NCBI GenBank assembly: GCA_017475405.1
Contig: JAFVFN010000022.1
Location: forward strand, 1-64,000
DNA from: Elusimicrobiaceae bacterium
GTDB lineage: Bacteria; Elusimicrobiota; Elusimicrobia; Elusimicrobiales; Elusimicrobiaceae
Direction: 5' to 3'
Length of the DNA: 64,000 nt
Part shown: positions 1 to 64,000 of the stretch, piece by piece
Numbering within the stretch: the first letter of the stretch is position 1
How the letters are laid out: every line of letters begins with the position of its first letter
Made by a program: the position numbers and the translations under genes
The notes under the pieces: model-generated
What the model was told of the DNA's origin: nothing
Database searches by the model: none
The model's input: only the letters and a program-made list of their open reading frames with translations

Positions 1-1
1 C

Positions 2-715
2 CAAACATGTAATACCTGTGGAACCCAAACCAGAACGGTAAGTTGTAATACCAGTACTGGGAAATGGAATGTAGGAGCATGGGGAAATTGTTCTAAGACA
101 CAGGATGAATGTGTTCAAAAAACCTGTAAAGATGTTTTGGGAGAAAATTATATTTGGGATGTTATGCAACCTTGTGAACAACCTCATCAAGGTAATATAG
201 AAGGAAAATGGTTAGGATATCCGGATTGTAAATGTTCCTGTCCGCAGGGCTCTACTTTAATTGATGGGGAGTGTGAAGAAACCTGTGAGAACAAGTTGGG
301 TAATTCATATAGTGCTACAACTCAAAAATGTACCAAGGCTACGTCTACCTCAGTGGCCGGTACATGGGACGATACAAAGTGTGCATGTAAATGTCCTGCC
401 GATTTTGTACTGAAAAACGGACAATGTGTGTGTCCGAGTGGGTATACTCTTAAAAATGGAAGCTGTCAACGAGAGTCCAGCTGTTCGTGGGAGGTCACGG
501 AAGATGTTACGGACTTTGCAACCGGGACATTGTGTGGAGATCCTAATATGAGGGAAGGAAAGTGTCCGGGTGCAGATGCTTCGGGTGGAACTCCGACCAA
601 ACAGTGTACAACTGCTACCAAAGGATCTACTTTCTATACATGTATTCAGTATGATACCTGTCCGGGAGGCGGTTGGAGACAAGATTGGACCCGCTACGAA
701 TGCCAATGTAATTAA
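2..715 (+). CDS. Cysteine-rich secreted protein with thrombospondin-1-like segment, 5' end outside window
   Basis: The reading frame is open from the left edge, so the true start lies outside; an internal ATG at 137 is not the natural start. The visible 237 residues are very rich in Cys, Gly, Thr and Lys. The first residues contain TCGTQTRTVSC followed by a WGNC, which resembles a thrombospondin type 1 repeat. Later parts have EGF-like spacing such as CKCPADFVLKNGQCVCPSG. Such disulfide-rich modules work outside the cytoplasm, for example in adhesion, but no function can be assigned. A strong terminator follows 24 bases after the stop. The missing N-terminus would show whether it is a secreted protein or carries a prepilin-type leader like many neighbours. 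Confidence 0.7.
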   Translation, partial: QTCNTCGTQTRTVSCNTSTGKWNVGAWGNCSKTQDECVQKTCKDVLGENYIWDVMQPCEQPHQGNIEGKWLGYPDCKCSCPQGSTLIDGECEETCENKLGNSYSATTQKCTKATSTSVAGTWDDTKCACKCPADFVLKNGQCVCPSGYTLKNGSCQRESSCSWEVTEDVTDFATGTLCGDPNMREGKCPGADASGGTPTKQCTTATKGSTFYTCIQYDTCPGGGWRQDWTRYECQCN

Positions 716-739
716 AGTAGAATAGAGGTTATACAATAG

Positions 740-766
740 GGGGCACATTTTGTGCCCCTTGTTTTT
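740..766 (+). terminator. Intrinsic terminator of the cysteine-rich gene
   Basis: GGGGCAC and GTGCCCC pair around a five-base loop, followed by TTGTTTTT. This is a classical rho-independent terminator. Confidence 0.9.
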
Positions 767-772
767 GGGAAA

Positions 773-803
773 GGGCCTATCTTATAATAGGTCCAATGAC
801 CCT
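773..803 (+). promoter_or_regulatory. Three-half-site element upstream of a secreted-protein gene (copy a)
   Basis: Reads GGGCCTAT, six bases, ATAGGTCC, aat, GACCCT. The first two half-sites are inverted relative to each other, and the second and third also form an inverted repeat. It lies 34 bases before the ATG at 838. The same layout recurs before five other genes or operons for exported proteins (11084, 31838, 44774, 59869, 60414). Either an operator or a small RNA switch is possible. Confidence 0.55.
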
Positions 804-837
804 TGCTCTTTGGATAAGGAACAGGCATAATAAAAGT

Positions 838-2682
838 ATGAGCAAATCCATCATTACTTTATTAGCAGTTTGTATTCCGTTTGCCGCATCTGCCCAAGGT
901 GTAGGTAAATATGTGCTTAGTGGTGCCAGAAAGGCCGTTCGTCCGGTTTCTTTAAAGGGTGTAAAATATGTCCCTCCTGTCGTATCAACGCCTCATATAG
1001 CATCTCAAGTGGACCGTGCTACTGCTCAGGCCGTTGTACATGCTCAAGCGGTTGAGTCCAAGCCTGTATCTTCTTCACGCAGCGGTTACTTATATGTAGG
1101 ATTGCCCCTGATGGATTTGGTGGGCGGCGATATGCCCAAACGTAATCCGATTCATAAACGGTATCCGTCAGGTTTGTTGCAAGAAGAACAGCTTATTACC
1201 GATTGGTTGGAATATTTTAGAAACGGTTACTTTCGGCCGCGCGATCAGGTGGAAGCCATTGAAGGGATGAATCCTGTCAAAATGAATAATATCATCGAAT
1301 ATTTGTACTATATGCCGATGGAAGAGGCCAAGGAAATAATTTTAAATCCGCTGCTGCAAACCGGTAAGCTGCCGGATTTTATGTACGATGATAAGCTCAT
1401 CCCCGGAACAAAACGTCTGCCGGCAGGATATTATAAAAATAAATTTAATGAAAATATACATATTTTTGTTCAATTGGCCGAAGAAGACGGTAGCATTTTT
1501 ACCCATAATGCGCAGCTCAAAGAATTAATGAGCGCCATGAAAGATTATACATTTAAGCAGGGATTTGGTTATACCAACTCACCGGAGTTGTCTGCAGGGT
1601 TACGTAAAAACTGGGAAGCCATGTATGTGGAAATCAGCCGACCCGGAGTCACCAATGCCAACCGTGCTTTGATTAATCAATTGTGGAACGCCCCTGTTAA
1701 ATTATCCGATGATTCACAAGTCAGTTTACGTGATTATTTTACGCAACGTCGTCAGACACGGTTTTTTGAGGCGGCCGTACCCGAGTTTTATTTAAACAGC
1801 CCCAAGTGGGTAGCCTTGGAAAACGAACGTCGCAACCTGATTGCCAGGTCCTATCCATTCGCTCCGGAGGATGCCAGTGCGTTTAATAAGTTACAAAAAC
1901 GTTTGGTCTTGGGCAGTCCCGATAAATATTTAACTTTGGAACAGTTTGCCCAAATGATGACGGCTCCTTATAAGGATGCATACGGAGGCGTTCGGGCTGA
2001 TGTCTTAAATCAGGCAGCTGTTTCCGTAGAAGATAACCCATTTTTATCACAGGCCATGGCTCCGACTACGACCACTATTAAAGTTAATAACTTTGATAAA
2101 CTGGGTGGTGTATGCAGTATGTCATTTTCGGATGGCGGATACGCCGGCCGTGTAGAGGCTGGGTATGACGGGACCTCTACTGTAGATCGTTTTGAGCCGG
2201 TTACGTTTGACAACGTGCGTGTTGTGACATTTGACATGTTGACGTTGCAGCCGCGTGTAGTGACGCTAGATAAAGTGTCTTACTTAAAGGACCTTAAAAA
2301 CCCGGATATTGATCAGGTACGTGCCAGTCGCATGGTAGCTGATGGCCTGGATGCTTCCCGGGATGTATTAACCGTGGGACGAGCAGAACGGGCCCTTCGG
2401 GATATCCCACACTTGCGTGCTACAGCCCATCCTCAGACGAGGATTTCTTATACGGATAATGTACCCTATATGAAAGGCGGTGGTTTGGCATCTTATTTAG
2501 CATTGTTTACACCGGACTTTTATCCCATTAAAACAGTGCATCTTCTTAAGAAAGTTGACGGAAAATGGCAATGGGTACCGACGAATTTTATTCGCAAAGA
2601 AGTACTTACCCATGCGGGGTTTGTACACCGTGACCACTTAACGTTTACCGAGCAGGTACAAGACCGTATTGTGGAAGAATAA
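838..2682 (+). CDS. Secreted protein of unknown function, 614 aa
   Basis: The start at 838 is preferred over an upstream ATG at 796 because it begins a good signal peptide (MSKSIITLLAVCIPFAASAQ, cleavage after Ala-Gln). After the signal comes GKYVLSGARKAVRP and later KYVPP, which resembles the mature N-terminus of the secreted protein at 9484-11037 (GTFVKQVAKAA... LQYVPP), so the two may belong to one family of exported proteins. The rest is soluble and mixed alpha/beta, without a motif I recognise. No transmembrane segment is seen after the signal. The gene is single, preceded by the three-half-site element and ended by a bidirectional terminator. An envelope or extracellular location is inferred only from the signal peptide. 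Confidence 0.75.
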   Translation: MSKSIITLLAVCIPFAASAQGVGKYVLSGARKAVRPVSLKGVKYVPPVVSTPHIASQVDRATAQAVVHAQAVESKPVSSSRSGYLYVGLPLMDLVGGDMPKRNPIHKRYPSGLLQEEQLITDWLEYFRNGYFRPRDQVEAIEGMNPVKMNNIIEYLYYMPMEEAKEIILNPLLQTGKLPDFMYDDKLIPGTKRLPAGYYKNKFNENIHIFVQLAEEDGSIFTHNAQLKELMSAMKDYTFKQGFGYTNSPELSAGLRKNWEAMYVEISRPGVTNANRALINQLWNAPVKLSDDSQVSLRDYFTQRRQTRFFEAAVPEFYLNSPKWVALENERRNLIARSYPFAPEDASAFNKLQKRLVLGSPDKYLTLEQFAQMMTAPYKDAYGGVRADVLNQAAVSVEDNPFLSQAMAPTTTTIKVNNFDKLGGVCSMSFSDGGYAGRVEAGYDGTSTVDRFEPVTFDNVRVVTFDMLTLQPRVVTLDKVSYLKDLKNPDIDQVRASRMVADGLDASRDVLTVGRAERALRDIPHLRATAHPQTRISYTDNVPYMKGGGLASYLALFTPDFYPIKTVHLLKKVDGKWQWVPTNFIRKEVLTHAGFVHRDHLTFTEQVQDRIVEE

Positions 2683-2708
2683 ACTGATTTGTAAGATATT
2701 GCAATACA

Positions 2709-2735
2709 AGAGCCTCTTGTAAAAGAGGCTCTTTA
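2709..2735. terminator. Bidirectional terminator between convergent genes
   Basis: AGAGCCTCTT and AAGAGGCTCT pair around GTAA, with TTAT downstream on the plus strand and TTGTATTG on the minus strand. It separates the secreted-protein gene from the convergent prepilin gene. Confidence 0.8.
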
Positions 2736-2743
2736 TAATGGGA

Positions 2744-3253
2744 TTATTCACTCAATAAAATGTAATCTCTATAACTTCCTGTTTGATTGGGGATTTCTTT
2801 CCCACCGGAGTTTATACATACTTGTCTTTCGGTTTTACCATATCCTCGGCATCTAATTTGCATAGAAGACCCATATGTTATCAGTAATAAAGGGATGTCC
2901 GTTGACATATCAATATAAGGTCGTAAAATATGTTGACAATATAACTCGTGGTATGATCCATTATAGGAACAAAAGGCTTGATCATTAGTAACTGCTTTTT
3001 TGTTTTCACTGAGCGAACCTGCCGGAAGGATATCCAATTTATCTAATGTGTCTGCATATTCTCCATTAGCCAAAAAATAGATTTTCTGTGCATCATAGAG
3101 GGATCTCCCCAATACAATTAGTTGTGCAAAGCGCGTTTTGGCAACTGCTAATTTATACTGTGGTAGAGCCACTGCCGCTAATATGCCTATAATCAATATG
3201 ACAACAAGTAGTTCTATTAATGTAAAACCTTGTGAATTATTTTTGTATTTCAT
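2744..3253 (-). CDS. Type IV prepilin-like protein (leader-RNA class), 169 aa
   Basis: The N-terminus has a short charged leader ending in Gly, then [20 protein letters not shown], the class III signal and hydrophobic helix of type IV pilins and pseudopilins. Glu at +5 is present and prepilin peptidase would cut between Gly9 and Phe10. The motif YFLANGEYADTLDKLDI after the helix is shared with the other pilins in the window. The C-terminal domain has several Cys that could form the pilin disulfide loop. An AAGGAG ribosome binding site lies nine bases before the ATG. The gene is transcribed through a structured leader (3292-3522). Whether it is a major pilin, a minor pilin or a pseudopilin cannot be told. 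Confidence 0.9.
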   Translation of the reverse strand: MKYKNNSQGFTLIELLVVILIIGILAAVALPQYKLAVAKTRFAQLIVLGRSLYDAQKIYFLANGEYADTLDKLDILPAGSLSENKKAVTNDQAFCSYNGSYHELYCQHILRPYIDMSTDIPLLLITYGSSMQIRCRGYGKTERQVCINSGGKEIPNQTGSYRDYILLSE

Positions 3254-3291
3254 GGGAATTCTCCTTATATAGTCTGCTTATGAAACTCAAT

Positions 3292-3522
3292 AAAAACGGC
3301 CATTGTTCATGAGCCCATCAACTGACCCAATCGCAACAGCCGTAGCTTGCCGCATAGCGACAAACATTCAGCATAGTATAAAAGGCTCATGACTTCCTTT
3401 TATATTATGCCTAAACGACTGTTTTTGGTGTTGATGTGGCTACTATATGAGCAGCTATCCGTATCTTTTACGGTTCCAAAAACAGAGTAAATTTTAATTT
3501 CTACTACATAACTATTATAGCA
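3292..3522 (-). promoter_or_regulatory. Structured leader RNA with terminator/antiterminator and private helix (copy 1)
   Basis: On the minus strand an extended -10 (TGCTATAAT, 3514-3522) is followed by a start region near 3507. The RNA then forms P1 (CTGTTTTTGG at 3476-3485 with CCAAAAACAG at 3419-3428) enclosing two hairpins, then a long hairpin (3378-3410), a short hairpin, and a terminator (arms 3334-3343 and 3296-3305, U tract 3292-3296). The private segment CATCAAC (3316-3322, written on plus) lies in the terminator loop and is complementary to GTTGATG (3430-3436) beside P1. AACAGTCGT next to P1 can also pair with the terminator 5' arm, allowing an antiterminator. Confidence 0.8.
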
Positions 3523-3533
3523 AGAAAATTCGC

Positions 3534-3561
3534 TTGACGCGTTTTTTTTTTTTGATATTCT
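3534..3561 (+). promoter_or_regulatory. T12-spacer promoter of a plus-strand prepilin gene
   Basis: TTGACG (3534-3539), 16-bp spacer CG-T12-GA, TATTCT (3556-3561). The -35 box starts 14 bases after the -10 of the divergent leader promoter (3514-3519), so the two promoters overlap in footprint. Nine copies in the window have the same spacer length and exactly twelve T. Confidence 0.8.
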
Positions 3562-3595
3562 CTCTTTATAAAGAAAAACAAATAAGGAGAGAATT

Positions 3596-4084
3596 ATGAT
3601 TCAACAAAAACAAGCATTTACACTTATCGAGCTCTTAGTAGTTGTGCTCATTATAGGCATCTTGGCAGCGGTGGCAGTGCCACAATATCAAAAAGCAGTA
3701 GAAAAGTCCCGCGCCTTGGAAGCCCTTGTTTTAGCTCGTGCTCTGAAGAATGCCGAAGAAGTATATTATTGGGCAAACGGCGAATATACCATGAATTTAG
3801 AAGAATTAGATATTGAAATTGAAGAAACAAAAAATTTTAGAATAGTATTTATGGGACCAAAAGGATTTACCCGTATAGCCTTGCGTCGTATTAATTCCTC
3901 ACAATATGATTATGCCATTGTCTTTGCATTAAACATGGATGAAGAGATATCTAATGCATTTTATTGTGTGAGTGAGGATGTGTCCGATGTAAAAGTAATT
4001 CAAAATAGTATAAACATATGCAGAAGTATAGGAACAACATTTATGCACGGACGCGCAGATAAAGAGTGGTGGCGGATTAATTAG
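3596..4084 (+). CDS. Type IV prepilin-like protein (T12-promoter class), 162 aa
   Basis: MIQQKQA precedes [20 protein letters not shown], so the residue before the cleavage site is Ala rather than the usual Gly. Glu+5 is present. YYWANGEYTMNLEELDI follows the helix. The C-terminal domain has two Cys (in YCVSED and NICRS). An AAGGAGAG ribosome binding site precedes the ATG. It is divergently arranged with the prepilin at 2744-3253 and followed by the aminotransferase gene. Role in pilus or secretion machinery is not resolved; no pilB, pilC, pilQ or pilD homologue is present in this window. Confidence 0.9.
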   Translation: MIQQKQAFTLIELLVVVLIIGILAAVAVPQYQKAVEKSRALEALVLARALKNAEEVYYWANGEYTMNLEELDIEIEETKNFRIVFMGPKGFTRIALRRINSSQYDYAIVFALNMDEEISNAFYCVSEDVSDVKVIQNSINICRSIGTTFMHGRADKEWWRIN

Positions 4085-4142
4085 TTTTTCATTGTACTTT
4101 TGCAATGATTAAATGGTACAATGTAAAAAGAGGAATTTGGCA

Positions 4143-5321
4143 ATGTCTCTTTTACTTAGTACTCGGGCCGCCCAAATCGGCGATTCGCCTACCCTACAAA
4201 TCAATGCCAAAGCGCGCGCACTCAAAGCTGCGGGCCAACCCGTCATCCATTTGGGAGGAGGGGAACCTACTTATCCTGCTCCAAAGGCAGCTGTAGAGGC
4301 TATTATCCAAAAAGCCCAGAGTCGCAATATTAAATATACACCGTCCTGCGGTACTCCTGCTCTTAAAAAGGCGGTACTTGCGTATACCCAACAACACTAT
4401 CAACATGCTTTTGCCATGTCTCAAGTGCTTATTTCGGCGGGTGCCAAACAAGCGCTTTTTAATTTTTTGTTGGCCGCCGTGCAACCGGGCGATGAAGTAG
4501 TATTTCCGGCACCGTATTGGGTCAGCTATCCGGAAATGGTTAAACTGGCAGGGGGGACTCCCATTGTAGTTAAACCGAGGCAGGGATTACGGGTTAGTGC
4601 GCAAGAGATTATTAAAGCGGTGACTCCGCATACCAAAGCGATTTTAATTAACAGTCCCTGTAATCCGGCTGGACATATTTTAGATGAAGATTTTATTCGG
4701 CAGATTGTTCGGTTTACAGCCGATAGACACATCTTTTTAGTTATGGATGATATTTATCATCAATTAGTATTTGACGGATCCAGGACCCCCAATCCCTGCG
4801 CTTATGCAGAAGATTTGCACCATATGGTACTTATTAATGGTGTGTCCAAATTATATGGCCTGACAGGACTTCGTATTGGATGGGCGGTCAGTGAAAATGA
4901 GGAACTGATCGGGGCCATGGGACGCATGCAGGCCCAAAGTACCTCCTGTAACAGTGATATCAGTGAAGTGGCGGCTGTTGCTGCGCTAAACGGACCGCAG
5001 GATTGCGTGAAAGATTTGTGTGCCGTGTTGGAAGATAACCGTAATACATTACTGGAAGAGTTATCTAAAATCCCGCATATTCGGGTAGAAAAACCGCAGG
5101 GCACTTTTTATAGTTTTGTTGATTTTAGTCATTATAATGCCGATTCCAATGCGTTAGCAGCCTATTTATTGGAAAAAGCACTAGTGGCCGTTGTACCCGG
5201 TAAGGCCTTTGGAGCCGAAGGGTATTTGCGCATCAGCTTTTGCGCGGACAAAGACTCTATTATAAAGGGAGTTCGTCGCATCGGTCGTGCGCTTACAGAA
5301 TCTGCCCCGGGGGGAAAATAA
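4143..5321 (+). CDS. Class I/II pyridoxal-phosphate aminotransferase (aspartate aminotransferase type), 392 aa
   Basis: The start at 4143 is chosen because AGAGGA lies about eight bases upstream; an in-frame ATG at 4113 has no such site. Landmarks of fold type I aminotransferases: LGGGEPTYPAP near the start, NSPCNPAGHIL in the middle, the Schiff-base lysine in GVSKLYGLTGLRIGW (about residue 235), and the C-terminal LRISFC with the arginine that binds the substrate carboxylate. The family transfers amino groups between aspartate and 2-oxoglutarate or related acids in the cytoplasm. It lies just upstream of pckA, so it could supply oxaloacetate from aspartate for PEP carboxykinase. Exact substrate is not proven. 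Confidence 0.88.
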   Translation: MSLLLSTRAAQIGDSPTLQINAKARALKAAGQPVIHLGGGEPTYPAPKAAVEAIIQKAQSRNIKYTPSCGTPALKKAVLAYTQQHYQHAFAMSQVLISAGAKQALFNFLLAAVQPGDEVVFPAPYWVSYPEMVKLAGGTPIVVKPRQGLRVSAQEIIKAVTPHTKAILINSPCNPAGHILDEDFIRQIVRFTADRHIFLVMDDIYHQLVFDGSRTPNPCAYAEDLHHMVLINGVSKLYGLTGLRIGWAVSENEELIGAMGRMQAQSTSCNSDISEVAAVAALNGPQDCVKDLCAVLEDNRNTLLEELSKIPHIRVEKPQGTFYSFVDFSHYNADSNALAAYLLEKALVAVVPGKAFGAEGYLRISFCADKDSIIKGVRRIGRALTESAPGGK

Positions 5322-5356
5322 AACACCGGGGATAAATTAGTACAGAGGGAAAAAGA

Positions 5357-6973
5357 ATGAAAACATTGAATGCAAAGCCGGACTTCTTTAAACCGACCTA
5401 CGGTTTAGACAAAGCCGGTCTCAAAACCACCAAGACCGTTTACTGGAACCTTTCCACCCCGGCCTTGTATCAAGAATCACTCAAACGTAACGAGTCCAAC
5501 GTTGTATACGGCGGACCGCTGTGCGTGAGCACTGGTAAACATACCGGCCGTAGCCCGAATGATCGTTACTTTGTGGAAACCAAAGATATTGACGGTAAAC
5601 TCTTTTATAATAAAAATAATAAAGGGATTAAAGAAAAATATTTTAACCAAATTTTTGCCAAAGTGCAAAAATATGTAGCTAACAAAGACCTGTTTGTGCG
5701 CGATGCGTATGTGGGTTCCAGTGAAGCTTCCCGCTTAAAAGTACGTGCCATTACCGAATGTGCTTGGACGAACATGTTTGTAAAAAATATGTTCATTGAA
5801 CCTAAACAGGAAGAACTCAAAAAATTTGTACCGCAGTTTACGCTTATTTGCTTACCCAAAATGAAAGTAAACCCGAAAACCGACGGTACTGTATCTGAAA
5901 CCGCTATTTTAATTAACATTAAGAAAAAAATTATTTTGGTAATCGGCACCGAATACGGCGGCGAAAACAAAAAAGCCTTATTTACGGTTATGAACTTCCT
6001 CTTGCCGCAAAAAGGTATTATGACGATGCACTGCTCTGCCAACGTGGGCAAGAAAAACGACAGTGCTATTTTCTTCGGATTGTCTGGTACCGGCAAAACC
6101 ACCTTATCTGCCGATATTACCCGCGGTTTAATCGGTGACGATGAACACGGTTGGGATGACGACGGTGTATTTAACTTTGAAGGCGGCTGCTACGCTAAAG
6201 TAATTCGCCTCAATGAAGAAGCCGAACCTCAAATCTACTCCACCACTCGCCGCTTTGGTACGGTCCTGGAAAACGTAGTATTTAACCCGGAAACCGGCAA
6301 ACTTGATTTGGATGACGATACGCTCACGGAAAATACCCGTGCCTGCTATCCGCTCAACTTCATTGACAACGCCGTAGAATCCAAACGTGCCACCCACCCC
6401 AAGAACATTATTTTCTTGACCTGTGACGCTTTTGGTGTCATGCCGCCTATTTCTAAATTGTCCCCGGACCAAGCCCTGTACCACTTTATCAGCGGTTATA
6501 CGGCCAAAGTAGCCGGTACGGAAAAAGGCGTTAAAGAACCGACCAGCACGTTCTCTACCTGCTTTGGCGGTCCGTTCATGCCGTTGCACCCGTCTGTGTA
6601 TGCGGAACTTTTGAAGAAAAAAATCCAAAAACACAAAGTCAACTGCTGGCTCGTAAATACCGGCTGGATCGGCGGCCCTTATGGTGTGGGCAACCGTATC
6701 AGCATTAAATATACGCGCGCTTTGTTAAACGCGGCCTTGGACGGCAAATTGGCCAAAGCCAAATTTGTGACCGACCCGGTATTTGGGTTCCAAATCCCGA
6801 CGGCCTGCGCTGGCGTTCCGGCCAATATCTTGAACCCGCAAAAAACGTGGAAAGATAAAAAGGCCTATATGGAGAAATATGAATCCTTAGCTAAGGCGTT
6901 CATTGAAAACTTCAAAAAATACGAAGCCGGCTGCAGCAAAGCCATCTTAGCTGCCGCTCCGAAAGTCAAATAA
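5357..6973 (+). CDS. pckA: Phosphoenolpyruvate carboxykinase (ATP)
   Basis: Length (538 aa) fits the ATP-dependent family. Landmarks are TGKHTGRSPNDRYFV near the N-terminus, the kinase-1a loop GLSGTGKTTLSAD (about residues 241-253), GDDEHGWDDDGVFNFEGGCY with metal ligands, and the C-terminal NTGWIGGPYGVGNR. It interconverts oxaloacetate plus ATP with PEP plus CO2. In fermenting anaerobes it often runs toward oxaloacetate and ATP; direction here is inference. A GAGGGA site precedes the ATG. The gene is G/C-richer and more biased in codon use than the prepilin genes, as expected for high expression. A long hairpin follows. Confidence 0.97.
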   Translation: MKTLNAKPDFFKPTYGLDKAGLKTTKTVYWNLSTPALYQESLKRNESNVVYGGPLCVSTGKHTGRSPNDRYFVETKDIDGKLFYNKNNKGIKEKYFNQIFAKVQKYVANKDLFVRDAYVGSSEASRLKVRAITECAWTNMFVKNMFIEPKQEELKKFVPQFTLICLPKMKVNPKTDGTVSETAILINIKKKIILVIGTEYGGENKKALFTVMNFLLPQKGIMTMHCSANVGKKNDSAIFFGLSGTGKTTLSADITRGLIGDDEHGWDDDGVFNFEGGCYAKVIRLNEEAEPQIYSTTRRFGTVLENVVFNPETGKLDLDDDTLTENTRACYPLNFIDNAVESKRATHPKNIIFLTCDAFGVMPPISKLSPDQALYHFISGYTAKVAGTEKGVKEPTSTFSTCFGGPFMPLHPSVYAELLKKKIQKHKVNCWLVNTGWIGGPYGVGNRISIKYTRALLNAALDGKLAKAKFVTDPVFGFQIPTACAGVPANILNPQKTWKDKKAYMEKYESLAKAFIENFKKYEAGCSKAILAAAPKVK

Positions 6974-6998
6974 GCTTTCTGACGAGTGTGAAAAACTT

Positions 6999-7025
6999 GG
7001 GGTGCCTACTATACAAAGGCACCCC
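6999..7025 (+). terminator. Hairpin after pckA
   Basis: GGGGTGCCT pairs perfectly with AGGCACCCC. The downstream flank is AAATATAC rather than a T tract, so it may be an mRNA-stabilising 3' hairpin rather than a strong terminator. Confidence 0.55.
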
Positions 7026-7069
7026 AAATATACTATACTAGAGGTAACTTAATTTAAAGGAGGCCAACT

Positions 7070-7324
7070 ATGGCAAAAGCTAATGCTCAATTTATGAAAC
7101 CCTTAACCCCCAGCACAACCTTGGCAACGATCGTGGGCACCACCGCTCTTCCCCGAACGGAAGTAGTCAAAAAAATGTGGACCTATATCAAATCCAACGG
7201 TTTGCAGGATAAAACCAACAAACGCATGATCAACACCGATGCTAAATTAGCTCCATTGTTTGAAAACAAAAAACAAATCAGCATGTTTGAAATGAACAAA
7301 TATCTGTCCAAGCACTTGAGCTAA
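7070..7324 (+). CDS. SWIB/MDM2-domain protein, 84 aa
   Basis: The whole protein is one SWIB domain: LPRTEVVKKMWTYIKSNGLQ, then a basic DKTNKRMINTDAKL segment and a closing FEMNKYLSKHL. The domain is best known from eukaryotic chromatin remodelling and from Chlamydiae, where it is linked to DNA topology proteins; a DNA- or protein-binding role is likely but unproven. A strong AAAGGAGG site precedes the ATG, and the gene has its own strong terminator, suggesting it is an abundant small protein. Confidence 0.9.
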   Translation: MAKANAQFMKPLTPSTTLATIVGTTALPRTEVVKKMWTYIKSNGLQDKTNKRMINTDAKLAPLFENKKQISMFEMNKYLSKHLS

Positions 7325-7352
7325 TTTGTTATAAGAGTTTTTTAGTAAACCG

Positions 7353-7384
7353 ATGCCCCCTCCATATGAGGGGGCATTTCTTGT
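7353..7384. terminator. Terminator of the SWIB gene
   Basis: ATGCCCCCTC pairs with GAGGGGGCAT around CATAT, followed by TTTCTTGT. It stands between convergent genes. Confidence 0.88.
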
Positions 7385-7408
7385 AATTAAATTCTAACGA
7401 GGTTTTTA

Positions 7409-7900
7409 TCAATATGAATAACTACAGAAACTACCGTTGCCTGAAGGAATACAGGTGCTATCTGAACCAGTGATATTTTTACATATTTGGGCTCCAATTG
7501 TACTATACGTTCTACACCAGGGCGTAGAATTTGGGTTAAATGATTGCATGAAATATATCCAGTTACCAGAGGTATCTATACGACATGTAATTTCTCTCCA
7601 TGAACCGTTAAATCCACAGATGGTTCCATTAGGAAAAGTATAATATGTTTTATCCTCGGATAATGTGGCATCTGTGGGAAACTCCGTATCTATTTCATTG
7701 ATATACTGGGGGTAGGTTCCGTTAGCCAAGTAATATAGCTGTACGTCTCGATAAATGGTTCGACCCCACAATTCGGCTTCTATATATCTGCTTTTTGCGA
7801 CAGCCTTTTGGTACTGTGGTAGGGCCACAGCTGCTAAAATGCCTATAATAAGTACAACTACCAGCAATTCGATTAACGTAAAACCTCGTTTGTAATTCAT
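7409..7900 (-). CDS. Type IV prepilin-like protein (leader-RNA class), 163 aa
   Basis: The start at 7900 (MNYKRG) is favoured because TAGGAG sits six bases upstream; the ATG at 7906 is inside that spacing. The cleavage site is Gly-Phe, followed by [19 protein letters not shown] and YQKAVAKSRYIEAELWGRT. YYLANGTYPQYINEIDTEF is the common mid motif. The C-terminal region has six Cys, more than most copies, ending CIPSGNGSFCSYSY, which may add a second disulfide. Expression runs through leader copy 2. Confidence 0.9.
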   Translation of the reverse strand: MNYKRGFTLIELLVVVLIIGILAAVALPQYQKAVAKSRYIEAELWGRTIYRDVQLYYLANGTYPQYINEIDTEFPTDATLSEDKTYYTFPNGTICGFNGSWREITCRIDTSGNWIYFMQSFNPNSTPWCRTYSTIGAQICKNITGSDSTCIPSGNGSFCSYSY

Positions 7901-7933
7901 AAACACTCCTATTTGAGTTTAAGGAACATATAC

Positions 7934-8163
7934 AAAAAACGGCTGCTTGTTTTGAGCCAGATTGAATGCCTCAAACGCAAACAGCCGTAGTTTACCGCAA
8001 GCGGTAAACATTCAGCACAAAACAACTGGGTAATTAGTCCATCTGTTCTGCGCCTAATACGACTGTTTTTGGTTTCAATCTGGATTGCTACGCAATGCCA
8101 CTGTATTCTTCGTACAGTTCCAAAAACAGATTAAATTTTAATTTCTACTACATTGTTATTGTA
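7934..8163 (-). promoter_or_regulatory. Structured leader RNA with terminator/antiterminator and private helix (copy 2)
   Basis: A minus-strand promoter (TTGCAA at 8182-8187, TACAAT at 8158-8163) precedes the leader. P1 pairs 8120-8129 with 8063-8072. The private segment CCAGATTGAA (7957-7966) in the terminator loop matches TTCAATCTGG (8074-8083) over ten bases. The short hairpin GTTTACCGC/GCGGTAAAC lies just before the terminator (arms ending in ACGGCTG 7939-7945 and CAGCCGT 7982-7988), which is followed by six U. Confidence 0.82.
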
Positions 8164-8203
8164 ATATAATTTCCGTATGTGTTGCAACTAGACTTTTGCC
8201 ACG

Positions 8204-8230
8204 AAAAAAGAGACTCCCGATGAGGAAGCC
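8204..8230 (-). terminator. Terminator of the cupin gene
   Basis: On the minus strand GGCTTCC and GGGAGTC pair with one or two G-U pairs around TCATC, followed by a T-rich run. Confidence 0.6.
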
Positions 8231-8251
8231 CCTTTTGGGTAAAACAATATG

Positions 8252-8692
8252 TTATTTGACGTCGTCGGTCATGCCCTTGGTAGTAGGACCTAATACCAAG
8301 ACTTTGCCAATATCGGCAAAATGGGCGATTTCCAAGGCACTTTCGTGTCCAAAGTCCAAGTATACGAGTTTTTCTGTTTCAGAAGCATTGCGGATCACAT
8401 GAGCCCCTTCCGGTCCGGCAGGGAACGTAATGGCGTCACCGGCTTTTAATACTTTTTCACCATTTTTGGTGCGTACAGCGGCCGTACCGCTAATAATATA
8501 GAATACCTCTTCGTTGATCTCGTGCCAATGGTAAGAATAAGCAAAATTGCCGGGTTCTACTTCTACGAAATTGGCATGCAGTTGGGTAGCCTCTGCAGTG
8601 GGAATAATCTCTTTTACGGTAAATCTGGCTCCGTTAGTGTCCAAGGCTTGGCCTTGTTCGGTTTGGTAATTTTTAACAACTAAGTTTTTCAT
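8252..8692 (-). CDS. Cupin-domain protein, 146 aa
   Basis: A single small beta-barrel cupin. The first motif is YSYHWHEINEEVFYIISG with two His and a Glu as metal ligands; the second is FPAGPEGAHVIRN. Cupins of this size include isomerases, dioxygenases and sugar-binding proteins, so the reaction cannot be named. It is divergent from the HxlR-type regulator at 8854, a common arrangement in which the regulator controls the neighbour. An AAGGAG site precedes the ATG. Confidence 0.85.
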   Translation of the reverse strand: MKNLVVKNYQTEQGQALDTNGARFTVKEIIPTAEATQLHANFVEVEPGNFAYSYHWHEINEEVFYIISGTAAVRTKNGEKVLKAGDAITFPAGPEGAHVIRNASETEKLVYLDFGHESALEIAHFADIGKVLVLGPTTKGMTDDVK

Positions 8693-8853
8693 AATGACTC
8701 CTTATATAGTTTTTTCACCGGTTTAGGAAGATATATTTTTTCAATTACCTATGTAACCCGTGAATATAATGTTATAATAAAATATATAGTATGAAAAGTA
8801 AAGTAGACACTTTTTTGTAAGATAGGTTCTAAAAAGGAACTATTAGGAGTTAT

Positions 8854-9186
8854 ATGAAACAAAAATCTTTGCCGCCGTGTCCGGTAGCGGTAGCGCTGCA
8901 GGTTATCGGCAATAAATGGAAAATCTTAATCATACGGGATTTACTCACGGGAACCAAGCGTTTTGGGTTTCTTAAGAAAAGTGTAGGATGTTCTCAAAAA
9001 GTACTTACGGAGAACCTGCGTGCCCTTGAGCAGGACGGGATTGTCGTGCGCCAGGTGTATGCCGAAGTACCTCCGCGCGTGGAATACAGCCTGAGCGCAC
9101 TTGGTAAAACCATGCGTCCTGTGCTGCGCAGTATGGCTGCGTGGGGGGAGAAATACCGGCAATCTTTCTCTGTTATAAGTGTGTAA
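8854..9186 (+). CDS. HxlR-family winged-helix transcriptional regulator, 110 aa
   Basis: The HxlR signature is clear: CPVAVALQVIGNKWKILIIRDLLTGTKRFGFLKK..., then SQKVLTENLRALEQDGIVVRQVY and the wing VPPRVEYSLSALGKTM. The Cys at position 10 is the usual redox- or electrophile-sensing Cys of many family members. Length is normal. An imperfect inverted repeat (about 8821-8842, ATAGGTTC against GGAACTAT) lies just before the start and could be its operator. Likely target: the divergent cupin gene and itself. Confidence 0.9.
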   Translation: MKQKSLPPCPVAVALQVIGNKWKILIIRDLLTGTKRFGFLKKSVGCSQKVLTENLRALEQDGIVVRQVYAEVPPRVEYSLSALGKTMRPVLRSMAAWGEKYRQSFSVISV

Positions 9187-9197
9187 GAGGAGATTTT

Positions 9198-9373
9198 ATG
9201 GGATATTGTACCGGTTGGTGGATGACGCCTGCCGATAAGGTTTACCATAATACAGAGTGGGGAATGCCGCTGCATGATGACGCAAACAGTTTGAGTTTTT
9301 AATGCTTGAGGTCATGCAGCGTGGCCTCTCTTGGTAGCTGATGCTTAAAAAGCGGGACCATGAAGTGTTTTAA
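9198..9373 (+). pseudogene. tag: Decayed 5' fragment of DNA-3-methyladenine glycosylase I
   Basis: A good ribosome binding site (AGAGGAG) leads into MGYCTGWWMTPADKVYHNTEWGMPLHDD, the typical Tag start with YHxxEWGxPxxDD. The frame stops at 9300-9302. Shifting by one base at the T run continues with LMLEVMQRGLSW, a TAG stop, then LMLKKRDHEVF, again as in Tag (LExxQxGLSWxxxLKKR). The rest of the roughly 190-residue enzyme, including its C-terminal zinc site, is absent. Seen directly: one frameshift, one nonsense codon and a 3' truncation. It sits immediately behind the hxlR gene. Confidence 0.75.
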
Positions 9374-9433
9374 TTGCCCATGTGTGAGATATAACGAACA
9401 CTTCCATATAATAAATAGAAGGAGTAGATTTAA

Positions 9434-9466
9434 AAACCCACGAACAAATAGTATGTTCGTGGGTTT
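9434..9466. terminator. Bidirectional hairpin terminator
   Basis: AAACCCACGAAC pairs perfectly with GTTCGTGGGTTT around a nine-base loop. It closes the secreted-protein gene on the minus strand and the decayed tag region on the plus strand. Confidence 0.75.
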
Positions 9467-9483
9467 GTGGTTGTGTCTATATT

Positions 9484-11037
9484 TTAACGCTGCCAATTAT
9501 ATTTATTTTTATAGTAATAGTAGTTTTTGAGTTGGCGCAGGTATTGCAGGTATCCGAAGGACCCTTCGTTGAGGTTGCTGTTATTCCAGATGTATCCGTC
9601 CATTCCAAAGTTAAATAAATCGCGGGCTGAGAAATCATCTCCGTCTCCGGGATAAAATTTACTGGATGCAAAGACAACCGCATCGGGATCCAATATACGG
9701 AAATTTTCCATCATGGCTACCCCGCCGTCTGGGAGTACCAAATCGGTAATAACGATATCGTAACGGGTTCCCCGTTTGATTTCTTGCATGAAATCAAACC
9801 CGTTGCGAAAGGTACTGACCGTGGCATTCTTTCCCAAATACCCTTTTTTAGCCCAACCCTGGAAGTTAATCAGTGGCAATAAATCATCGTTAATTACGGC
9901 AATGCGCTGATTTTCAGGCATATAGGGCAGTAACGCATCCCGTTCCTGTTCAGCCAGCTGAACCATTTGGGCGTTATGTTGGCGTTGCGCGGCTTGTCGG
10001 GCTGCCTGACGCTGCAGGGCCTGGGGAGTACCGCTGTATTGTTCTTCGTCAAAATCATCATCTTCGTCGTCATAGTTGGATTCCCCGGCAATCATAGAGT
10101 CTGATTGGGGCAGGTAAGGAGATGAACCATCCGGATTATGTAAGGCAAATTCGGATAATACGAACTCGCGTTTATCTTGGCGGAAAATAGATCCCGGTTT
10201 AGATAATACCCCTTTAAGTAATGGGTTAAAGGCTCCGAACATGCGGTCCCAGTATTTTTGTTGAACAAGCAGCCACGGATCTGTTTTAATCGCTTTTAAT
10301 AATATGGCAATCTGGGAACGTACCTGATAAATAGAGTTGTTAATGAAAGCTTTTTCTTCCTGATTGTATTGTCTGCCTTCGTTTTGCAGGAAAGAATACA
10401 CTACTTTGGGCATAATCTCGTGTTGGGTATTATTTACGAGTTCAATTAATTCTGCGTATTCGCGTTGCAAATAGGACAACGTTTCGGCGGGTACCTGATG
10501 GGTCAGATATTGTGGCAGATCCTCCGGTTTGCTGGGGTCTGCTTTCATCCATAAAACATGCAATGCTTCAAATTCTTCTCGCCAACGGGCTCTTTCAGTT
10601 GGCGGGATGTATTCGGCCGTACTGGATACTTGCGCTTGTTGACGAAGGGCCATAATGGTGCGTTCTTCCGAACGTGCAATAGCGGGAGATCCGAGTACTG
10701 TCACAGCAGACGGAACAATGGAATGCTTGCCGGATTCGGTACCTCTGCCGTCGGATAGTGAAACGGCTTTATCTCCTAAGAGTAGGTTAGAATGCACTCT
10801 GGCCTGAGGAAGAAACGGAGCACGCATCCCTCGTACTGAAGAAGGAGCTCCTGCTTTGGGGGGAACATATTGAAGACCGGTGAGTTTTCGCTCCAATGGG
10901 ACAGACAAAGGTTTTCCCGTAGCGGCTTTGGCTACTTGTTTGACAAAGGTACCTTTTTGCGCATGAAGCGGTAAGGTAATACAGGCTGTTGCGACACAGC
11001 TTATAAGGTATATATATATGGTTGCATGTTTGTTCAT
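9484..11037 (-). CDS. Exported protein with C-terminal receiver-like domain, 517 aa
   Basis: The start at 11037 has AAGGGAGA nearby and begins a signal peptide (MNKHATIYIYLISCVATACI..., cleavage after HAQ). After it comes a mature N-terminus like that of the 614-aa protein at 838 (basic helix, then LQYVPP). The middle is helical with a Gln/Arg-rich stretch and an acidic run EDDDFDEEQ. From about residue 378 a CheY-like fold appears: RIAVINDDLLPL (acidic pair), YDIVITDLVLPDGG (phospho-Asp position near 430) and AVVFASSKFYPGD. The usual lysine after the fifth strand seems replaced (GYIWNNS). A receiver behind a signal peptide is unexpected. The three-half-site element lies upstream. Confidence 0.75.
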   Translation of the reverse strand: MNKHATIYIYLISCVATACITLPLHAQKGTFVKQVAKAATGKPLSVPLERKLTGLQYVPPKAGAPSSVRGMRAPFLPQARVHSNLLLGDKAVSLSDGRGTESGKHSIVPSAVTVLGSPAIARSEERTIMALRQQAQVSSTAEYIPPTERARWREEFEALHVLWMKADPSKPEDLPQYLTHQVPAETLSYLQREYAELIELVNNTQHEIMPKVVYSFLQNEGRQYNQEEKAFINNSIYQVRSQIAILLKAIKTDPWLLVQQKYWDRMFGAFNPLLKGVLSKPGSIFRQDKREFVLSEFALHNPDGSSPYLPQSDSMIAGESNYDDEDDDFDEEQYSGTPQALQRQAARQAAQRQHNAQMVQLAEQERDALLPYMPENQRIAVINDDLLPLINFQGWAKKGYLGKNATVSTFRNGFDFMQEIKRGTRYDIVITDLVLPDGGVAMMENFRILDPDAVVFASSKFYPGDGDDFSARDLFNFGMDGYIWNNSNLNEGSFGYLQYLRQLKNYYYYKNKYNWQR

Positions 11038-11083
11038 AGCTTCTCCCTTACTTATAGCGTAACACAAATAAGTACATTTGAAC

Positions 11084-11115
11084 AGGGGCAAAGGACCCAA
11101 TTAGAACCTGGGCCT
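11084..11115 (-). promoter_or_regulatory. Three-half-site element (copy b)
   Basis: On the minus strand: AGGCCCAG, six bases, ATTGGGTCC, ttt, GCCCCT. It lies 46 bases before the start of the receiver-domain exported protein. Confidence 0.55.
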
Positions 11116-11194
11116 TTGTAAAAACTCACTATACGAGGGCGGTTAAATATAGTACAATAAAGCGTACACCGTTTAGGAGGCACCGACGTCTTAT

Positions 11195-12832
11195 ATGGAC
11201 GCATTTAACCAACTTGCAGGCGCTTTTCATGCGCTGTTTACCGAACCTTCTTTGCAGAGTCTGTATGATGTAATGAACGGTTTCAATGCCCTGATCTGGG
11301 GACCGCCGATGATCTTTCTTTTACTGTTCTTGGGGATCTATTTTACGATTAAACTTCGTTTTATTCAAAAATATACCTGGCCGGCCATGAAACTTTCCGT
11401 AGCCAAAGCCGAATCTGAAGGGATGGTCAGCAGTTTCGGTTCTTTGGCCGTGATGATCGGGGCCACCGTTGGTACAGGCAGTATTATCGGAGTGACTACG
11501 GCAGTGGCCGAGGGCGGTCCGGGAGCCTTATTTTGGATGGTAGTAGCCGGATTTTTTAACTTTGCCATTAAATACAGCGAGTGTATGGTCGCATTTAAAT
11601 ACCGGGTTCGCTTGCCTGACGGTGAATATGTCGGTGGCCCGATGTATTATCTTTCCAATATCTTAAAATTTAAATGGCTGGGGATTACATTTGCTGTAGG
11701 GACGCTGTTAATGGGACTCACAGCAGGCAGTGCCTTGCAGGCCAATTCCATTGCCGATGCGTTGCGCGAAGGATATAACCTTAACCCGTGGTACGTCGCT
11801 TTGGTGGTGGCCTTTACATCAGCCATTGTAATCTTAGGCGGCGTTAAACGTATCGCGTCGTACTCGGAGTGGCTAGTACCGATTATGGGCAGCTTATATT
11901 TGCTGATTGCCGTTATCGTCATCATTATGAATTTTTCACAAATTCCGCAGGCCATTTGGATAGTCCTTAAAGGGGCATTTACCGGTAAGGCTGCTGCCGG
12001 TGGTGCTTTAGGGATTGGTATTTTGGCATTTGTGCAAGCCATGATCCCTGGTGTAACGGCCGGTGTAACCCGGGCCGTACTGGCTACAGAAGCCGGACTG
12101 GGCAGTGCGTCCATGGCGGCAGCAGCCGCTCGTACGCGCAGTGCCACGCAAATGGCCATTGTGTCGGCTACGTCTGTGTTTTGGGCTATCTTTATTTGCA
12201 GTTTAACGGGGATCGTTATCGTACTGGCGGGAGATTATACCAATCCAAACGTCTATGCAGCTAACCTGTGTAACAGTGCTTTTAAAACCGTACCTTATGT
12301 AGGGACCCCCATTTTGGTATTTTCACTAGTAGTATTTTCGTTTACCACGATTATCGGCTGGGGCTATTATACGGAAAAATCCCTGCAGTTTTTATGCAAG
12401 GGGTCCAATATCCTCGTCAAACCGTCCCGGGTCCTGTTTATTCTACTTGTATTTGCCGGAGGGGTAATTGGTACCAGTTTTTCTACGGATTTAACAGTGG
12501 GAGAGTCTGTCTTACGTACCGCCGAAGCCAATATGTCCACGCGTTTTATGTGGGCGCTTGTGATTTTGACGATGACCATGATGACCATTCCCAATATATG
12601 GGCCTTGTGGTGCTTCCGTAAGGTCATTAATAAAACTACGCGTAAAAACCTGCGTGCTCTGGTAGGTAAGCAGGCCTGTTTGGAGCGAGCCGAAGCTGCC
12701 CGGGCTGCCAAAGCAGCCAAAAAAGCAGCGAAGGCCGCTAAAAAAGCTGCCAAGGAACAAGCGGTTGCGGAGGCCAAAGCAGCCGAGCGGACCATGCTGG
12801 CAGCCAAGCGGGTACGCAAAGAAAAGAAGTAA
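11195..12832 (+). CDS. AGCS-family sodium:alanine/glycine symporter, 545 aa
   Basis: About eleven hydrophobic segments. Family landmarks include GSLAVMIGATVGTGSIIGVTTAVAEGGPGALFWM with the conserved GTGxIxG region, PDGEYVGGPMYYL, and GVTRAVLATEAGLGSASMAAAAA. It imports alanine or glycine with Na+ at the inner membrane. The last 60 residues are cytoplasmic and very rich in Ala and Lys, with repeated AAKKAAK units, an unusual tail for this family. An AGGAGG site lies 14 bases before the ATG, a rather long spacing. The gene stands alone between two hairpins. Confidence 0.92.
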   Translation: MDAFNQLAGAFHALFTEPSLQSLYDVMNGFNALIWGPPMIFLLLFLGIYFTIKLRFIQKYTWPAMKLSVAKAESEGMVSSFGSLAVMIGATVGTGSIIGVTTAVAEGGPGALFWMVVAGFFNFAIKYSECMVAFKYRVRLPDGEYVGGPMYYLSNILKFKWLGITFAVGTLLMGLTAGSALQANSIADALREGYNLNPWYVALVVAFTSAIVILGGVKRIASYSEWLVPIMGSLYLLIAVIVIIMNFSQIPQAIWIVLKGAFTGKAAAGGALGIGILAFVQAMIPGVTAGVTRAVLATEAGLGSASMAAAAARTRSATQMAIVSATSVFWAIFICSLTGIVIVLAGDYTNPNVYAANLCNSAFKTVPYVGTPILVFSLVVFSFTTIIGWGYYTEKSLQFLCKGSNILVKPSRVLFILLVFAGGVIGTSFSTDLTVGESVLRTAEANMSTRFMWALVILTMTMMTIPNIWALWCFRKVINKTTRKNLRALVGKQACLERAEAARAAKAAKKAAKAAKKAAKEQAVAEAKAAERTMLAAKRVRKEKK

Positions 12833-12857
12833 TTGCAGTCAACCGTTTATTTTTAAA

Positions 12858-12903
12858 CACTCCCCGGATGGCTTTGGTAACCGAGCCCGTTATCCGGGGA
12901 GTG
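12858..12903 (+). terminator. Long hairpin after the symporter gene
   Basis: CACTCCCCGGAT and ATCCGGGGAGTG form a perfect 12-bp stem with a 22-base loop. The flank GTTCTTG is only weakly T-rich. Confidence 0.6.
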
Positions 12904-13077
12904 GTTCTTGAGGAAAATATTGTCGTCGGGAAAATAACCGCGCAGCGGCAAAAAATGTAATAGAATACCACTTAAAAAGTTGTATGTCAAGTCTAATTTT
13001 AAAAATTGCTTGCGCGGGCTTTGCAAAATGAGTTTTAATAGATTTGTAGGGAGTATAAACTAAACAGGAGGAGTATC

Positions 13078-14337
13078 ATGAAGAAACTATTAGGCGTGCT
13101 GTTGGCCATTGCGATGTCCTGGCCTGCTGGCGCAACCGTACTCAAAAATGTGGAAGTAGTCGGCGAAATCCAAACCATCGCCTCTGATGTAAGACATCAG
13201 GTAATTACCAAGGGTACAGAGGACCGCAATTACAATTCCGGTGCTTGGACCCGTGCCATGGCTGGTTTGTCTGCTGATTTAGTAGAAGATGTAACCGCTA
13301 ACTTGATGTTCCAATATGCCTATAATTGGGGCACCAATAACGAAAATAACGAAGGTTTTTCTAACAGCGATGAAAACAAGGTTAAATTGGTCAACGCCAA
13401 TGTAGTATTGCATAACCTGTTCTGTGCGTTTGATGTAACCGTAGGTCGTCAATTTTATGGCGATGAAAGCAGCGCTGTGATGTATTTTGGTCCGAACCAC
13501 TACAATGCGGAAGTAGGCCAATATGCTCACGCTTTGGATGCTGCCAAATTGACCTATGCTGATGATGTGAAAGCTTTCACGATGATCGCCGGTAGAATTG
13601 CCGATTTAGGCTACACCGATCCGACCACCCCGGCACAGGATGTAACAGTAGAGGATTCTGCTATCTTTGGTGCTGATTTCAAAGTTAACGTCTTGGAAGA
13701 CTTAACCGCTCAGGTCTATGGTTATGATATTCGTAACGCCAAAGCTTATGACGTTGACGGAGTAATCGCTCATGAAGGCAACGCCGGTTTCTATGGTGCC
13801 AAAGTAACCTTTGCTCCGGAAGCTTTCCTCGTCAGCGCTGAATACAACCGTAACTTTGCCGGTGAAAGATTAATCAAAGAAGGCAAAAATGAAGGGCAAA
13901 TGGTAAAAGCCGATATCGCTGCTACCATTAAAGCAGTGACCGCTCGTGGTACTTTCTTATATGCTAATGATAACTTCTATGCATTTGGCAACTATACTCC
14001 CGGTTTAATTGTCGGTCACCAATTGGGTGGTTCCGTTTGGAACTTCACGGATGACGGGGTTCGTATGTTCAACTTAGGTTTTGATGTAAAACCGTTTGAA
14101 AAATGGACTTTCGCCTTGGACGGCTATGCCTTCCAATCCAGCCGCGGTCATCATGCCGCCACTTGGGAAGCTGACTTAACGGCCAAATATGCCCACAACG
14201 AATATGTCGAATTGTTTGCAGGTATCGGCTATGCTAAATACGGTAACGAAAAAACCGGTATTTTCAGCAAAGACGAAAAATCTGCCGACCGTGCCGACAA
14301 CGTGAAAGGTCAACTTGGTATGTTAATCCGCTTCTAA
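13078..14337 (+). CDS. Outer-membrane porin-like beta-barrel protein, 419 aa
   Basis: Signal peptide MKKLLGVLLAIAMSWPAGA is followed by alternating polar/hydrophobic strands with many Tyr, Phe and Asn, no long hydrophobic helix, and a C-terminal Phe (GMLIRF), the usual end of a Bam-assembled barrel. Motifs such as VTVGRQFYGDE and EKWTFALDGYAF are strand-like. Codon use is strongly biased, a good ribosome binding site (AGGAGGAG) and a strong terminator are present, so this is probably one of the major outer-membrane proteins. Solute specificity is unknown. Confidence 0.85.
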   Translation: MKKLLGVLLAIAMSWPAGATVLKNVEVVGEIQTIASDVRHQVITKGTEDRNYNSGAWTRAMAGLSADLVEDVTANLMFQYAYNWGTNNENNEGFSNSDENKVKLVNANVVLHNLFCAFDVTVGRQFYGDESSAVMYFGPNHYNAEVGQYAHALDAAKLTYADDVKAFTMIAGRIADLGYTDPTTPAQDVTVEDSAIFGADFKVNVLEDLTAQVYGYDIRNAKAYDVDGVIAHEGNAGFYGAKVTFAPEAFLVSAEYNRNFAGERLIKEGKNEGQMVKADIAATIKAVTARGTFLYANDNFYAFGNYTPGLIVGHQLGGSVWNFTDDGVRMFNLGFDVKPFEKWTFALDGYAFQSSRGHHAATWEADLTAKYAHNEYVELFAGIGYAKYGNEKTGIFSKDEKSADRADNVKGQLGMLIRF

Positions 14338-14358
14338 TTTCCACATTAGAAAATACTG

Positions 14359-14394
14359 CTCCCCCGCTTTACAGCGGGGGAGTTTTTTTTTTTT
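14359..14394 (+). terminator. Strong intrinsic terminator of the porin gene
   Basis: CTCCCCCGCT pairs with AGCGGGGGAG around TTAC and is followed by twelve T. Confidence 0.95.
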
Positions 14395-14461
14395 GTTGGG
14401 AGGTCATGTCCTTGTCTGCAGAGGGGGTAGTAGGATGGAACTCTGCAGCGTCAGAGCATGA

Positions 14462-15844
14462 TCAGAAATACAAATCCCGTTTGCCGTTTTTGATTTTTGC
14501 CAGGTTTTCGTCAATCATTTTACGAATAGGAGTTCTTTCGGCAAAGGCTTCCTGGGCCGTACTCTCAATCAGCGCGTATCCTTTAGCCTTTAAGGGAGCC
14601 GGTGCAAAGTCTTCCAAATACTCGGCAAACGTAAACATGGCATTGGGCAGACAATGGGTTTTAATCAGACCCGGTTTGGCCATATCCATAAAATCCTTAC
14701 CTACGCGTCCCAACCGGTAGCAGCCCGTGCAGAACGAAGGCATGTGTTTAGCATCAACCACGGCCTCAATGACTTCGGCTAAGGAGCGGTTATCGGTCAG
14801 TGTAAATTGACTGCCGTTTTGTTTATCATACGAATAACCGCCTGGATTAACGCAGGACGCCGCTGAGATTTGAGATACGCCCAGTTCTAGGCAGCTGTTA
14901 CGCATTTGCGGGCGTTCGCGGGTACTTAAAATGATCCCGGTATAGGGAACTGCCAGGCGCAGTACGGCCACACACTGTTTGAACTCTTCGTCACTCAGTA
15001 CATCATTGGGATGACGACTAAAGTCAGACCCGTCTGCGGGTTCAATACGCGGAATGGAAATCGTATGTGGCCCTACCCCGTAGGTTTTATCCAGGTGCCA
15101 GGCGTGCTCTAAAGTGGCCAGGATTTCAAATTTATGGTCATATAAGCCCAAAAGCGGGCCAATACCGACATCATTCATGCCGGCCTGTAAGGCACGGTCC
15201 ATTACATCCAAGCGGAACTGGTAGTCCTTTTTAGCGCCTGCCAAATGAAGTTTTTCATAGGTAGCTTTGTGATAGGTTTCCTGGAACACCTGGAATGTAC
15301 CGATCCCGCACTTTTTGAGTTCGGCAAATTCTTCCAGGGTCAATGGCGCAATATTAACGTTGACACGTCGAATGGTCTGGCCGTTCCAACTGGTTTCATA
15401 GATGGCTTTGATGCTGTCATAAACATATTGTAAGCTGCCGCCGGGATAAGCTTCGCCCGCGACCATTAAGATACGTTTGTGGCCTTGTTTAAGCAGTTCG
15501 GTTACTTCCTGATGGATTTCTTCACGCGTGCTGGCGTGGCGTTTTAAATGGGTATTGGATCGGCGAAACGCACAATAAATACATTCGTTGGTACAAATAT
15601 TGGAAATATATAACGGGGCAAACAGTACAATGCGGTTGCCGTAAATGGCTTCTTTAATATATTTGGCTGTATCAAATAATTGGTTTAGTAAGGCCGGATC
15701 GGTTAAATTAAGTAATACGGCAGCTTCCTCCCGTGTGATTCCTTTGAGTTCACGGGCTTTAGTTAAAATGCGGGTAACATCCGCAGACGTATAGGAACGA
15801 CCCTGTTCCAGGGCTTTATTTATTTGCTCATCATGAATGATCAT
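14462..15844 (-). CDS. hydG: [FeFe]-hydrogenase maturation radical SAM enzyme HydG
   Basis: 460 aa, normal for HydG. The radical SAM cluster motif CxxxCxxC is at Cys84, Cys88 and Cys91 (ICTNECIYCAF). The C-terminal cluster motif that separates HydG from the related ThiH is present as CTGCYRLGRVGKDF with a further Cys in THCLPNA. HydG cleaves tyrosine to make the CO and cyanide ligands of the H cluster. hydE, hydF and hydrogenase genes are not in this window, so they must lie elsewhere. Its presence argues for H2 production in fermentation, matching nifJ at 52844. Convergent with the porin gene. Confidence 0.93.
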   Translation of the reverse strand: MIIHDEQINKALEQGRSYTSADVTRILTKARELKGITREEAAVLLNLTDPALLNQLFDTAKYIKEAIYGNRIVLFAPLYISNICTNECIYCAFRRSNTHLKRHASTREEIHQEVTELLKQGHKRILMVAGEAYPGGSLQYVYDSIKAIYETSWNGQTIRRVNVNIAPLTLEEFAELKKCGIGTFQVFQETYHKATYEKLHLAGAKKDYQFRLDVMDRALQAGMNDVGIGPLLGLYDHKFEILATLEHAWHLDKTYGVGPHTISIPRIEPADGSDFSRHPNDVLSDEEFKQCVAVLRLAVPYTGIILSTRERPQMRNSCLELGVSQISAASCVNPGGYSYDKQNGSQFTLTDNRSLAEVIEAVVDAKHMPSFCTGCYRLGRVGKDFMDMAKPGLIKTHCLPNAMFTFAEYLEDFAPAPLKAKGYALIESTAQEAFAERTPIRKMIDENLAKIKNGKRDLYF

Positions 15845-15867
15845 ATACTCTATTTTACTACTTTTTG

Positions 15868-17130
15868 CTATTCATGTTTAAGAGCTTCTACAGGTCTTAA
15901 TTTAGCGGCTTGCCAAGCTGGGTATAGGGCAAATATAAAACTGGTAAACAGGGCAATAACAACAGAGCAGACTATTACCCACCAGGAAAATGTCATTTGG
16001 TTGATATTTTCGGCTAGATGAAGTACTGCCAGGTAACCCAAAATCATACCTGCTACTGCTCCGCAAAGTCCCAAGAGCATCGCTTCTACTACAAACTGAA
16101 ATAAGATATCTTTGCGGGAAGCTCCTAATGCACGGCGGATACCAATCTCTCTGGTGCGGGAGAAGATAACCGCCATCGTGACATTCATAATACCGATCCC
16201 ACCTGCAATCATGGCAATAATTCCCATAAAAAGCATATTGTTTAAAGATTTTCGGGCCTCTTTTAGGCGTTTTTGCAATTTGTTGTAAAAAAATTCTATA
16301 TCGGGTTTTTCATTGGGCCCAAACTGGGAACGTAAATAGCTGGTCAGGGATTTTGCGGCTGTGCGCGCAGAAGATTCGTTTCCGGTTATAACGCGAATGC
16401 TTGTCTCGCCACGGCCGTCATCTGAGGCAAATAGATCATACCAGGTAGTATAGGGGATATAAATGGTGGGTGTTTCTTCCTTGTCCATGTAAAACCGAGC
16501 GTCATCAAGTTGAGATGGTACATGTAGTAAACCGATAACGGTAAAAGTTTCGTTGTTTAGCACAATGGGCTGGTTTAATAAATGATGATGATTGGTAAAA
16601 TCACGCAGTTTTGTTACAGGTCTTTCATCGGTGGTATGGTCCCATAAGTTACGTGTATTTTTTTCGTTGGTAAATACTGTAATCAGTGCCACCCGATGTT
16701 TGTTTTCAATATCTTTCCAATTAATAAATCGACCCTCTAACTTGTATACAAACGAACTGTCTTTCCAGGTAGGCATAATTCCCACTACAGCTGCTCCGGC
16801 CAGTTCTTGATTATGATAATATAAGCGGGTCCAACTGCCGTACAAGTAGTGGATGTTGGTTATAAAGGATAAAGAGGTGTTTGCAGGAAATCTAAATTGT
16901 AAGTCATTATACTGTTTTAAATTGAGCGGATGTTGGGTAAGCGTATCAATGCGTCCTGTACCCGATAAAGCGGCGCTGCGGTCCAATTGTCGGTAACGCT
17001 GACTAAGTACACTAAGCGTATAGAAAAACGTGGCAATCCCGATGGCAATGGCAAAAAAGCTCAAGAAACTGCGCATCTTATGGGCCCAGATTTCTGTCCA
17101 ACCTATTGTAACCAAATCGGGAAGTCTCAT
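15868..17130 (-). CDS. MacB-type ABC transporter permease, 420 aa
   Basis: An N-terminal membrane helix (about residues 16-40), a large extracytoplasmic domain, and three C-terminal helices make the MacB_PCD/FtsX layout. Conserved features are MRSFLSFFAIAIGIA, GGIGIMNVTMAVIFSRTREIGIRRALGA and the final PAWQAAKLRPVEALKHE. The start codon overlaps the ATPase stop by four bases, so the two are translationally coupled. The family uses ATP in the cytoplasm to drive export through a periplasmic adaptor and TolC rather than moving substrate through its own membrane pore. Confidence 0.92.
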   Translation of the reverse strand: MRLPDLVTIGWTEIWAHKMRSFLSFFAIAIGIATFFYTLSVLSQRYRQLDRSAALSGTGRIDTLTQHPLNLKQYNDLQFRFPANTSLSFITNIHYLYGSWTRLYYHNQELAGAAVVGIMPTWKDSSFVYKLEGRFINWKDIENKHRVALITVFTNEKNTRNLWDHTTDERPVTKLRDFTNHHHLLNQPIVLNNETFTVIGLLHVPSQLDDARFYMDKEETPTIYIPYTTWYDLFASDDGRGETSIRVITGNESSARTAAKSLTSYLRSQFGPNEKPDIEFFYNKLQKRLKEARKSLNNMLFMGIIAMIAGGIGIMNVTMAVIFSRTREIGIRRALGASRKDILFQFVVEAMLLGLCGAVAGMILGYLAVLHLAENINQMTFSWWVIVCSVVIALFTSFIFALYPAWQAAKLRPVEALKHE

Positions 17131-17789
17131 ATAATTTTGCCGTCCTTCATGTGAATAGTGCGGTGGGTTCCTGCCGCAATCTTCGAGTCATGAGTTACCA
17201 TGATAATGGTCATCCCGTTTTGGTTTAATTCTTGGAGCAATCGTAAAATATCTGCACTGGCCCTGGAATCTAAATTACCGGTAGGTTCATCGGCCAAAAT
17301 AAAAGAGGGGCGGTTGGCCAAGGCACGAGCGCAGGCCGTTCGCTGGCATTGTCCTCCAGACAGCTGTAAGGGCGTGCTATTTAATTTATTTTCTAAACCA
17401 ACCCGTTTGGCCAATTCGCGGGCTCGGGGTAAAATTTCCGCGCGGGGCATATCGGTATAACGCATGGGTAAAGCGATGTTTTCCAATACGGATAAACGCG
17501 GCATTAAATTAAACGACTGAAAGATAAAACCGATATGGTGGCGGCGCAGTTCAGTACGTCCGGCATCGCTAAGTTGTGACGTTGGATGTGTATTTAACAG
17601 GTATTCTCCACCGGACGGTTCATCCAATAATCCTAAAATGTTTAGCAGCGTACTTTTGCCGCATCCGCTAGGTCCCATGACGGAAATAAATTCACCCTGT
17701 TTAATAGACAGCGACACTTCATCGAGTGCCCGAAAATCTTGAGTCCCGTTATAGATTTTAATCAAATTTTTGCACTGTGCAATTACCAT
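17127..17789 (-). CDS. MacB/LolD-type ABC transporter ATP-binding protein, 220 aa
   Basis: Walker A GPSGCGKST (about residues 39-47), Q-loop FQSFNLMPRLSVLENIALP, signature LSGGQCQRTACARAL, Walker B FILADEPTGNLDS and the His switch MVTHDSK are all intact. The signature carries QCQR where QQQR is usual. Overlaps the adaptor gene by seven bases and the permease gene by four. It is the motor of the tripartite exporter encoded by 15868-20110. Confidence 0.94.
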   Translation of the reverse strand: MVIAQCKNLIKIYNGTQDFRALDEVSLSIKQGEFISVMGPSGCGKSTLLNILGLLDEPSGGEYLLNTHPTSQLSDAGRTELRRHHIGFIFQSFNLMPRLSVLENIALPMRYTDMPRAEILPRARELAKRVGLENKLNSTPLQLSGGQCQRTACARALANRPSFILADEPTGNLDSRASADILRLLQELNQNGMTIIMVTHDSKIAAGTHRTIHMKDGKII

Positions 17790-18757
17790 GATTCTCCATA
17801 GGGAAGGGTGGTTAATACGTGGTCATTTTCGGCCAGCCCTTTAGTAACTTCTACATTTTTATCACTGGTCAGACCGATTTCGATTTCTGTTTTTTTTGCC
17901 TTGTTTTTACCGATTATTTTAAAAGCGTAATTCTTACCTTCTTTTTCAAACAATGCGTTGGCAGGGATCGTCAATACATCTTCTCGTTTATCAATAGTCA
18001 CGCTTATTTCCGCACTAACACCAAGTAAAATCTGTCTGTCGGGATTGGCCAATTCTGTAATAATTAAAAATCCGGAACTATCACCCCAACGTCCGGTGGC
18101 CTCGCTTTGAGAAGATACGTGGGAAATTTTTCCTTTGAACTTCGGGGCATTGTCCCCCAAAGCACGAATGGTAATATCTACGGACATTTCAGGTTTCAAT
18201 TTCATGACCTGGTTTTCAGTTACATAGGTGGAAATCAGCAATGAGTCCATATTGACAATTCGTAAAAAACAGGTGGCCTTTTCGGCATTGTCATAACTGC
18301 CTTCTAAAAATGTACCCAGCCGAGGAAGCGATAAATCTTTATCGGCCAAATTTTTACGGTAATCTTCGTCTCTCACGCATTTAATAACTGTCCCGGAAGC
18401 TTCAGCATAAATGGGCATGGGTTTGTAATCCTCAAATTCGTTGCGTCCCGGTTTAATCAGCCCCACTTCTTGGCCTTTTTTTACATAATCACCTTCTTTT
18501 ACATAGACCGCCTTTAAAATGCCGCTAGGCTTGGCGGTAACTTTAACATCCTGCTTGGCGGTAACTGTACCGGAACCCGTAAATAATACTTCTACATTTC
18601 CCTTTTCTACGGTTACAATATCATCAGGGTTGATAATTTCTCCTTTAAGTTTTGCAATAAACGGTTTGACAGCGTAAAACCAACCGATTGTGAGCAGCCC
18701 GGTCAGTACAAGTAAATATATCAGTTTTTTCCAGTGCTTTTTAAAAAAATATTTCAT
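17783..18757 (-). CDS. Periplasmic adaptor (membrane fusion) protein, HlyD/MacA type, 324 aa
   Basis: An N-terminal membrane anchor (about residues 11-31) is followed by a lipoyl-like half VTAKPSGILKAVYVKEGDYVKKGQEVGLI, a very short hairpin region, the second lipoyl half ASGTVIKCV, and a beta-barrel part ending in LTIPANALFEKEGKNYAFKI. It links the inner-membrane MacB-like permease to the TolC-like channel. The coiled coil normally between the lipoyl halves is almost absent, so contact with TolC may be short. Confidence 0.9.
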   Translation of the reverse strand: MKYFFKKHWKKLIYLLVLTGLLTIGWFYAVKPFIAKLKGEIINPDDIVTVEKGNVEVLFTGSGTVTAKQDVKVTAKPSGILKAVYVKEGDYVKKGQEVGLIKPGRNEFEDYKPMPIYAEASGTVIKCVRDEDYRKNLADKDLSLPRLGTFLEGSYDNAEKATCFLRIVNMDSLLISTYVTENQVMKLKPEMSVDITIRALGDNAPKFKGKISHVSSQSEATGRWGDSSGFLIITELANPDRQILLGVSAEISVTIDKREDVLTIPANALFEKEGKNYAFKIIGKNKAKKTEIEIGLTSDKNVEVTKGLAENDHVLTTLPYGESW

Positions 18758-20110
18758 CTAAAAATCCTCCAACGAGTAATCAAAAATATTTTGACCTACC
18801 GCATACTGGTAACGTAATTTTGTAACGGCCAATTCGGTAATTAGTGTCACGTGGTTTACCTGGGCCGAGATCATTTCCTGACGGGCAACCGTTAAATCCG
18901 TTGCGCTCATAAGTCCATTTTTGTATTTGATTTGTGTGGCTTCAAATTTTTGGGTAGCGGCTTGCAACCTTAAATCGGATATTTCCATGCTTTGTTGCTT
19001 AAGAGCCAGTGCGTTGCGGGTTTGCACGACATCATCACGCATGGAACGTAAAAATTGTTCAAAGTCCAGTCGTGCACTGTCATAGGTACGGGTCAGGTTT
19101 TGACGGGTTCGGTATTTATCCACATAAAAGAAACCCAAATCAAACGAAATTCCCGCAGATATCCCGTAGTTATAATTCCATAATTCGTGGCCGTTAAGTC
19201 CGCGTCCTGTTGTGCCAAACAGATCTATAAATAAAGAAGGCAGTGTGTTGCGCTTGCCCAACCTATATGCAATATCTTGTTGTTTGAGTTCCAAGCGGTG
19301 TTCCCGCACATCATGCCTGTCTGCCAACGCGTGTGTTAAATCTGTGTCCAGGGGCGGCAGTGGAAGTATAGTCTTATCTAATGTTTCATCCAAGGAAATA
19401 GCTGTTTCAACAGGTTGGTTTACGGCAATGTTAAAAGTAGTTTGCGCATTGGCATAATCATTTTGGGCACTAAATAAAGACAACTGGCTAGAGCGATAGT
19501 TCGTTTCACTGGAGAGCAAGTCGGAACGGGTTTTTAATCCGTTGTCATATAATATTTTATCTTGTTCGTATTGTTTACGGTTAATTTCCAAATCTGCTTG
19601 ATAGACTTCTACCAGTTTTTGGTTCAGCAGTAAATTGTAATAGGTTTGTACGGCGGTTAAAACAGTTTGCTGGATAAAAGCGTCAAAGGTAATTTTAGCT
19701 ATGTCATATGATAAAGAGGCATTTTGATAGGCCAGTCTATCTTTGCCGCTGTTGAGTAAATTCCAAGTGCCGGAGGCCTGCGCAGCTGTATCAAAATTGC
19801 GAAACTCACTATAGGACTGAATGCGTTGCGGTCGGGTATAGGTTTTGTCAGCTGTTGCAGACATAGAAAATGAAGGTAAAAATGACTCAGTAAATGCATT
19901 TTGATATGTTGCGTGCGCATTTAGCAGAGTATTTTTTTGAGATTTGACTTGCGGAGACTGTTGTAAATACCGTTTGAGAAAGGCGGCAAGCGTAAAATGG
20001 GTTTGGGGAATTTCGGAAAGGGTAAGCGCCTCTTGTACGGTAAAAGCAGTTCCGTGAGCAAGTGAGAGACAGCTTATCAGTAACCCTATTATCCCTTTAA
20101 ATCGATTCAT
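18758..20110 (-). CDS. TolC-family outer-membrane efflux protein, 450 aa
   Basis: A signal peptide (cleavage near SLAHGTAF) precedes two similar halves of long amphipathic helices and beta strands. Typical TolC repeats are visible: NLLLNQKLVEVYQADLEINRK... DNGLKTRSDLLSSETNYRSSQLSL in the first half and KYKNGLMSATDLTVARQEMISAQVNH in the second. First gene of a four-gene operon with the adaptor, ATPase and permease, each touching the next. Substrate of the exporter is unknown. Confidence 0.92.
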   Translation of the reverse strand: MNRFKGIIGLLISCLSLAHGTAFTVQEALTLSEIPQTHFTLAAFLKRYLQQSPQVKSQKNTLLNAHATYQNAFTESFLPSFSMSATADKTYTRPQRIQSYSEFRNFDTAAQASGTWNLLNSGKDRLAYQNASLSYDIAKITFDAFIQQTVLTAVQTYYNLLLNQKLVEVYQADLEINRKQYEQDKILYDNGLKTRSDLLSSETNYRSSQLSLFSAQNDYANAQTTFNIAVNQPVETAISLDETLDKTILPLPPLDTDLTHALADRHDVREHRLELKQQDIAYRLGKRNTLPSLFIDLFGTTGRGLNGHELWNYNYGISAGISFDLGFFYVDKYRTRQNLTRTYDSARLDFEQFLRSMRDDVVQTRNALALKQQSMEISDLRLQAATQKFEATQIKYKNGLMSATDLTVARQEMISAQVNHVTLITELAVTKLRYQYAVGQNIFDYSLEDF

Positions 20111-20151
20111 GTATTTATTATATCAAAATCGGCATTTGCTATAATATAATT

Positions 20152-20622
20152 ATGCCGAAGAAAGAATCTGTTTTGGTGGTATGCACGAACCGAAAGGCAT
20201 ATCACGACTATTTTGTAGAAGATACTTATCAGGCCGGGTTGGAACTTTTGGGTGCAGAAGTAAAATCTATACGCCAAAAGGAACTGAGTCTGGAGGGGAG
20301 TTTTGTACGCGTAGAAAACGGACAGGCCCGTGTATACCAAATGCATGTTACGCCGTATAAGTTTAATTCTTTGGCAGAATTAGATCCGACCCGTCCGCGG
20401 AGACTGCTTCTTACCAAAAAAGAGCTGCGTAAATTGGAGTCGAAATCTCAAGTCAAAGGTTATGCGTTGGTGCCGTTGGAAGTCTATTTTAAAAACGGAT
20501 GGGCCAAGCTCAAATTAGCGCTGGCTAAGGGTAAACATACCTATGATAAACGTGAATCCCTAAAGAAAAAAGACCTTTCCCGTGAAATGGAAAAACAATT
20601 TAAAAACAGTATTAAGTTTTAA
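20152..20622 (+). CDS. smpB: SsrA-binding protein SmpB
   Basis: 156 aa, normal length. Landmarks: NRKAYHDYFVEDTYQAGLELLGAEVKSIR at the start, the oligonucleotide-binding barrel, and the C-terminal GKHTYDKRESLKKKDLSREMEK that forms a helix in the ribosome A site. With tmRNA it rescues stalled ribosomes. No tmRNA gene was recognised in this window. Only 41 bases separate its start from the divergent tolC gene, so the promoters share that space. Confidence 0.96.
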   Translation: MPKKESVLVVCTNRKAYHDYFVEDTYQAGLELLGAEVKSIRQKELSLEGSFVRVENGQARVYQMHVTPYKFNSLAELDPTRPRRLLLTKKELRKLESKSQVKGYALVPLEVYFKNGWAKLKLALAKGKHTYDKRESLKKKDLSREMEKQFKNSIKF

Positions 20623-20672
20623 AATGTGTGACGAGATTGATATCCCGATCGGCCACTTTTCCAAAATTTCGC

Positions 20673-20700
20673 TTGACGCGTTTTTTTTTTTTGATATTCT
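20673..20700 (+). promoter_or_regulatory. T12-spacer promoter of a plus-strand prepilin gene
   Basis: TTGACG (20673-20678), 16-bp spacer with T12 (20681-20692), TATTCT (20695-20700). No divergent leader partner here. Confidence 0.8.
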
Positions 20701-20733
20701 GTCTCTATAGAATAACATCATAGGGAGAGAAGT

Positions 20734-21192
20734 ATGCAAACAAATAAGCAAGCATTTACGCTCATAGAGCTTTTAGTCGTTGTGTTAATTATAGGGATAC
20801 TAGCGGCTGTAGCTTTGCCACAATACCAAAAGGCGGTCACAAAATCGTTGGCAGTTGAAGCCCTTACGAATTTGAATGTTATTGAAAAGGCTCAACATGC
20901 CTATCGGTTGTCCAACGGGACATACACAAGAAATTTGGCAGAGCTAGATATTTTGATTAACAATAGTAGTAAGGTGAGCTATGAATGCCCATCAACAGCA
21001 TATTGTGTGGCTTCCGTATTAGGAAAAGGAATACGATTTGAGTGGGTATTTGCAAGCGATTTCTGGGGCTCTGGCCAACATCGGTGTGTGGCGAACAAAA
21101 ATGATTCTGTAGCTTATCAAACATGTCAGGGATTAGGCGGAACTTATATGGCATATCAACCCAGTACGTATGCAGATTATTTCCTGTTATAG
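20734..21192 (+). CDS. Type IV prepilin-like protein (T12-promoter class), 152 aa
   Basis: [27 protein letters not shown]: Ala at -1, Glu at +5. The helix continues into YQKAVTKSLAVEALTNLNV. AYRLSNGTYTRNLAELDI replaces the usual YYLANG with YRLSNG. It is the shortest complete pilin in the window. Four Cys lie in the C-terminal domain (YECPSTAYC, HRCVANK, QTCQG). A GGGAGAG site precedes the ATG. It lies between smpB and the convergent AlkD-like gene. Confidence 0.9.
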   Translation: MQTNKQAFTLIELLVVVLIIGILAAVALPQYQKAVTKSLAVEALTNLNVIEKAQHAYRLSNGTYTRNLAELDILINNSSKVSYECPSTAYCVASVLGKGIRFEWVFASDFWGSGQHRCVANKNDSVAYQTCQGLGGTYMAYQPSTYADYFLL

Positions 21193-21281
21193 CATTAATA
21201 TATAAATTAAATGGATTGAGAGAACAACTTGATTTGAGTTTGTCAGAAATGAACGAGACGTAAAGTTTAATAAACTGTAAC

Positions 21282-21998
21282 TTATTTTCGTCTGGAAATC
21301 ATTTTCTTTACTTGCGGGGTATTGAGTTTCCACAAGGCGTTTTTAGCAACCCATACGGCAGAACGGTTATCGGCATACAGGTCCAAAATTTCCTGAGCAC
21401 AGCGCATCGCGTGAGGGGTTAGGTGTGGGTTTTTCTTTCCAATCATGCGAAGCGCGCCGTTCACGGCTTTGTATACCAGCGGGCGCGGATCACAGGCATG
21501 TGTTTTGATGAGGGGTAACATTTTAATTAAGTCTTTGTCTGCAGTTTTGGTACGCGGCATGGCAAGTACGGTTAGCGTGGCAAACCCGGCACGCCGCGTC
21601 AGTTCTTTTTCCTGTTTGATCCAACGTTCAATTAAGGTAAACGGTTTTTTAACGTGGGCAAATAAATTAAGTGCACAAGCATCACAGAGTCCCCAAGTAT
21701 CTATTTCCCGAACCCAGGTATGTAACTGATCGCGTGTCATAGTCATAGGATCTGCTAGCATGGAGGCCATGAGGCGTGCCTCATAGATTTGGGTATCCCA
21801 CAAGGCATCCGCCAGTGCTTGGTCCGGTCGCGGCAGAGCCTTGAGGATTTTACGCAGGGTGGTAATCGGGGTACCTAGGGCGTTTTGGGGGGAGATCCCT
21901 TGGCGTTGTTGCAATTGTTTTTTAAACGCAGGGGAAGCAAACTGTTCCATGCGACGCACCAACTCTTGGGTGCGTGACTTGATAAGCGCTGTGGTCAT
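21282..21998 (-). CDS. DNA alkylation repair protein, AlkD-like HEAT-repeat family, 238 aa
   Basis: Helical protein with the family features ILKALPRPDQALADALWDTQIYEARLMASMLADP, then WVREIDTWGLCDACALNLF and RRAGFATLTVLA. AlkD-type enzymes remove alkylated bases by wrapping HEAT-like repeats around DNA. Trp and Asp residues in DTWGLCD match the conserved catalytic region. Its start overlaps the uppS stop by four bases, so it is the last gene of the nhaC-uppS-alkD unit. Confidence 0.85.
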   Translation of the reverse strand: MTTALIKSRTQELVRRMEQFASPAFKKQLQQRQGISPQNALGTPITTLRKILKALPRPDQALADALWDTQIYEARLMASMLADPMTMTRDQLHTWVREIDTWGLCDACALNLFAHVKKPFTLIERWIKQEKELTRRAGFATLTVLAMPRTKTADKDLIKMLPLIKTHACDPRPLVYKAVNGALRMIGKKNPHLTPHAMRCAQEILDLYADNRSAVWVAKNALWKLNTPQVKKMISRRK

Positions 21999-22681
21999 AC
22001 GCCTCCGAACCGGCGAGTACGGTGCGCGTATGTGTCCAAAGCACGCTGCAGTTCCTGGGCATTAAAGTCCGGCCATAAAACAGGCGTAAAATAAAACTCG
22101 CTGTAAGCCGCCTGCCACAGTAAAAAGTTAGACAAGCGTTCTTCACCGGAGGTGCGAATGATTAATTCCGGGTCGGGAACTTGGGGTTGGTATAAGTGAT
22201 CAGCAATGTCTTGTAAAGAGACTGTTTGCTTGCCTTGAGCAAGCAAGGCATTGACGGCGTGCAGAATTTCTTGACGGGCCCCGTAGTTAAGCGCTAGGTT
22301 AACCGTAAGACCCGTATTATGCGCGGTGGTTTGTACGGCTTTGTCGATTTTCTCAAGCACGGTTGGAGGCAAAGGGTCTCTGCTACCACTTACAAGTAAA
22401 CGAAAATTTTTTGCCTGAGCCTCTTGGGTATAAGTGTCAAGCGTTTTGGATAGCAGGTCCATCAGACCGTTGATTTCGTCCTGCGGGCGGGTCCAGTTCT
22501 CTGTGGAAAACGCATATAAGGTTAAATATTTAATCCCCAACTTTTGCGCAGCTTCTATAGTTCGTTTGACAGCTTCAGCCCCGGCGCGGTGGCCGGCCAG
22601 TCGCGGCAGATGACGTTGTTTGGCCCAACGTCCGTTTCCGTCCATGATAATCGCAATATGTGTGGGGAGAGTATTTGGCAT
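21995..22681 (-). CDS. uppS: Undecaprenyl diphosphate synthase
   Basis: 228 aa, normal for cis-prenyltransferases. HIAIIMDGNGRWAKQRHLPRLAGHRAGAEAVK holds the catalytic Asp and the diphosphate-binding residues; LTLYAFSTENWTRP and ELIIRTSGEERLSNFLLWQAAYSEFYF are the other signature blocks. It makes the C55 carrier lipid for peptidoglycan and other envelope polymers. Co-transcribed with nhaC and the AlkD-like gene. Confidence 0.96.
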   Translation of the reverse strand: MPNTLPTHIAIIMDGNGRWAKQRHLPRLAGHRAGAEAVKRTIEAAQKLGIKYLTLYAFSTENWTRPQDEINGLMDLLSKTLDTYTQEAQAKNFRLLVSGSRDPLPPTVLEKIDKAVQTTAHNTGLTVNLALNYGARQEILHAVNALLAQGKQTVSLQDIADHLYQPQVPDPELIIRTSGEERLSNFLLWQAAYSEFYFTPVLWPDFNAQELQRALDTYAHRTRRFGGV

Positions 22682-22693
22682 AAGTTTGTTCTC

Positions 22694-23998
22694 TTAGGAA
22701 AGCACGGATTCGGCATGTTTGCGCGGATAGCGCAGTAAAATCGCCAGTAACACGCCTACAGCCAACAAATACGGATAATACAAATACTTCATAATGCCTA
22801 CCGGCGATATCCCCGCCAAATTGGCAGCCATTAACAGTTGGGCGCCGTAAGGGATAATTCCCTGCACCACACAGGAGCTGATATCTAACAGACTGGCTGC
22901 TCGGTTGGGAGCGATGTTAAATTTAGAGGCAATCTCTTTGGCAATCGGTCCGGCCATGATGAGCGCAATCGTATTATTGGCCGTACACAGGTTGGCAAAA
23001 CCGACGATTCCGGCAATAGCTATCTCGGCACCGCGTTTGGTGTTAATATGGGCAGTCATGCGTTTAATAATAAAGGCGAGTCCTCCGTTGTAACGGATCA
23101 TTTCCAGCATACCGCCGGCCAGTAAAGTTACAATAATCAGTTCGGACATCCCTGTGATACCGGTGCCCATGGCCGTTGTCCAACCCCATACGGTAAAACT
23201 GCCCGTGCACAACCCGATCAGACCACATAACAGGGTTCCTCCCAAGAGCACTAACATGACGTTAATACCCATGACGGCCGCTATCAGTATAGCCGCGTAT
23301 GGCAGTACTTTGACCCAGGAGACAGATTCTAGGACGAACGCATGGTTGGAGCCGCTTCCTACGAATATATACAAAAGCATAGTCAGAATGGCAAACGGGA
23401 ACACAATGGCAAAGTTGGTTTTGAATTTATCATCCATTTTGCAGCCTTGCGTGCGGGTAGCCACAATGGTTGTATCGGAGATAAAAGACAGGTTATCCCC
23501 AAACATAGCGCCGCTGACAACGACCGCTGCCATCAGTCCCAAGGAAAGACCGGTTTGCTGGGAAAGTCCGGCCGCAACCGGAGTTAAGGCCACAATGGTA
23601 CCTACCGAGGTACCAACCGATACAGAAATCAAACAGGCTGCCAAAAATACGCCAGCTGCTAAAATATTTCCCGGCAAAATAGATAAGGTTAAGTTAACCG
23701 TCGCGTCCACAGCGCCCATAGCTTTGGCTGTTTGCGCAAAAGCCCCCGCCAGGATAAAAATCAGGATCATGAGCATGATATTGGGGTTGGCAGGTCCTTT
23801 GCAGAAAATTTCAATGCGGCGGTGTAAGCTGCCGCCGCGACTCATGGCCACGGCTACTACGGAAGCGAGCACAAATGCCACGGTAATGGGCATTTTGTAA
23901 AAATCACCCGCTGCCAATGAAACTGCAACGTAGGCGAGTAAAAATACGCCCAGCGGAATAAGAGCCAACGGATTGGGGGGAAAGTTTTCTGGTTTCAT
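22694..23998 (-). CDS. nhaC: NhaC-family Na+/H+ antiporter, 434 aa
   Basis: About eleven membrane helices. Family motifs are SVSVGTSVGTIVALTPVAAGL, GAMFGDNLSFISDTTIVATRTQGCKM with conserved Asp, and NTIALIMAGPIAKEI. It likely exchanges Na+ (or lactate/malate-linked ions in relatives) for protons at the inner membrane; sodium extrusion would support the Na+-coupled alanine symporter. First gene of its unit, 12 bases before uppS. Confidence 0.88.
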   Translation of the reverse strand: MKPENFPPNPLALIPLGVFLLAYVAVSLAAGDFYKMPITVAFVLASVVAVAMSRGGSLHRRIEIFCKGPANPNIMLMILIFILAGAFAQTAKAMGAVDATVNLTLSILPGNILAAGVFLAACLISVSVGTSVGTIVALTPVAAGLSQQTGLSLGLMAAVVVSGAMFGDNLSFISDTTIVATRTQGCKMDDKFKTNFAIVFPFAILTMLLYIFVGSGSNHAFVLESVSWVKVLPYAAILIAAVMGINVMLVLLGGTLLCGLIGLCTGSFTVWGWTTAMGTGITGMSELIIVTLLAGGMLEMIRYNGGLAFIIKRMTAHINTKRGAEIAIAGIVGFANLCTANNTIALIMAGPIAKEIASKFNIAPNRAASLLDISSCVVQGIIPYGAQLLMAANLAGISPVGIMKYLYYPYLLAVGVLLAILLRYPRKHAESVLS

Positions 23999-24088
23999 AT
24001 ATATACATATTATAGAAAAAATAGGGAAAACCTGGCAAAATCATGGTGGTTTTTAATATTAAGGAAAATCATCTTCAAAAAATAACGC

Positions 24089-24116
24089 TTGACGCGTTTT
24101 TTTTTTTTGATATCTT
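24089..24116 (+). promoter_or_regulatory. T12-spacer promoter of a plus-strand prepilin gene
   Basis: TTGACG (24089-24094), spacer with T12 (24097-24108), TATCTT (24111-24116). Spacer length 16. Confidence 0.8.
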
Positions 24117-24151
24117 CTCCTTATAGGAAATATCCTATAAGGAGATATGAT

Positions 24152-24658
24152 ATGTATTCAAATAAACAACAAGCATTTACGCTCATCGAGTTACTTGTGG
24201 TAGTGCTAATTATAGGGATTTTGGCTGCAGTTGCGGTACCTCAGTATCAAAAGGCAGTTTATAAAAGTCAGTATGCAAAATTAAAAGCATTGGCAAAAAG
24301 TATTGTTACCGCTCAGGAAGTATATTACTTAGCTAATGGTACTTATAGTTCCTCTTTTGAAAATTTAGACTTAGATATTGGTGGTACCTCTGAAACAACG
24401 GAAGATACTCGACGAAACTTTGAATGGGGATATTGCGGGATTGGAGGCACTCCCTATCAATCTGTCATCTGTTACAATACAAACATTAATATCGGATATC
24501 AGTATTATTTCATACATTCAGAACAATATTCAGGAGATAGATTTTGCTATGCTCTTGGAAAGGATTTATCTACGTTACCGCATCAGGTTTGCAAAGCAGA
24601 AACAGGACAAGAAACGGCTACTCATGGCACAGTTACTAACTATTGGATCTATCCGTAG
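24152..24658 (+). CDS. Type IV prepilin-like protein (T12-promoter class), 168 aa
   Basis: Start at 24152 follows AAGGAG; an in-frame ATG at 24089 lies inside the promoter and cannot be used. [28 protein letters not shown], Ala at -1. YYLANGTYSSSFENLDLDI follows. The C-terminal domain has FEWGYCG, FCYALGKDLSTLPHQVCKAETG and a terminal aromatic end WIYP. This FEWG / CKxETG pattern is shared with the pilins at 36118, 42850, 48344, 51861 and 62029, which form one subgroup. Confidence 0.9.
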   Translation: MYSNKQQAFTLIELLVVVLIIGILAAVAVPQYQKAVYKSQYAKLKALAKSIVTAQEVYYLANGTYSSSFENLDLDIGGTSETTEDTRRNFEWGYCGIGGTPYQSVICYNTNINIGYQYYFIHSEQYSGDRFCYALGKDLSTLPHQVCKAETGQETATHGTVTNYWIYP

Positions 24659-24709
24659 GCTGGTATTTAAACGTATTGAAGAAATGGAATAAAAGCAACT
24701 TAAAGTACT

Positions 24710-24739
24710 AAAACCGCCTCTGCATATGTGCAGAGGCGG
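24710..24739. terminator. Terminator between prepilin and outer-membrane protein genes
   Basis: CCGCCTCTGCA and TGCAGAGGCGG form an 11-bp stem around TATG. On the minus strand it is followed by TTTTAG. Confidence 0.85.
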
Positions 24740-24762
24740 CAGGTTAAACAAATGAATATATG

Positions 24763-25626
24763 TTATTTGGCTTCGTGGAAAATGTGGTTGAAGCTAAACG
24801 AAACACCCACATATACGTTTTCACCGCGCGGACCAATGTATTTGCCTTGAGCAGTGTAGTAGCTGACAAACGGAGCCACAAATAGGTTCTTATACAATTG
24901 AACATCTAAGCGGGCATCCGCCGTAAATTCCCAATCCAAGTCGGTGGGGTGTTTTTCGGAAGAATCCAAATAATCGCGAAACAGTGCTCCTGCTTTAAAA
25001 GTGACGCCTTCGCGTACCGGAGCTTCAAGTTCAATGGCGGTTTCCCAAGCTAATTTAGTAGCATATGGGGAATACGTATAATCACGTTCACCTACAATTG
25101 CGGCGTAGAATTTCTTTAAATATTTACCGTCAAAGAGTTTCATGCCGGCTGTACCGCGTAAAATACGGGTGCGCGGCGCGTGATGCGGTTTGGTAAATTC
25201 GGTTTGATAGCCTAAGTTGGCAAACGGGCCTACTTCAAAACCACCTAAAAAGTCGTTGACGTGCCACAAGCGTTGCGTGTAACCGGTTTGGAAGAGGATT
25301 TTATCGGCGTTTTCGTTGGTCAGTTTTTCGCCGTCTACGGGGCGGATTTGGGTACGTCCGTAGTCCATTAAGAGTTGGTTGGTCCACACAAAGTGCTGGG
25401 CGTGGTAATCCGCAATGGAGTCCCAGGAACCGCGTACGGAGGTTTGGGAATCGGAAGTGAGGCGGGCATCAGAAAAATTTTCATAATCCTGTGCATGTTT
25501 TACTTCGGTGTTGGTCAGGTCAAAAGCCAATTTTTTAAGCTCTACCTGCCAGCCCTGTTTGCCGTCTTGGGCGAAAGCACTGCCGGCTAGTAAAATAGCG
25601 GCTGCCAATAGGAACAGTTTTTTCAT
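24763..25626 (-). CDS. Predicted outer-membrane beta-barrel protein, 287 aa
   Basis: The start at 25626 follows AAGGAG and gives a clean signal peptide MKKLFLLAAAILLAGSAFAQ; an upstream ATG at 25674 does not. The mature part alternates polar and hydrophobic residues in strand-sized blocks, e.g. LFVAPFVSYYTAQGKYI and VYVGVSFSFNHIF, with no membrane helix. No family is recognised. Single gene with its own terminator. Confidence 0.72.
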   Translation of the reverse strand: MKKLFLLAAAILLAGSAFAQDGKQGWQVELKKLAFDLTNTEVKHAQDYENFSDARLTSDSQTSVRGSWDSIADYHAQHFVWTNQLLMDYGRTQIRPVDGEKLTNENADKILFQTGYTQRLWHVNDFLGGFEVGPFANLGYQTEFTKPHHAPRTRILRGTAGMKLFDGKYLKKFYAAIVGERDYTYSPYATKLAWETAIELEAPVREGVTFKAGALFRDYLDSSEKHPTDLDWEFTADARLDVQLYKNLFVAPFVSYYTAQGKYIGPRGENVYVGVSFSFNHIFHEAK

Positions 25627-25776
25627 AAGTCTCCTTGAGAATAATTTAAACGCCTGCTTAGGCGTATTATTCATATTATAGCAGTTTCCCGTGACAGCCG
25701 TCTCAAAAAATAATAAAATATAATAAATAAGGCGCGAGAAAGCGCCTCTTACTTTGTCAATTTAAAGGAAAATTCT

Positions 25777-27198
25777 ATGTCTAATAATACCAATTTTTGC
25801 AAAATCGTAGCTACCATCGGGCCTGATACTTCTGATGAAGCCTCCATTGAGGCCTTGGTACAGGCGGGGGTATCCGTATTTCGGTGTAATTGCAGCCACG
25901 GTTCTTTGCCCGAATACCAGCAACGGGTATCCAATATCCGAAAAATGGAACAAAAGTATAACTGCAGTCTGGGGATTTTATTTGATTTACAGGGCCCCAA
26001 ACTGCGTATCGGGACCTTTAAAGATTATGCCGTTACTCTAGAAAAGGGGGCCTCTTTTCAGGTAGATTTAAACCCGGTACCCGGAGATAAGAATCGTGTG
26101 TGTCTGCCGCATCCGGAGATTTTTGCTGTTCTTAAAAACGGGATGGAACTTCTTATTAACGACGGGATCGTGCGCTTGCGGGTAGATAGTTTTACGGAAA
26201 ACTCAGCCCAGTGCACGGTAACAGCCGGCGGTCAAATCAGTAATAAAAAAGGGGTCAATGTACCCGGGGTAAAGTTACCGCTTTCAGCACTGACGGCCAA
26301 AGACCGGGCCGATTTACAGATCGCCGAAATGTTAGGTGCGGATTTTATCGGACTCTCGTTTGTACAAAAACCGGAAGACATTTTGGAACTGCGCTCTTTA
26401 ATGCATTCCAAGGCGCAAATTATTGCCAAAATTGAAAAACCCTCGGCTATTGAGCATTTGCGTGAAATTATTGATTTGTCTGATGTTATTATGGTTGCTC
26501 GCGGAGATCTGGGCGTAGAGACCAGTCCCGAATTGGTGCCCGTGCTGCAAAAGAAGATTATTTCCGGCTGCCGCAAGGCAGGCAAACCGGTGATTGTGGC
26601 TACCCAGATGTTAGAATCCATGATCCACAACGTAACCCCGACCCGTGCGGAAGCATCCGACGTGGCCAATGCAGTATATGACGGAGTAGATGCGGTGATG
26701 TTATCGGCTGAAACGGCCCAGGGAGAACATCCCGTGCAGGCCGTTACCACCATGCACCGCATTATTGAAACCGTTGAGAACGACCACCGCTACCGCAAAG
26801 GACTTTCCCTGTTGGAGCGCAAAAACGATTCTACCAAAGAGGGGGCCGTGACGACGGCTGCCAGCATTGTGGCTACCAATATGGATACGGCTAACGTGAT
26901 TGTGACGTTTACGGATTCAGGGTCTACCACCTTACGCGCTTCCAAACAAAGAGTCGGCGGGGTTCCGGTATTAGCGTTAACCCCCAATATTACAACAGCT
27001 CGTCAATTAACGGTGGCTTGGGGAGTTACACCAATTGTGGTTAATACCCTGACCAGTTTCGATGATATGCTTGCACAAGCCCGCAAAGCTGTACTGGACC
27101 AGCAACTCGCCCGAGAGGGGGAGAATGTGGTAATTACGGCAGGGATCCCGTTTGGAAAAGCAGGTACTACCAATATGCTTTATGTGTTAACGGTATAG
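25777..27198 (+). CDS. pyk: Pyruvate kinase
   Basis: 473 aa. KIVATIGPDTSDEASIEALVQAGVSVFRCNCSHG opens the barrel, with the usual Asn and Arg (RxNxSHG) changed to RCNCSHG. FDLQGPKLRIG, IIAKIEKPSAIEHLREIIDLSDVIMVARGDLGVE with the catalytic Lys and metal-binding Glu and Asp, and ATQMLESMI are present. It makes ATP and pyruvate from PEP, the last step of glycolysis, feeding NifJ. Convergent with the prepilin gene four bases downstream. Confidence 0.96.
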   Translation: MSNNTNFCKIVATIGPDTSDEASIEALVQAGVSVFRCNCSHGSLPEYQQRVSNIRKMEQKYNCSLGILFDLQGPKLRIGTFKDYAVTLEKGASFQVDLNPVPGDKNRVCLPHPEIFAVLKNGMELLINDGIVRLRVDSFTENSAQCTVTAGGQISNKKGVNVPGVKLPLSALTAKDRADLQIAEMLGADFIGLSFVQKPEDILELRSLMHSKAQIIAKIEKPSAIEHLREIIDLSDVIMVARGDLGVETSPELVPVLQKKIISGCRKAGKPVIVATQMLESMIHNVTPTRAEASDVANAVYDGVDAVMLSAETAQGEHPVQAVTTMHRIIETVENDHRYRKGLSLLERKNDSTKEGAVTTAASIVATNMDTANVIVTFTDSGSTTLRASKQRVGGVPVLALTPNITTARQLTVAWGVTPIVVNTLTSFDDMLAQARKAVLDQQLAREGENVVITAGIPFGKAGTTNMLYVLTV

Positions 27199-27201
27199 TT
27201 T

Positions 27202-27747
27202 TTATAATGACCAACTGTTACAAATAGATTTCCCTAGGGAGGTATTGGAGTTTCCACATGTTATTTTTCCAGCCTTTTGTTTTGCACCGGTACTTGCTTC
27301 TGTCGGATAACTGGGATAAAAGAAACCAATAGAAAAATCCCGGTGATCCCGGCACACAGCCGGAGTTTCTTGATTATATCCTGGACAGTAGCTAATTGTT
27401 ACTTGATTTGTGGAACTATCAATCATCCAGTAGTTATCACAGGACCAATATTTACCTTCTTCGTCATCGTTATAAGATTCCACATTTCCATTTACATCTT
27501 GCAAATCTATACATTTCCCAGCAAGAGATATATCTAAATCGTGGACACTCTGAGTATATGTACCATTGGCAATAAAATAGGCATACTGCGCTTGCGCGAG
27601 CGCTTTCCCTATTGGTAATACCGTGGCAATACGAGATTTTACTACGGCCTTTTGATACTGTGGCAACGCTACTGCTGCTAAGATGCCGATAATAAGTACT
27701 ACGACGAGTAACTCGATTAATGTGAAGGCTTGATGGTTGGGTTTCAT
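27202..27747 (-). CDS. Type IV prepilin-like protein (leader-RNA class), 181 aa
   Basis: [27 protein letters not shown], Ala at -1, Glu at +5. AQYAYFIANGTYTQSVHDLDISL is a variant of the mid motif. Seven Cys are present in the C-terminal domain, including KCIDLQD, WSCDNYW and SICNSWSL, suggesting more than one disulfide. AAGGAG precedes the ATG. Its stop is only three bases from the convergent pyk stop, with no terminator in between. Confidence 0.9.
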   Translation of the reverse strand: MKPNHQAFTLIELLVVVLIIGILAAVALPQYQKAVVKSRIATVLPIGKALAQAQYAYFIANGTYTQSVHDLDISLAGKCIDLQDVNGNVESYNDDEEGKYWSCDNYWMIDSSTNQVTISYCPGYNQETPAVCRDHRDFSIGFFYPSYPTEASTGAKQKAGKITCGNSNTSLGKSICNSWSL

Positions 27748-27794
27748 AACTATTCTCCTTATATGTGTTCAATTATCTGTTATGTACCCGCAAC

Positions 27795-28023
27795 AAAACG
27801 GCTGTTATCTTAGGGTAGCTTCAGGACAACCCGTAATAACAGCCGTGGCCTCCCGAATCTACAAATAGCAGAATACGGGAAACACTTGGTACAAAATAGT
27901 AGGGTTATAAAGCCTAGAATTTTGCACCTCTAATCGGCTGTTTTTGGTCCTGAAGCAAACTGTTTAAACAGTTGTCCGTTTCTTAAACGGTTCCAAAAAC
28001 AGATAAATTGTACTTACAGTATA
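27795..28023 (-). promoter_or_regulatory. Structured leader RNA with terminator/antiterminator and private helix (copy 3)
   Basis: TATACT -10 at 28018-28023 on the minus strand. P1 pairs 27993-28002 with 27938-27947 and encloses CCGTTT/AAACGG and AACTGTTT/AAACAGTT hairpins. The private segment GCTTCAGGAC (27818-27827) is perfectly complementary to GTCCTGAAGC (27947-27956) over ten bases. The terminator stem ACGGCTGTTAT/ATAACAGCCGT is followed by UUUUG. AACAGCCG beside P1 can pair with CGGCTGTT of the terminator 5' arm. Confidence 0.83.
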
Positions 28024-28055
28024 ATAAAAATTTAGATACTTGACAATATGTATAA

Positions 28056-28096
28056 TTTTATGCTATTTTTTGATTAAATCCAAAAATAGCATAAAA
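28056..28096. repeat. Perfect 15-bp inverted repeat before the DUF4143 ATPase gene (copy 1)
   Basis: TTTTATGCTATTTTT and AAAAATAGCATAAAA are separated by 11 bases. The left arm overlaps a -10 (TATTTT) placed 18 bases from TTGACA (28040-28045), and the ATPase ATG follows 12 bases after the right arm, so this looks like an operator. An identical pair of arms with the same 11-base gap occurs at 30206-30246. Confidence 0.65.
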
Positions 28097-28108
28097 TGAG
28101 AGCGCTAT

Positions 28109-29263
28109 ATGTATATTCAACGAACTATAGAAACAGTGTTAAGGCAATATCTCAAACGATATTCGGTAGTAACAGTAACAGGTCCTCGACAATCTGGTAA
28201 AACTACACTGTTGCGTAAAACATTTGATTTTCCCTATTACTCCATGGAAACACCGGATATACGCAGTCGTGTGCTTGCAGATCCGCGGGGCTTTTTTGAC
28301 GCTTTGGAAAAAGGATGTATATTAGATGAGATCCAACGTGCCCCGGAACTATTATCCTATATCCAAGAGTATGTGGATCGACCTAATAATAAATTGAAAT
28401 TCATCTTATCAGGAAGTCAACAGCTTAATTTATTAAATTCCGTGTCTCAATCGTTGGCAGGAAGAACTGCGCTAACTAAATTGTTGCCTTTGTCTTATGA
28501 AGAAATCAAAACTAAAAAATTACCCATGGATGATATCTTATACAGAGGACTATATCCTCGCCTTTATAGTGAAACACTAAATCCTACTCAAGTATATAGA
28601 GATTATACCGCTACGTATCTGGAGAGGGATGTTCGGCAATTATTAAACGTACATAATATGCATAATTTTCAGAAATTTTTGTTTTTATGTGCCGGGCGCA
28701 TTGGTCAGTTACTTAATATGAACAGTCTGGCTAATGAAGTAGGGGTAAATATTACGACGATTCAAGCGTGGTTCAGTGTGTTAGAAGCCTCGTTTGTTGT
28801 ATTTTTATTATATCCCTATAGTAAAAATATTAATAAACGCGTAGTCAAAACCCCGAAATTATATTTCTGTGATACGGGATTAGCGTCTTATTTATTAGGA
28901 ATAGAGAGTGCCAAACAACTGACAAATAATATGTACAGAGGGGCGTTGTTTGAGAATTTTGTATTATTAGAACTGATGAAACAGCGTTATAATTCCGGAA
29001 AAGAACCCAATCTCTATTTTTATAGAGACAGTAATCAAAATGAAATAGATTGTGTAGCCCAATGGGGGGAAAAGATTATTCCTATGGAGATCAAATCTTC
29101 CAAAACGTTCAATACGGAATTTTTAAAAGGATTAACCTTTGCAGAAAAAATTATTCCTAATCTTGATAAGAGTTTGTTAATTTATACTGGAAATGAAGAC
29201 TTTTTAGTAAAACATACCCGTGTGATAAATTTCGCTCATTTGTCTAAAGGCATCAACAACTAA
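28109..29263 (+). CDS. AAA-type ATPase with DUF4143 domain, 384 aa
   Basis: Walker A TGPRQSGKTTLLRK (about residues 24-37), Walker B ILDEIQ, then FILSGSQQLNLLNSVSQSLAGRT as sensor region (AAA_14), followed by a DUF4143 domain with LAGRIGQLLNMNSLANEVGVN (winged helix) and a C-terminal PD-(D/E)xK-like core FYRDSNQNEIDCV...PMEIKSS. Such proteins are common, often horizontally moved, and of unclear function. The gene is more A/T-rich than its neighbours, and it is bracketed with a prepilin by the two inverted-repeat copies, which suggests acquired DNA. Confidence 0.85.
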   Translation: MYIQRTIETVLRQYLKRYSVVTVTGPRQSGKTTLLRKTFDFPYYSMETPDIRSRVLADPRGFFDALEKGCILDEIQRAPELLSYIQEYVDRPNNKLKFILSGSQQLNLLNSVSQSLAGRTALTKLLPLSYEEIKTKKLPMDDILYRGLYPRLYSETLNPTQVYRDYTATYLERDVRQLLNVHNMHNFQKFLFLCAGRIGQLLNMNSLANEVGVNITTIQAWFSVLEASFVVFLLYPYSKNINKRVVKTPKLYFCDTGLASYLLGIESAKQLTNNMYRGALFENFVLLELMKQRYNSGKEPNLYFYRDSNQNEIDCVAQWGEKIIPMEIKSSKTFNTEFLKGLTFAEKIIPNLDKSLLIYTGNEDFLVKHTRVINFAHLSKGINN

Positions 29264-29282
29264 GGGCTACTATGTAGCCCTT
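29262..29282 (+). terminator. Short hairpin at the end of the ATPase gene
   Basis: AAGGGCTAC and GTAGCCCTT pair around TAT, overlapping the stop codon. No T tract follows, so terminator activity is uncertain. Confidence 0.45.
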
Positions 29283-29343
29283 AGGCGTAATGGTGACCTG
29301 GGGCAATGTGTAGACTTCTTCGTGTTAATTTCAGAAGAAATAA

Positions 29344-29847
29344 TTATTTAAATTCGTATACATTGTAATTTACGCTTCCACCACCAACTGTATAGTTCAT
29401 AGGTACGGCCCCCATGCTTTCACAAAGAGCTTTTCCCCGTGAATTGTACTGATTAATCGGTGCAAAACAGACCGTTTTATTATGAAGTTTTGTTAAAGTA
29501 CTCTCCGGATAATAAATTCCATATACAGCAATGATTTCTTTCTCATTTGACAGATAAAAACCCACTGTATAGCCTGTTGAAATTTCCACTGTCATGAATG
29601 ATGGAAGATTGTTAGGTGCCTCTATATCTAAGTTTTGTTTATTACTTGTATATTTCCCATTGGCTAAATAGTAGGTCTGTTGAGCTTTGTTAATAGCTTG
29701 TATAATAGGCATCATTGTACTGTATCGGGATTTATCTACTGTCTTTTGATATTGAGGTAAGGCTACTGCCGCCAGTATTCCTATAATCAATACAACGACT
29801 AATAATTCAATTAATGTGAAGCCCCACCGGGTATTTGAGTATTTCAT
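29344..29847 (-). CDS. Type IV prepilin-like protein (leader-RNA class), 167 aa
   Basis: [29 protein letters not shown], Gly at -1, then YQKTVDKSRYSTMMPIIQAINKAQQTYYLANGKYTSNKQNLDI. Two Cys in the C-terminal domain (VCFAP, ALCESMG) could make the single pilin disulfide. AAGGAG precedes the ATG. Transcribed through leader copy 4. Confidence 0.9.
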   Translation of the reverse strand: MKYSNTRWGFTLIELLVVVLIIGILAAVALPQYQKTVDKSRYSTMMPIIQAINKAQQTYYLANGKYTSNKQNLDIEAPNNLPSFMTVEISTGYTVGFYLSNEKEIIAVYGIYYPESTLTKLHNKTVCFAPINQYNSRGKALCESMGAVPMNYTVGGGSVNYNVYEFK

Positions 29848-29886
29848 AAGTATTCTCCTTATTCTCCCTGTTTATGGAACCCAATT

Positions 29887-30115
29887 AAAAAACGGCTGTA
29901 ATGTCGGAGCCAGTTGAAGTGAACTCTTTATTACAGCCGTGGTCTATCGCACAATAGCGATAAACACTTGGTACAACATAAAGGGATTATAAGTTCCTTT
30001 ACCTTGTACCTAGAACGACTGTTTCTGAACTTCAACTGAACTCTTAGTCTTACTAAAAGCCCACCGTCTCTAATACGGTTTCAAAAACAGATTAAATTGT
30101 ACTTATAGTATAACA
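29887..30115 (-). promoter_or_regulatory. Structured leader RNA with terminator/antiterminator and private helix (copy 4)
   Basis: Extended -10 TGTTATACT (30107-30115, minus). P1 pairs CTGTTTTTGA (30081-30090) with TCAGAAACAG (30018-30027): the end pair is A-U here instead of G-C, a compensatory change against the other copies. The private segment CAGTTGAAGT (29911-29920) matches ACTTCAACTG (30029-30038) over ten bases. The terminator (ACGGCTG 29892-29898, CAGCCGT 29934-29940) is followed by six U. Confidence 0.83.
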
Positions 30116-30205
30116 GATCTAACTGGTTTTTACCAGTCTTTTTTGGTGTATTTTTTCTAGATATCTAGCTTTAATATAATGATAAACGATTTTTTGATTT
30201 GTGTA

Positions 30206-30246
30206 TTTTATGCTATTTTTGGGTGCAATTCAAAAATAGCATAAAA
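30206..30246. repeat. Perfect 15-bp inverted repeat (copy 2)
   Basis: Same arms as at 28056 (TTTTATGCTATTTTT / AAAAATAGCATAAAA) with an 11-base gap of different sequence. No gene starts just after it; it lies between the leader of the prepilin at 29344 and the asnS terminator. The segment between the two copies carries the ATPase and that prepilin. Confidence 0.6.
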
Positions 30247-30254
30247 GAACTATG

Positions 30255-30285
30255 AAAAAAGTCCTCCCTTTCCAGGAGGACTTTT
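30255..30285 (-). terminator. Terminator of asnS
   Basis: On the minus strand AAGTCCTCC pairs with GGAGGACTT and is followed by TTTTTT. Confidence 0.9.
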
Positions 30286-30313
30286 GGTGTGACCGAAATG
30301 TTGTTCTATAAGA

Positions 30314-31612
30314 TTAAGGTCTAATTTTATCCATCATGCGCGGGAACGGAATCGTTTCACGTACGTGCTGCAGCCCGCAAATCCACCGTACCATGCGTTC
30401 AATTCCCATCCCGAACCCGGAATGCGGCACGCTTCCGTATTTGCGCAGATCCAAATACCAGTCGTATCCGGCCGGATCTAAGTCCTGCTCTTTCATACGG
30501 GCAAGCAAAGCATCATAATCGGTTTCTCTTTCGCTGCCACCGATAATCTCGCCGGCACCTTCCGGTCCAATGACGTCTACGGCTAACACAACTTTGGGGT
30601 TTTGGGGGTCACGTTTCATATAGAACGCTTTGATGGCTGCCGGATAGCGATGGATCATGATCGGGGTATCGTAATCTTCTCCGAGCAGGGTTTCTTCGTC
30701 GCCGCCAATATCACCGCCCCACGGGGTGTTATTACCTTTTTTGTGTAAGATTTCAATGGCATCTGTATAGTCGATGCGCGGGAACTTCTTTTCGATGGTA
30801 GCCTGTAATTTGGTCGTATCGCGCTCCAAAGTTTTCAGATCGGCCGCGCAGTTTTTAAGCACCGAAGAGACAATATATTTAATAAAGTCTTCCGCCAAAT
30901 CCATGTTGTCATCTAAATCGTTATACGCTACTTCCGGTTCTACCATCCAGAACTCTGTTAAATGGCGACGGGTTTTAGATTTTTCAGCCCGAAACGTCGG
31001 CCCGAAACAAAAAGTGCGTCCCAGGGCCATGGCAGAGGCCTCGCCGTATAACTGGCCGCTTTGAGATAAGAACGCTTTCTCACCAAAGTAATCGGTTTCA
31101 AACAGAGTGCTTTTACCTTCGCAGGAAGCCGGCGTCAAAATCGGCGAGTCGGAGAGTATAAATCCGTTTTTATGGAAATATTCCCGAATGGCAAAGATGA
31201 TTTCATCGCGAACACGTAAAATCGCCATTTGGCGGGCCGAGCGCAGCCACAAGTGGCGGTTATGCATTAAAAATTCAGGGCCGTGTTCTTTGGGGGTAAT
31301 CGGGTAATCCTTGGCCATTTGAACGACTTCCAAGTTGGTAACTCCCAACTCAAACCCGAGCGGCGAGCGTTTGTCCTCCCGTACGGTACCCGTAACGATG
31401 ATGGAAGATTCCTGGGTTACTTTGTCACCCAATTCAAACAGTTCGGGGCTGACTTCGCCTTTAAACATGACGCACTGGATAATACCGCTGCCGTCACGCA
31501 GCTGTAAAAAGTGCAGTTTGCCGCTGGAACGTTTATTATAGAGCCAACCTTTTAAGGTAATTTCCTGGCCAAGATATTGGCCGACATCTTTTACACGGAT
31601 TTTGCTGGACAT
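30314..31612 (-). CDS. asnS: Asparaginyl-tRNA synthetase
   Basis: 432 aa class II synthetase. The N-terminal OB-fold anticodon domain spans about residues 1-110 ([22 protein letters not shown]), then motif 2 in [21 protein letters not shown] and motif 3 in [13 protein letters not shown]. Asn rather than Asp specificity is inferred from overall length, since bacterial AspRS is longer with an insertion domain; HFLQLRDG and the [15 protein letters not shown] block are consistent with AsnRS. Own tRNA-Asn(GTT) is at 45132. A terminator follows directly. Confidence 0.88.
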
Positions 31613-31668
31613 AAAAACCTCTTACTAAAAAACTAATGATACTTATATTTTATCTTTTTCAGGATAAA

Positions 31669-31692
31669 TAAAAAAGCCCGTTGTGCGGGCTT
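31669..31692 (-). terminator. Terminator of tRNA-Ala
   Basis: On the minus strand AAGCCCG pairs with CGGGCTT around CACAA and is followed by TTTT. Confidence 0.85.
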
Positions 31693-31701
31693 TAAAAAAT
31701 T

Positions 31702-31774
31702 TGGACGTGATCGGGATCGAACCGACGACCTCCTCGTTGCGAACGAGGCGCTCTCCCAGCTGAGCTACACGCCC
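31702..31774 (-). tRNA. tRNA-Ala (anticodon CGC)
   Basis: All arms fold: acceptor GGGCGTG/CACGTCC, D arm with AGCTCAGCTGGGAGAGC, anticodon stem CCTCG/CGAGG with loop TTCGCAA, T arm with GTTCGATCC. The acceptor has the G3-U70 wobble that marks alanine tRNAs. CCA is not encoded, so a CCA-adding enzyme must finish it. Confidence 0.95.
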
Positions 31775-31837
31775 GTAAAACGGTTCTAACACATTTATTA
31801 TAGCATATCTGGCAGGGAAAAAATACTGTTTCCTCAA

Positions 31838-31869
31838 AGTTCTATTGGGAATATAGGTCTTTTGACCCA
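31838..31869 (+). promoter_or_regulatory. Three-half-site element (copy c)
   Basis: AGTTCTAT, seven bases, ATAGGTCT, ttt, GACCCA. The second and third half-sites make a perfect GGTC-TTTT-GACC hairpin. It ends 47 bases before the ATG at 31917. Confidence 0.55.
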
Positions 31870-31916
31870 TGTGTTTGGGCAAAAAAATTTCTACCATTTA
31901 TATTGGAGGATATTGC

Positions 31917-32864
31917 ATGAAAAAATTATCACTTACTTTTATTTTATGTTGTTTTATCGTTGTATGTGTCAGTGCCAATCCAACTACGGCTAGAAACCGC
32001 CGACTGTCAAACGGTGTAAACCGTGCTGTGCTGAGTGCTTCTCAGCGCAATGAACTGCTTGTTGATGCAGCTTCCAATCCCCGGGCTCTGGGACAAATGC
32101 GCCGACTGCTTAACCAGGGAGCTGACCCGTGCCGTGCGTTGCCGTTTGCCGTATTCTCCAACAATGTTGCGGGTGTACAGGTATTATCCGAGTATAAGAA
32201 CCGGTGCAACTGGAATCACGCTGTACAAGAAAGACTCCAATACGTGATGAAAAAAGATTTAACGCCTATGTTCTATGCCCTTATGGCTGACAACCGCGGT
32301 ATTACGTGTCCCGATCCGTTTGATTTTACGCCGGCTAAACGCGGCACGCAGTGGCATCCGTTGTCTTCTTCTATGTTAGCGGCCGTAAACCAACGCTGTT
32401 TCGCGACCCACCGCAATCAGGCGGCATTTTTAAACGGCATAATTTTATTAAACCCCAGTCAAAATAACGTCTTTGCTTTGGGAGAAAATTATCAATTCGG
32501 CATCAACTCCCAAGATACACAACAACGCTGGCTTGCCAATATCAACCAATTGATTGATTCTCATGTCAAAGTATCTAACGATACGCTGCAAAATGTGATT
32601 TCCCAAAGCCGCGTACCCAATACGTACGGAGCGTCCAATGTACCGTTTGATACGACGCGTAAACTGGTCAAATTGTGCCTTAAAGGCGGAGCTAACGGCA
32701 AAACCGTGCTCTCCCACCTGGACCGGGAAGATAATGCGTGGATTTGGGCCAACTACTCATCCGATGAACGGATGCGCCTTTCCAATATTTTGGAAAATAA
32801 GCCCGAGACGCAGGCACGCAGTTTTACCGATACGTTGCGCAAAGCCTATCATAAATTCTTTTAA
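31917..32864 (+). CDS. Secreted protein with ankyrin-like segment, 315 aa
   Basis: The start at 31917 has TTGGAGGA upstream and gives the signal peptide MKKLSLTFILCCFIVVCVSAN. The early mature part (DAASNPRALGQMRRLLNQGADPCRALPFAVFSNNVAGVQVL) looks like one or two ankyrin-type helix pairs. Later parts have four Cys and helical segments such as TRKLVKLCLKGGANGKTVLSHLD that again hint at ankyrin-like repeats. Role unknown; export is inferred from the signal peptide. Preceded by the three-half-site element and followed by a strong terminator. Confidence 0.7.
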   Translation: MKKLSLTFILCCFIVVCVSANPTTARNRRLSNGVNRAVLSASQRNELLVDAASNPRALGQMRRLLNQGADPCRALPFAVFSNNVAGVQVLSEYKNRCNWNHAVQERLQYVMKKDLTPMFYALMADNRGITCPDPFDFTPAKRGTQWHPLSSSMLAAVNQRCFATHRNQAAFLNGIILLNPSQNNVFALGENYQFGINSQDTQQRWLANINQLIDSHVKVSNDTLQNVISQSRVPNTYGASNVPFDTTRKLVKLCLKGGANGKTVLSHLDREDNAWIWANYSSDERMRLSNILENKPETQARSFTDTLRKAYHKFF

Positions 32865-32873
32865 GGTAAGTTT

Positions 32874-32919
32874 TAACAATACAGCCCCGCAGGTTTAAAG
32901 CGGGGTTGTTTGTTTTTTT
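32874..32919 (+). terminator. Intrinsic terminator
   Basis: GCCCCGC and GCGGGG-type arms with flanking AACA/TGTT pairs enclose AGGTTTAAA and are followed by TTTGTTTTTTT. Confidence 0.88.
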
Positions 32920-32959
32920 GCTACAATAATAACAACATCAGTTTGCGGAGTATATCAGT

Positions 32960-34048
32960 ATGGATTTAGTTGCTTTAAAAGAAGATTTACAAAACAGCCG
33001 CGCGGGGCGCGGCGTATTAAAATTTGCCAGTAAGATTTATGCCTTGGGGTCTTGGACACACCGTGCCTTGTATGAAAACGGTTGGAAAACCGCCCAAAGC
33101 GTCAATTCTCGGGTCGTATGCATTGGTAATTTAACGGCCGGCGGAACCGGTAAGACGACCACGGTTCTACTGGCGGCAACGGCATTGGCTAAACAAGGTA
33201 CGCGCGTAGCTATTGTCTCACGCGGCTATAAACGCCAGCAAAAATCGGCCGGTCCGGTTATTTTGTTTGATAACCCGGATGCAGATTGGCGGCTTGCGGG
33301 AGATGAGCCGTTTATGATGAGCCGGGTGCTTAGTAAATTACAAGTACCCATTGTGATTGCCAACCGGCGGGTAGACGCTGCCAACGAGGCATTGCGCCGT
33401 TTTAAAAGTCAGCTTATTTTACTTGATGACGGCCTGCAGCACTTTGCGCTCAAGCGCGATGCCAATATTGTACTGGTGGACGCGAAAAATCCGTTTGGTA
33501 ATAAAGAATTGTTACCTTACGGTATTTTACGAGAACCGTTGACGGGACTCAAACGGGCTGATTTAGTGGTCCTGACCCACTGCGATCAGGTATCTGCGCG
33601 CGAGCTGGAAAACGTACGTGATCAGGTCAGGATGTATAATGACACAGTAGAGATTTTAGAAAGCGAACACCGCCCCGAATATTATGTCAATATTTGTACC
33701 ACCCAACAGGTACCGCTGGATCAAATTAAAGGGCCGGTGGCCTGTTTTTGTGCATTGGGACATCCGGAAAGCTTTGAACGTACCTTAAAAGATTTGGGAT
33801 TGGTACTACGTCAAAAATGGCGTTTTGCCGATCATCAGTCTTATACCGAAGAAAACCTGCGTACTTTTGAAGCGACCCGTGCGGGACTGCCGCTGATTAC
33901 CACGTTTAAAGATTTTGTAAAGTTCCCAGATAATTGGCGCGAGATTTTGACCAAAGATGTATATGTGCTGTCGGTCAATTTGCATATCCGCGGCGGGGAA
34001 AAAGAGTTTCAAAAGTTTATGGATGTACTCTATCCCAAAAAGAAGTAA
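32960..34048 (+). CDS. lpxK: Tetraacyldisaccharide 4'-kinase
   Basis: 362 aa. VVCIGNLTAGGTGKTTTVLLAATAL contains the P-loop, followed by VAIVSRGYKR, GDEPFMMSR, VANRR-type VIANRRVDAANEAL and LLDDGLQHFALKRDANIVLVDA, all hallmarks of LpxK. It phosphorylates the lipid A precursor at the inner membrane, which implies a Gram-negative outer membrane with lipopolysaccharide. Other lpx genes are not in this window. Confidence 0.95.
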   Translation: MDLVALKEDLQNSRAGRGVLKFASKIYALGSWTHRALYENGWKTAQSVNSRVVCIGNLTAGGTGKTTTVLLAATALAKQGTRVAIVSRGYKRQQKSAGPVILFDNPDADWRLAGDEPFMMSRVLSKLQVPIVIANRRVDAANEALRRFKSQLILLDDGLQHFALKRDANIVLVDAKNPFGNKELLPYGILREPLTGLKRADLVVLTHCDQVSARELENVRDQVRMYNDTVEILESEHRPEYYVNICTTQQVPLDQIKGPVACFCALGHPESFERTLKDLGLVLRQKWRFADHQSYTEENLRTFEATRAGLPLITTFKDFVKFPDNWREILTKDVYVLSVNLHIRGGEKEFQKFMDVLYPKKK

Positions 34049-34081
34049 ACCCTGCTTTGTCTGCGGGATAACCGTTGCGTC

Positions 34082-35608
34082 ATGATACCCCAAAAAACCT
34101 ATCTGGCTATAGACCTCAAATCATTCTATGCATCTGTAGAATGTGTCTTGCGAGGGCTAAATCCGCTTACTACCCATTTGGTGGTGGCAGATGCCAGTCG
34201 TACCGAGAAAACCATTTGTCTGGCGGTTTCTCCGTCACTTAAATCCTACGGGATCGGCGGGAGAGCACGTCTGTTTGAAGTCGTGCAACGGGTCCGGGAA
34301 ATAAACCGTCAACGCCAAGCAAAAGCTCCTTATCATCGTTTCACCGGCAAGTCCTGTGACAGCGTGCAATTAGACGCTCGGGCGGACTTGGCAGTTGATT
34401 TCCTCATTGCACCTCCTCAAATGGCTCGGTATATGCAAATCAGTCAGCAGATTTATAATATTTATCTACAATATGTAGCGGCGGAGGATATACATAATTA
34501 TTCCATAGATGAAGTTTTTATAGATGCGACGGATTATCTGCGTCTGTATAAGTTGACGGCCCGTGAGTTTGCCCGTAAGTTAATCCGGGAGGTTTTTCAG
34601 AGTACCGGTGTAACCGCGACTGCGGGGATCGGCACCAACCTGTATTTGGCGAAGGTAGCTATGGATATTGTTGCCAAACATATCCCGGCCGATGAACAAG
34701 GGGTTCGTATTGCCCAACTTGATGAACGAACTTATAAACAAACATTATGGACACACCGACCGCTCACGGATTTTTGGCGGGTGGGACACGGGTACGCATC
34801 CAAATTGGAAAAAGCCGGACTGTATACCATGGGAGACATCGCCCTGTGTTCTCTGGGCAAAGACAGCGATTATTACAATGAGGAACTCTTGTATCAATTA
34901 TTCGGGGTCAATGCGGAGTTGTTAATTGACCATGCGTGGGGGATCGAACCCTGCGGTATGAAAGAAATTAAAGCATACAGATCTTCTGAGCACAGTACAG
35001 GGATGGGACAGGTGCTCAGTTGCCCGTATGACTACGAGAGCGGATTGCTCATTGTTCGGGAAATGGCCGATTTATTGGCACTGGACTTAGTTTCTAAAAA
35101 TGTGGTTACCGATCAGGTGGTTTTAACCGTGGGTTATGACACGGAAAACTTTAAAAATCCGCTGGTTGCTCGGGGATATACGGGACCCGTATCCAAAGAT
35201 CATTACGGTCGCCGGGTACCTAAGCCCGCGCACGGAAGTGTGTCTTTAGACAGCTATACTTCGTCAGCAAAGATCCTTCTGGAGTCTGTGAGCCGACTAT
35301 ACCGGGATATTGTGGACAGCCATTTGTATATACGACGCGTTTATATTACGGCCAATCGGGTGATCCCTGTGGGGCAGGCCAAAGAACGGCCCCCGTTACA
35401 ACAGCCGGATTTATTTGAAGACCATGAGGCCCTAGCAAAGCAGCAGGAGCATGAACAGATTGAACGTCAGAAAGAGCGCCATGTTCAGGAAACAGTCTTG
35501 GCCATTCAAAAACAATTTGGCAAGAACGCCATCGTGAAAGGCATGAACCTGCAAAAAGGAGCCAAAACCATGGAGCGCAACAAACAAATAGGGGGACATA
35601 AAGCATGA
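34082..35608 (+). CDS. Y-family DNA polymerase (UmuC/ImpB type), 508 aa
   Basis: YLAIDLKSFYASVECVLRGLNP carries the first catalytic Asp and the steric-gate aromatic; NYSIDEVFIDATDYL holds the catalytic Asp-Glu pair; AGIGTNLYLAKVAMDIVAKH is the fingers/thumb block. The long form with a C-terminal tail of Gln/Glu-rich sequence, followed by a YolD-like gene, is the arrangement typical of Firmicutes and their mobile elements. Translesion synthesis is the expected activity. The stop overlaps the next start by four bases. Transfer from a Firmicute gut neighbour is an inference from architecture. Confidence 0.9.
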   Translation: MIPQKTYLAIDLKSFYASVECVLRGLNPLTTHLVVADASRTEKTICLAVSPSLKSYGIGGRARLFEVVQRVREINRQRQAKAPYHRFTGKSCDSVQLDARADLAVDFLIAPPQMARYMQISQQIYNIYLQYVAAEDIHNYSIDEVFIDATDYLRLYKLTAREFARKLIREVFQSTGVTATAGIGTNLYLAKVAMDIVAKHIPADEQGVRIAQLDERTYKQTLWTHRPLTDFWRVGHGYASKLEKAGLYTMGDIALCSLGKDSDYYNEELLYQLFGVNAELLIDHAWGIEPCGMKEIKAYRSSEHSTGMGQVLSCPYDYESGLLIVREMADLLALDLVSKNVVTDQVVLTVGYDTENFKNPLVARGYTGPVSKDHYGRRVPKPAHGSVSLDSYTSSAKILLESVSRLYRDIVDSHLYIRRVYITANRVIPVGQAKERPPLQQPDLFEDHEALAKQQEHEQIERQKERHVQETVLAIQKQFGKNAIVKGMNLQKGAKTMERNKQIGGHKA

Positions 35609-36033
35609 ATGATGCGTCCTATGCGGATATTATAGAGCTGTCTCGTCCTGTGTCAAAACGGCATCCCCGTATGCCGCTTGCGGACCGGGCGGCGCAGTTT
35701 GCCCCGTTTGCGGCATTAAACGGATTTGAAGAGGAGTTGCAAGAAACGGCACGTCAGACGGTTCTTCCCCGGGAGTTAGATGAGAGTGAACAAACGCTTA
35801 TTAATGATAGATTACAGCTGTTGGCTGATCGAATGGGTGCTTTTGGCTCCAGCGGTTCGCATCCGCAAATAACGATTACCTATTTTGTTCCGGATTTTCA
35901 TAAAACAGGTGGTACCTATCAAACTAAAACTGGTGCGGTTAAAAAAATCGACCTGAACCAACGCAGCATTATCTTTACCGATGACACACCAATCAACATA
36001 GACAGTTTAGCGAGCTGTGAATTGATTCTGTAA
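35605..36033 (+). CDS. YolD-like protein, 142 aa
   Basis: PLADRAAQFAPFAALNGFEEELQE is the conserved YolD-like core (xxDRAAQFAPFAAL). YolD-like proteins are encoded next to UvrX/YqjW-type Y-family polymerases and are thought to act like UmuD as partners. The start overlaps the polymerase stop by four bases. The C-terminal half is beta-rich (ITITYFVPDFHKTGG). Confidence 0.85.
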   Translation: MNDASYADIIELSRPVSKRHPRMPLADRAAQFAPFAALNGFEEELQETARQTVLPRELDESEQTLINDRLQLLADRMGAFGSSGSHPQITITYFVPDFHKTGGTYQTKTGAVKKIDLNQRSIIFTDDTPINIDSLASCELIL

Positions 36034-36071
36034 TATCCGTCGTAGTTGTAAATTAAATATAATTTATCAAT

Positions 36072-36110
36072 AAAATAGAGCGCGCTAGATAGCAGCGCTC
36101 TATTTTTTGT
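36072..36110. terminator. Bidirectional terminator
   Basis: AAAATAGAGCGC pairs with GCGCTCTATTTT and is followed by TT on the plus strand; convergent prepilin on the other side. Confidence 0.9.
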
Positions 36111-36117
36111 GATAATT

Positions 36118-36654
36118 TTACGGATACAACCAACCCAACAGAGGGTCTTTGTTGTATGTTGGAGAAGTTGTGCCTGTTTCTGACTTACATATTTGATTGG
36201 GTAAAGAGTTTTCATCCTGACTAGAGGTTATACATAATCTGTTCCCTCGATATTTTGTTGAGTAATAATGCATTGCATTGGTTTCATATATAATTTCAAT
36301 ATTTTGGTATGTCATCCGACAGGTAACTCGTCCTAATAGGTGTGAAAATAACGAACAGCTTGTTCCATTATCTATTCTTTTGTGTTCTATGGGCGGCTCT
36401 TCTGTGGTAGTAGTGTCGCCCGGTAAGTCTATATCTAAATCTTCCCAGTGGTATGTGTATTCCCCATTGGCTAAATAATATACTTCTTGTGCTTGTCTGG
36501 TAGCTTCTGCAGCCGCTTTGAGTGTAGCGTAACGACTTTTAAGGACGGCTTTTTGATACTGTGGCAAAGCTACTGCTGCCAGTATACCTATTATTAGCAC
36601 AACTACTAGAAGTTCTATCAGCGTAAAACCTCGTCCTGTGTTTGTGTGTTTCAT
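36118..36654 (-). CDS. Type IV prepilin-like protein (leader-RNA class), 178 aa
   Basis: The start at 36654 (MKHTNTGRG) has AGGAG seven bases upstream; ATGs at 36660 and 36669 are too close to that site or before it. Gly at -1, [20 protein letters not shown]. Mid motif [19 protein letters not shown]. The C-terminus has [37 protein letters not shown] and ends GWLYP, placing it in the CKxETG subgroup. A very similar C-terminal end (CKSETG...WLYP) is found in the decayed remnant at 56695-56811. Confidence 0.9.
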
Positions 36655-36692
36655 AAACATTCTCCTCAATTTTTCTGTTTATGAAACCCAAT

Positions 36693-36923
36693 AAAACGGC
36701 TGTTATGCTCGGATTGGCCTACCAGTCCTATACATAACAACCGTGGTCTCCCGCTTAAGCGGGAAACTCTCGACACAAAATAAAGGGTTTCGAAGGTCCT
36801 TTACTTTGTGTCTAAATCGGTTGTTTTTGGAGTAGGCCAAAACTATTTTATAGTTTGCCGTATTCTGCATACGGTTCCAAAAACAGAATAAATTTTAATT
36901 TCTACTACCTAATTATTATAGCA
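36693..36923 (-). promoter_or_regulatory. Structured leader RNA with terminator/antiterminator and private helix (copy 5)
   Basis: Extended -10 TGCTATAAT (36915-36923, minus). P1 uses 36877-36886 with 36821-36830. Private segment TTGGCCTAC (36714-36722) matches GTAGGCCAA (36832-36840). Here the terminator 5' arm is CGGTTGTT and the segment beside P1 is AACAACCG: both differ from the other copies at the same base pair (C-G to U-A), keeping the antiterminator pairing perfect while weakening P1. Confidence 0.84.
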
Positions 36924-36933
36924 GAAAAAGTAC

Positions 36934-36961
36934 TTGACGCGTTTTTTTTTTTTGATATCTT
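36934..36961 (+). promoter_or_regulatory. T12-spacer promoter of a plus-strand prepilin gene
   Basis: TTGACG (36934-36939), T12 (36942-36953), TATCTT (36956-36961). The gap to the divergent -10 (36915-36920) is 13 bases. Confidence 0.8.
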
Positions 36962-37001
36962 CTTTTTATAGGGATAAAAACCATATAAGGAGATAAAATA
37001 T

Positions 37002-37499
37002 ATGTATAGAAATCAACAAGCATTCACGCTCATAGAGCTTTTAGTCGTAGTGCTTATTATAGGCATATTGGCAGCCGCAGCGTTACCTCAATATGAAAAA
37101 GCAGTAGAGAAATCTCGTGCTACAGAGGGAATTATGTCGGTGCGTGCTATTGCGAAGGCTAATGATGTTTATTTTCTGGCTAACGGAGAATATGCAGATT
37201 CTTTAGAAGAATTGGATATTGATTTTGGCGGGACAGAGAAGTCCGGTACATGGGTTACAAGTAAGATTTTACAATTTTTTGAATGTAGACCGCATAATAA
37301 TGGGCAAACGGCTTCATCAAAGGCCTTTTGTCGTCGTAGAGATGCTAATCGATATGGTAGTTATTTTTTTGCTTGTGCAATCAGCGATGGCAGATGTTAT
37401 TGCGGAACATCTGGTAATGAAACAGCCAAAAAATGGTGCGGAATTATTGTTGGCAAAAAGGAAGCCGATGATAGCTTCGGACATTTCTTTCTGGATTAA
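37002..37499 (+). CDS. Type IV prepilin-like protein (T12-promoter class), 165 aa
   Basis: [27 protein letters not shown], Ala at -1. The helix continues LPQYEKAVEKSRATEGIMSVRAIAKANDVYFLANGEYADSLEELDIDF. The Cys pattern is FFECRPH, AFCRR, FACAIS, RCYCGT and KWCG, so this copy has at least six Cys. Its stop is four bases from the convergent rimO stop. Confidence 0.9.
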   Translation: MYRNQQAFTLIELLVVVLIIGILAAAALPQYEKAVEKSRATEGIMSVRAIAKANDVYFLANGEYADSLEELDIDFGGTEKSGTWVTSKILQFFECRPHNNGQTASSKAFCRRRDANRYGSYFFACAISDGRCYCGTSGNETAKKWCGIIVGKKEADDSFGHFFLD

Positions 37500-37502
37500 A
37501 TG

Positions 37503-38786
37503 TTACCCTAACGGTTCTAATACGCGCTCATAGCCCTGTGCTTCCATTACGCGTGCTTTAAAAATAGAACCGGGCGCAACCGATTTGGTGAATGTTACCT
37601 GTCCGTCTATATCCGGAGCATCTTTATAAGTACGTCCAAAATCTGTACCATCGGCAATGGCTTCTAGCGTAGTACCTATGAGACGCTTATTGATCTTATC
37701 AATGACACGGCTTTGCACTTCCACCAGTTCGCAGGCACGTTCGTGTTTGACACGGGCAGGGATTTGCTTCATGTCGTAGGCAGCGGTGCCTTTTTCTCTG
37801 AAATATTCAAATACGCCCATGTTGTCAAACTCATACTCACGGACAAATTTTTTAAGTTCGTTAAAATCTTTTTGAGTTTCCTGTGGGAATCCGACAATAA
37901 AATTGGTGCGCAGGGAAATATCCGGTACCTCTGTTTTAAGCATGTCCAGGGTTTTTCGAATTTGTGCTGCGTCGCAGTGGCGATTCATTCGTTTGAGTAC
38001 CGGATCTGCAATATGCTGCAACGGGATATCTATGTAGTGAAAAATCTGATCGGTTTTGGCCATTAACCGAGCGATTTCTTTGGTCATGCGGTGGGGGTAT
38101 CCATACATAATACGCAGACGTCCCAGGCCTTTGAGTTTGAGGAGTTTTTCAAGCAGTCCCAAGAGGTTGGGTCTACCGTAAAGATCCATCCCGTAAGAAG
38201 TAGTATCTTGGGCGATCAGGGAAATTTCCCGTACGCCGTTTTCAATCATAAGTTTGGCTTCCCGCACGACATCTTCCATGGGCTTGGAGCGGTATCGTCC
38301 GCGGATAAACGGGATCGTACAATACGCACATCGGTTATTGCAACCGTCGGCCACTTTTAAGTAGGCCGTATGCGGTGCTGTAAGACTCATTTTGTATTTT
38401 GGTAAATAGAGCGAAGACGGCAGGGGGTCTAAAATGGTTCCTTTTTGTTTAAGAGTCGTTTCCGCGTTGTCTTGGGCGGCAATAGAAAATACTGTATCGA
38501 TTCCCGGGAACTCTTTGGAGACTTGTTCTTTGAAGCGTTCTACCAAACATCCTGTAACTGCTACTTTTTTAACAATGCCCTGCTTTTTGAGTTCCAAAGC
38601 ATGACGGATCTCTTCTTTGGCTTCTTTAACGGCAGAAGCGATAAATCCGCAAGTGTTTACAATAATTTCGTCTGCCTTTGCGGGCTCAAAAACCATTTTA
38701 TGTCCCTTGGCAATTAATCGGGCCGCGAACTCCTCGCTGTTGGTTAAATTCTTTGGACATCCTAAGCTAATTACGTAAAATTTCAT
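37503..38786 (-). CDS. rimO: Ribosomal protein S12 methylthiotransferase RimO
   Basis: The start at 38786 follows AAGGAG; an in-frame ATG 117 bases upstream lies inside trkH. The N-terminal cluster domain has GCPKN, NTCGF and TGCLVERF; the radical SAM motif is CNNRCAYCTIP; a TRAM domain ends the protein. ISLGCPKNLTNSEE and RFKEQVSKEFPGIDTVF favour RimO over MiaB. It adds a methylthio group to an Asp of ribosomal protein S12. Co-oriented with trkH, 13 bases apart. Confidence 0.92.
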   Translation of the reverse strand: MKFYVISLGCPKNLTNSEEFAARLIAKGHKMVFEPAKADEIIVNTCGFIASAVKEAKEEIRHALELKKQGIVKKVAVTGCLVERFKEQVSKEFPGIDTVFSIAAQDNAETTLKQKGTILDPLPSSLYLPKYKMSLTAPHTAYLKVADGCNNRCAYCTIPFIRGRYRSKPMEDVVREAKLMIENGVREISLIAQDTTSYGMDLYGRPNLLGLLEKLLKLKGLGRLRIMYGYPHRMTKEIARLMAKTDQIFHYIDIPLQHIADPVLKRMNRHCDAAQIRKTLDMLKTEVPDISLRTNFIVGFPQETQKDFNELKKFVREYEFDNMGVFEYFREKGTAAYDMKQIPARVKHERACELVEVQSRVIDKINKRLIGTTLEAIADGTDFGRTYKDAPDIDGQVTFTKSVAPGSIFKARVMEAQGYERVLEPLG

Positions 38787-38799
38787 AATACTCCTTGGG

Positions 38800-40179
38800 T
38801 TATACGGCAACGTCGGCGCGTTCGGCCGCAGGTTTGGGTTTTTCGTCTTCATCATCCGATGAGAGCAGTGCCATACTAAATGTAACCACACCGATACGGC
38901 CAATGAGCATGGTGCCGATGATAATCAGTTTTCCTAGTGTAGAAAGCTGCGCGGTGGTGTCCATGGAAAACCCGGCTGTACTCAGAGCCGCTGTAGATTC
39001 AAAAAGCAGGTTTAAAAAGGGGATATCTTCTGTCCAGGTCAGTAAAAATACACTGGTAAATAAGAATACTCCGTATAATACCACGGTTGACGTGGCAGTA
39101 TATAAGCGTTGAACCGGGATACGATGTGATAAAAATTCCACACGTGGGTTTAAGCGAAGGTGGCTGTATACAATGGCAGTCACACTGGCAAACGCCGTAG
39201 TTTTTACACCGCCGGCTGTACCGGAGGGGGAACCGCCAATAGACATAATCAAAATCAAAATGAGTACCGAACAGGAAGATAACTGTCCGATGTTAGCCGT
39301 GTTAAAACCGGAAGTAGTGGAAGCGCCCATGGTCTGAAAAAATGCTTCAGCCAGACTTAAGTGCGGGGTGGTTACAAATAAGGTAAAAGTCCCAAATGCT
39401 AAGAGTATGGTGGTGGTCAGAACAATAATTTTGGTGGTAAACGAAATTTCTTTGGTGCGACGAATTATAAAGTTAAATAAATCGGCTACCACAATAAACC
39501 CGACAGCACCGGCCAGGGATAAACAGGAGATTACAATATTAATGGTTTTACTGTCGGCAAAATCAATAAAATTATTGTTCCAAAGGGTATATCCTGCTGT
39601 ACAGAAAGCACTTATGCTGTGAAATACACTATACCAAGCGGCACTTAAGATAGAAAAATCATGGTGCCTGAAATAGTTAAATAAAAACACGGTTCCGATG
39701 CTTTCTGCAATGGCTGTAAAAACAAGGGCCGACCATAAAAAATCTGAGAGCTTTAATGTTTCGGGCAATGTGACTTCGGCACTCAAGGTTTCTTCCTGAC
39801 TTTTGCGCAAACGATGTTTTTTTGCCAGTGCCAAGAATACGAATGATGAAAATGTCATATATCCGACCCCGCCGATTTGAATGAGTATCAGGACAACCAG
39901 TTTCCCCAGTAGCGTATAGGAATCGGCAAAGTTAACCGTTTGAAGTCCGGTCGTAGAAACAGCCGCTGCCGAGGTAAATAAGTTATCTAAAAATCCAACA
40001 CCGCCGCGTGTCATAAACGGCAATGAAAGTACAATCCACCCCAGCAAGGTATAGGACAATACAGTCTGCGCCACGTTTTGATGTGGAGTCAGGTGCAGTA
40101 AAAAAACCGAATATTTTTTAAGCGAGAGTTTTATAAACTCTTTGGTTTTATCTAACGTATGACGCCAATTAACACTCAT
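38800..40179 (-). CDS. TrkH/KtrB-type potassium uptake subunit, 459 aa
   Basis: The start at 40179 (MSVNWRH) is chosen because the ATG at 40233 would overlap the T12 promoter region of the divergent prepilin; no clear ribosome binding site is visible for either. Four pore repeats each with a filter-like segment are seen: STTGLQTVNF, CTAGYTLW, TTSGFNTAN and STAGFSM. GGSPSGTAGGVKTTAF is typical of the family. It moves K+ across the inner membrane and normally needs a TrkA/KtrA partner, not found here. Confidence 0.92.
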   Translation of the reverse strand: MSVNWRHTLDKTKEFIKLSLKKYSVFLLHLTPHQNVAQTVLSYTLLGWIVLSLPFMTRGGVGFLDNLFTSAAAVSTTGLQTVNFADSYTLLGKLVVLILIQIGGVGYMTFSSFVFLALAKKHRLRKSQEETLSAEVTLPETLKLSDFLWSALVFTAIAESIGTVFLFNYFRHHDFSILSAAWYSVFHSISAFCTAGYTLWNNNFIDFADSKTINIVISCLSLAGAVGFIVVADLFNFIIRRTKEISFTTKIIVLTTTILLAFGTFTLFVTTPHLSLAEAFFQTMGASTTSGFNTANIGQLSSCSVLILILIMSIGGSPSGTAGGVKTTAFASVTAIVYSHLRLNPRVEFLSHRIPVQRLYTATSTVVLYGVFLFTSVFLLTWTEDIPFLNLLFESTAALSTAGFSMDTTAQLSTLGKLIIIGTMLIGRIGVVTFSMALLSSDDEDEKPKPAAERADVAV

Positions 40180-40240
40180 ACTATTATTATATAAAAAACG
40201 TAGATACAAAATGCTTCTTACGCCAAGTTTCAAATAGTAC

Positions 40241-40268
40241 TTGCATTGTTTTTTTTTTTTGATATTTT
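40241..40268 (+). promoter_or_regulatory. T12-spacer promoter of a plus-strand prepilin gene (TTGCAT variant)
   Basis: TTGCAT (40241-40246), spacer TG-T12-GA (T12 40249-40260), TATTTT (40263-40268). It starts 61 bases before the divergent trkH start. Confidence 0.78.
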
Positions 40269-40303
40269 TATTTATAGGGAAAAACCCATATAAAGGAGAA
40301 TAT

Positions 40304-40843
40304 ATGATGCAATATCAATATGCCCGGCGGGGTTTCACGCTTATTGAACTGTTAGTCGTTGTGCTGATAATAGGAATTTTAGCGGCAGTAGCTGTACCAC
40401 AATATCAAAAAGCAGTGGAAAAGGCTGCCGCAGCTGAAGCTCTTCCTATTTTGGACAGCATGTATAAGGCCGCTCAAGCGTATTATTTGGCCAATGGGGA
40501 CTGGCCTGCAAAATTTGAGCAACTGGATATCGAATTACCTTGGATGGGAACAAAAAAGTGGCGTAATTCATTTGTAATGCGTGATACGCGTTCCAACGAG
40601 AAATGGTCCTTACAAATTTATCAAGAATCAGGGTATGGTTTTGGTATCTTCCTGGGAAGGATTAGTGGGAAATATGCAGGTACGGGGTTTGGAAGAAATC
40701 AAGATGGTCAGCTGGTATGTGTTGAAAAAATATCCCAAGGATATGTATTTGATGGAGATCCGGGTAACTATTGTATAAAACTATTTAATGCAAATACTGA
40801 GCCGAGTAGTTATTCCAATGGTCGTTATTATAATATGCCCTAA
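40304..40843 (+). CDS. Type IV prepilin-like protein (T12-promoter class), 179 aa
   Basis: Start at 40304 follows [37 protein letters not shown]; this is the only plus-strand copy in the window with Gly at -1. YYLANGDWPAKFEQLDIEL follows. Only two Cys are present (LVCVEK and NYCIKL), giving a simple C-terminal loop. It lies between trkH and a lipoprotein gene. Confidence 0.9.
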   Translation: MMQYQYARRGFTLIELLVVVLIIGILAAVAVPQYQKAVEKAAAAEALPILDSMYKAAQAYYLANGDWPAKFEQLDIELPWMGTKKWRNSFVMRDTRSNEKWSLQIYQESGYGFGIFLGRISGKYAGTGFGRNQDGQLVCVEKISQGYVFDGDPGNYCIKLFNANTEPSSYSNGRYYNMP

Positions 40844-40880
40844 ATATATGACGGCAAACAAGCAGAAATGCAATAAAAAA

Positions 40881-40900
40881 ATTCAAACAAGTGTTTGAAT
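40881..40900 (+). promoter_or_regulatory. Perfect palindrome before the lipoprotein gene
   Basis: ATTCAAAC-AAGT-GTTTGAAT, 8-bp arms, ending 17 bases before the ATG at 40918. Operator or 5' hairpin. Confidence 0.45.
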
Positions 40901-40917
40901 TTATGGAGGGTATGATT

Positions 40918-41376
40918 ATGAAAAAACACCAACTGCTTGTTTTAGTCGCTGCGAGCGGCTTATTGGGTGGATGCGCTGCTACCATCACTCCGCGCGGAGA
41001 GGTCTATACTGAGGCCTATTGGGCTGAACCCACCGTGGTTGTAGAAACCTATACACCGACCGTGATGGTACCACTGAAACCTCATCCGGTGGGACCTATT
41101 GCCAAAGGCCCACACTATCATCGCCCGGCTGTTAGGCCTGTTAGGCAAGGACCACGTGTCACAGTACCCCGACCTCACGCAAACCGTCCGCCGGTCCATT
41201 ACGGCGCACCGGGACAGCATCGCTCCCCCGGACAGCACCGAGCTCCGGGTATCCGCGGACCGCGTACGCACCGGCGGCCGGCAATCGGAGGTCAATCCTC
41301 CAAAGGACAACACGGCCCGCAAAATAATATCCGCGGCCCGCAGCAAAACGTCAGTCGTCCGCAAGGCCGTAAATAA
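40918..41376 (+). CDS. Small lipoprotein rich in Pro, His, Arg and Gly, 152 aa
   Basis: The start at 40918 has GGAGGG upstream. MKKHQLLVLVAASGLLGGC carries the lipobox LGGC, so Cys19 would be lipidated. The mature part opens with ATITPRGEVYTEAYWAEPTVVVETY and then becomes low-complexity and basic with HRAPG/HRSPG and GPQ repeats. Such tails bind acidic surfaces or polymers, but no function is known. Membrane side cannot be decided. Confidence 0.75.
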   Translation: MKKHQLLVLVAASGLLGGCAATITPRGEVYTEAYWAEPTVVVETYTPTVMVPLKPHPVGPIAKGPHYHRPAVRPVRQGPRVTVPRPHANRPPVHYGAPGQHRSPGQHRAPGIRGPRTHRRPAIGGQSSKGQHGPQNNIRGPQQNVSRPQGRK

Positions 41377-41403
41377 GTCCAAATAAGTAGCTCCCTACAA
41401 AGC

Positions 41404-42138
41404 CTACTGGTTTCTGCCCCCTGGGAAATTATCTTCTCGGGGGGTATAAATAGAAGGAGGTGCCCAATCGTTCGCTTGCATAGCGGGGACAGGAGCGGGT
41501 TTACCCATCATGAAGTCGTCCGTATGTGTCCAATAGTACCAGGCGCTGTAAATGGCGATTAAACACAGAAGACTGCCAAAAAATAAAAACGTATAGGCAA
41601 TCCATTGGTCGTAATTTAATAAACCGAGGGGCTTCAGGATATAATGCCAATCTCCACAGATTTCACCGGGTTTATAATTGGTTAGCATATCAGAAGATGT
41701 GAGTGGCAAAGAGCATGCACGGGCATCCTGTGCGTATACACCTGCCCCGTAGAAAGTACTGGCTAGCCAATACAATACTGGCGGCAAGGCCCAACGTCCG
41801 CCTTCCAAACGTAAAAGGGACATAAACAGTACCAGAGGAATCAGGGTTTCAATGCCGTTGCCGGCTAAAGTTGCTATCCAGTTACCCAGTTGAGGGGCTG
41901 TTGTATACAGAGCGCGGTAAAAGATGTTTCCAACCAAATTATGTCCTAGCATTTCATGGGTCAGGTAATTGGGCGCATATACAAAAATGTTATTGAGCAA
42001 TGTATCCATAAAACCGCTTTTCCAGTGATATGTCATCCACATGGAAAGGATCAGTAAAACGGGCCACATGAATTTACCGTATTTAAAAAATACGAAACTT
42101 TGTCGGTGTGGGTCTAACCGTAAGAGTAATTTTTTCAT
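41404..42138 (-). CDS. Membrane protein with HExxGH motif, 244 aa
   Basis: Five or so hydrophobic segments. After the first helix comes YLTHEMLGHNLVGN, an HExxGH-like sequence as in membrane zinc peptidases such as M50-type proteins, though their second motif is not evident. A short loop holds two Cys (DARACSLPL, GEICGDWHY), probably extracytoplasmic. The C-terminal tail is Pro-rich. Function unknown; metallopeptidase is only a possibility. It is divergent from the ankyrin gene, 38 bases apart. Confidence 0.65.
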   Translation of the reverse strand: MKKLLLRLDPHRQSFVFFKYGKFMWPVLLILSMWMTYHWKSGFMDTLLNNIFVYAPNYLTHEMLGHNLVGNIFYRALYTTAPQLGNWIATLAGNGIETLIPLVLFMSLLRLEGGRWALPPVLYWLASTFYGAGVYAQDARACSLPLTSSDMLTNYKPGEICGDWHYILKPLGLLNYDQWIAYTFLFFGSLLCLIAIYSAWYYWTHTDDFMMGKPAPVPAMQANDWAPPSIYTPREDNFPGGRNQ

Positions 42139-42176
42139 ATTCTCTATTATACTTTTTATTTGCTACAATAAACCGT

Positions 42177-42785
42177 ATGAAAAAATATTTAATTTTAGTT
42201 TTAATAGTTGTAGTATGTTGGATGGGATTTTCTTATCATAAGCATATGCGTATTTTACGCGGCGAAGAATTAGTTACCGATGCGTATTACGGTGATTTGC
42301 TTAGCGTCAAAAATGACGTGGAACAAGGGGCACCGGTAGGATATCGTTTTACCTTTGACGATGACGAACGACAATATGTCAATCAGACGTTTGATGCATT
42401 GCATGCGGCTGCCAGCAGCGGCAATGAAGATGTGATTTTGTTCTTGTTGGATCAGGGACTGTTGATTGATTCCCGTACGTCCGAAGGATGGACACCCTTG
42501 TTTGTGGCGGCGCGGGACGGACAGGCTGAGGCTGCCAAGCTGCTTGTTTTTAAGGGAGCTGATTTAAACGCGCAAACGAAGTTGGGTGCTACGGCTCTTA
42601 TGATGGCTGTAACACAGGAATATCCTACGGAAAAAGCCCGACTTAACTTAATAGAGTATATGCTCAAACGCGGGGCCGATGCGAATTTGACCGATAAATA
42701 CGGACACTCTGCCTTGTATTATGCACAGATGCAACATAATAATCCCGTTGTGGAATTACTGCACCAATACCAAAATACAAAATAG
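42177..42785 (+). CDS. Membrane-anchored ankyrin-repeat protein, 202 aa
   Basis: The start at 42177 (MKKYLILVLIVVVCWMGF) gives an N-terminal anchor or signal; an upstream ATG at 42108 lies in the divergent gene. Four ankyrin repeats follow, seen in DALHAAASSGNEDVILFLLDQG, GWTPLFVAARDGQAEAAKLL, GATALMMAVTQEY and GHSALYYAQMQHN. Ankyrin repeats bind proteins; the partner, probably in the envelope, is unknown. Confidence 0.88.
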   Translation: MKKYLILVLIVVVCWMGFSYHKHMRILRGEELVTDAYYGDLLSVKNDVEQGAPVGYRFTFDDDERQYVNQTFDALHAAASSGNEDVILFLLDQGLLIDSRTSEGWTPLFVAARDGQAEAAKLLVFKGADLNAQTKLGATALMMAVTQEYPTEKARLNLIEYMLKRGADANLTDKYGHSALYYAQMQHNNPVVELLHQYQNTK

Positions 42786-42792
42786 TTTATGT

Positions 42793-42828
42793 ATCCCCTG
42801 TATGTTAATAGGGGAAAATACAGGGGAT
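42793..42828. terminator. Hairpin between convergent genes
   Basis: ATCCCCTGTA pairs perfectly with TACAGGGGAT around a 16-base loop. Confidence 0.6.
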
Positions 42829-42849
42829 GCTATTTATAAATAGATCATG

Positions 42850-43374
42850 CTACTGGTATATCCATGTATAGTATTGATGCCCATTAAAGGTACCAGATAC
42901 TGCAGGATTTGTTGCTTTTGTATCGTTTTTACAAGCTTTATTGCGAGGAGTTGTTGGGGCAGGGGAATTAAAAACTTGGCAGTGCCTTTTTGTTGCTTGA
43001 CCCGTATTATGATTATGGTAAGCTAAATATGCCATATTTTCTTCTCGTTGTTTATTGACGCATTGTGTATTTGCAGGGTCTTGAATAGTGCATTCTCCCC
43101 AATCATACGTAATCTGATTATCATCCTCATTTACTTCGCCACCTCCAGGAAACTCTATATCCAGTTCACTCAGTGTAGTAGCGTATTGGCTGTTAGCTAA
43201 ATAATATACCTCTTGGGCTTGTGCAACAGTCTCGGTAATATGTTTGAGGACTGCAAGTCTACTTTTTTCGACGGCTACTTGATATTGTGGCAATGCCACT
43301 GCAGCCAGTATTCCTATGATGAGCACGACTACTAAAAGTTCAATGAGCGTGAATGCTTTGTTACGAAATGTCAT
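42850..43374 (-). CDS. Type IV prepilin-like protein (leader-RNA class), 174 aa
   Basis: [27 protein letters not shown], Ala at -1. [45 protein letters not shown] follows. C-terminal Cys: WGECTIQ, TQCVNK, RHCQVF and KACKNDT; it ends YYTWIYQ and belongs to the CKxxT subgroup. The ribosome binding site is GGGAG. Transcribed through leader copy 6. Confidence 0.9.
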
Positions 43375-43410
43375 ATGGTTTTTCTCCCTGTACTGTATGA
43401 AACTCGTAAC

Positions 43411-43660
43411 AAATAACGGCTGCTACATTGGAGCTACAACCAGCAACCCCAATCTAACAGCCGTGGCCTGCCGTTTTTGGTTACCCATGGAAACGGCAAA
43501 CACTCAGTACAAAGTAACTGGGTAATTAGTCCATTTGCTTTGTACTTAAATCGGCTGTTTTTGGACTGGTTGTAGGCTATTTTACAATAGCTGTCCGCAT
43601 TCTGTATACGGTTCCAAAAACAGATTAAATTTTCTAACTTACTACTTTTTTATTATAACA
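43411..43660 (-). promoter_or_regulatory. Structured leader RNA with terminator/antiterminator and private helix (copy 6)
   Basis: Extended -10 TGTTATAAT (43652-43660, minus). P1 pairs 43614-43623 with 43555-43564. Private segment CTACAACCAG (43434-43443) matches CTGGTTGTAG (43566-43575) over ten bases. The short hairpin before the terminator is longer here (GCCGTTT/AAACGGC with a larger loop), still pairing. The terminator ends CAGCCGTTATTTG, a weak U tract. Confidence 0.82.
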
Positions 43661-43700
43661 TAATTTCTAAAAAATAGGTGGTGTATCGTAATGCAGTGGA

Positions 43701-44738
43701 TTAGGGGACAGATAGTTCCAGTAAACGTTTATGGCCATCTGTCTGGTTGGTGAGTGTGAACAGCAATCGGTCCTGAGAATACAGGTTAATTTGTCCTTCT
43801 AACACTCGTTCTGTGTATTCAGAAAGATCCGCTGCATTTGTTTCAGTAAATCCTTGCCAAAAAACAGATTCGCCCTCTCGTTCTACTTCAATAGAAGATA
43901 GGTATTCTTGGGGTTGCAAATAATCTACTAAAATTCCCTGAAAAGCGAGCTTTCGTGCCGCATACGCGGGTTGTTTCATATATTGTACAAGCGGTAATGC
44001 TTTGGATAAATTGACTGCATAAGAATGATTATCTGCATAATGTTCTGCTCCATAGACACAGCTGCCAATATGCATACCAACGACTTTCCATTGGTTGTTT
44101 TGTAATTGCAGCAGGGGGGATCCGCAATACCCGGCAATATCAAGCGGTTGATCCGGTTGCTCTCCTGCGATAACACGGTCAGTAACCATTTCCCAACCGT
44201 GTTCTTGCGTAAAATGGCGTTGGATAGGCAAAAAATCATGTAAATCGGATTGTCCTATTGTGTAGCCGAATGAATAGGCTGGCAAGTCGTTTACGGGTGC
44301 TGCCATTTCAAAAGCTTCCAACTTTGGAAGTTTATAAGAGGATAAATCTGTAATAGACAAATCGGGCGTTTTTTCATTAAATCCGCCGTGCTTGGATATA
44401 GTAATTGGGAAACGATAATGATTGTTAAAACGATCCGTAAGTTGGATATCCCACGTACGTCCTTGATTGCCTGCGATATGGTGAGGTAATACGGCCAGCA
44501 ATTTATTATGATCACGTAATAAAAATCCAGTTCCGACTAACTTGTATTCTCCAGGACGGTATAGTTGTACCAAGCTGTACGGAATACGGGTAGATAACCC
44601 GGCTGGTATCGGTATTTGCTGTCGTGCAACAGCGAAAACAGCTCTTTTTACAGCAAAAGGATTTATTTGGGCCGCGCAGGGGGTAACAAGAAAAAGAAAG
44701 AAAAATAAATAATATCCAAATATGCGCCATATACTCAT
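43701..44738 (-). CDS. Exported chymotrypsin-fold protease with cysteine at the nucleophile position, 345 aa
   Basis: Signal peptide MSIWRIFGYYLFFFLFLVTPCAAQ. The fold is suggested by GTGFLLRDHNKLLAVLPHHIAG (His86 or His87), TPDLSITDL (Asp126) and DIAGYCGSPLLQLQNNQWKVVGMHIG, where the usual GxSGxP becomes GYCGSP with Cys205. That pattern matches a Cys nucleophile as in 3C-like proteases, rare in bacteria. The C-terminal 100 residues are an extra domain. No ribosome binding site is obvious. The three-half-site element lies 36 bases upstream. Confidence 0.7.
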   Translation of the reverse strand: MSIWRIFGYYLFFFLFLVTPCAAQINPFAVKRAVFAVARQQIPIPAGLSTRIPYSLVQLYRPGEYKLVGTGFLLRDHNKLLAVLPHHIAGNQGRTWDIQLTDRFNNHYRFPITISKHGGFNEKTPDLSITDLSSYKLPKLEAFEMAAPVNDLPAYSFGYTIGQSDLHDFLPIQRHFTQEHGWEMVTDRVIAGEQPDQPLDIAGYCGSPLLQLQNNQWKVVGMHIGSCVYGAEHYADNHSYAVNLSKALPLVQYMKQPAYAARKLAFQGILVDYLQPQEYLSSIEVEREGESVFWQGFTETNAADLSEYTERVLEGQINLYSQDRLLFTLTNQTDGHKRLLELSVP

Positions 44739-44773
44739 ATTTATATTATGGAATTTTTAACGTTACAAGGAAC

Positions 44774-44806
44774 AGAGTCAAAAGACCTAATATTAATCTA
44801 GGTCTG
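44774..44806 (-). promoter_or_regulatory. Three-half-site element (copy f)
   Basis: On the minus strand: CAGACCTAG, six bases, ATTAGGTCT, ttt, GACTCT. The first two half-sites AGACCTA and TAGGTCT are a perfect inverted pair. Confidence 0.58.
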
Positions 44807-44843
44807 AAAAACGTCAGGTGGAAACATGCGATCAAACTCGTGA

Positions 44844-45077
44844 TCTACATTTGTCGGTCTGCTACCTGAAACGATTTTTAAGCATACATTGGGAGAACTT
44901 CACAATGAACAAAAGCATTTAAAACTTCTTAGGAATCAAAATAGCATGGTAGCGCTTGCAGAAGTATTGGATACAGCCAAAAATGCAGTTGAAATCTTCA
45001 AGAGTTCCCCAATTAATCAAAAACGTGAAATTCTATTGTGCGTTTTTGCTCCCCTTGTTTTGCAGGAAAAACCTTGA
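44844..45077 (+). pseudogene. Possible C-terminal remnant of a serine site-specific recombinase
   Basis: An open stretch bounded by TGA at 44841 reads STFVGLLPETIFKH, then LGELHNEQKHLKLLRNQNSM, and ends DTAKNAVEIFKSSPINQKREILLCVFAPLVLQEKP. The ending resembles the coiled C-terminus of large serine recombinases (helix, then EKRELLxxVFxNLxLxxxxP). No ATG; only a TTG at 44889. No catalytic domain is present nearby. The identification is tentative. Confidence 0.35.
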
Positions 45078-45086
45078 AATTTTATA

Positions 45087-45117
45087 CAAAAACCCTTTGA
45101 CTTGTTAGTCAAAGGGT
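45087..45117 (-). terminator. Terminator of tRNA-Asn
   Basis: On the minus strand ACCCTTTGACT pairs with AGTCAAAGGGT around AACA and is followed by TTTTTG. Confidence 0.92.
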
Positions 45118-45131
45118 CTAAGTCTCTCAAA

Positions 45132-45206
45132 TGGCTCGCCCTGAAGGACTCGAACCTTCAACCTACCGGTTAACAGCCGGTCGCTCCACCATTGAGCTAA
45201 GGGCGA
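45132..45206 (-). tRNA. tRNA-Asn (anticodon GTT)
   Basis: Acceptor TCGCCCT/AGGGCGA, D arm TAGCTCAATGGTGGAGC, anticodon stem ACCGG/CCGGT with loop CTGTTAA, T arm with GGTTCGAGTCC, discriminator G and encoded CCA. A terminator follows. Confidence 0.95.
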
Positions 45207-45244
45207 ATAAATCGTTCTTACATATTTATTATAGTAAATCTATT

Positions 45245-46483
45245 TTAATTTGTAAATGATTTTTTTGTTTCCGACGGTAAAATTTGCCAAAAATCAGTTT
45301 GCTTGTGCGCGCATATACTCACTAACACCAGTACCGCAAAGATGCAATTAATAATAAATAATGTACGCTGCAAACCGCACCATGTAATGCATGCCGCAAT
45401 GGCGACAATGGAACAACTTTCTACGGTATAAGTGGCTGCGGCAAATAGTCCTAATGTTTTACTGCGAAGTTCCGAAGGAGTTTTGAGCAAAATAAAACTG
45501 GTTATCATGGCACCAAAGGCGCCAAACGGGATACCGCTTAACAATGTTCCGGTTAATACCCATACTTTAGGCAGGTTAAAAAATAGTACCCATACGGATA
45601 TGAAATATCCCAAGTAATTAAGTGACAGCAATGTAGAGAACGAAAATTTTTGGGCACGTTTGGCAAAGCACAATGCTCCGATAAAAGCACCCAGTCCAAA
45701 AGCGGCCCCTAAAAGTCCCAAATACACGGATGAAAACCCGTGTTCGTAAATATAAGTGGGCAGTAAAATAAGTTCCCAGGACTGTCCTAAAATAAAAGTG
45801 GGGATGGTAAATATCAGAGCTTTACATAAGGACCGATCTGTTCGTAAAAAAGAACTAACGTCACAGTATGTTACCTGTTTGCGCAGCGAACGGGCCCGAC
45901 GGTTAGAATATACAAACAAACATAAATTAACAATTATAAAACAAAACAACGCGCAGGATGCCCATGCAGAAAATAATCCGTATGCAGCAATCACAAGTCC
46001 GCCCAGTATCGGACCAATGACGGTGGTCATGCCGTCTAATGCTTGGGAAAGTCCCGTCGTTTTGGATAGCGGCACTGCGGCGTAGCGGGAAAACGACGGT
46101 ATGAGTGCCGTTCGTGCCAACTGACCCGGAGCATCAAAAAACGAGCATAAAAATATTAACAGTCCGATAAGAGACGGCGCGTTATACCCGGCAAAGACTA
46201 GTGCGGCAATGGCGGCAATTAGCAAAAACTGCGATACCTCACAGGCGAGCATTGTTTTGGAGCGACCAATTTTATCAATCACCGGGGCTCCGAAGAGCGA
46301 TGAAAATATATTGGGCAGCAGCAGGCAAAACCCGACAACCCCGGTCCAGAGTACGCTATTTGTCGTGTGCAGAACGTACCACGGCAACAAAATTTCCATA
46401 AACTGGTTGGTCAGACCGGAGAGTGCTTCCATACTAAGGATCAGGCGCCAGGGCGTTTGGGTGGAGGGGGTTGCGAAAGTCAT
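45245..46483 (-). CDS. Major facilitator superfamily transporter, 412 aa
   Basis: Twelve hydrophobic segments. The loop 2-3 motif appears as GAPVIDKIGRSKTM. Helix 4-5 region PGQLARTALIPSF and LSQALDGMTTVIGPILGGLVIAAYG match drug- or macrolide-efflux-like MFS proteins. Substrate unknown. Located between tRNA-Asn and the divergent cbpA-like gene. Confidence 0.88.
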   Translation of the reverse strand: MTFATPSTQTPWRLILSMEALSGLTNQFMEILLPWYVLHTTNSVLWTGVVGFCLLLPNIFSSLFGAPVIDKIGRSKTMLACEVSQFLLIAAIAALVFAGYNAPSLIGLLIFLCSFFDAPGQLARTALIPSFSRYAAVPLSKTTGLSQALDGMTTVIGPILGGLVIAAYGLFSAWASCALFCFIIVNLCLFVYSNRRARSLRKQVTYCDVSSFLRTDRSLCKALIFTIPTFILGQSWELILLPTYIYEHGFSSVYLGLLGAAFGLGAFIGALCFAKRAQKFSFSTLLSLNYLGYFISVWVLFFNLPKVWVLTGTLLSGIPFGAFGAMITSFILLKTPSELRSKTLGLFAAATYTVESCSIVAIAACITWCGLQRTLFIINCIFAVLVLVSICAHKQTDFWQILPSETKKSFTN

Positions 46484-46525
46484 ATAAAAATTATATAAAA
46501 TGGATTAAGAAGAAGGGGGAATTTT

Positions 46526-47491
46526 ATGGCTGATTATAAAGATTATTACAAAATTTTGGGTGTAGGCAAGACGGCATCCGACGCTGAAATCAAAAAAGCG
46601 TTCAAGACGCAGGCACGTAAATGCCATCCGGACATGCATCCCGAAAGTGAAAAAGCCAAATGGACTGAAAAATTTAAAGATTTAAACGAAGCTTATACAG
46701 TACTTTCCGATAAACAGAAACGTACTATTTACGATCAGGTCGGCCAACAGGGGTATCAGGATTATGCCCGCGGCGGGGGGGCTTCGCGTGCTTCTTCTGG
46801 TGCTTATGGTGGCAATCCCTACCAACAGTACCAACAATATACTTATAATGGTAACGGTGCCCAGGGATTTGGAGGATTTCCCGGGGGGAACGGACAGTTT
46901 TCTGGGGCAGATTTTAGTGATTTTTTTCAAAGCATCTTTGGCGGTATGGGAGGCGGTTTTAGCGGGTTTGGTCAAAATTTCGGACGCAGTGCCGCAGCCG
47001 GTCAGTCCTCGGGGGATGTAGAAGCCGAGCTGACACTTAATTTGGAAGATGCGCACCGTGGCGGCCCCATGCAAATGACATTGCCCAACGGACGCACCGT
47101 AACGGTTAAATTACCGGCTGGTGTAAGCGAGGGTAAAAAGATTAAGATTAAAGGCATGGGTAACCCCACACGCAAAGGACAGGGGGACCTGTATTTAGTG
47201 GTTAAAATCCGCCCGCATGCCATGTTCCATTTGGAAGGAGATGACTTACATGTTCCCGTGGTAATTATGCCGTGGACGGCGGCTTTGGGGGGAACGATTG
47301 CCGTACCTACCTTAGACGGTCCGGTGCAGGTAAAAGTACCGGCTGGTACGCATAACGGCAAAAAACTTAAATTAAGCGGCAAAGGGCTTAGTGCCAAGGG
47401 CAGTTTGTTTGTTACGCTGACCATTGACGTACCGCGTACCTTGTCTAAAGAACAAAAAGATTTACTTACGCGCTTAGCGCAAATTAGTTAG
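46526..47491 (+). CDS. CbpA-like DnaJ-class co-chaperone, 321 aa
   Basis: J domain at residues 4-70 with the HPD motif in CHPDMHPE. A Gly/Phe-rich linker runs from about 78 to 165 (FGGMGGGFSGFGQNFG). Two C-terminal substrate-binding barrels follow (VEAELTLNLEDAHRGG...). The zinc-finger CxxCxGxG repeats of DnaJ are missing, hence CbpA type. It would stimulate DnaK. First of three co-oriented genes, with the OsmC pair directly downstream (8 and 11 bases). Confidence 0.93.
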   Translation: MADYKDYYKILGVGKTASDAEIKKAFKTQARKCHPDMHPESEKAKWTEKFKDLNEAYTVLSDKQKRTIYDQVGQQGYQDYARGGGASRASSGAYGGNPYQQYQQYTYNGNGAQGFGGFPGGNGQFSGADFSDFFQSIFGGMGGGFSGFGQNFGRSAAAGQSSGDVEAELTLNLEDAHRGGPMQMTLPNGRTVTVKLPAGVSEGKKIKIKGMGNPTRKGQGDLYLVVKIRPHAMFHLEGDDLHVPVVIMPWTAALGGTIAVPTLDGPVQVKVPAGTHNGKKLKLSGKGLSAKGSLFVTLTIDVPRTLSKEQKDLLTRLAQIS

Positions 47492-47499
47492 GAGAGACT

Positions 47500-47898
47500 A
47501 TGACAACGATTTCTTGTACATATACAGGGGACGGAACTACGGAGTTAGTACACGGACCGACCGGAGAGAAGATTTTAACGGATTTACCGCCCGATAACGG
47601 CGGACAGGGACGTAAATTTTCGCCGACGGATTTACTGGCCAGTGCGTTTGCCGCGTGCATTTTAACCATTATGGGTAAAATGGCGCAGGCGCGTGATGAA
47701 AAACTGGACGGTGCCCATATAGAGATTGATAAAATTATGGCACAAAATCCGCGGCGTGTAGGAGAGTTTTGCATTCACCTGACGTTCCCCAAACACTTTT
47801 CCCCCGAACAAAAAAAGTTCTACCAAACGGCAATTAATGCCTGCCCGGTACATCAGACCTTAAGATCTGATGTAAAGGTAACCGTAACGGTTGATTAG
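47500..47898 (+). CDS. OsmC-family peroxide-reducing protein, 132 aa
   Basis: The OsmC fold motif SPTDLLASAFAACILTIMG has the first reactive Cys; INACPVHQTLRSDV has the second. The family reduces organic peroxides with these two Cys or acts on related thiol chemistry. GAGAG lies just before the ATG. It follows the cbpA-like gene by eight bases and precedes a second OsmC-family gene, so the three form a stress-type operon. Confidence 0.9.
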   Translation: MTTISCTYTGDGTTELVHGPTGEKILTDLPPDNGGQGRKFSPTDLLASAFAACILTIMGKMAQARDEKLDGAHIEIDKIMAQNPRRVGEFCIHLTFPKHFSPEQKKFYQTAINACPVHQTLRSDVKVTVTVD

Positions 47899-47909
47899 GA
47901 GGAAATACT

Positions 47910-48284
47910 ATGAAAGTAACCCTTGAAAAAAACTTACAAACTATCTGTGTGCCCGATGGAAAAAATCCGTTGCACACGGCTTTTAATAACCCGCGCCAAG
48001 ATGTGAACCCCGGCGAAATGTTGGCAGTAAGCTTGGGTGCGTGTATGATGACCATGGTCGGATTTATGGCTGGTAAACACGGCGAGAATGCCGAGGGAAC
48101 CACCGTGGATGTGATCCCACAGTTTGACGATAAACACAGTCGCATTACGGGCTTTGAGTTAGTGTTTACGTTTCCGGCGCATTTTACACCGGAACAAAAA
48201 GAAAAGTACACCAAACTGGCACAGGGATGTCCTGTGCATAACAGCTTACGCGAGGATATGAAGTACACGGTAATCGTGAAATAA
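47910..48284 (+). CDS. Second OsmC-family protein, 124 aa
   Basis: NPGEMLAVSLGACMMTMVGFMAGKHG carries the first Cys and LAQGCPVHNSLREDM the second. It resembles its neighbour in the C-terminal half (PEQKEKYTKLAQGCPVHNSL vs PEQKKFYQTAINACPVHQTL), so the pair probably arose by tandem duplication. AGGAGG precedes the ATG. Confidence 0.9.
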   Translation: MKVTLEKNLQTICVPDGKNPLHTAFNNPRQDVNPGEMLAVSLGACMMTMVGFMAGKHGENAEGTTVDVIPQFDDKHSRITGFELVFTFPAHFTPEQKEKYTKLAQGCPVHNSLREDMKYTVIVK

Positions 48285-48307
48285 CAGATCCTTAAGTTAT
48301 AGCTTTG

Positions 48308-48334
48308 CCCGCCCCGGGATGGGGCGGGTATTTT
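48308..48334. terminator. Terminator of the cbpA-osmC unit
   Basis: CCCGCCCC and GGGGCGGG pair around GGGAT and are followed by TATTTTG. Confidence 0.88.
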
Positions 48335-48343
48335 GATGTATAT

Positions 48344-48868
48344 CTATAAAGTCCAACGCCAATCGTAATAGTTTGTTTGTGAGGTGCCAGTACTGAGTCC
48401 GCTTTCCTGTTTGCATAGTTTGTTCGGAGTTGAGTTCAAATCGGTATTATAAGTGCGGCAAAGATATTGTCCTGGGAAGTGATCAGAATGGTTGAGATAT
48501 TTATATAAAGTAATCTTATCATTCTTATTGAGTGAACAGACAACGCGTGAGCCATATTCATCGTTAGCGGCAGTCCAACACATTCCCCACTCAAAGGTGC
48601 GACTATTCAATGTGGTGCTCTCAGACTGTTCAATATAGTAGGGCGTATCAATATCTAATTGAGCAAAAGAGGGGGCATAGGTGCCGTTAGCTTCGTAGTA
48701 TATTTCTTGAGCTTTGGCAAAAGCATTAACTAACAGTTTTGCCTGCACAAAACGTGATTTCAAAACCGCTAACTTATACTGTGGTAACGCTATAGCTGCT
48801 AAGATACCTATTATAAGTACCACGACTAAAAGTTCTATGAGCGTGAACGCTTGGTTATTTTGTTTCAT
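48344..48868 (-). CDS. Type IV prepilin-like protein (leader-RNA class), 174 aa
   Basis: The start at 48868 (MKQNNQA) has AGGAG upstream; an in-frame ATG 84 bases earlier lies within the leader terminator. Ala at -1, [40 protein letters not shown] follows. FEWGMCW, VVCSLN, LCRTYNTDLNSTPNKLCKQESG place it in the CKxE subgroup; it ends YYDWRWTL. Confidence 0.9.
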   Translation of the reverse strand: MKQNNQAFTLIELLVVVLIIGILAAIALPQYKLAVLKSRFVQAKLLVNAFAKAQEIYYEANGTYAPSFAQLDIDTPYYIEQSESTTLNSRTFEWGMCWTAANDEYGSRVVCSLNKNDKITLYKYLNHSDHFPGQYLCRTYNTDLNSTPNKLCKQESGLSTGTSQTNYYDWRWTL

Positions 48869-48908
48869 AATGTTTCTCCTGTTCAATCTTCTGTCAATGA
48901 ACCCCAAT

Positions 48909-49138
48909 AAAACGGCCGCTTGCTCGGTGCCTTTGACACAGCCACTTTGCAAACAGCCGTAGTTTACTGTAGTACAGTAAACATTCAGTACAATACCAAG
49001 GGATTATAAGTTCCTTTGTCTTGTACCAAAATCGGCTGTTTTTGGAGTGTCAAAGGATCTTTTCAGATGCTTCCGTATTCTCTATACGGTTCCAAAAACA
49101 GAATAAATTTTAATTTCTACTACCTAATTATTATAGCA
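48909..49138 (-). promoter_or_regulatory. Structured leader RNA with terminator/antiterminator and private helix (copy 7)
   Basis: Extended -10 TGCTATAAT (49130-49138, minus). P1 pairs 49092-49101 with 49036-49045. Private segment CCTTTGACAC (48930-48939) matches GTGTCAAAGG (49047-49056) over ten bases. The short hairpin is GTTTACTGT/ACAGTAAAC. The terminator has a 12-bp stem with two G-U pairs (ACGGCTGTTTGC against GCAAGCGGCCGT), then UUUU. Confidence 0.83.
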
Positions 49139-49149
49139 AGAAAAAGCAC

Positions 49150-49177
49150 TTGACGCGTTTTTTTTTTTTGATATTTT
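49150..49177 (+). promoter_or_regulatory. T12-spacer promoter of a plus-strand prepilin gene
   Basis: TTGACG (49150-49155), T12 (49158-49169), TATTTT (49172-49177). The gap to the divergent leader -10 (49130-49135) is 14 bases. Confidence 0.8.
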
Positions 49178-49213
49178 ATCTTTATAGAATAAAAACGATA
49201 TAGGGAGAATAAT

Positions 49214-49744
49214 ATGTATCAAAACAAAGCATTTACGCTCATTGAGCTATTAGTTGTCGTGTTAATTATAGGTATTTTAGCAGCAGTAGCGTTACCGCAG
49301 TACCGTGTGGCTGTACAAAAGGCGCGGTTGGCACGTTTAATTCCTTTGGTAGATGCAGTATATAAATCCGAAGAATCTTACTATTTGGCAAATGGGAACT
49401 ATACGACGGATTTATCAGTACTAGATATAGATGTTACAGGACCAGGTTGTACATTAGAAACGTCGTCAACTACAGGTTGGTATATGTGTGGAGATTATGA
49501 TATAGGTGTGGCTGATGGTCCAGTTAATGCGCAGGTTCATATGCGAGATGCAAATGGTAATTTATTATTATCATATTTATATTATTTTAATGATAGTAAA
49601 ACTAATACTATTTCCAAAGGGGCCATTCGCTGTTTTTCGAATGGAGAATTGAATCGTAAAGTCTGTCTTTCTTTAGGTGCCGGTACGGAACAAATTTCTG
49701 GCAAGGGTGAGACATGGGAATATAGATATACTCTTGCCAATTAA
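49214..49744 (+). CDS. Type IV prepilin-like protein (T12-promoter class), 176 aa
   Basis: [26 protein letters not shown], Ala at -1 after a leader of only six residues. YRVAVQKARLARLIPLVDAVYKSEESYYLANGNYTTDLSVLDIDV follows. Cys: PGCTLE, YMCGDY, IRCFSN and KVCLSLG. It ends WEYRYTLAN. GGGAG precedes the ATG, and a terminator follows 19 bases after the stop. Confidence 0.9.
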   Translation: MYQNKAFTLIELLVVVLIIGILAAVALPQYRVAVQKARLARLIPLVDAVYKSEESYYLANGNYTTDLSVLDIDVTGPGCTLETSSTTGWYMCGDYDIGVADGPVNAQVHMRDANGNLLLSYLYYFNDSKTNTISKGAIRCFSNGELNRKVCLSLGAGTEQISGKGETWEYRYTLAN

Positions 49745-49763
49745 TATTCTGGTTTATAATGAT

Positions 49764-49792
49764 ACAATCCCGCTTATAATAAGCGGGATTGT
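49764..49792. terminator. Terminator between convergent genes
   Basis: ACAATCCCGCTT pairs perfectly with AAGCGGGATTGT around TATAA. Confidence 0.8.
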
Positions 49793-49812
49793 GATAACCA
49801 GTAATAGCAGAT

Positions 49813-50490
49813 TTAGTCTTGGTGTACTTTTTTAAGCGTCAGCACGCCATCCTCAAAAAACCATTCTTCAATGAGTTTTCCGTTTTCATCAAATTTCTTG
49901 GTTACTCCATGCGGTTTACCGTCTTTGTGTGGGGAAATCAGCGCAATGGTCCCGTTAGGATGGTAAATAATTTTGTCTCCGATAATTTTATCGTTTTTGT
50001 ATTTGCATTCGCTACGCAGTTTCCCTTCGGGAGTATAGACTTTAGATTCCCCGTTGAGATACCCTTTTCTAAATTCGGATACTTCTAAAAATTTGCCGTC
50101 CGGGTAGTATTTGATTTGTTTGCCATCTTGTACATCTAGCGTATAGTGGAATTCTTTATAAAGCTTGCCCGTCGGGTGAAATACTTTTACTTTGCCGTCC
50201 AATACGCCTTTTTTATAGTTCTTTTCAATATTGATTTTACCGTTATCAAAGTAAATACGGCATGCTCCGTCGCGTTGTCCGTCTTTGACTTCACATTCAA
50301 AATATAGTTTGCCGTTTTCAAAGAACTCTTTAACAGTACCGTCAGGCAAGTGCCCGGCATGCTGTTTAATGTCCAAATTTTGGTCCAGTTCTTCTTTATA
50401 TACTTCTTTTCCGTCTACAAAATAAGTACGGGTAAAACCGATATTTAAGGGGTCATTAGTGCTGCTGGTTTTACGGACAATATCTGCCAT
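49813..50490 (-). CDS. MORN-2/YwqK-type repeat protein, 225 aa
   Basis: Eight or so repeats of the pattern YxxxGKxxxExxYKxGxxxG, for example FFENGKLYFECEVKDGQRDG, YFDNGKINIEKNYKKGVLDG and YYPDGKFLEVSEFRKGYLNG. No signal peptide is visible, so a cytoplasmic place is likely. Such repeats form an elongated beta scaffold; the YwqK label 'antitoxin' in databases is not supported by anything here. It starts two bases after the flavoprotein stop, so the two are co-transcribed. Confidence 0.85.
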   Translation of the reverse strand: MADIVRKTSSTNDPLNIGFTRTYFVDGKEVYKEELDQNLDIKQHAGHLPDGTVKEFFENGKLYFECEVKDGQRDGACRIYFDNGKINIEKNYKKGVLDGKVKVFHPTGKLYKEFHYTLDVQDGKQIKYYPDGKFLEVSEFRKGYLNGESKVYTPEGKLRSECKYKNDKIIGDKIIYHPNGTIALISPHKDGKPHGVTKKFDENGKLIEEWFFEDGVLTLKKVHQD

Positions 50491-50492
50491 AA

Positions 50493-51701
50493 TTACTTCT
50501 CCTTAATCGCTTGAGCGGCTGTAAAACCGCTGGCCCAAGCAAAATGTAAATTCAGACCGCCGCTTTTGCCATCCACATCCAAGAGTTCACCTGTAATATA
50601 CAGGCCCGGACAAAGCAGGGATTCAAATGTATTATAGTTTATTTCGCGCGTTTTTACACCCCCTGCCGCGGCCATGGCTTCTTTCCAAGGACGCATGGCC
50701 GTCACGGTAACGGGCCAAGCAGTCAGTGTATGCAAAGCGCGTTGCATATTTTGTTCACGTACAGGCACTTGTTTGCGAAGTCCTGTAAAGTCAATCAGCA
50801 AATTGGTAATACTCTCGTGTAGCAGTCCTGCAAAAAAGTCTTTGGGTTTACGAGATCCAAATTTTTCTAAGCGGGTCCTAAAAAATTGTTGCGGATTATC
50901 CAACTGCGGGAAAAAGTTAATTTCTATGGATACAGGACCGTTTTGTAAGTTCCGGGAAACTATCTGACTGACATTCAAGGCAGCCGGTCCGTTGATGCCA
51001 TAATTGGTAAAAATCAGTTCACCCTCAGCGGTTGCCACGGGATTAGTCTTAGCCGTGGTACGTACTTGGCATTTAATGCCGGACAGGCGCGTAAGAGCAG
51101 TTTCTTTGAGGCACAGACCGCTTAGTACCGGCAGTGGGGGGATAATGGTATGTCCCAAGGATTTAGCCAGTTCATAACCGGCGTTTGTACCGGTTACCTG
51201 TGGGTACGCACAGGAACCACAGGCCAGCACCACCTTATGAGTATGGAACGCAGGACCTTGCTTCGTAGTTAAAATAAAATCGGTTTTGGTATGTTTAATT
51301 TTGATGACCTCTTGCCCGGTGAGCAGCTGCGCACCGGACTCCTTGAGAGCGGCTTTAAGTGCGTCGGCTACCGCGGTAGCCTTGCCGGCTGCCGGAAAAA
51401 CGCGTCCTTGGGCTTCTTCTGTTAGCAGTACCCCCAAATCCTCAAAATAGTGTTTACAATCTTCAAAAGAAAAATGTTGCAGCGTACTTTCAATAAGTGC
51501 AGGATCAGCCCGGTAATAGTCCGGCGAAACAAACCGATTGGTCAGGTTACATCGTCCGTTCCCGCTAACCAGGATTTTACGGGCAGGCAAGGGGTCTTTT
51601 TCCAAAATAAGTGTTTTTTTACCCGCACGGGCACACTCTAGTCCGCAGAGTAGTCCGCTAGCACCGGCTCCGACAATAAGTACGTCGTATAAAGTATCCA
51701 T
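50493..51701 (-). CDS. HI0933/YhiN-family FAD-dependent oxidoreductase, 402 aa
   Basis: N-terminal Rossmann motif VLIVGAGASGLLCGLECARAGKKTLILEK, then ILVSGNGRCNLTN, the family signature, and VVLACGSCAYPQVTG. The C-terminal FAD-binding block is LYITGELLDVDGKSGGLNLHFAWASG. The physiological substrate of this widespread family is unknown. Confidence 0.9.
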   Translation of the reverse strand: MDTLYDVLIVGAGASGLLCGLECARAGKKTLILEKDPLPARKILVSGNGRCNLTNRFVSPDYYRADPALIESTLQHFSFEDCKHYFEDLGVLLTEEAQGRVFPAAGKATAVADALKAALKESGAQLLTGQEVIKIKHTKTDFILTTKQGPAFHTHKVVLACGSCAYPQVTGTNAGYELAKSLGHTIIPPLPVLSGLCLKETALTRLSGIKCQVRTTAKTNPVATAEGELIFTNYGINGPAALNVSQIVSRNLQNGPVSIEINFFPQLDNPQQFFRTRLEKFGSRKPKDFFAGLLHESITNLLIDFTGLRKQVPVREQNMQRALHTLTAWPVTVTAMRPWKEAMAAAGGVKTREINYNTFESLLCPGLYITGELLDVDGKSGGLNLHFAWASGFTAAQAIKEK

Positions 51702-51794
51702 AGCTATAGTGTAGCATATTTATTCGCGGTTCCCCACAGGAGTTGTCATGAACGATGGAATGACGATTGATAACTTTCTGTCATCGACGACAAC

Positions 51795-51822
51795 TTGACA
51801 TGTTTTTTTTTTTTGATATTTT
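51795..51822 (+). promoter_or_regulatory. T12-spacer promoter of a plus-strand prepilin gene (TTGACA variant)
   Basis: TTGACA (51795-51800), spacer TG-T12-GA (T12 51803-51814), TATTTT (51817-51822). The -35 is a perfect consensus here. Confidence 0.8.
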
Positions 51823-51860
51823 CTCTTTATGAGGAAGAAATTTCAGTCAAGGAGAAATAT

Positions 51861-52361
51861 ATGCAAACAAATCATGCATTTACACTTATAGAGCTTTTGG
51901 TTGTAGTCTTAATTATAGGTATTTTGGCGGCAGTAGCGTTGCCGCAATATCAAATAGCAGTAGCCAAAAGTCGTTATGCTACCCTAAAGGAAATGACCAA
52001 AGCATTTGCCAATGCTCAAGAAATCTATTATTTGGCTAACGGAACATATTCACATGAATTTGCCGCATTGGATATTGATACCCCCGGAGGGGTTATCAAT
52101 CAAGAATCTGGCAATAATGATATGCGTGTATTTGAGTGGGGAAAATGCCGATTGGGATTTAGTAATAGCGTGCAGTGTTATGACGATAATATGGGATACC
52201 AGATTCGTTATATTCACGCCTCAAACAAGCCATCCGAGGTCTGGTGCATTGCTTGGAATAGAGATTTAAATTCAGCGGAAAATAAAGTATGTAAACAAGA
52301 AACGCAATTGAACGCCCCAAGCGGCCCTAAGAACGATACATATTATTTCTGGAGATACTAA
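51861..52361 (+). CDS. Type IV prepilin-like protein (T12-promoter class), 166 aa
   Basis: The start at 51861 follows AAGGAG; an in-frame ATG at 51795 is upstream of the promoter -10. [26 protein letters not shown], Ala at -1. EIYYLANGTYSHEFAALDIDT follows. FEWGKCRLG, VQCYDD, WCIAWNRDLNSAENKVCKQETQ place it in the CKxET subgroup; it ends YYFWRY. A different open frame overlaps its 3' end (52331-52624). Confidence 0.9.
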   Translation: MQTNHAFTLIELLVVVLIIGILAAVALPQYQIAVAKSRYATLKEMTKAFANAQEIYYLANGTYSHEFAALDIDTPGGVINQESGNNDMRVFEWGKCRLGFSNSVQCYDDNMGYQIRYIHASNKPSEVWCIAWNRDLNSAENKVCKQETQLNAPSGPKNDTYYFWRY

Positions 52362-52624
52362 TATATAACGGTAATAGTAATATCTCATCAAATGCCCCTC
52401 GAGGGTATATATTACAAGGGGAAATACTTTCGGAAAAGACCGTCGAATTTGGCAAAAGGTCAGATATTTGGAGTTTAATCAAAAGTCTTTTTAGTCCGAT
52501 GGTCGATATTCCGTTGTGGTTTTGTTTAGCTGGAACCCCATTATTCCTCTATTTTAGATTTATTGTAGATTTACGTTTTTCTAAAGTACAAGGTTCTAAT
52601 AAAACGAATTTGAATATATATTAA
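52331..52624 (+). pseudogene. Unassigned open frame without start, overlapping the prepilin 3' end
   Basis: Stop-free from 52331 to 52624 in a frame different from the prepilin. It reads through NAPRGYILQGEILSEKTVEFG, then SLIKSLFSPMVDIPLW and a hydrophobic FCLAGTPLFLYFRFIV, ending NIY. The composition looks protein-like with one membrane segment, but there is no ATG or GTG at a suitable place. It may be the 3' end of a gene whose front was replaced by the prepilin unit. No family recognised. Confidence 0.35.
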
Positions 52625-52660
52625 AAATTTTTTCTATATTTTAAGGAAAAAATTAATTTT

Positions 52661-52765
52661 ATGCACAAAATCTTGAGGACTTTTGAGTGTTTAATACACA
52701 TTTTCCGGACGAGTTTGTTCGGTTTTATACACATTTTCTTGAGGAGTTTTTTGATTCTATTTTAG
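52661..52765 (+). CDS. Possible 34-residue peptide of three 11-residue repeats
   Basis: Three degenerate 33-base units encode HKILRTFECLI, HIFRTSLFGFI and HIFLRSFLILF after the first Met. Hydrophobic with regular Arg. AAGGA lies 13 bases before the ATG, a long spacing. Expression is not shown; the DNA repeat itself is clear. Confidence 0.3.
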   Translation: MHKILRTFECLIHIFRTSLFGFIHIFLRSFLILF

Positions 52766-52795
52766 ATGTATTGCTAAATTTCTAATTACCAAATA

Positions 52796-52823
52796 CTAAG
52801 CCCCCTCAAATGAGGGGGCTTAG
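52796..52823. terminator. Terminator of nifJ
   Basis: CTAAGCCCCCTCA pairs perfectly with TGAGGGGGCTTAG around AA. Confidence 0.85.
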
Positions 52824-52843
52824 TACAACTTTCAATTTATTAT

Positions 52844-55800
52844 TTATTTCTCTACTTTTTCAGTGGGATGGATAGCCGCCAACTGTTTGTAGAGGTCTCT
52901 GCGCCAGGCATACTCGCTTTCGGCCCGTTTAATGAGCTCTTTCGCCAGTTCCGGATTGTCGCGCATTAAGCCTTTAAAGCGGTTTTCGCCGCTCATATAA
53001 TCGGCTAACGGCAATGTCGGAGCACCTAACGGGGAATCCACATGCAGGGGGTTCTTCCCTTCATAGCGGGCCTCGGGGTTGAAGCGGTAGAGGATCCAGC
53101 GTCCGGCCTGTACGGCACGTTTGGCTTCTCCCATACCTTTGGACATGTCAATCCCGTGGGCGATACAGTGCGAGTAGGCAATGACCAGGGCCGGACCGTT
53201 GTAAGCATCGGCTTCCGCCAGGGCTTGGATGGTCTGGTTCATGTTGGCACCCATGGCTACCTGGGCTACATAGATGTTACCGTAGGTCATGGCAATCATA
53301 CCCAGATCTTTTTTCGGCATCTGTTTACCGCCGGCCGCAAACAAGGCTTTGGCGCCCAACGGCGTAGCTTTGGACATCTGTCCGCCGGTGTTGGAGTATA
53401 CTTCAGTATCAAGCACCAGGATTTTGATGTTTTTACCGGAAGCCAATACGTGGTCCAATCCGCCGTAACCAATATCGTAGGCCCAACCGTCACCGCCCAA
53501 GATCCAGACGGATTTGCGGATGAGGTAATCGGCCAGACTCAAGATACGTTTGCAGGTTTCACAACCTTTTTCGGCACCTTGATTTAAGACAGCTTTGAGG
53601 TCTGCGACACGTTTGCGTTGTTCTTCAACACCTGCGTCCGTGGTTTGGTCAGCGTTCAAAATAGCGTCAATTAAAGCGGCATGTTCTTTGAGGTCACCTT
53701 CTTTGGCAGCCGTTAACGCGGCTTTGGCGTCGGCATTTAATTGGTCAAACGCCAGCCGCATACCCAAACCGAACTCGGCGTTGTCTTCAAACAGGGAGTT
53801 GGCCCAGGCCGGTCCTTTACCGTCTTCGCGTTGGCAATACGGAGTGGTTGGCAGGTTGCCGCCGTAAATGGACGAGCATCCCGTGGCGTTGGCAACGGCC
53901 AAGCGGTCTCCGAAGAGTTGGGTTAAAAGTTTTACGTACGGGGTTTCACCGCAGCCGGCACAGGCACCGGAGAACTCAAACAAGGGTTTGCGCATTTGAG
54001 AACCTTTGACGGATTCTTTTTTGGTTTTTACTTCGGCTTGTTTGAGGCGCAGGAAGAAATCATAGTTTTCAATTTCCTGTTCGCGCACGTCCAACTGGTG
54101 TACCATGTTGATGGCCTTTTTGGTCGGGTCCTGTTTGTTTTTGCCGGGGCAGTTAAATACGCACGCACCGCAGCCCGTGCAGTCTTCAACCGCTACCTGT
54201 ACGGTGAATTTCTTACCGGCCAGGTCGGCTTTGCCATCGGTGGATTTGAAGTTTTTGGGTGCATTTTTAAGTTCCGCCTCATCATAGGCTTTGATGCGGA
54301 TAGCACCGTGCGGACACACGAGCGAGCAGAAACCGCACTGGATACACGCTTCGCTGTCCCAACAGGGAACCTGCAGGGCAATGTTGCGTTTTTCATATTG
54401 GGTGGTACCCGTCGGGAATACACCGCCTTCCGGCATTTTGCTGGTCGGCAGGTCATCGCCGCGACCGGCAATCATTTCGCCAAGCACATCCTGCACAAAC
54501 GCCGGGGCTGTGGCCGGTACCGGTGCCTTGGTATGCAGTTTGGAAGAAACTTCTGCCGGGTATTTGACTTCCTGCAGACCCGCTAAAGCGGCGTCTACCG
54601 CGGCGTAGTTCTTTTGGACGATTTCTTCACCTTTTTTAGAATAAGTTTTTTCGATAGCGTGTTTAATATCGGAAATGGCTTTTTCGGTCGGGATGACACC
54701 TGCAATACCGAAGAACGCGGTTTGCATGATGGTGTTGGTGCGGCTGCCCATGCCGGTTTTAAGAGCGATTTCGGAAGCGTCAATCACATAGACCTTCAAT
54801 TGGCGGTCAATGATGATTTTTTGTACTTCTGCGGTTAAGTGGTTCCAGACTTCCTGAGCGTTGTAAGGAGAGTTAATTAAGACGGTAGCTCCTTTTTTGG
54901 CTTTGCCCAACACATCGTATTTGTCCAGGAAATCAAACATGTGTACGCCGATAAAATCAGCAGATTGGATCAAATACGGAGCACGAATGTAGTTTTTACC
55001 GAAACGGATGTGTGAGGTGGTCATGGAACCCGATTTTTTGGAATCGTACACGAAGTAACCCTGTGCACAGAATCCGTTTGCGGAAATAATCTTCATGGTG
55101 TTTTTGTTGGCACCTACCGTACCGTCAGACCCTAGCCCGTAGAACAAGGCGGCAAAGATATCTTTGGCAGATTTGCTTTCCAGGGTGGTTTTGGGTAAAG
55201 ACAATCCGGTCAAATCGTCGTTAATACCAACAGTGAACTCCTTTTTGGGTTGGGCTTGAGCCAAGTTATCAAAAATGGCTTTTACGTCAGAGGGGGTAAA
55301 GTCTTTGGAACCGATTCCGTAGCGGCCGCCGGCGATAAACGGAGTGGCGGCAAATTTGGCTTTGGCCTCAGCGGTCAAGAACGCGGCACAGACATCCTGG
55401 AATAACGGCTCACCCAGGGCACCGGGTTCTTTGGTGCGGTCCATGACGGCGACTTTTTTAACGGTGTTCGGGATGACTTTAATGAAATCCGCTACACTGA
55501 ACGGACGGAATAATTTGATTTTGAGTACACCGACTTTTTGACCCTGCATGGCTTCTACGGCGTTTTGGGCTACATCGGCACCGGAACCCATGATTACGAT
55601 TAAGCGTTCGGCATCAGCATCTCCGAAGTATTGGAATAAGTCATAGTGGCGGCCGGAAATTTTTTCAAATTTGGCCATTTCTTCTTTGACGATCCCGGGT
55701 ACGGCATTGTAAAATTTGTTGACGGCTTCGCGTGCCTGGAAATATACGTCCGGATTGGCGGCTGTACCGCGTACGGTTGGATGTTCCGGATTTAAACCGC

Positions 55801-56413
55801 GTGATTTGTGTGCGGCAATTAAGTCGTCAGAAATCATTTCTTTCATTTGTTCTTTGGTTAAAGGTTCTACCATGTTAAGTTCATGGCTGGTGCGGAACCC
55901 GTCAAAGAAATGTACAAACGGTACGCGAGCGCGCAACGTAGAAGCCTGAGCGATTAAGGCCATATCCATAGCTTCCTGCGGGTTATCCGAGCAGAGCATG
56001 GCCCAACCGGTTTGGCGTACGGCCATCACGTCGGAATGGTCACCGAAAATAGAGAGTGCCGTGGTGGCAATTGCACGGGCGGAAACATGGAATACGGTCG
56101 GTGTAAGTTCCCCGGCAATTTTATACATGTTGGGGATCATTAAGAGCAGACCCTGAGAAGCGGTAAAAGTAGTGGTTAACGCACCGGCGACTAAAGATCC
56201 GTGTACGGCACCGGAAGCACCGCCCTCGGATTGTAATTCGTTGACAGAGGGGATATTGCCCCAGAGGTTGGTTTCGCCTTTGGCGCTTTTGGCGTCACAG
56301 ATTTCGCCCATCGTGGAAGAAGGCGTAATCGGATAAATAGCAATTACTTCGTTGGTAGCATGGGCGACGTAAGATACTGCGGTGTTGCCGTCCATAGCAA
56401 CTAGTTTAGCCAT
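52844..56413 (-). CDS. nifJ: Pyruvate:ferredoxin (flavodoxin) oxidoreductase
   Basis: 1189 aa, full-length single-chain type. Order: pyruvate-binding domain I (YPITPSSTMGE, residues ~25-36), domain II, the gamma-like domain (GRGDDL linker region), two 4Fe-4S motifs CIQCGFCSLVCPHG and CTGCGACVFNCPG, and the thiamin domain with CAGCGETPYVKLL and GGDGWAYDIGYGGLDH. A final Cys in the YSHCIAHGIDM block binds the third cluster. It splits pyruvate to acetyl-CoA, CO2 and reduced ferredoxin, which would feed the hydrogenase matured by HydG. Codon bias suggests high expression. Confidence 0.97.
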   Translation of the reverse strand: MAKLVAMDGNTAVSYVAHATNEVIAIYPITPSSTMGEICDAKSAKGETNLWGNIPSVNELQSEGGASGAVHGSLVAGALTTTFTASQGLLLMIPNMYKIAGELTPTVFHVSARAIATTALSIFGDHSDVMAVRQTGWAMLCSDNPQEAMDMALIAQASTLRARVPFVHFFDGFRTSHELNMVEPLTKEQMKEMISDDLIAAHKSRGLNPEHPTVRGTAANPDVYFQAREAVNKFYNAVPGIVKEEMAKFEKISGRHYDLFQYFGDADAERLIVIMGSGADVAQNAVEAMQGQKVGVLKIKLFRPFSVADFIKVIPNTVKKVAVMDRTKEPGALGEPLFQDVCAAFLTAEAKAKFAATPFIAGGRYGIGSKDFTPSDVKAIFDNLAQAQPKKEFTVGINDDLTGLSLPKTTLESKSAKDIFAALFYGLGSDGTVGANKNTMKIISANGFCAQGYFVYDSKKSGSMTTSHIRFGKNYIRAPYLIQSADFIGVHMFDFLDKYDVLGKAKKGATVLINSPYNAQEVWNHLTAEVQKIIIDRQLKVYVIDASEIALKTGMGSRTNTIMQTAFFGIAGVIPTEKAISDIKHAIEKTYSKKGEEIVQKNYAAVDAALAGLQEVKYPAEVSSKLHTKAPVPATAPAFVQDVLGEMIAGRGDDLPTSKMPEGGVFPTGTTQYEKRNIALQVPCWDSEACIQCGFCSLVCPHGAIRIKAYDEAELKNAPKNFKSTDGKADLAGKKFTVQVAVEDCTGCGACVFNCPGKNKQDPTKKAINMVHQLDVREQEIENYDFFLRLKQAEVKTKKESVKGSQMRKPLFEFSGACAGCGETPYVKLLTQLFGDRLAVANATGCSSIYGGNLPTTPYCQREDGKGPAWANSLFEDNAEFGLGMRLAFDQLNADAKAALTAAKEGDLKEHAALIDAILNADQTTDAGVEEQRKRVADLKAVLNQGAEKGCETCKRILSLADYLIRKSVWILGGDGWAYDIGYGGLDHVLASGKNIKILVLDTEVYSNTGGQMSKATPLGAKALFAAGGKQMPKKDLGMIAMTYGNIYVAQVAMGANMNQTIQALAEADAYNGPALVIAYSHCIAHGIDMSKGMGEAKRAVQAGRWILYRFNPEARYEGKNPLHVDSPLGAPTLPLADYMSGENRFKGLMRDNPELAKELIKRAESEYAWRRDLYKQLAAIHPTEKVEK

Positions 56414-56595
56414 AAAAGAAGTCTCCTTGTTTAATGTTAAAACGGTTTACGTGCTTAGACACATAAAACCGGACGAATCCGGTATGCTTAAATTATAGCA
56501 TTTTCTATTGTGTCTTGGGGGAATCCAACGGGGGAAAATTACATCAGTACCTTTATTACACGCAAAAGGGATTGTCTTATTTTAGCCAACGGTAT

Positions 56596-56622
56596 AGAGG
56601 ACTCTTTAAACTGGAGTCCTCT
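56596..56622. repeat. Perfect 9-bp hairpin in the nifJ upstream region
   Basis: AGAGGACTC and GAGTCCTCT around TTTAAACTG. No gene ends just before it; it may be left over from the decayed prepilin region that follows. Confidence 0.5.
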
Positions 56623-56694
56623 GGTTGCGTGGCAAATAATAGTGTTTCTAACGGTTAGGGTTTTCATCTCCATATTCAAATCCTAAAGAGGAAC

Positions 56695-56811
56695 AAATTG
56701 CTTGTCCCACTAGCAAGTGATTCTTGCGTAGGCAATAAATTATGCAAAAGTGAAACAGGTCGTACTACTTTTCGGGAAGCAGATAATAGATATCAGTGGT
56801 TATATCCTTAA
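56695..56811 (+). pseudogene. Decayed 3' fragment of a prepilin-like gene
   Basis: One frame reads ASDSCVGNKLCKSETG, then RTTFREADNRYQWLYP and stop at 56811. This matches the C-terminal end of the CKxETG pilin subgroup, closest to 36118-36654 ([10 protein letters not shown] ... GWLYP). No T12 promoter, no class III signal and no leader are present upstream. The surrounding 547 bases between nifJ and glnA hold no intact gene. Confidence 0.65.
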
Positions 56812-56904
56812 CTGATATAAGTATCAAACTTTCCGGACCGTGGGTTCCTTGTTGTTGCATTATATTGGCAGAAGGGTCATCTCGCTAAACGGATAGAATA
56901 GAAT

Positions 56905-56932
56905 CTCCCTGCAAACTTATGATTGCAGGGAG
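56905..56932 (-). terminator. Terminator of glnA
   Basis: CTCCCTGCAA pairs with TTGCAGGGAG around ACTTATGA; placed just beyond the glnA stop on the minus strand. Confidence 0.75.
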
Positions 56933-56960
56933 GCATATTTGAGACGATAGCTATATTACA

Positions 56961-58310
56961 TTACAGCGTAGACAAATACCGTTCTAGTTCATAGCTTGAT
57001 ACATGGGTTCGGTAAGAGTCCCATTCAATATCCTTGTTAGCAATGAATTTCTCAAACGTATGTTCGCCCAAGATCTTTTTGACGAGCTCAGAACTGCGCG
57101 TATAGTTAACCGCTTCATATAAGTAAGCGGGCAACGTGTCGATTTGATGCTGGGCGCGTTGTTCTTTGCTCATGCGGAAAATATTTTCTTCCGTAATCGG
57201 CGGTACCTGCATTTTATGTTTAATTCCGTCCAGTCCGGCGCCCAACATAACGGCAAACGTCAAATACGGGTTACAGGCCGGGTCCGGGAACCGGCATTCA
57301 ATGCGGGTAGCATTGGGTTTACCGATTTTAACCTGCGGGATACGCACCAGCGTACTGCGGTTTTTGCGGCCCCAGGCAATATACGCCGGTGCTTCATAGC
57401 CGGGAACCAGGCGTTTATAGGAGTTGACCCATTGGTTGGTAACGGAGCAGATTTCTTTGACGTGTGCCAAGATACCGGCAATGTACTGACGGGCTGTTTC
57501 GGACAAATAGAGCGGATCTTTTTCATCAAAAAACGCGTTGGATCCATTCTTAAAGAGCGATTGGTGTACATGCATGCCGCTTCCGTTGATTTTGGCAATG
57601 GGTTTGGGCATAAAAGTCGCGTATACGCCGTTCGCCGCGGCTACCTGTTTGACTACGGTGCGGTACGTAATAACCTGATCGGCCATTTTCATGGCTTCAT
57701 CGTAACGAAGGTCAATTTCATGCTGGGAGGGGGCTACTTCGTGGTGTGAGTATTCCACGCGGATACCGAGTTTTTCAAGCATCTGCATGGTTTGACGACG
57801 AATGGCATACGAAGTATCCAGAGGAATCGTATCAAAGTAACCGGCGTGGTCTAGTGTTTGCGGGGTTTTGTTATCTTTAAAGTAAAAGTATTCAAGTTCC
57901 GGACCGACCATGAACTGGTCAAACCCGGCTTTTTTCATTTCGGCCAGGTTGCGCTTTAAAATATAGCGCGGATCCCCTTCAAATTGTTTGCCGTCTGTTG
58001 TTTTGATGTCACAAAAGAACCGGGCAATCGGCGCACCGGTAAATTCCGGGGGGAACATTTGGAATGTATCCAGATCCGGCAGGGCCACCAAATCAGACTC
58101 ATAAATACGGGCAAATCCTTCTACAGATGAGCCGTCCAGTCCCATGCCTTCCGTCATGGCGTATTCAAACTCACGGTACGATACGGAAATGGATTTGAGT
58201 TTACCTAAAATATCGACAAACCATAACTTGATGATTTGGATATTGTTTTGTTCGGTCAGTTTTAAAATCTCTTTGATTTTTTCTTTTTCTTCGGCAGTAC
58301 GTTGTAACAT
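56961..58310 (-). CDS. glnA: Glutamine synthetase, type I
   Basis: 449 aa, the shorter GSI-alpha length. LWFVDILGKLKSISVSYREFEYAMTEGMGLDGSSVEGF is the N-terminal block; VGPELEYFYF holds metal-binding Glu, NGSGMHVHQSLF the His and Gly, and the PGYEAPAYIAWGRKNRSTLVRIPQ block the Glu flap and Arg residues. No adenylylation-loop Tyr of the GSI-beta type is evident. It makes glutamine from glutamate, ammonia and ATP. A GGAGG site precedes the ATG, and a cluster of hairpins lies upstream. Confidence 0.95.
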   Translation of the reverse strand: MLQRTAEEKEKIKEILKLTEQNNIQIIKLWFVDILGKLKSISVSYREFEYAMTEGMGLDGSSVEGFARIYESDLVALPDLDTFQMFPPEFTGAPIARFFCDIKTTDGKQFEGDPRYILKRNLAEMKKAGFDQFMVGPELEYFYFKDNKTPQTLDHAGYFDTIPLDTSYAIRRQTMQMLEKLGIRVEYSHHEVAPSQHEIDLRYDEAMKMADQVITYRTVVKQVAAANGVYATFMPKPIAKINGSGMHVHQSLFKNGSNAFFDEKDPLYLSETARQYIAGILAHVKEICSVTNQWVNSYKRLVPGYEAPAYIAWGRKNRSTLVRIPQVKIGKPNATRIECRFPDPACNPYLTFAVMLGAGLDGIKHKMQVPPITEENIFRMSKEQRAQHQIDTLPAYLYEAVNYTRSSELVKKILGEHTFEKFIANKDIEWDSYRTHVSSYELERYLSTL

Positions 58311-58373
58311 AATTGTTATATTCCTCCAGGGTACTCTTTATTGTACTTTATTTGCAGAGAAGTGAGTAAACTA

Positions 58374-58502
58374 CTACGGGCTCCCACCCGTAGCATACGC
58401 TTCGCGCGTTTCAAACAGTTTCACTGTTTGACTACGCTCACTGCAGGAAAAATCTCCGATTTTTAGCGTGGCTACACCTCTTCTCAATAGGTTTTTGCCT
58501 AT
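58374..58502. other. Cluster of consecutive short hairpins upstream of glnA
   Basis: Four perfect hairpins in 130 bases: CTACGGG/CCCGTAG (58374-58393), CAAACAG/CTGTTTG (58412-58430), AAAAATC/GATTTTT (58448-58464) and ATAGG/CCTAT (58487-58502), plus a possible ACGCT/AGCGT stem enclosing the third. Loops are three to six bases. It is 64 bases before glnA and could be a structured 5' leader or a small RNA. No known class recognised. Confidence 0.5.
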
Positions 58503-58519
58503 GGGTTGCCCGGTATGTA

Positions 58520-58549
58520 AAAAAAATGCTCCTGTGAAGGAGCATTTTT
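58520..58549. terminator. Bidirectional terminator
   Basis: AAAATGCTCC pairs with GGAGCATTTT around TGTGAA; A-run on one side and TTTTT on the other. Ends the small secreted-protein operon on the minus strand. Confidence 0.88.
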
Positions 58550-58580
58550 AGTGTACCAGCTTGGAAATAACTTCAGATCC

Positions 58581-59270
58581 TTACTCACTAATGACTTGCT
58601 GGTAGTAATAGTCCAGTGTATGTTTGGCATGACCGCTGTGGCGGTTGCGGTCTTGCTGCAGGCGTTCTTCGGCCTGATAAAGGAATTGCGGGTCATATTC
58701 TTCCCAAAGTGTATTTTCTCCCAGAGTACTTGGCGTAACTTGCCCGAAAGCCGGGTCTGCTGAGAGATATTCATTGACGAGTTGGTTATAGTAGTAGTCC
58801 AAATCATGTTCGGCTCTGCCGCTATGCGCATTTTTATCTAACTGCAAACGCTCTTCTGCCTGATAGAGTAAGCCCGGATCTCGCGACTCTGCTAAAAAAG
58901 CGCGCCGAGAAAGATATGTGGGTTGAGCCGTAGCAGTTGTTGTAGAGGCAACAGGCTTACGGATTCCTTTTTGGTAATCACTGCGAATTTGAGCCTGTCT
59001 GGGTGCATCCGCTCGGCGGTACTCGGGGTCTAGTAAATACGGATATTTATCAAAATCGGCATACATATCCGTTGTATTTCGAATAGAAGCCAGTTCCTCT
59101 TCGGCTGCAATGAGTTCCCGGGTGGATAATTCGTTGTCATCTGTTTGGGTGGCTTGCGCTGAGGCAGTTGCCACGGCGCGTTCCACGGCTACGTCCATGC
59201 GGGTTTGCGCGGCAGCCGGCAGCGTATAAACAGCGGCTAATAATAAGGTTAAAGTCCATTTGGGTGTCAT
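58581..59270 (-). CDS. Secreted protein with duplicated C-terminal module, 229 aa
   Basis: Signal peptide MTPKWTLTLLLAAVYTLPAAAQ. Two copies of a module of about 37 residues end the protein: LLYQAEERLQLDKNAHSGRA then HDLDYYYNQLVNE, and FLYQAEERLQQDRNRHSGHA then HTLDYYYQQVISE. Between signal and repeats the sequence is helical and Ala/Thr-rich. No family recognised. It follows the 177-aa secreted protein by 15 bases, so both come from one transcript with the three-half-site element upstream. Confidence 0.7.
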   Translation of the reverse strand: MTPKWTLTLLLAAVYTLPAAAQTRMDVAVERAVATASAQATQTDDNELSTRELIAAEEELASIRNTTDMYADFDKYPYLLDPEYRRADAPRQAQIRSDYQKGIRKPVASTTTATAQPTYLSRRAFLAESRDPGLLYQAEERLQLDKNAHSGRAEHDLDYYYNQLVNEYLSADPAFGQVTPSTLGENTLWEEYDPQFLYQAEERLQQDRNRHSGHAKHTLDYYYQQVISE

Positions 59271-59285
59271 ACATGCTCCTGTGTG

Positions 59286-59819
59286 TTAATTTCCTTCTTC
59301 TTCCTCTTCCTGCGGGAAAAAGATTTCACCTAAAACGGTCAGTTCGTCTGCATTTAATTTTTGGGTTTGTTCAAAATATCCCAAGGCTGAAATCAAATAC
59401 ATACCTTTAATCATGTCACTGATGTCTTGTAAGGTAAATTCTTGTACGGGTAACCCGTAGGTTTGGGCCATTTGTTTGTATTGTTCGTTAAATTGGGCTA
59501 CGTCGACGTCTTGTAATGCCGGGGCCACCAGTTCGCTCAGGGCCGTATCCAATGAGTTGCTGTATTGTTCAAGCTGCTCGGCTTGGGTCGGAGTTAAATC
59601 GGTTTGTCCGGCGGCTTGAGCATCTAACGCCAATTTGGAGAGAGACTTAAAAGTTGGCAATAATTTTTTGTCAAATCCTTTCTGCAGCTCCTGGATTTGT
59701 GCGGCGTATTGCTGCAACATTGGAGAAACAGGATCGTCGTCCTGCATGGCGGGATATGCAAATGCACACACGCTTAAAAGTACGGATAAAACGGATACAG
59801 TTAGTTTTTTGATGTTCAT
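59286..59819 (-). CDS. Small secreted helical protein, 177 aa
   Basis: The start at 59819 follows AGGAGG. Signal peptide MNIKKLTVSVLSVLLSVCAFA. The mature part is predicted all-helical with Gln/Leu heptad-like patterns (QQYAAQIQELQKGFDKKLL) and ends in a run of seven acidic residues (FFPQEEEEEGN). Function unknown. First gene of a two-gene unit. Confidence 0.7.
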   Translation of the reverse strand: MNIKKLTVSVLSVLLSVCAFAYPAMQDDDPVSPMLQQYAAQIQELQKGFDKKLLPTFKSLSKLALDAQAAGQTDLTPTQAEQLEQYSNSLDTALSELVAPALQDVDVAQFNEQYKQMAQTYGLPVQEFTLQDISDMIKGMYLISALGYFEQTQKLNADELTVLGEIFFPQEEEEEGN

Positions 59820-59868
59820 ATAATTCCTCCTGTTACTATATAACATAATAAAATGGGTGGTATTTACC

Positions 59869-59900
59869 AGGGTCTTTGGACCCAGAGAGTCCTAGGCCCT
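59869..59900 (-). promoter_or_regulatory. Three-half-site element (copy e)
   Basis: On the minus strand: AGGGCCTAG, six bases, CTGGGTCC, aaa, GACCCT. The second and third half-sites form GGGTC-CAAA-GACCC. It touches the stop codon of the upstream gene (59899) and lies 49 bases before the next start. Confidence 0.57.
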
Positions 59901-60378
59901 AAAAACGGCCTCGGTTTACCGCCTCCTGAATGATTTTAACGGTTTCTTCCAAAGCGGCACTGTCGTCTAAAAAAATCGGGTTGGTATAACGGTGTTGGTT
60001 CTGCTGGAACAGTTTGGCCAGTTCCGTTGCTAAAGAGACAAATTCGTCGTTGTAGGCAGAGCTCAGGAGCGTGCGTTGCTCTTTGGACATCGTTTCAAGT
60101 TCACTCAGTTTATTAAAAAACGGTTGAAGGCGCGTCGTAATAAAAATAGCAATCTTCGTGTCGGAAAAAGTCGCATCCTTGGTATTAATACGCCTATGAA
60201 AATAGTTGTACCCCAATCGTACGGCACGGCGTGAGTTTAATGATGTATCCGAGGAATACACCTGCCAAAAGGGTTCATCCACAGGTGCCGTTAATATGGC
60301 GTGTTCCAATGCTTGTTCCTGCCAGGCGCACAGCGGTAAAGTCAGTATTAATAAAAGTAAAATCAGAAACTTTTTCAT
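59899..60378 (-). CDS. Small secreted protein, 159 aa
   Basis: The start at 60378 gives the signal peptide MKKFLILLLLILTLPLCAWQ; the ATG at 60414 lies within the half-site element. The mature part is helical (KLSELETMSKEQRTLLSSAYNDEFVSLATELAKLF). No Shine-Dalgarno sequence is clear. It has its own copy of the three-half-site element, although it is followed directly by the next two secreted-protein genes in the same direction. Function unknown. Confidence 0.68.
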   Translation of the reverse strand: MKKFLILLLLILTLPLCAWQEQALEHAILTAPVDEPFWQVYSSDTSLNSRRAVRLGYNYFHRRINTKDATFSDTKIAIFITTRLQPFFNKLSELETMSKEQRTLLSSAYNDEFVSLATELAKLFQQNQHRYTNPIFLDDSAALEETVKIIQEAVNRGRF

Positions 60379-60413
60379 ACTTATATCATAGGCAATATGC
60401 CGCCCGGGGTGCA

Positions 60414-60446
60414 ACGGCCTTTAGACCTAACCGGCGACTGGGTCCT
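60414..60446 (-). promoter_or_regulatory. Three-half-site element (copy d)
   Basis: On the minus strand: AGGACCCA, eight bases, TTAGGTCT, aaa, GGCCGT. It starts right after the clpP terminator and ends 35 bases before the gene start at 60378. Confidence 0.52.
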
Positions 60447-60478
60447 TTAAAAAACGGCACCCGTTCGGGGTGCCGTTT
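60447..60478 (-). terminator. Terminator of clpP
   Basis: AAACGGCACCC pairs with GGGTGCCGTTT around GTTCG; the minus strand continues with a T run. Confidence 0.92.
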
Positions 60479-60493
60479 TGAAGTGAAATAACT

Positions 60494-61081
60494 TTATTTT
60501 TTAAGTTCCAATACGGCATCGATAAGGCCGTATTCTTTGGCTTCCTGGGCGGACATATAGTAGTTACGTTCGCTGTCGTGACGAATTTTTTCTTTGTCCT
60601 GACCCGTATGGTGCGCCAAAATATCCAGCAGGTGTTCCTTGTTTTTATGCAGTTCCTGTGCTTCAATTTCAATATCGGTAACCTGCCCGGAAATCCCGCC
60701 GCCCCAAATTAAAGGCTGGTGGATCATGATACGCGCATGCGGCAAGGCATAGCGTTTGCCTTTGGAACCGGCCGCCAATAATACAGCTCCAAAGCTCATG
60801 GCTTGTCCCATACAAATGGTTGTGATGGGGGCTTTGATAAACTGCATGGTATCATAGATAGCCAGTCCGGCCGTAACCATACCGCCCGGGGAGTTAATGT
60901 AGAGGTTGATTTCCCGGTTCGGATCATCCGCATCCAAATACAAAAGCTGGGCGATAATCATGTTGGCACTGGCCGTGTCTACTTCGCCTTCACGTCCGCC
61001 CACAAAGATAATACGGTCTTTGAGCAGACGGGAGAAAATATCGTATCCGACGTTTTTTTCAATAATAGTAGGTATAATCAT
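60494..61081 (-). CDS. clpP: ATP-dependent Clp protease proteolytic subunit
   Basis: 195 aa from the start at 61081 ([10 protein letters not shown]), the usual ClpP beginning; the ATG at 61153 would add an unusual N-terminus. Catalytic Ser in [20 protein letters not shown], His in ARIMIHQP and Asp in the C-terminal helix region. It forms the 14-subunit peptidase chamber used with ClpX or ClpA. clpX and tig are not adjacent. Confidence 0.95.
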
Positions 61082-61146
61082 ACTTACATTATAGCAAAAA
61101 GTAAAAAAGAACTTATGTGGTTTGTTTGGGGGCAGAAAGTTGTTTG

Positions 61147-61683
61147 TTAGCAATTAGCACATTTAAAAATCCCTGTAAAACTTTGGCAAATTTTTTTACC
61201 CATAGCCGAGTCGTTTTTTACGTCACAATGCCGTTCTCCGGCAGTGGATGGCACAATAGTTCGGTGTAATAATCGAAAATTAATTTGAAAGTCACGGGTG
61301 GAATCGCAGGTGGCCCACGAGCTGTTATTATCCGGGCAGTAATTGGCATTGATAGCTCTGTTAGGGTCATAGGCTAGTACAAAGTAATTTCCACATTTTA
61401 ATAATTCTCCCTCGCCATTTTCCGTATACTCATCGTAATCAATATGCGTACATTCCGGGGGAATGGCTATGTCTAACTCACTAAATGTAGCCGCGTATTT
61501 CCCGTTGGCCAAAAAATATACCTCTTGTGCATCTGCAGCTGCTTTCACAAGGGGCAATATGTTGCTTACTCGGGCTTTGGTAACGGCTGTTTTATATTGA
61601 GGCAGTGCCACAGCGGTTAGTATTCCTATAATCAATACCACGACGAGTAATTCGATTAACGTAAAGGCATATTTATTTTTCAT
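61147..61683 (-). CDS. Type IV prepilin-like protein (leader-RNA class), 178 aa
   Basis: The start at 61683 follows [32 protein letters not shown], Ala at -1 and a Thr inside the helix where others have Ala. [19 protein letters not shown] follows. Eight Cys in the C-terminal half (PPECTH, LKCGNY, NYCPDN, ATCDST, RHCDVK, KICQS, FKCANC), the most Cys-rich pilin here. Confidence 0.9.
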
Positions 61684-61720
61684 ATGATATTCTCCTAAAA
61701 TCCTATTTTTGGAGTATAAC

Positions 61721-61956
61721 AAACGGCCATCATCGATGAGTCACGCTAAGCTTCCCATACAATAACAGCCGTAGTTTACTGTCGTGCAGTAAACATTGGA
61801 CACAAAATAACGGGTTTCGAAAGTCCGTTACTTTGCATCTAAACAGGCTGCTTTTGGCTTAGCATGAGGTTTTATATTTTTAAAACCAAGTCCGTATCTC
61901 TTATACGGTCCAAAAACAGATTGAATTGTAATTTCTACTACTCTATTATTATAGCA
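61721..61956 (-). promoter_or_regulatory. Structured leader RNA with terminator/antiterminator and private helix (copy 8)
   Basis: Extended -10 TGCTATAAT (61948-61956, minus). P1 pairs 61910-61919 with 61848-61857 (one G-U pair). Private pairing is shorter: GCTAAG (61745-61750) with CTTAGC (61858-61863), extendable over one mismatch. Short hairpin GTTTACTGC/CAGTAAAC. The terminator 3' arm is GGCCGTTTG, with a weak U tract, so this copy may leak. Confidence 0.75.
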
Positions 61957-61967
61957 AGAAATTTCAC

Positions 61968-61995
61968 TTGACGCGTTTTTTTTTTTTGATATCCT
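61968..61995 (+). promoter_or_regulatory. T12-spacer promoter of a plus-strand prepilin gene
   Basis: TTGACG (61968-61973), T12 (61976-61987), TATCCT (61990-61995). The gap to the divergent leader -10 (61948-61953) is 14 bases. Confidence 0.8.
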
Positions 61996-62028
61996 GTCTC
62001 TATAGAATAACATCTATAGGAGACAGTT

Positions 62029-62553
62029 ATGCAAAGAAATAAACAAGCATTCACACTCATAGAGCTTTTAGTCGTTGTGTTAATTATAGGGATACTGGCG
62101 GCGGTGGTTGTGCCGCAGTACCAAGTAGCCGTTGCTAAATCTAAATATAGTACGATAAAAAACTGGACCAAAAGTATTGCCTCTGCCCAAGAAGCGTATT
62201 ATTTGGCTAATGGAGAATACGCCTCTACCTTTGAGCAATTGGATATTGATATGGGAGGCGTTGCTTTAACAGGATATCCCAATTATCATGTTTTTAAAGG
62301 GGGAACATGTCACGTACAAATAGCAGGAGATCAACGAAGCGTTTCATGTTCGGCAGATAAAACCTCTATGAGCTATCAAATCTATTTATTACATGATAAA
62401 AGTAACAATGGAAACAACAAAAATGTGCGGCTTTGCATTGCTTATAATACAGATTTATCTTCTGTCCAAAATAAAATTTGTAAGCAAGAAACCGGTGCTA
62501 ATCCATATAACCCACCCTCTTCATCTTATATTACTTGGAGATATACCAAGTAA
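62029..62553 (+). CDS. Type IV prepilin-like protein (T12-promoter class), 174 aa
   Basis: [27 protein letters not shown], Ala at -1. [45 protein letters not shown] follows. GTCHVQ, VSCSAD, LCIAYNTDLSSVQNKICKQETG put it in the CKxETG subgroup; it ends YITWRYTK. AGGAGA precedes the ATG. Divergent partner of 61147-61683. Confidence 0.9.
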   Translation: MQRNKQAFTLIELLVVVLIIGILAAVVVPQYQVAVAKSKYSTIKNWTKSIASAQEAYYLANGEYASTFEQLDIDMGGVALTGYPNYHVFKGGTCHVQIAGDQRSVSCSADKTSMSYQIYLLHDKSNNGNNKNVRLCIAYNTDLSSVQNKICKQETGANPYNPPSSSYITWRYTK

Positions 62554-62632
62554 TAAGAATAGTTCCAAATACCTATAAATATATAGAGGACATCTCAGGT
62601 TAGTTGGATTTTATCGGGTAGAGGAATATTTC

Positions 62633-63634
62633 TTAGTGCAAAGTAAGTTTGTATTTGCGGCCTTTGGTTTGTCCAGTGGCCGTTAAAATTCCCTTGGACG
62701 TCAGGGACGTTAACAGCTTTTTGACCATTTCAGAAGACTTGCGGGTTAGTAACTGCGCTCGGTAGTTGTTAATTTCACCGTTATTTTGCAGAAAACCAAT
62801 GATATGAAGTAAAAACTCTCGTTCGGTTTTGGTCAATTTATCGGTAATTTTTTCGGGAATTATTTCGGTAATATTTGGTTTCGGTAATGTTTCAATCGCG
62901 CGTAAAATGGCGGTTAGAATAAATTCTATAAATTCCGTGGAATCGGCTGTTTTTTCGGCGCGTCCCAATACTTCATAGTATCGGGCCTGATTTTCATAAA
63001 CGATTGTTTCTGTGGGAATCCAGGCAAAAATAGGTTGCCATTGGGACAAAATTAATGTTTGCCATAAACGTCCCATACGACCGTTCCCGTCTGCAAACGG
63101 GTGAATGTATTCAATCTCAAAATGAACCACTGCTGATTTTATTAACGGATGTTCCTCGGCGTTCTTTGCCCACTCAAATAAATCGTTTATTAGTGAATGG
63201 ATAAATGGAGGTCTGGCCCCCATATGAATGAGTTGGTTCCCGGCAAATACGCCGACGTTCACAGTGCGAAATTGACCGGACTGCTCTACTAACGAAGCCG
63301 TCATAAGTTTATGTGCAAGCAGAAAATCTGATATTTTATACGGATGAAAGGTTAAAATCTTCTCATACGCTGCATAGGCATTGCGAACCTCTTGGATTTC
63401 CCGGGGATTGCCAATCACGCGATGTCCTTGGATAATATCCGTAATTTGTTCCAGGGATAAAGTATTACCCTCAATGGCCGTGGAAGATTGAATGGAACGC
63501 AGCCGGTTAATTTTGCGCAAATGTAAATTGCGTTCGTATTCTCCGGAGCCGCGCAATTGTCCAATCTGCTGCGAAATATCGGCGATTAGATTGGTGATAG
63601 CGGGGGTTATTTTGAATGCCGGAGACTGTATCAT
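62633..63634 (-). CDS. Fic-family AMP-transferase, 333 aa
   Basis: The Fic motif is complete: IHPFADGNGRMGRLW (about residues 180-195). Upstream, SSTAIEGNTL fits the inhibitory helix (S/T)xxxE(G/N), so activity is probably self-restrained by Glu. A winged-helix domain at the C-terminus (LLHIIGFLQNNGEINNYRAQLLTRKSSEMVKKLLTSL) suggests DNA binding. Start at 63634 chosen over 63664, which overlaps the T12 promoter region; no ribosome binding site is clear. It usually transfers AMP to a protein hydroxyl; target unknown. Confidence 0.9.
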   Translation of the reverse strand: MIQSPAFKITPAITNLIADISQQIGQLRGSGEYERNLHLRKINRLRSIQSSTAIEGNTLSLEQITDIIQGHRVIGNPREIQEVRNAYAAYEKILTFHPYKISDFLLAHKLMTASLVEQSGQFRTVNVGVFAGNQLIHMGARPPFIHSLINDLFEWAKNAEEHPLIKSAVVHFEIEYIHPFADGNGRMGRLWQTLILSQWQPIFAWIPTETIVYENQARYYEVLGRAEKTADSTEFIEFILTAILRAIETLPKPNITEIIPEKITDKLTKTEREFLLHIIGFLQNNGEINNYRAQLLTRKSSEMVKKLLTSLTSKGILTATGQTKGRKYKLTLH

Positions 63635-63658
63635 AAAAATATGATAGCAAAATAACAC

Positions 63659-63686
63659 TTGCATTGTTTTTTTTTTTTGATATTCT
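63659..63686 (+). promoter_or_regulatory. T12-spacer promoter of a plus-strand prepilin gene (TTGCAT variant)
   Basis: TTGCAT (63659-63664), spacer TG-T12-GA (T12 63667-63678), TATTCT (63681-63686). Confidence 0.78.
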
Positions 63687-63720
63687 GTCCTTAGAGAACA
63701 TCGTATATAAGGAGAGAATT

Positions 63721-64000
63721 ATGGTTCAACATAAACAGGCATTTACGCTCATAGAGCTTTTGGTAGTCGTGTTAATTATAGGGATACTGGCGGCGGTGGC
63801 CGTGCCGCAATATCAAAAAGCAGTTGCCAAAGCGCGCTATATTCAACTTATGACGGTAGGAGCGTCTGTAAGACGTGCTGAAGAAGCTTATTATCTAGCC
63901 AATGGAGAATATACATCGGATATAACAGCTTTGGATATTGATGTCCAAGAGACTGATTTTACACTCCATTTGTGGAAGAAAAACAATACTTTTGCCATAT
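63721..64000 (+). CDS. Type IV prepilin-like protein (T12-promoter class), 3' end outside window
   Basis: [27 protein letters not shown], Ala at -1, then [53 protein letters not shown] precedes the ATG. The frame is open to the right edge (93 residues seen), so the Cys-bearing C-terminal domain is mostly missing. Confidence 0.88.
   Translation, partial: MVQHKQAFTLIELLVVVLIIGILAAVAVPQYQKAVAKARYIQLMTVGASVRRAEEAYYLANGEYTSDITALDIDVQETDFTLHLWKKNNTFAI

Follow-up and report, generated by a model that had tools for sequence, protein, structure and literature searches.

The stretch of DNA analysed here (the window, 64,000 nt in length) carries eight copies of an RNA leader, all eight on the minus strand and all eight upstream of pilin-like genes. 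Copy 5 (36689-36886, minus strand) serves as the reference for the architecture, and its features named below lie on the same strand. A -10 promoter element, TATAAT, was predicted at 36915-36920 by a motif search upstream of segment A (36877-36886; CTGTTTTTGG / CUGUUUUUGG), the 5' arm of helix P1. Inside P1, folding places two hairpins, P2 and P3 (36841-36876). These are followed by V (36831-36840; UUGGCCUACU), a private arm that adjoins the 3' arm of P1, and by B (36818-36830; AACAACCG / CCAAAAACAACCG), the predicted 3' arm of P1 and also an arm of the antiterminator, with an altered base at 36821. Next come hairpin H4 (36772-36812), with the palindrome UUCGAA in its apical loop (36787-36797), and hairpin H5 (36746-36767), whose closing pair covaries among copies between G-C and A-U. 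Segment C (36736-36743; CGGTTGTT / CGGUUGUU), altered at 36740, provides both the 5' arm of the terminator and the other antiterminator arm. The terminator has the partner of V, named V' (36714-36723), in its apical loop and D (36697-36704; AACAGCCG) as its 3' arm, and a U-rich tract (36689-36696) lies 3' of the stem. Further downstream, E (36676-36686; UUUCAUAAACA) is complementary to the start-codon region (36649-36659; UGUUUAUGAAA) of a pilin-like gene (36118-36669) with the N-terminal methylation motif PF07963. The open reading frame of this gene, as listed, opens at an upstream TTG.

The other copies in the window lie at 3293-3485 (copy 1, V CAUCAAC), 7936-8129 (copy 2, V CCAGAUUGAA), 27795-28002 (copy 3, V GCUUCAGGAC), 29889-30090 (copy 4, V UCAGUUGAAGU, with A-U instead of G-C as the inner P1 pair), 43413-43623 (copy 6, V CUACAACCAGU), 48909-49101 (copy 7, V CCUUUGACAC) and 61720-61919 (copy 8, V UCAUGCUAAGC). 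Two near-identical inverted repeats, ATTTTATGCTATTTTT...AAAAATAGCATAAAA, are present upstream of copies 3 and 4 (28055-28096 and 30205-30246).

We identified 95 A-like sites with no more than two mismatches in the host genome (1.68 Mb in 30 contigs), and a two-armed pattern gave 92 matches there, against none in the reversed control. Altogether the parsed set includes 93 copies from the host genome and 136 distinct copies from its relatives, or 229 unique leaders, gathered by pattern searches that may miss diverged copies. A pilin-like gene, recognised by its N-terminal motif (with variant letters in two cases), lies 3' of the leader in 92 of the 93 parsed copies; leader L073 has no clear gene downstream. 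The TATAAT element, with at most one mismatch, occurs 10-45 nt upstream of A in 91 of the 93 copies, compared with 55 expected by shuffling.

A second class of pilin-like genes in the window carries plus-strand promoters with the pattern CTTG(ACGCG)-T12-GATAT, located at 3525-3566, 20664-20705, 24080-24121, 36925-36966, 40232-40273, 49141-49182, 51786-51827, 61959-62000 and 63650-63691. Each of the 20 distinct cases in the host genome, and each of three from relatives, has a run of exactly 12 T, so that the length appears fixed and not visibly phase-variable. Genes of the two classes often diverge from a shared intergenic region, with the leader type on the minus strand and the T12-promoter type on the plus strand (3253-3596, 36669-37002, 48952-49214 and 61722-62029).

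Competing helices of the leader

The preliminary description of this DNA had singled out copy 5 for two distant changes that restore the antiterminator helix at the expense of P1. The changes are indeed G>A at 36821 in B and C>T at 36740 in C, with 81 nt between them; the B-C helix is restored with an A-U pair, P1 loses one pair (C.A), and C-D retains U.G. The paired G-C to A-U change described at the inner end of P1 in copy 4 is likewise present, as A (30081-30090) ends in A and B (30016-30028) starts with T, and it is carried by 5 of the 93 host-genome copies. Outside the host genome, however, the G>A change in B is found without a change in C in two other leaders, L209 and L094 (the latter with the near-copy L126), so that copy 5 alone is weak evidence. 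It is the comparison of the whole leader family, and not copy 5 singly, that makes the case for the predicted antiterminator.

We applied the check set by the preliminary description to the 93 host-genome copies, counting in each helix the cells that depart from the consensus, with B scored against both A and C; the last three bases of B lie outside P1, and the third of them makes the terminal antiterminator pair. In the antiterminator, pairing is kept in 84 such cells (81 by G-U and three by two-sided changes) and broken in 19, 13 of which concern the terminal pair, leaving 13 of the 93 copies without the outermost antiterminator pair. The P1 cells comprise 59 one-sided wobble changes, five two-sided changes and a single break, that of copy 5, and the C-D cells of the terminator comprise 100 wobble changes, five two-sided changes and eight breaks. 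The first two B positions outside P1 test the antiterminator only, as they are not part of P1, and they show 47 changes of C to U opposite G, which keep B-C paired, and one break. These counts bear out the proposal that both mutually exclusive folds are constrained, and they lend support to P1, the terminator and the antiterminator alike as predicted helices. Wobble changes preserve pairing only in the sense RNA, and the selected molecule would therefore be the RNA of the leader strand.

Internal changes in the C arm occur in 6 of 229 leaders. Five of the six (copy 5, L073, L206, L222 and L269) have the matching Watson-Crick base at the corresponding position of B. From the B-column frequencies, and with relatedness ignored, we estimate the chance of such matching at ~8e-6. 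Two of these leaders are coherent on all three strands, namely L206 (C CGGCUAUU, B AAUAGCUG, D AAUGGCCG) and L269 (C CGACUGUU, B AACAGUCG, D AGCAGUCG). As an aside, this pair would make the best natural mutants for probing the switch.

The inner terminator stem scores 12.5 for cognate arms versus 8.0 +/- 0.32 for permuted ones. The tract 3' of the terminator contains on average 6.1 U in 8 positions in the 93 copies, compared with 35% T across the post-terminator spacer, and it is often interrupted. A predicted G+C stem and U-tract before the gene, together with an alternative antiterminator apparently under selection, are what we find of an attenuator with an intrinsic terminator. At the gene end, E lies 3' of the U-tract and pairs with the start-codon or Shine-Dalgarno region of its own copy better than with those of other copies (cognate score 18.4, permuted 14.9 +/- 0.34), in a hairpin that covers the start codon. 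A and E are also complementary to each other (15.5 versus 12.6 for shuffled sequences); this helix cannot covary because A is nearly invariant, and an A-E pairing may possibly act as a fourth competing helix.

The predicted private V-V' helix and the H4 loop

In all 93 host-genome copies V, which lies immediately upstream of B, is complementary to V' in the terminator loop; the resulting helix is 7-14 bp in length (median 10), with a mean score of 24.8 for cognate and 11.7 for non-cognate combinations. The same holds for 39 leaders of genome G041 and 97 leaders of other genomes. By sequence comparison, V-V' is the second, and much better supported, half of the predicted antiterminator. Matching of V with V' was not found in L089 (genome G065) or in L340 and L364 (genome G082). 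The V' of L340 and L364 (ACTGCAAGAA) would pair with the V of leader L136, and that of L089 (AGGGAAAATG) with the V of L127 and L332; no matching V that could serve L089 in trans was present in three further leaders of G065.

The V sequences are all distinct among the 93 copies, and between paralogs V identity is 0.334, compared with 0.341 expected from base composition; for P2/P3, H4 and H5 the paralog identity is about 0.65. Within single genomes, none of 5085 leader pairs share an exact V, and since only about 0.06 such pairs are expected for random words, this uniqueness is not significant by itself. Between genomes, 51 pairs share an exact V versus 0.6 expected, and V is often identical between species though P2, P3, H4 and H5 are at background identity: pairs at background identity elsewhere (0.60-0.70) include 14 exact V matches versus 0.27 expected. 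Window copy 4 and a leader of genome G037, for example, have CAGUUGAAGU in common, and some of the between-genome matches precede different downstream genes. As V words recur between genomes and not within them, V appears to be preserved along lineages and to be private inside each genome.

Genome G082 offers a view of V at short distances. Among its leaders, 35 pairs have an identity of 85% or more outside V; in these, V differs at 5.5 of 10 positions versus 1.2 expected, and V' follows the changes in V. Neutral drift of V is rejected for this genome, since the rate of change of V in these closely similar leaders is ~4.6 times that of their remaining sequence. We also considered whether V words derive from other places in the genome; outside leaders, exact words occurred 24 and 17 times, against 17 and 17 for controls (250 kb), which is no clear excess. 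No SSU rRNA, looked for as a source of V, was found in the assembly.

Of the 229 leaders, 217 have a self-complementary apical loop on H4, and the palindromes concerned are of about 18 kinds. Among 66 distinct loops, 37 contain a palindrome of 6 nt or longer, compared with 3.3 under the null (maximum 9 in 500 shuffles), and 58 contain one of 4 nt or longer, compared with 21.4; the loops of H5, P2 and P3 have no palindrome excess. The kinds are unrelated to one another and include UUCGAA, UUAUAA, UAAUUA, UUGCAA, CUCGAG, CAGCUG, CUGCAG, UCAUGA and UCUAGA, as well as the shorter GUAC, GGCC, GAUC and AGCU. Three host-genome copies have a GACG loop without a palindrome. Palindromic and GACG loops are both known as dimer loops (PMC7357161). 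An apical loop that stays self-complementary despite changes of sequence, as in kissing-loop dimers, is the trace expected if H4 pairs with its counterpart on another molecule of that RNA.

Folding order and possible readings

Comparison of the copies establishes P1, the terminator, the antiterminator, V-V', H4 self-complementarity and E-start-codon pairing as predicted pairings, and computed energies establish their order of stability during transcription. According to these energy estimates, which ignore pseudoknots, kinetics and proteins, the P1 and antiterminator folds differ by 1.2 kcal/mol in a transcript ending at C, the antiterminator with V-V' has a mean advantage of 8.6 (and is favoured in 92 of 93 copies) in a transcript ending after V', P1 with the terminator has one of 6.7 (favoured in 91 of 93) in a transcript that includes D, and the full-length minimum-energy fold is P1 plus terminator in 90 of 93. 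In this model, such an order over growing transcripts is the pattern of a kinetic switch.

The family probably comprises mRNA leaders of ~230 nt, each serving as a co-transcriptional attenuator for one gene, in most cases a type IV pilin-like gene. The OFF fold would combine P1 (A-B), P2, P3, H4, H5 and the terminator hairpin (C-D and the U-tract). In the ON fold, B would quit A for C, and V, just upstream of B, would pair with V', just downstream of C, B-C and V-V' making up one composite antiterminator. RNA polymerase produces C, V' and D in this order, so that the outcome would hinge on D arriving while the antiterminator holds, and V-V' may be the clamp that keeps the antiterminator in place until then. 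We infer that termination takes place in vivo; after read-through, the hairpin between E and the start codon could still restrain translation. Kissing of H4 loops between two RNA molecules may bring together two transcripts, or a terminated and a nascent leader, and V may be kept private so that V-V' strand exchange is limited to leaders of the same gene. Against this reading as an attenuator we count the interrupted U-tracts, the loss of the outermost antiterminator pair in 13 of 93 copies, the three leaders of relatives without V-V' matching (L089, L340 and L364), the apparent lack of a conserved unpaired pocket that would point to a ligand, and the fact that V-V' pairing would equally be open to a pseudoknot in which P1 and the terminator stay intact.

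That last possibility amounts to a reading of its own, in which V-V' is a kissing contact of the OFF fold, V docking into the terminator loop and stacking on P1, and the compact terminated leader RNA may itself be a stable product. The distance from the end of V to the first base of P1 is 0-1 nt in 74 of 93 copies, with a one-base overlap in the other 19, as coaxial stacking needs; this abutment fits the pseudoknot as well. The position of V' between the two arms of the covarying inner terminator stem and the minimum-energy fold of P1 plus terminator in 90 of 93 copies also speak for it. A 10-bp contact would, however, be strained in a loop of roughly a dozen nt, and B-C would be left unexplained though it is constrained at positions outside P1; we regard the pseudoknot as possible, with more doubt than confidence. 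Homodimers formed in trans, in which palindromic H4 loops start the contact and V of one RNA pairs with V' of the other, would turn the privacy of V into self-regulation by the same gene. They could account for self-complementarity of H4 through so many kinds of palindrome and for the GACG loops, both types being known dimer loops (PMC7357161), for V words that are unique per genome (0 of 5085 pairs) and shared between species (51 exact matches versus 0.6), and for the divergence of V among the similar leaders of G082 (at least 85% alike, 5.5 of 10 positions versus 1.2 expected). Pairing of V with V' in cis is nevertheless easier sterically and kinetically, 250 kb of the host genome show no enrichment of V words outside leaders, and random words would be expected to be as free of repeats within a genome (0.06 expected); we consider such dimers a rather unlikely explanation. 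The broadest version of this idea, which we put forward only tentatively and consider unlikely as it stands, is a self-addressed RNA system, where more than 90 paralogous genes have leaders that recognise their own copies by a class-level H4 kissing loop and a gene-private V-V' exchange, each gene's RNA sensing or regulating its own transcripts only.

A metabolite riboswitch with a ligand at the P1-P2-P3 junction would suit the position and switch logic of the leader, where P1 closes a three-way junction. The P2/P3 region is variable, though (identity about 0.66 among copies), the switch strands hold the most conserved letters, and no Rfam family scored above threshold; we consider it improbable. 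Lastly, a repeat family without a regulatory role, its complementarity due to common descent, is suggested by the relatedness of all copies and their number within one genome. Yet V carries no signal of descent between paralogs (0.334 versus 0.341) while V' matches it in every host-genome copy, and changes in B almost exclusively preserve pairing. Such a repeat is contradicted by the cell counts, V-V' matching, V identity and the matched C-B variants, and we give it hardly any credence.

Known systems and distribution

Judged by sequence, the leader family of Elusimicrobiaceae is a predicted transcription attenuator in kind, set apart by its private helix, self-complementary loop and copy number. 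Attenuators in operon leaders (trp, rplJL and the expression platforms of riboswitches) have the same overlapping strands, forming a terminator or an antiterminator before the gene, whereas the present family has more than 90 copies in a single genome, adds a private long-range helix to the predicted antiterminator, has a loop that is self-complementary, and has no known ligand or protein. T-box leaders are similar in that one architecture joins an antiterminator switch to a recognition element particular to each gene. In contrast to them, the specific element here, about 10 nt long and gene-private, pairs inside the same leader, and no T-box match was found by Rfam searches of the window and copy 5. 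These searches (the window at the gathering threshold, copy 5 at a permissive one) gave nothing near any family cut-off, and we did not find a description of such a leader in the open-access literature. The HIV-1 dimer loop has the layout AA-N6-A, and so does H4 where its loop reads AA-UUGCAA-A. The retroviral dimer loops (HIV-1 DIS; GACG in MoMuLV/MoMuSV; PMC7357161) share with H4 a palindromic 6-nt or GACG apical loop, whereas H4 belongs to a bacterial mRNA leader, its palindrome varies between copies and its dimer is putative. Natural bacterial RNAs that assemble with their own copies include ROOL, GOLLD and OLE (PMC12286853). Dimers of the leaders, as suggested by the H4 loops, would resemble them in self-assembly; the leaders differ in being short and directly before protein genes, with no Rfam match.

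The more than 90 copies, the private pairs and the self-complementary loop suggest an undescribed gene-specific system of RNA control. With more than 90 natural variants of one switch in a single genome, a switch in which three helices compete and to which a private helix and, in nearly all copies, a self-complementary loop belong, the design rules should be readable from sequence and testable base by base. If the privacy of V serves recognition in trans, this would be a new way of controlling, one by one, many near-identical surface genes, here the pilins of gut Elusimicrobia.

In a scan of 84,980 species outside the host genome, matches were confined to Elusimicrobia records (rumen, horse, reindeer and similar sources), apart from one 'uncultured bacterium', and in the second family of the order the pattern counts were at background. 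Most species of the same genus have matches, usually 1-5 copies. High counts, some of which include antisense matches at the same site, were obtained for the host genome (92), G026 (48), G041 (42), G032 (22) and, from a second genus, G082 (23). In low-copy species the leader also precedes genes for a beta-barrel protein, lipoproteins, a DUF4422 protein, a glycosyltransferase, a YrbL-like protein and zinc-ribbon proteins.
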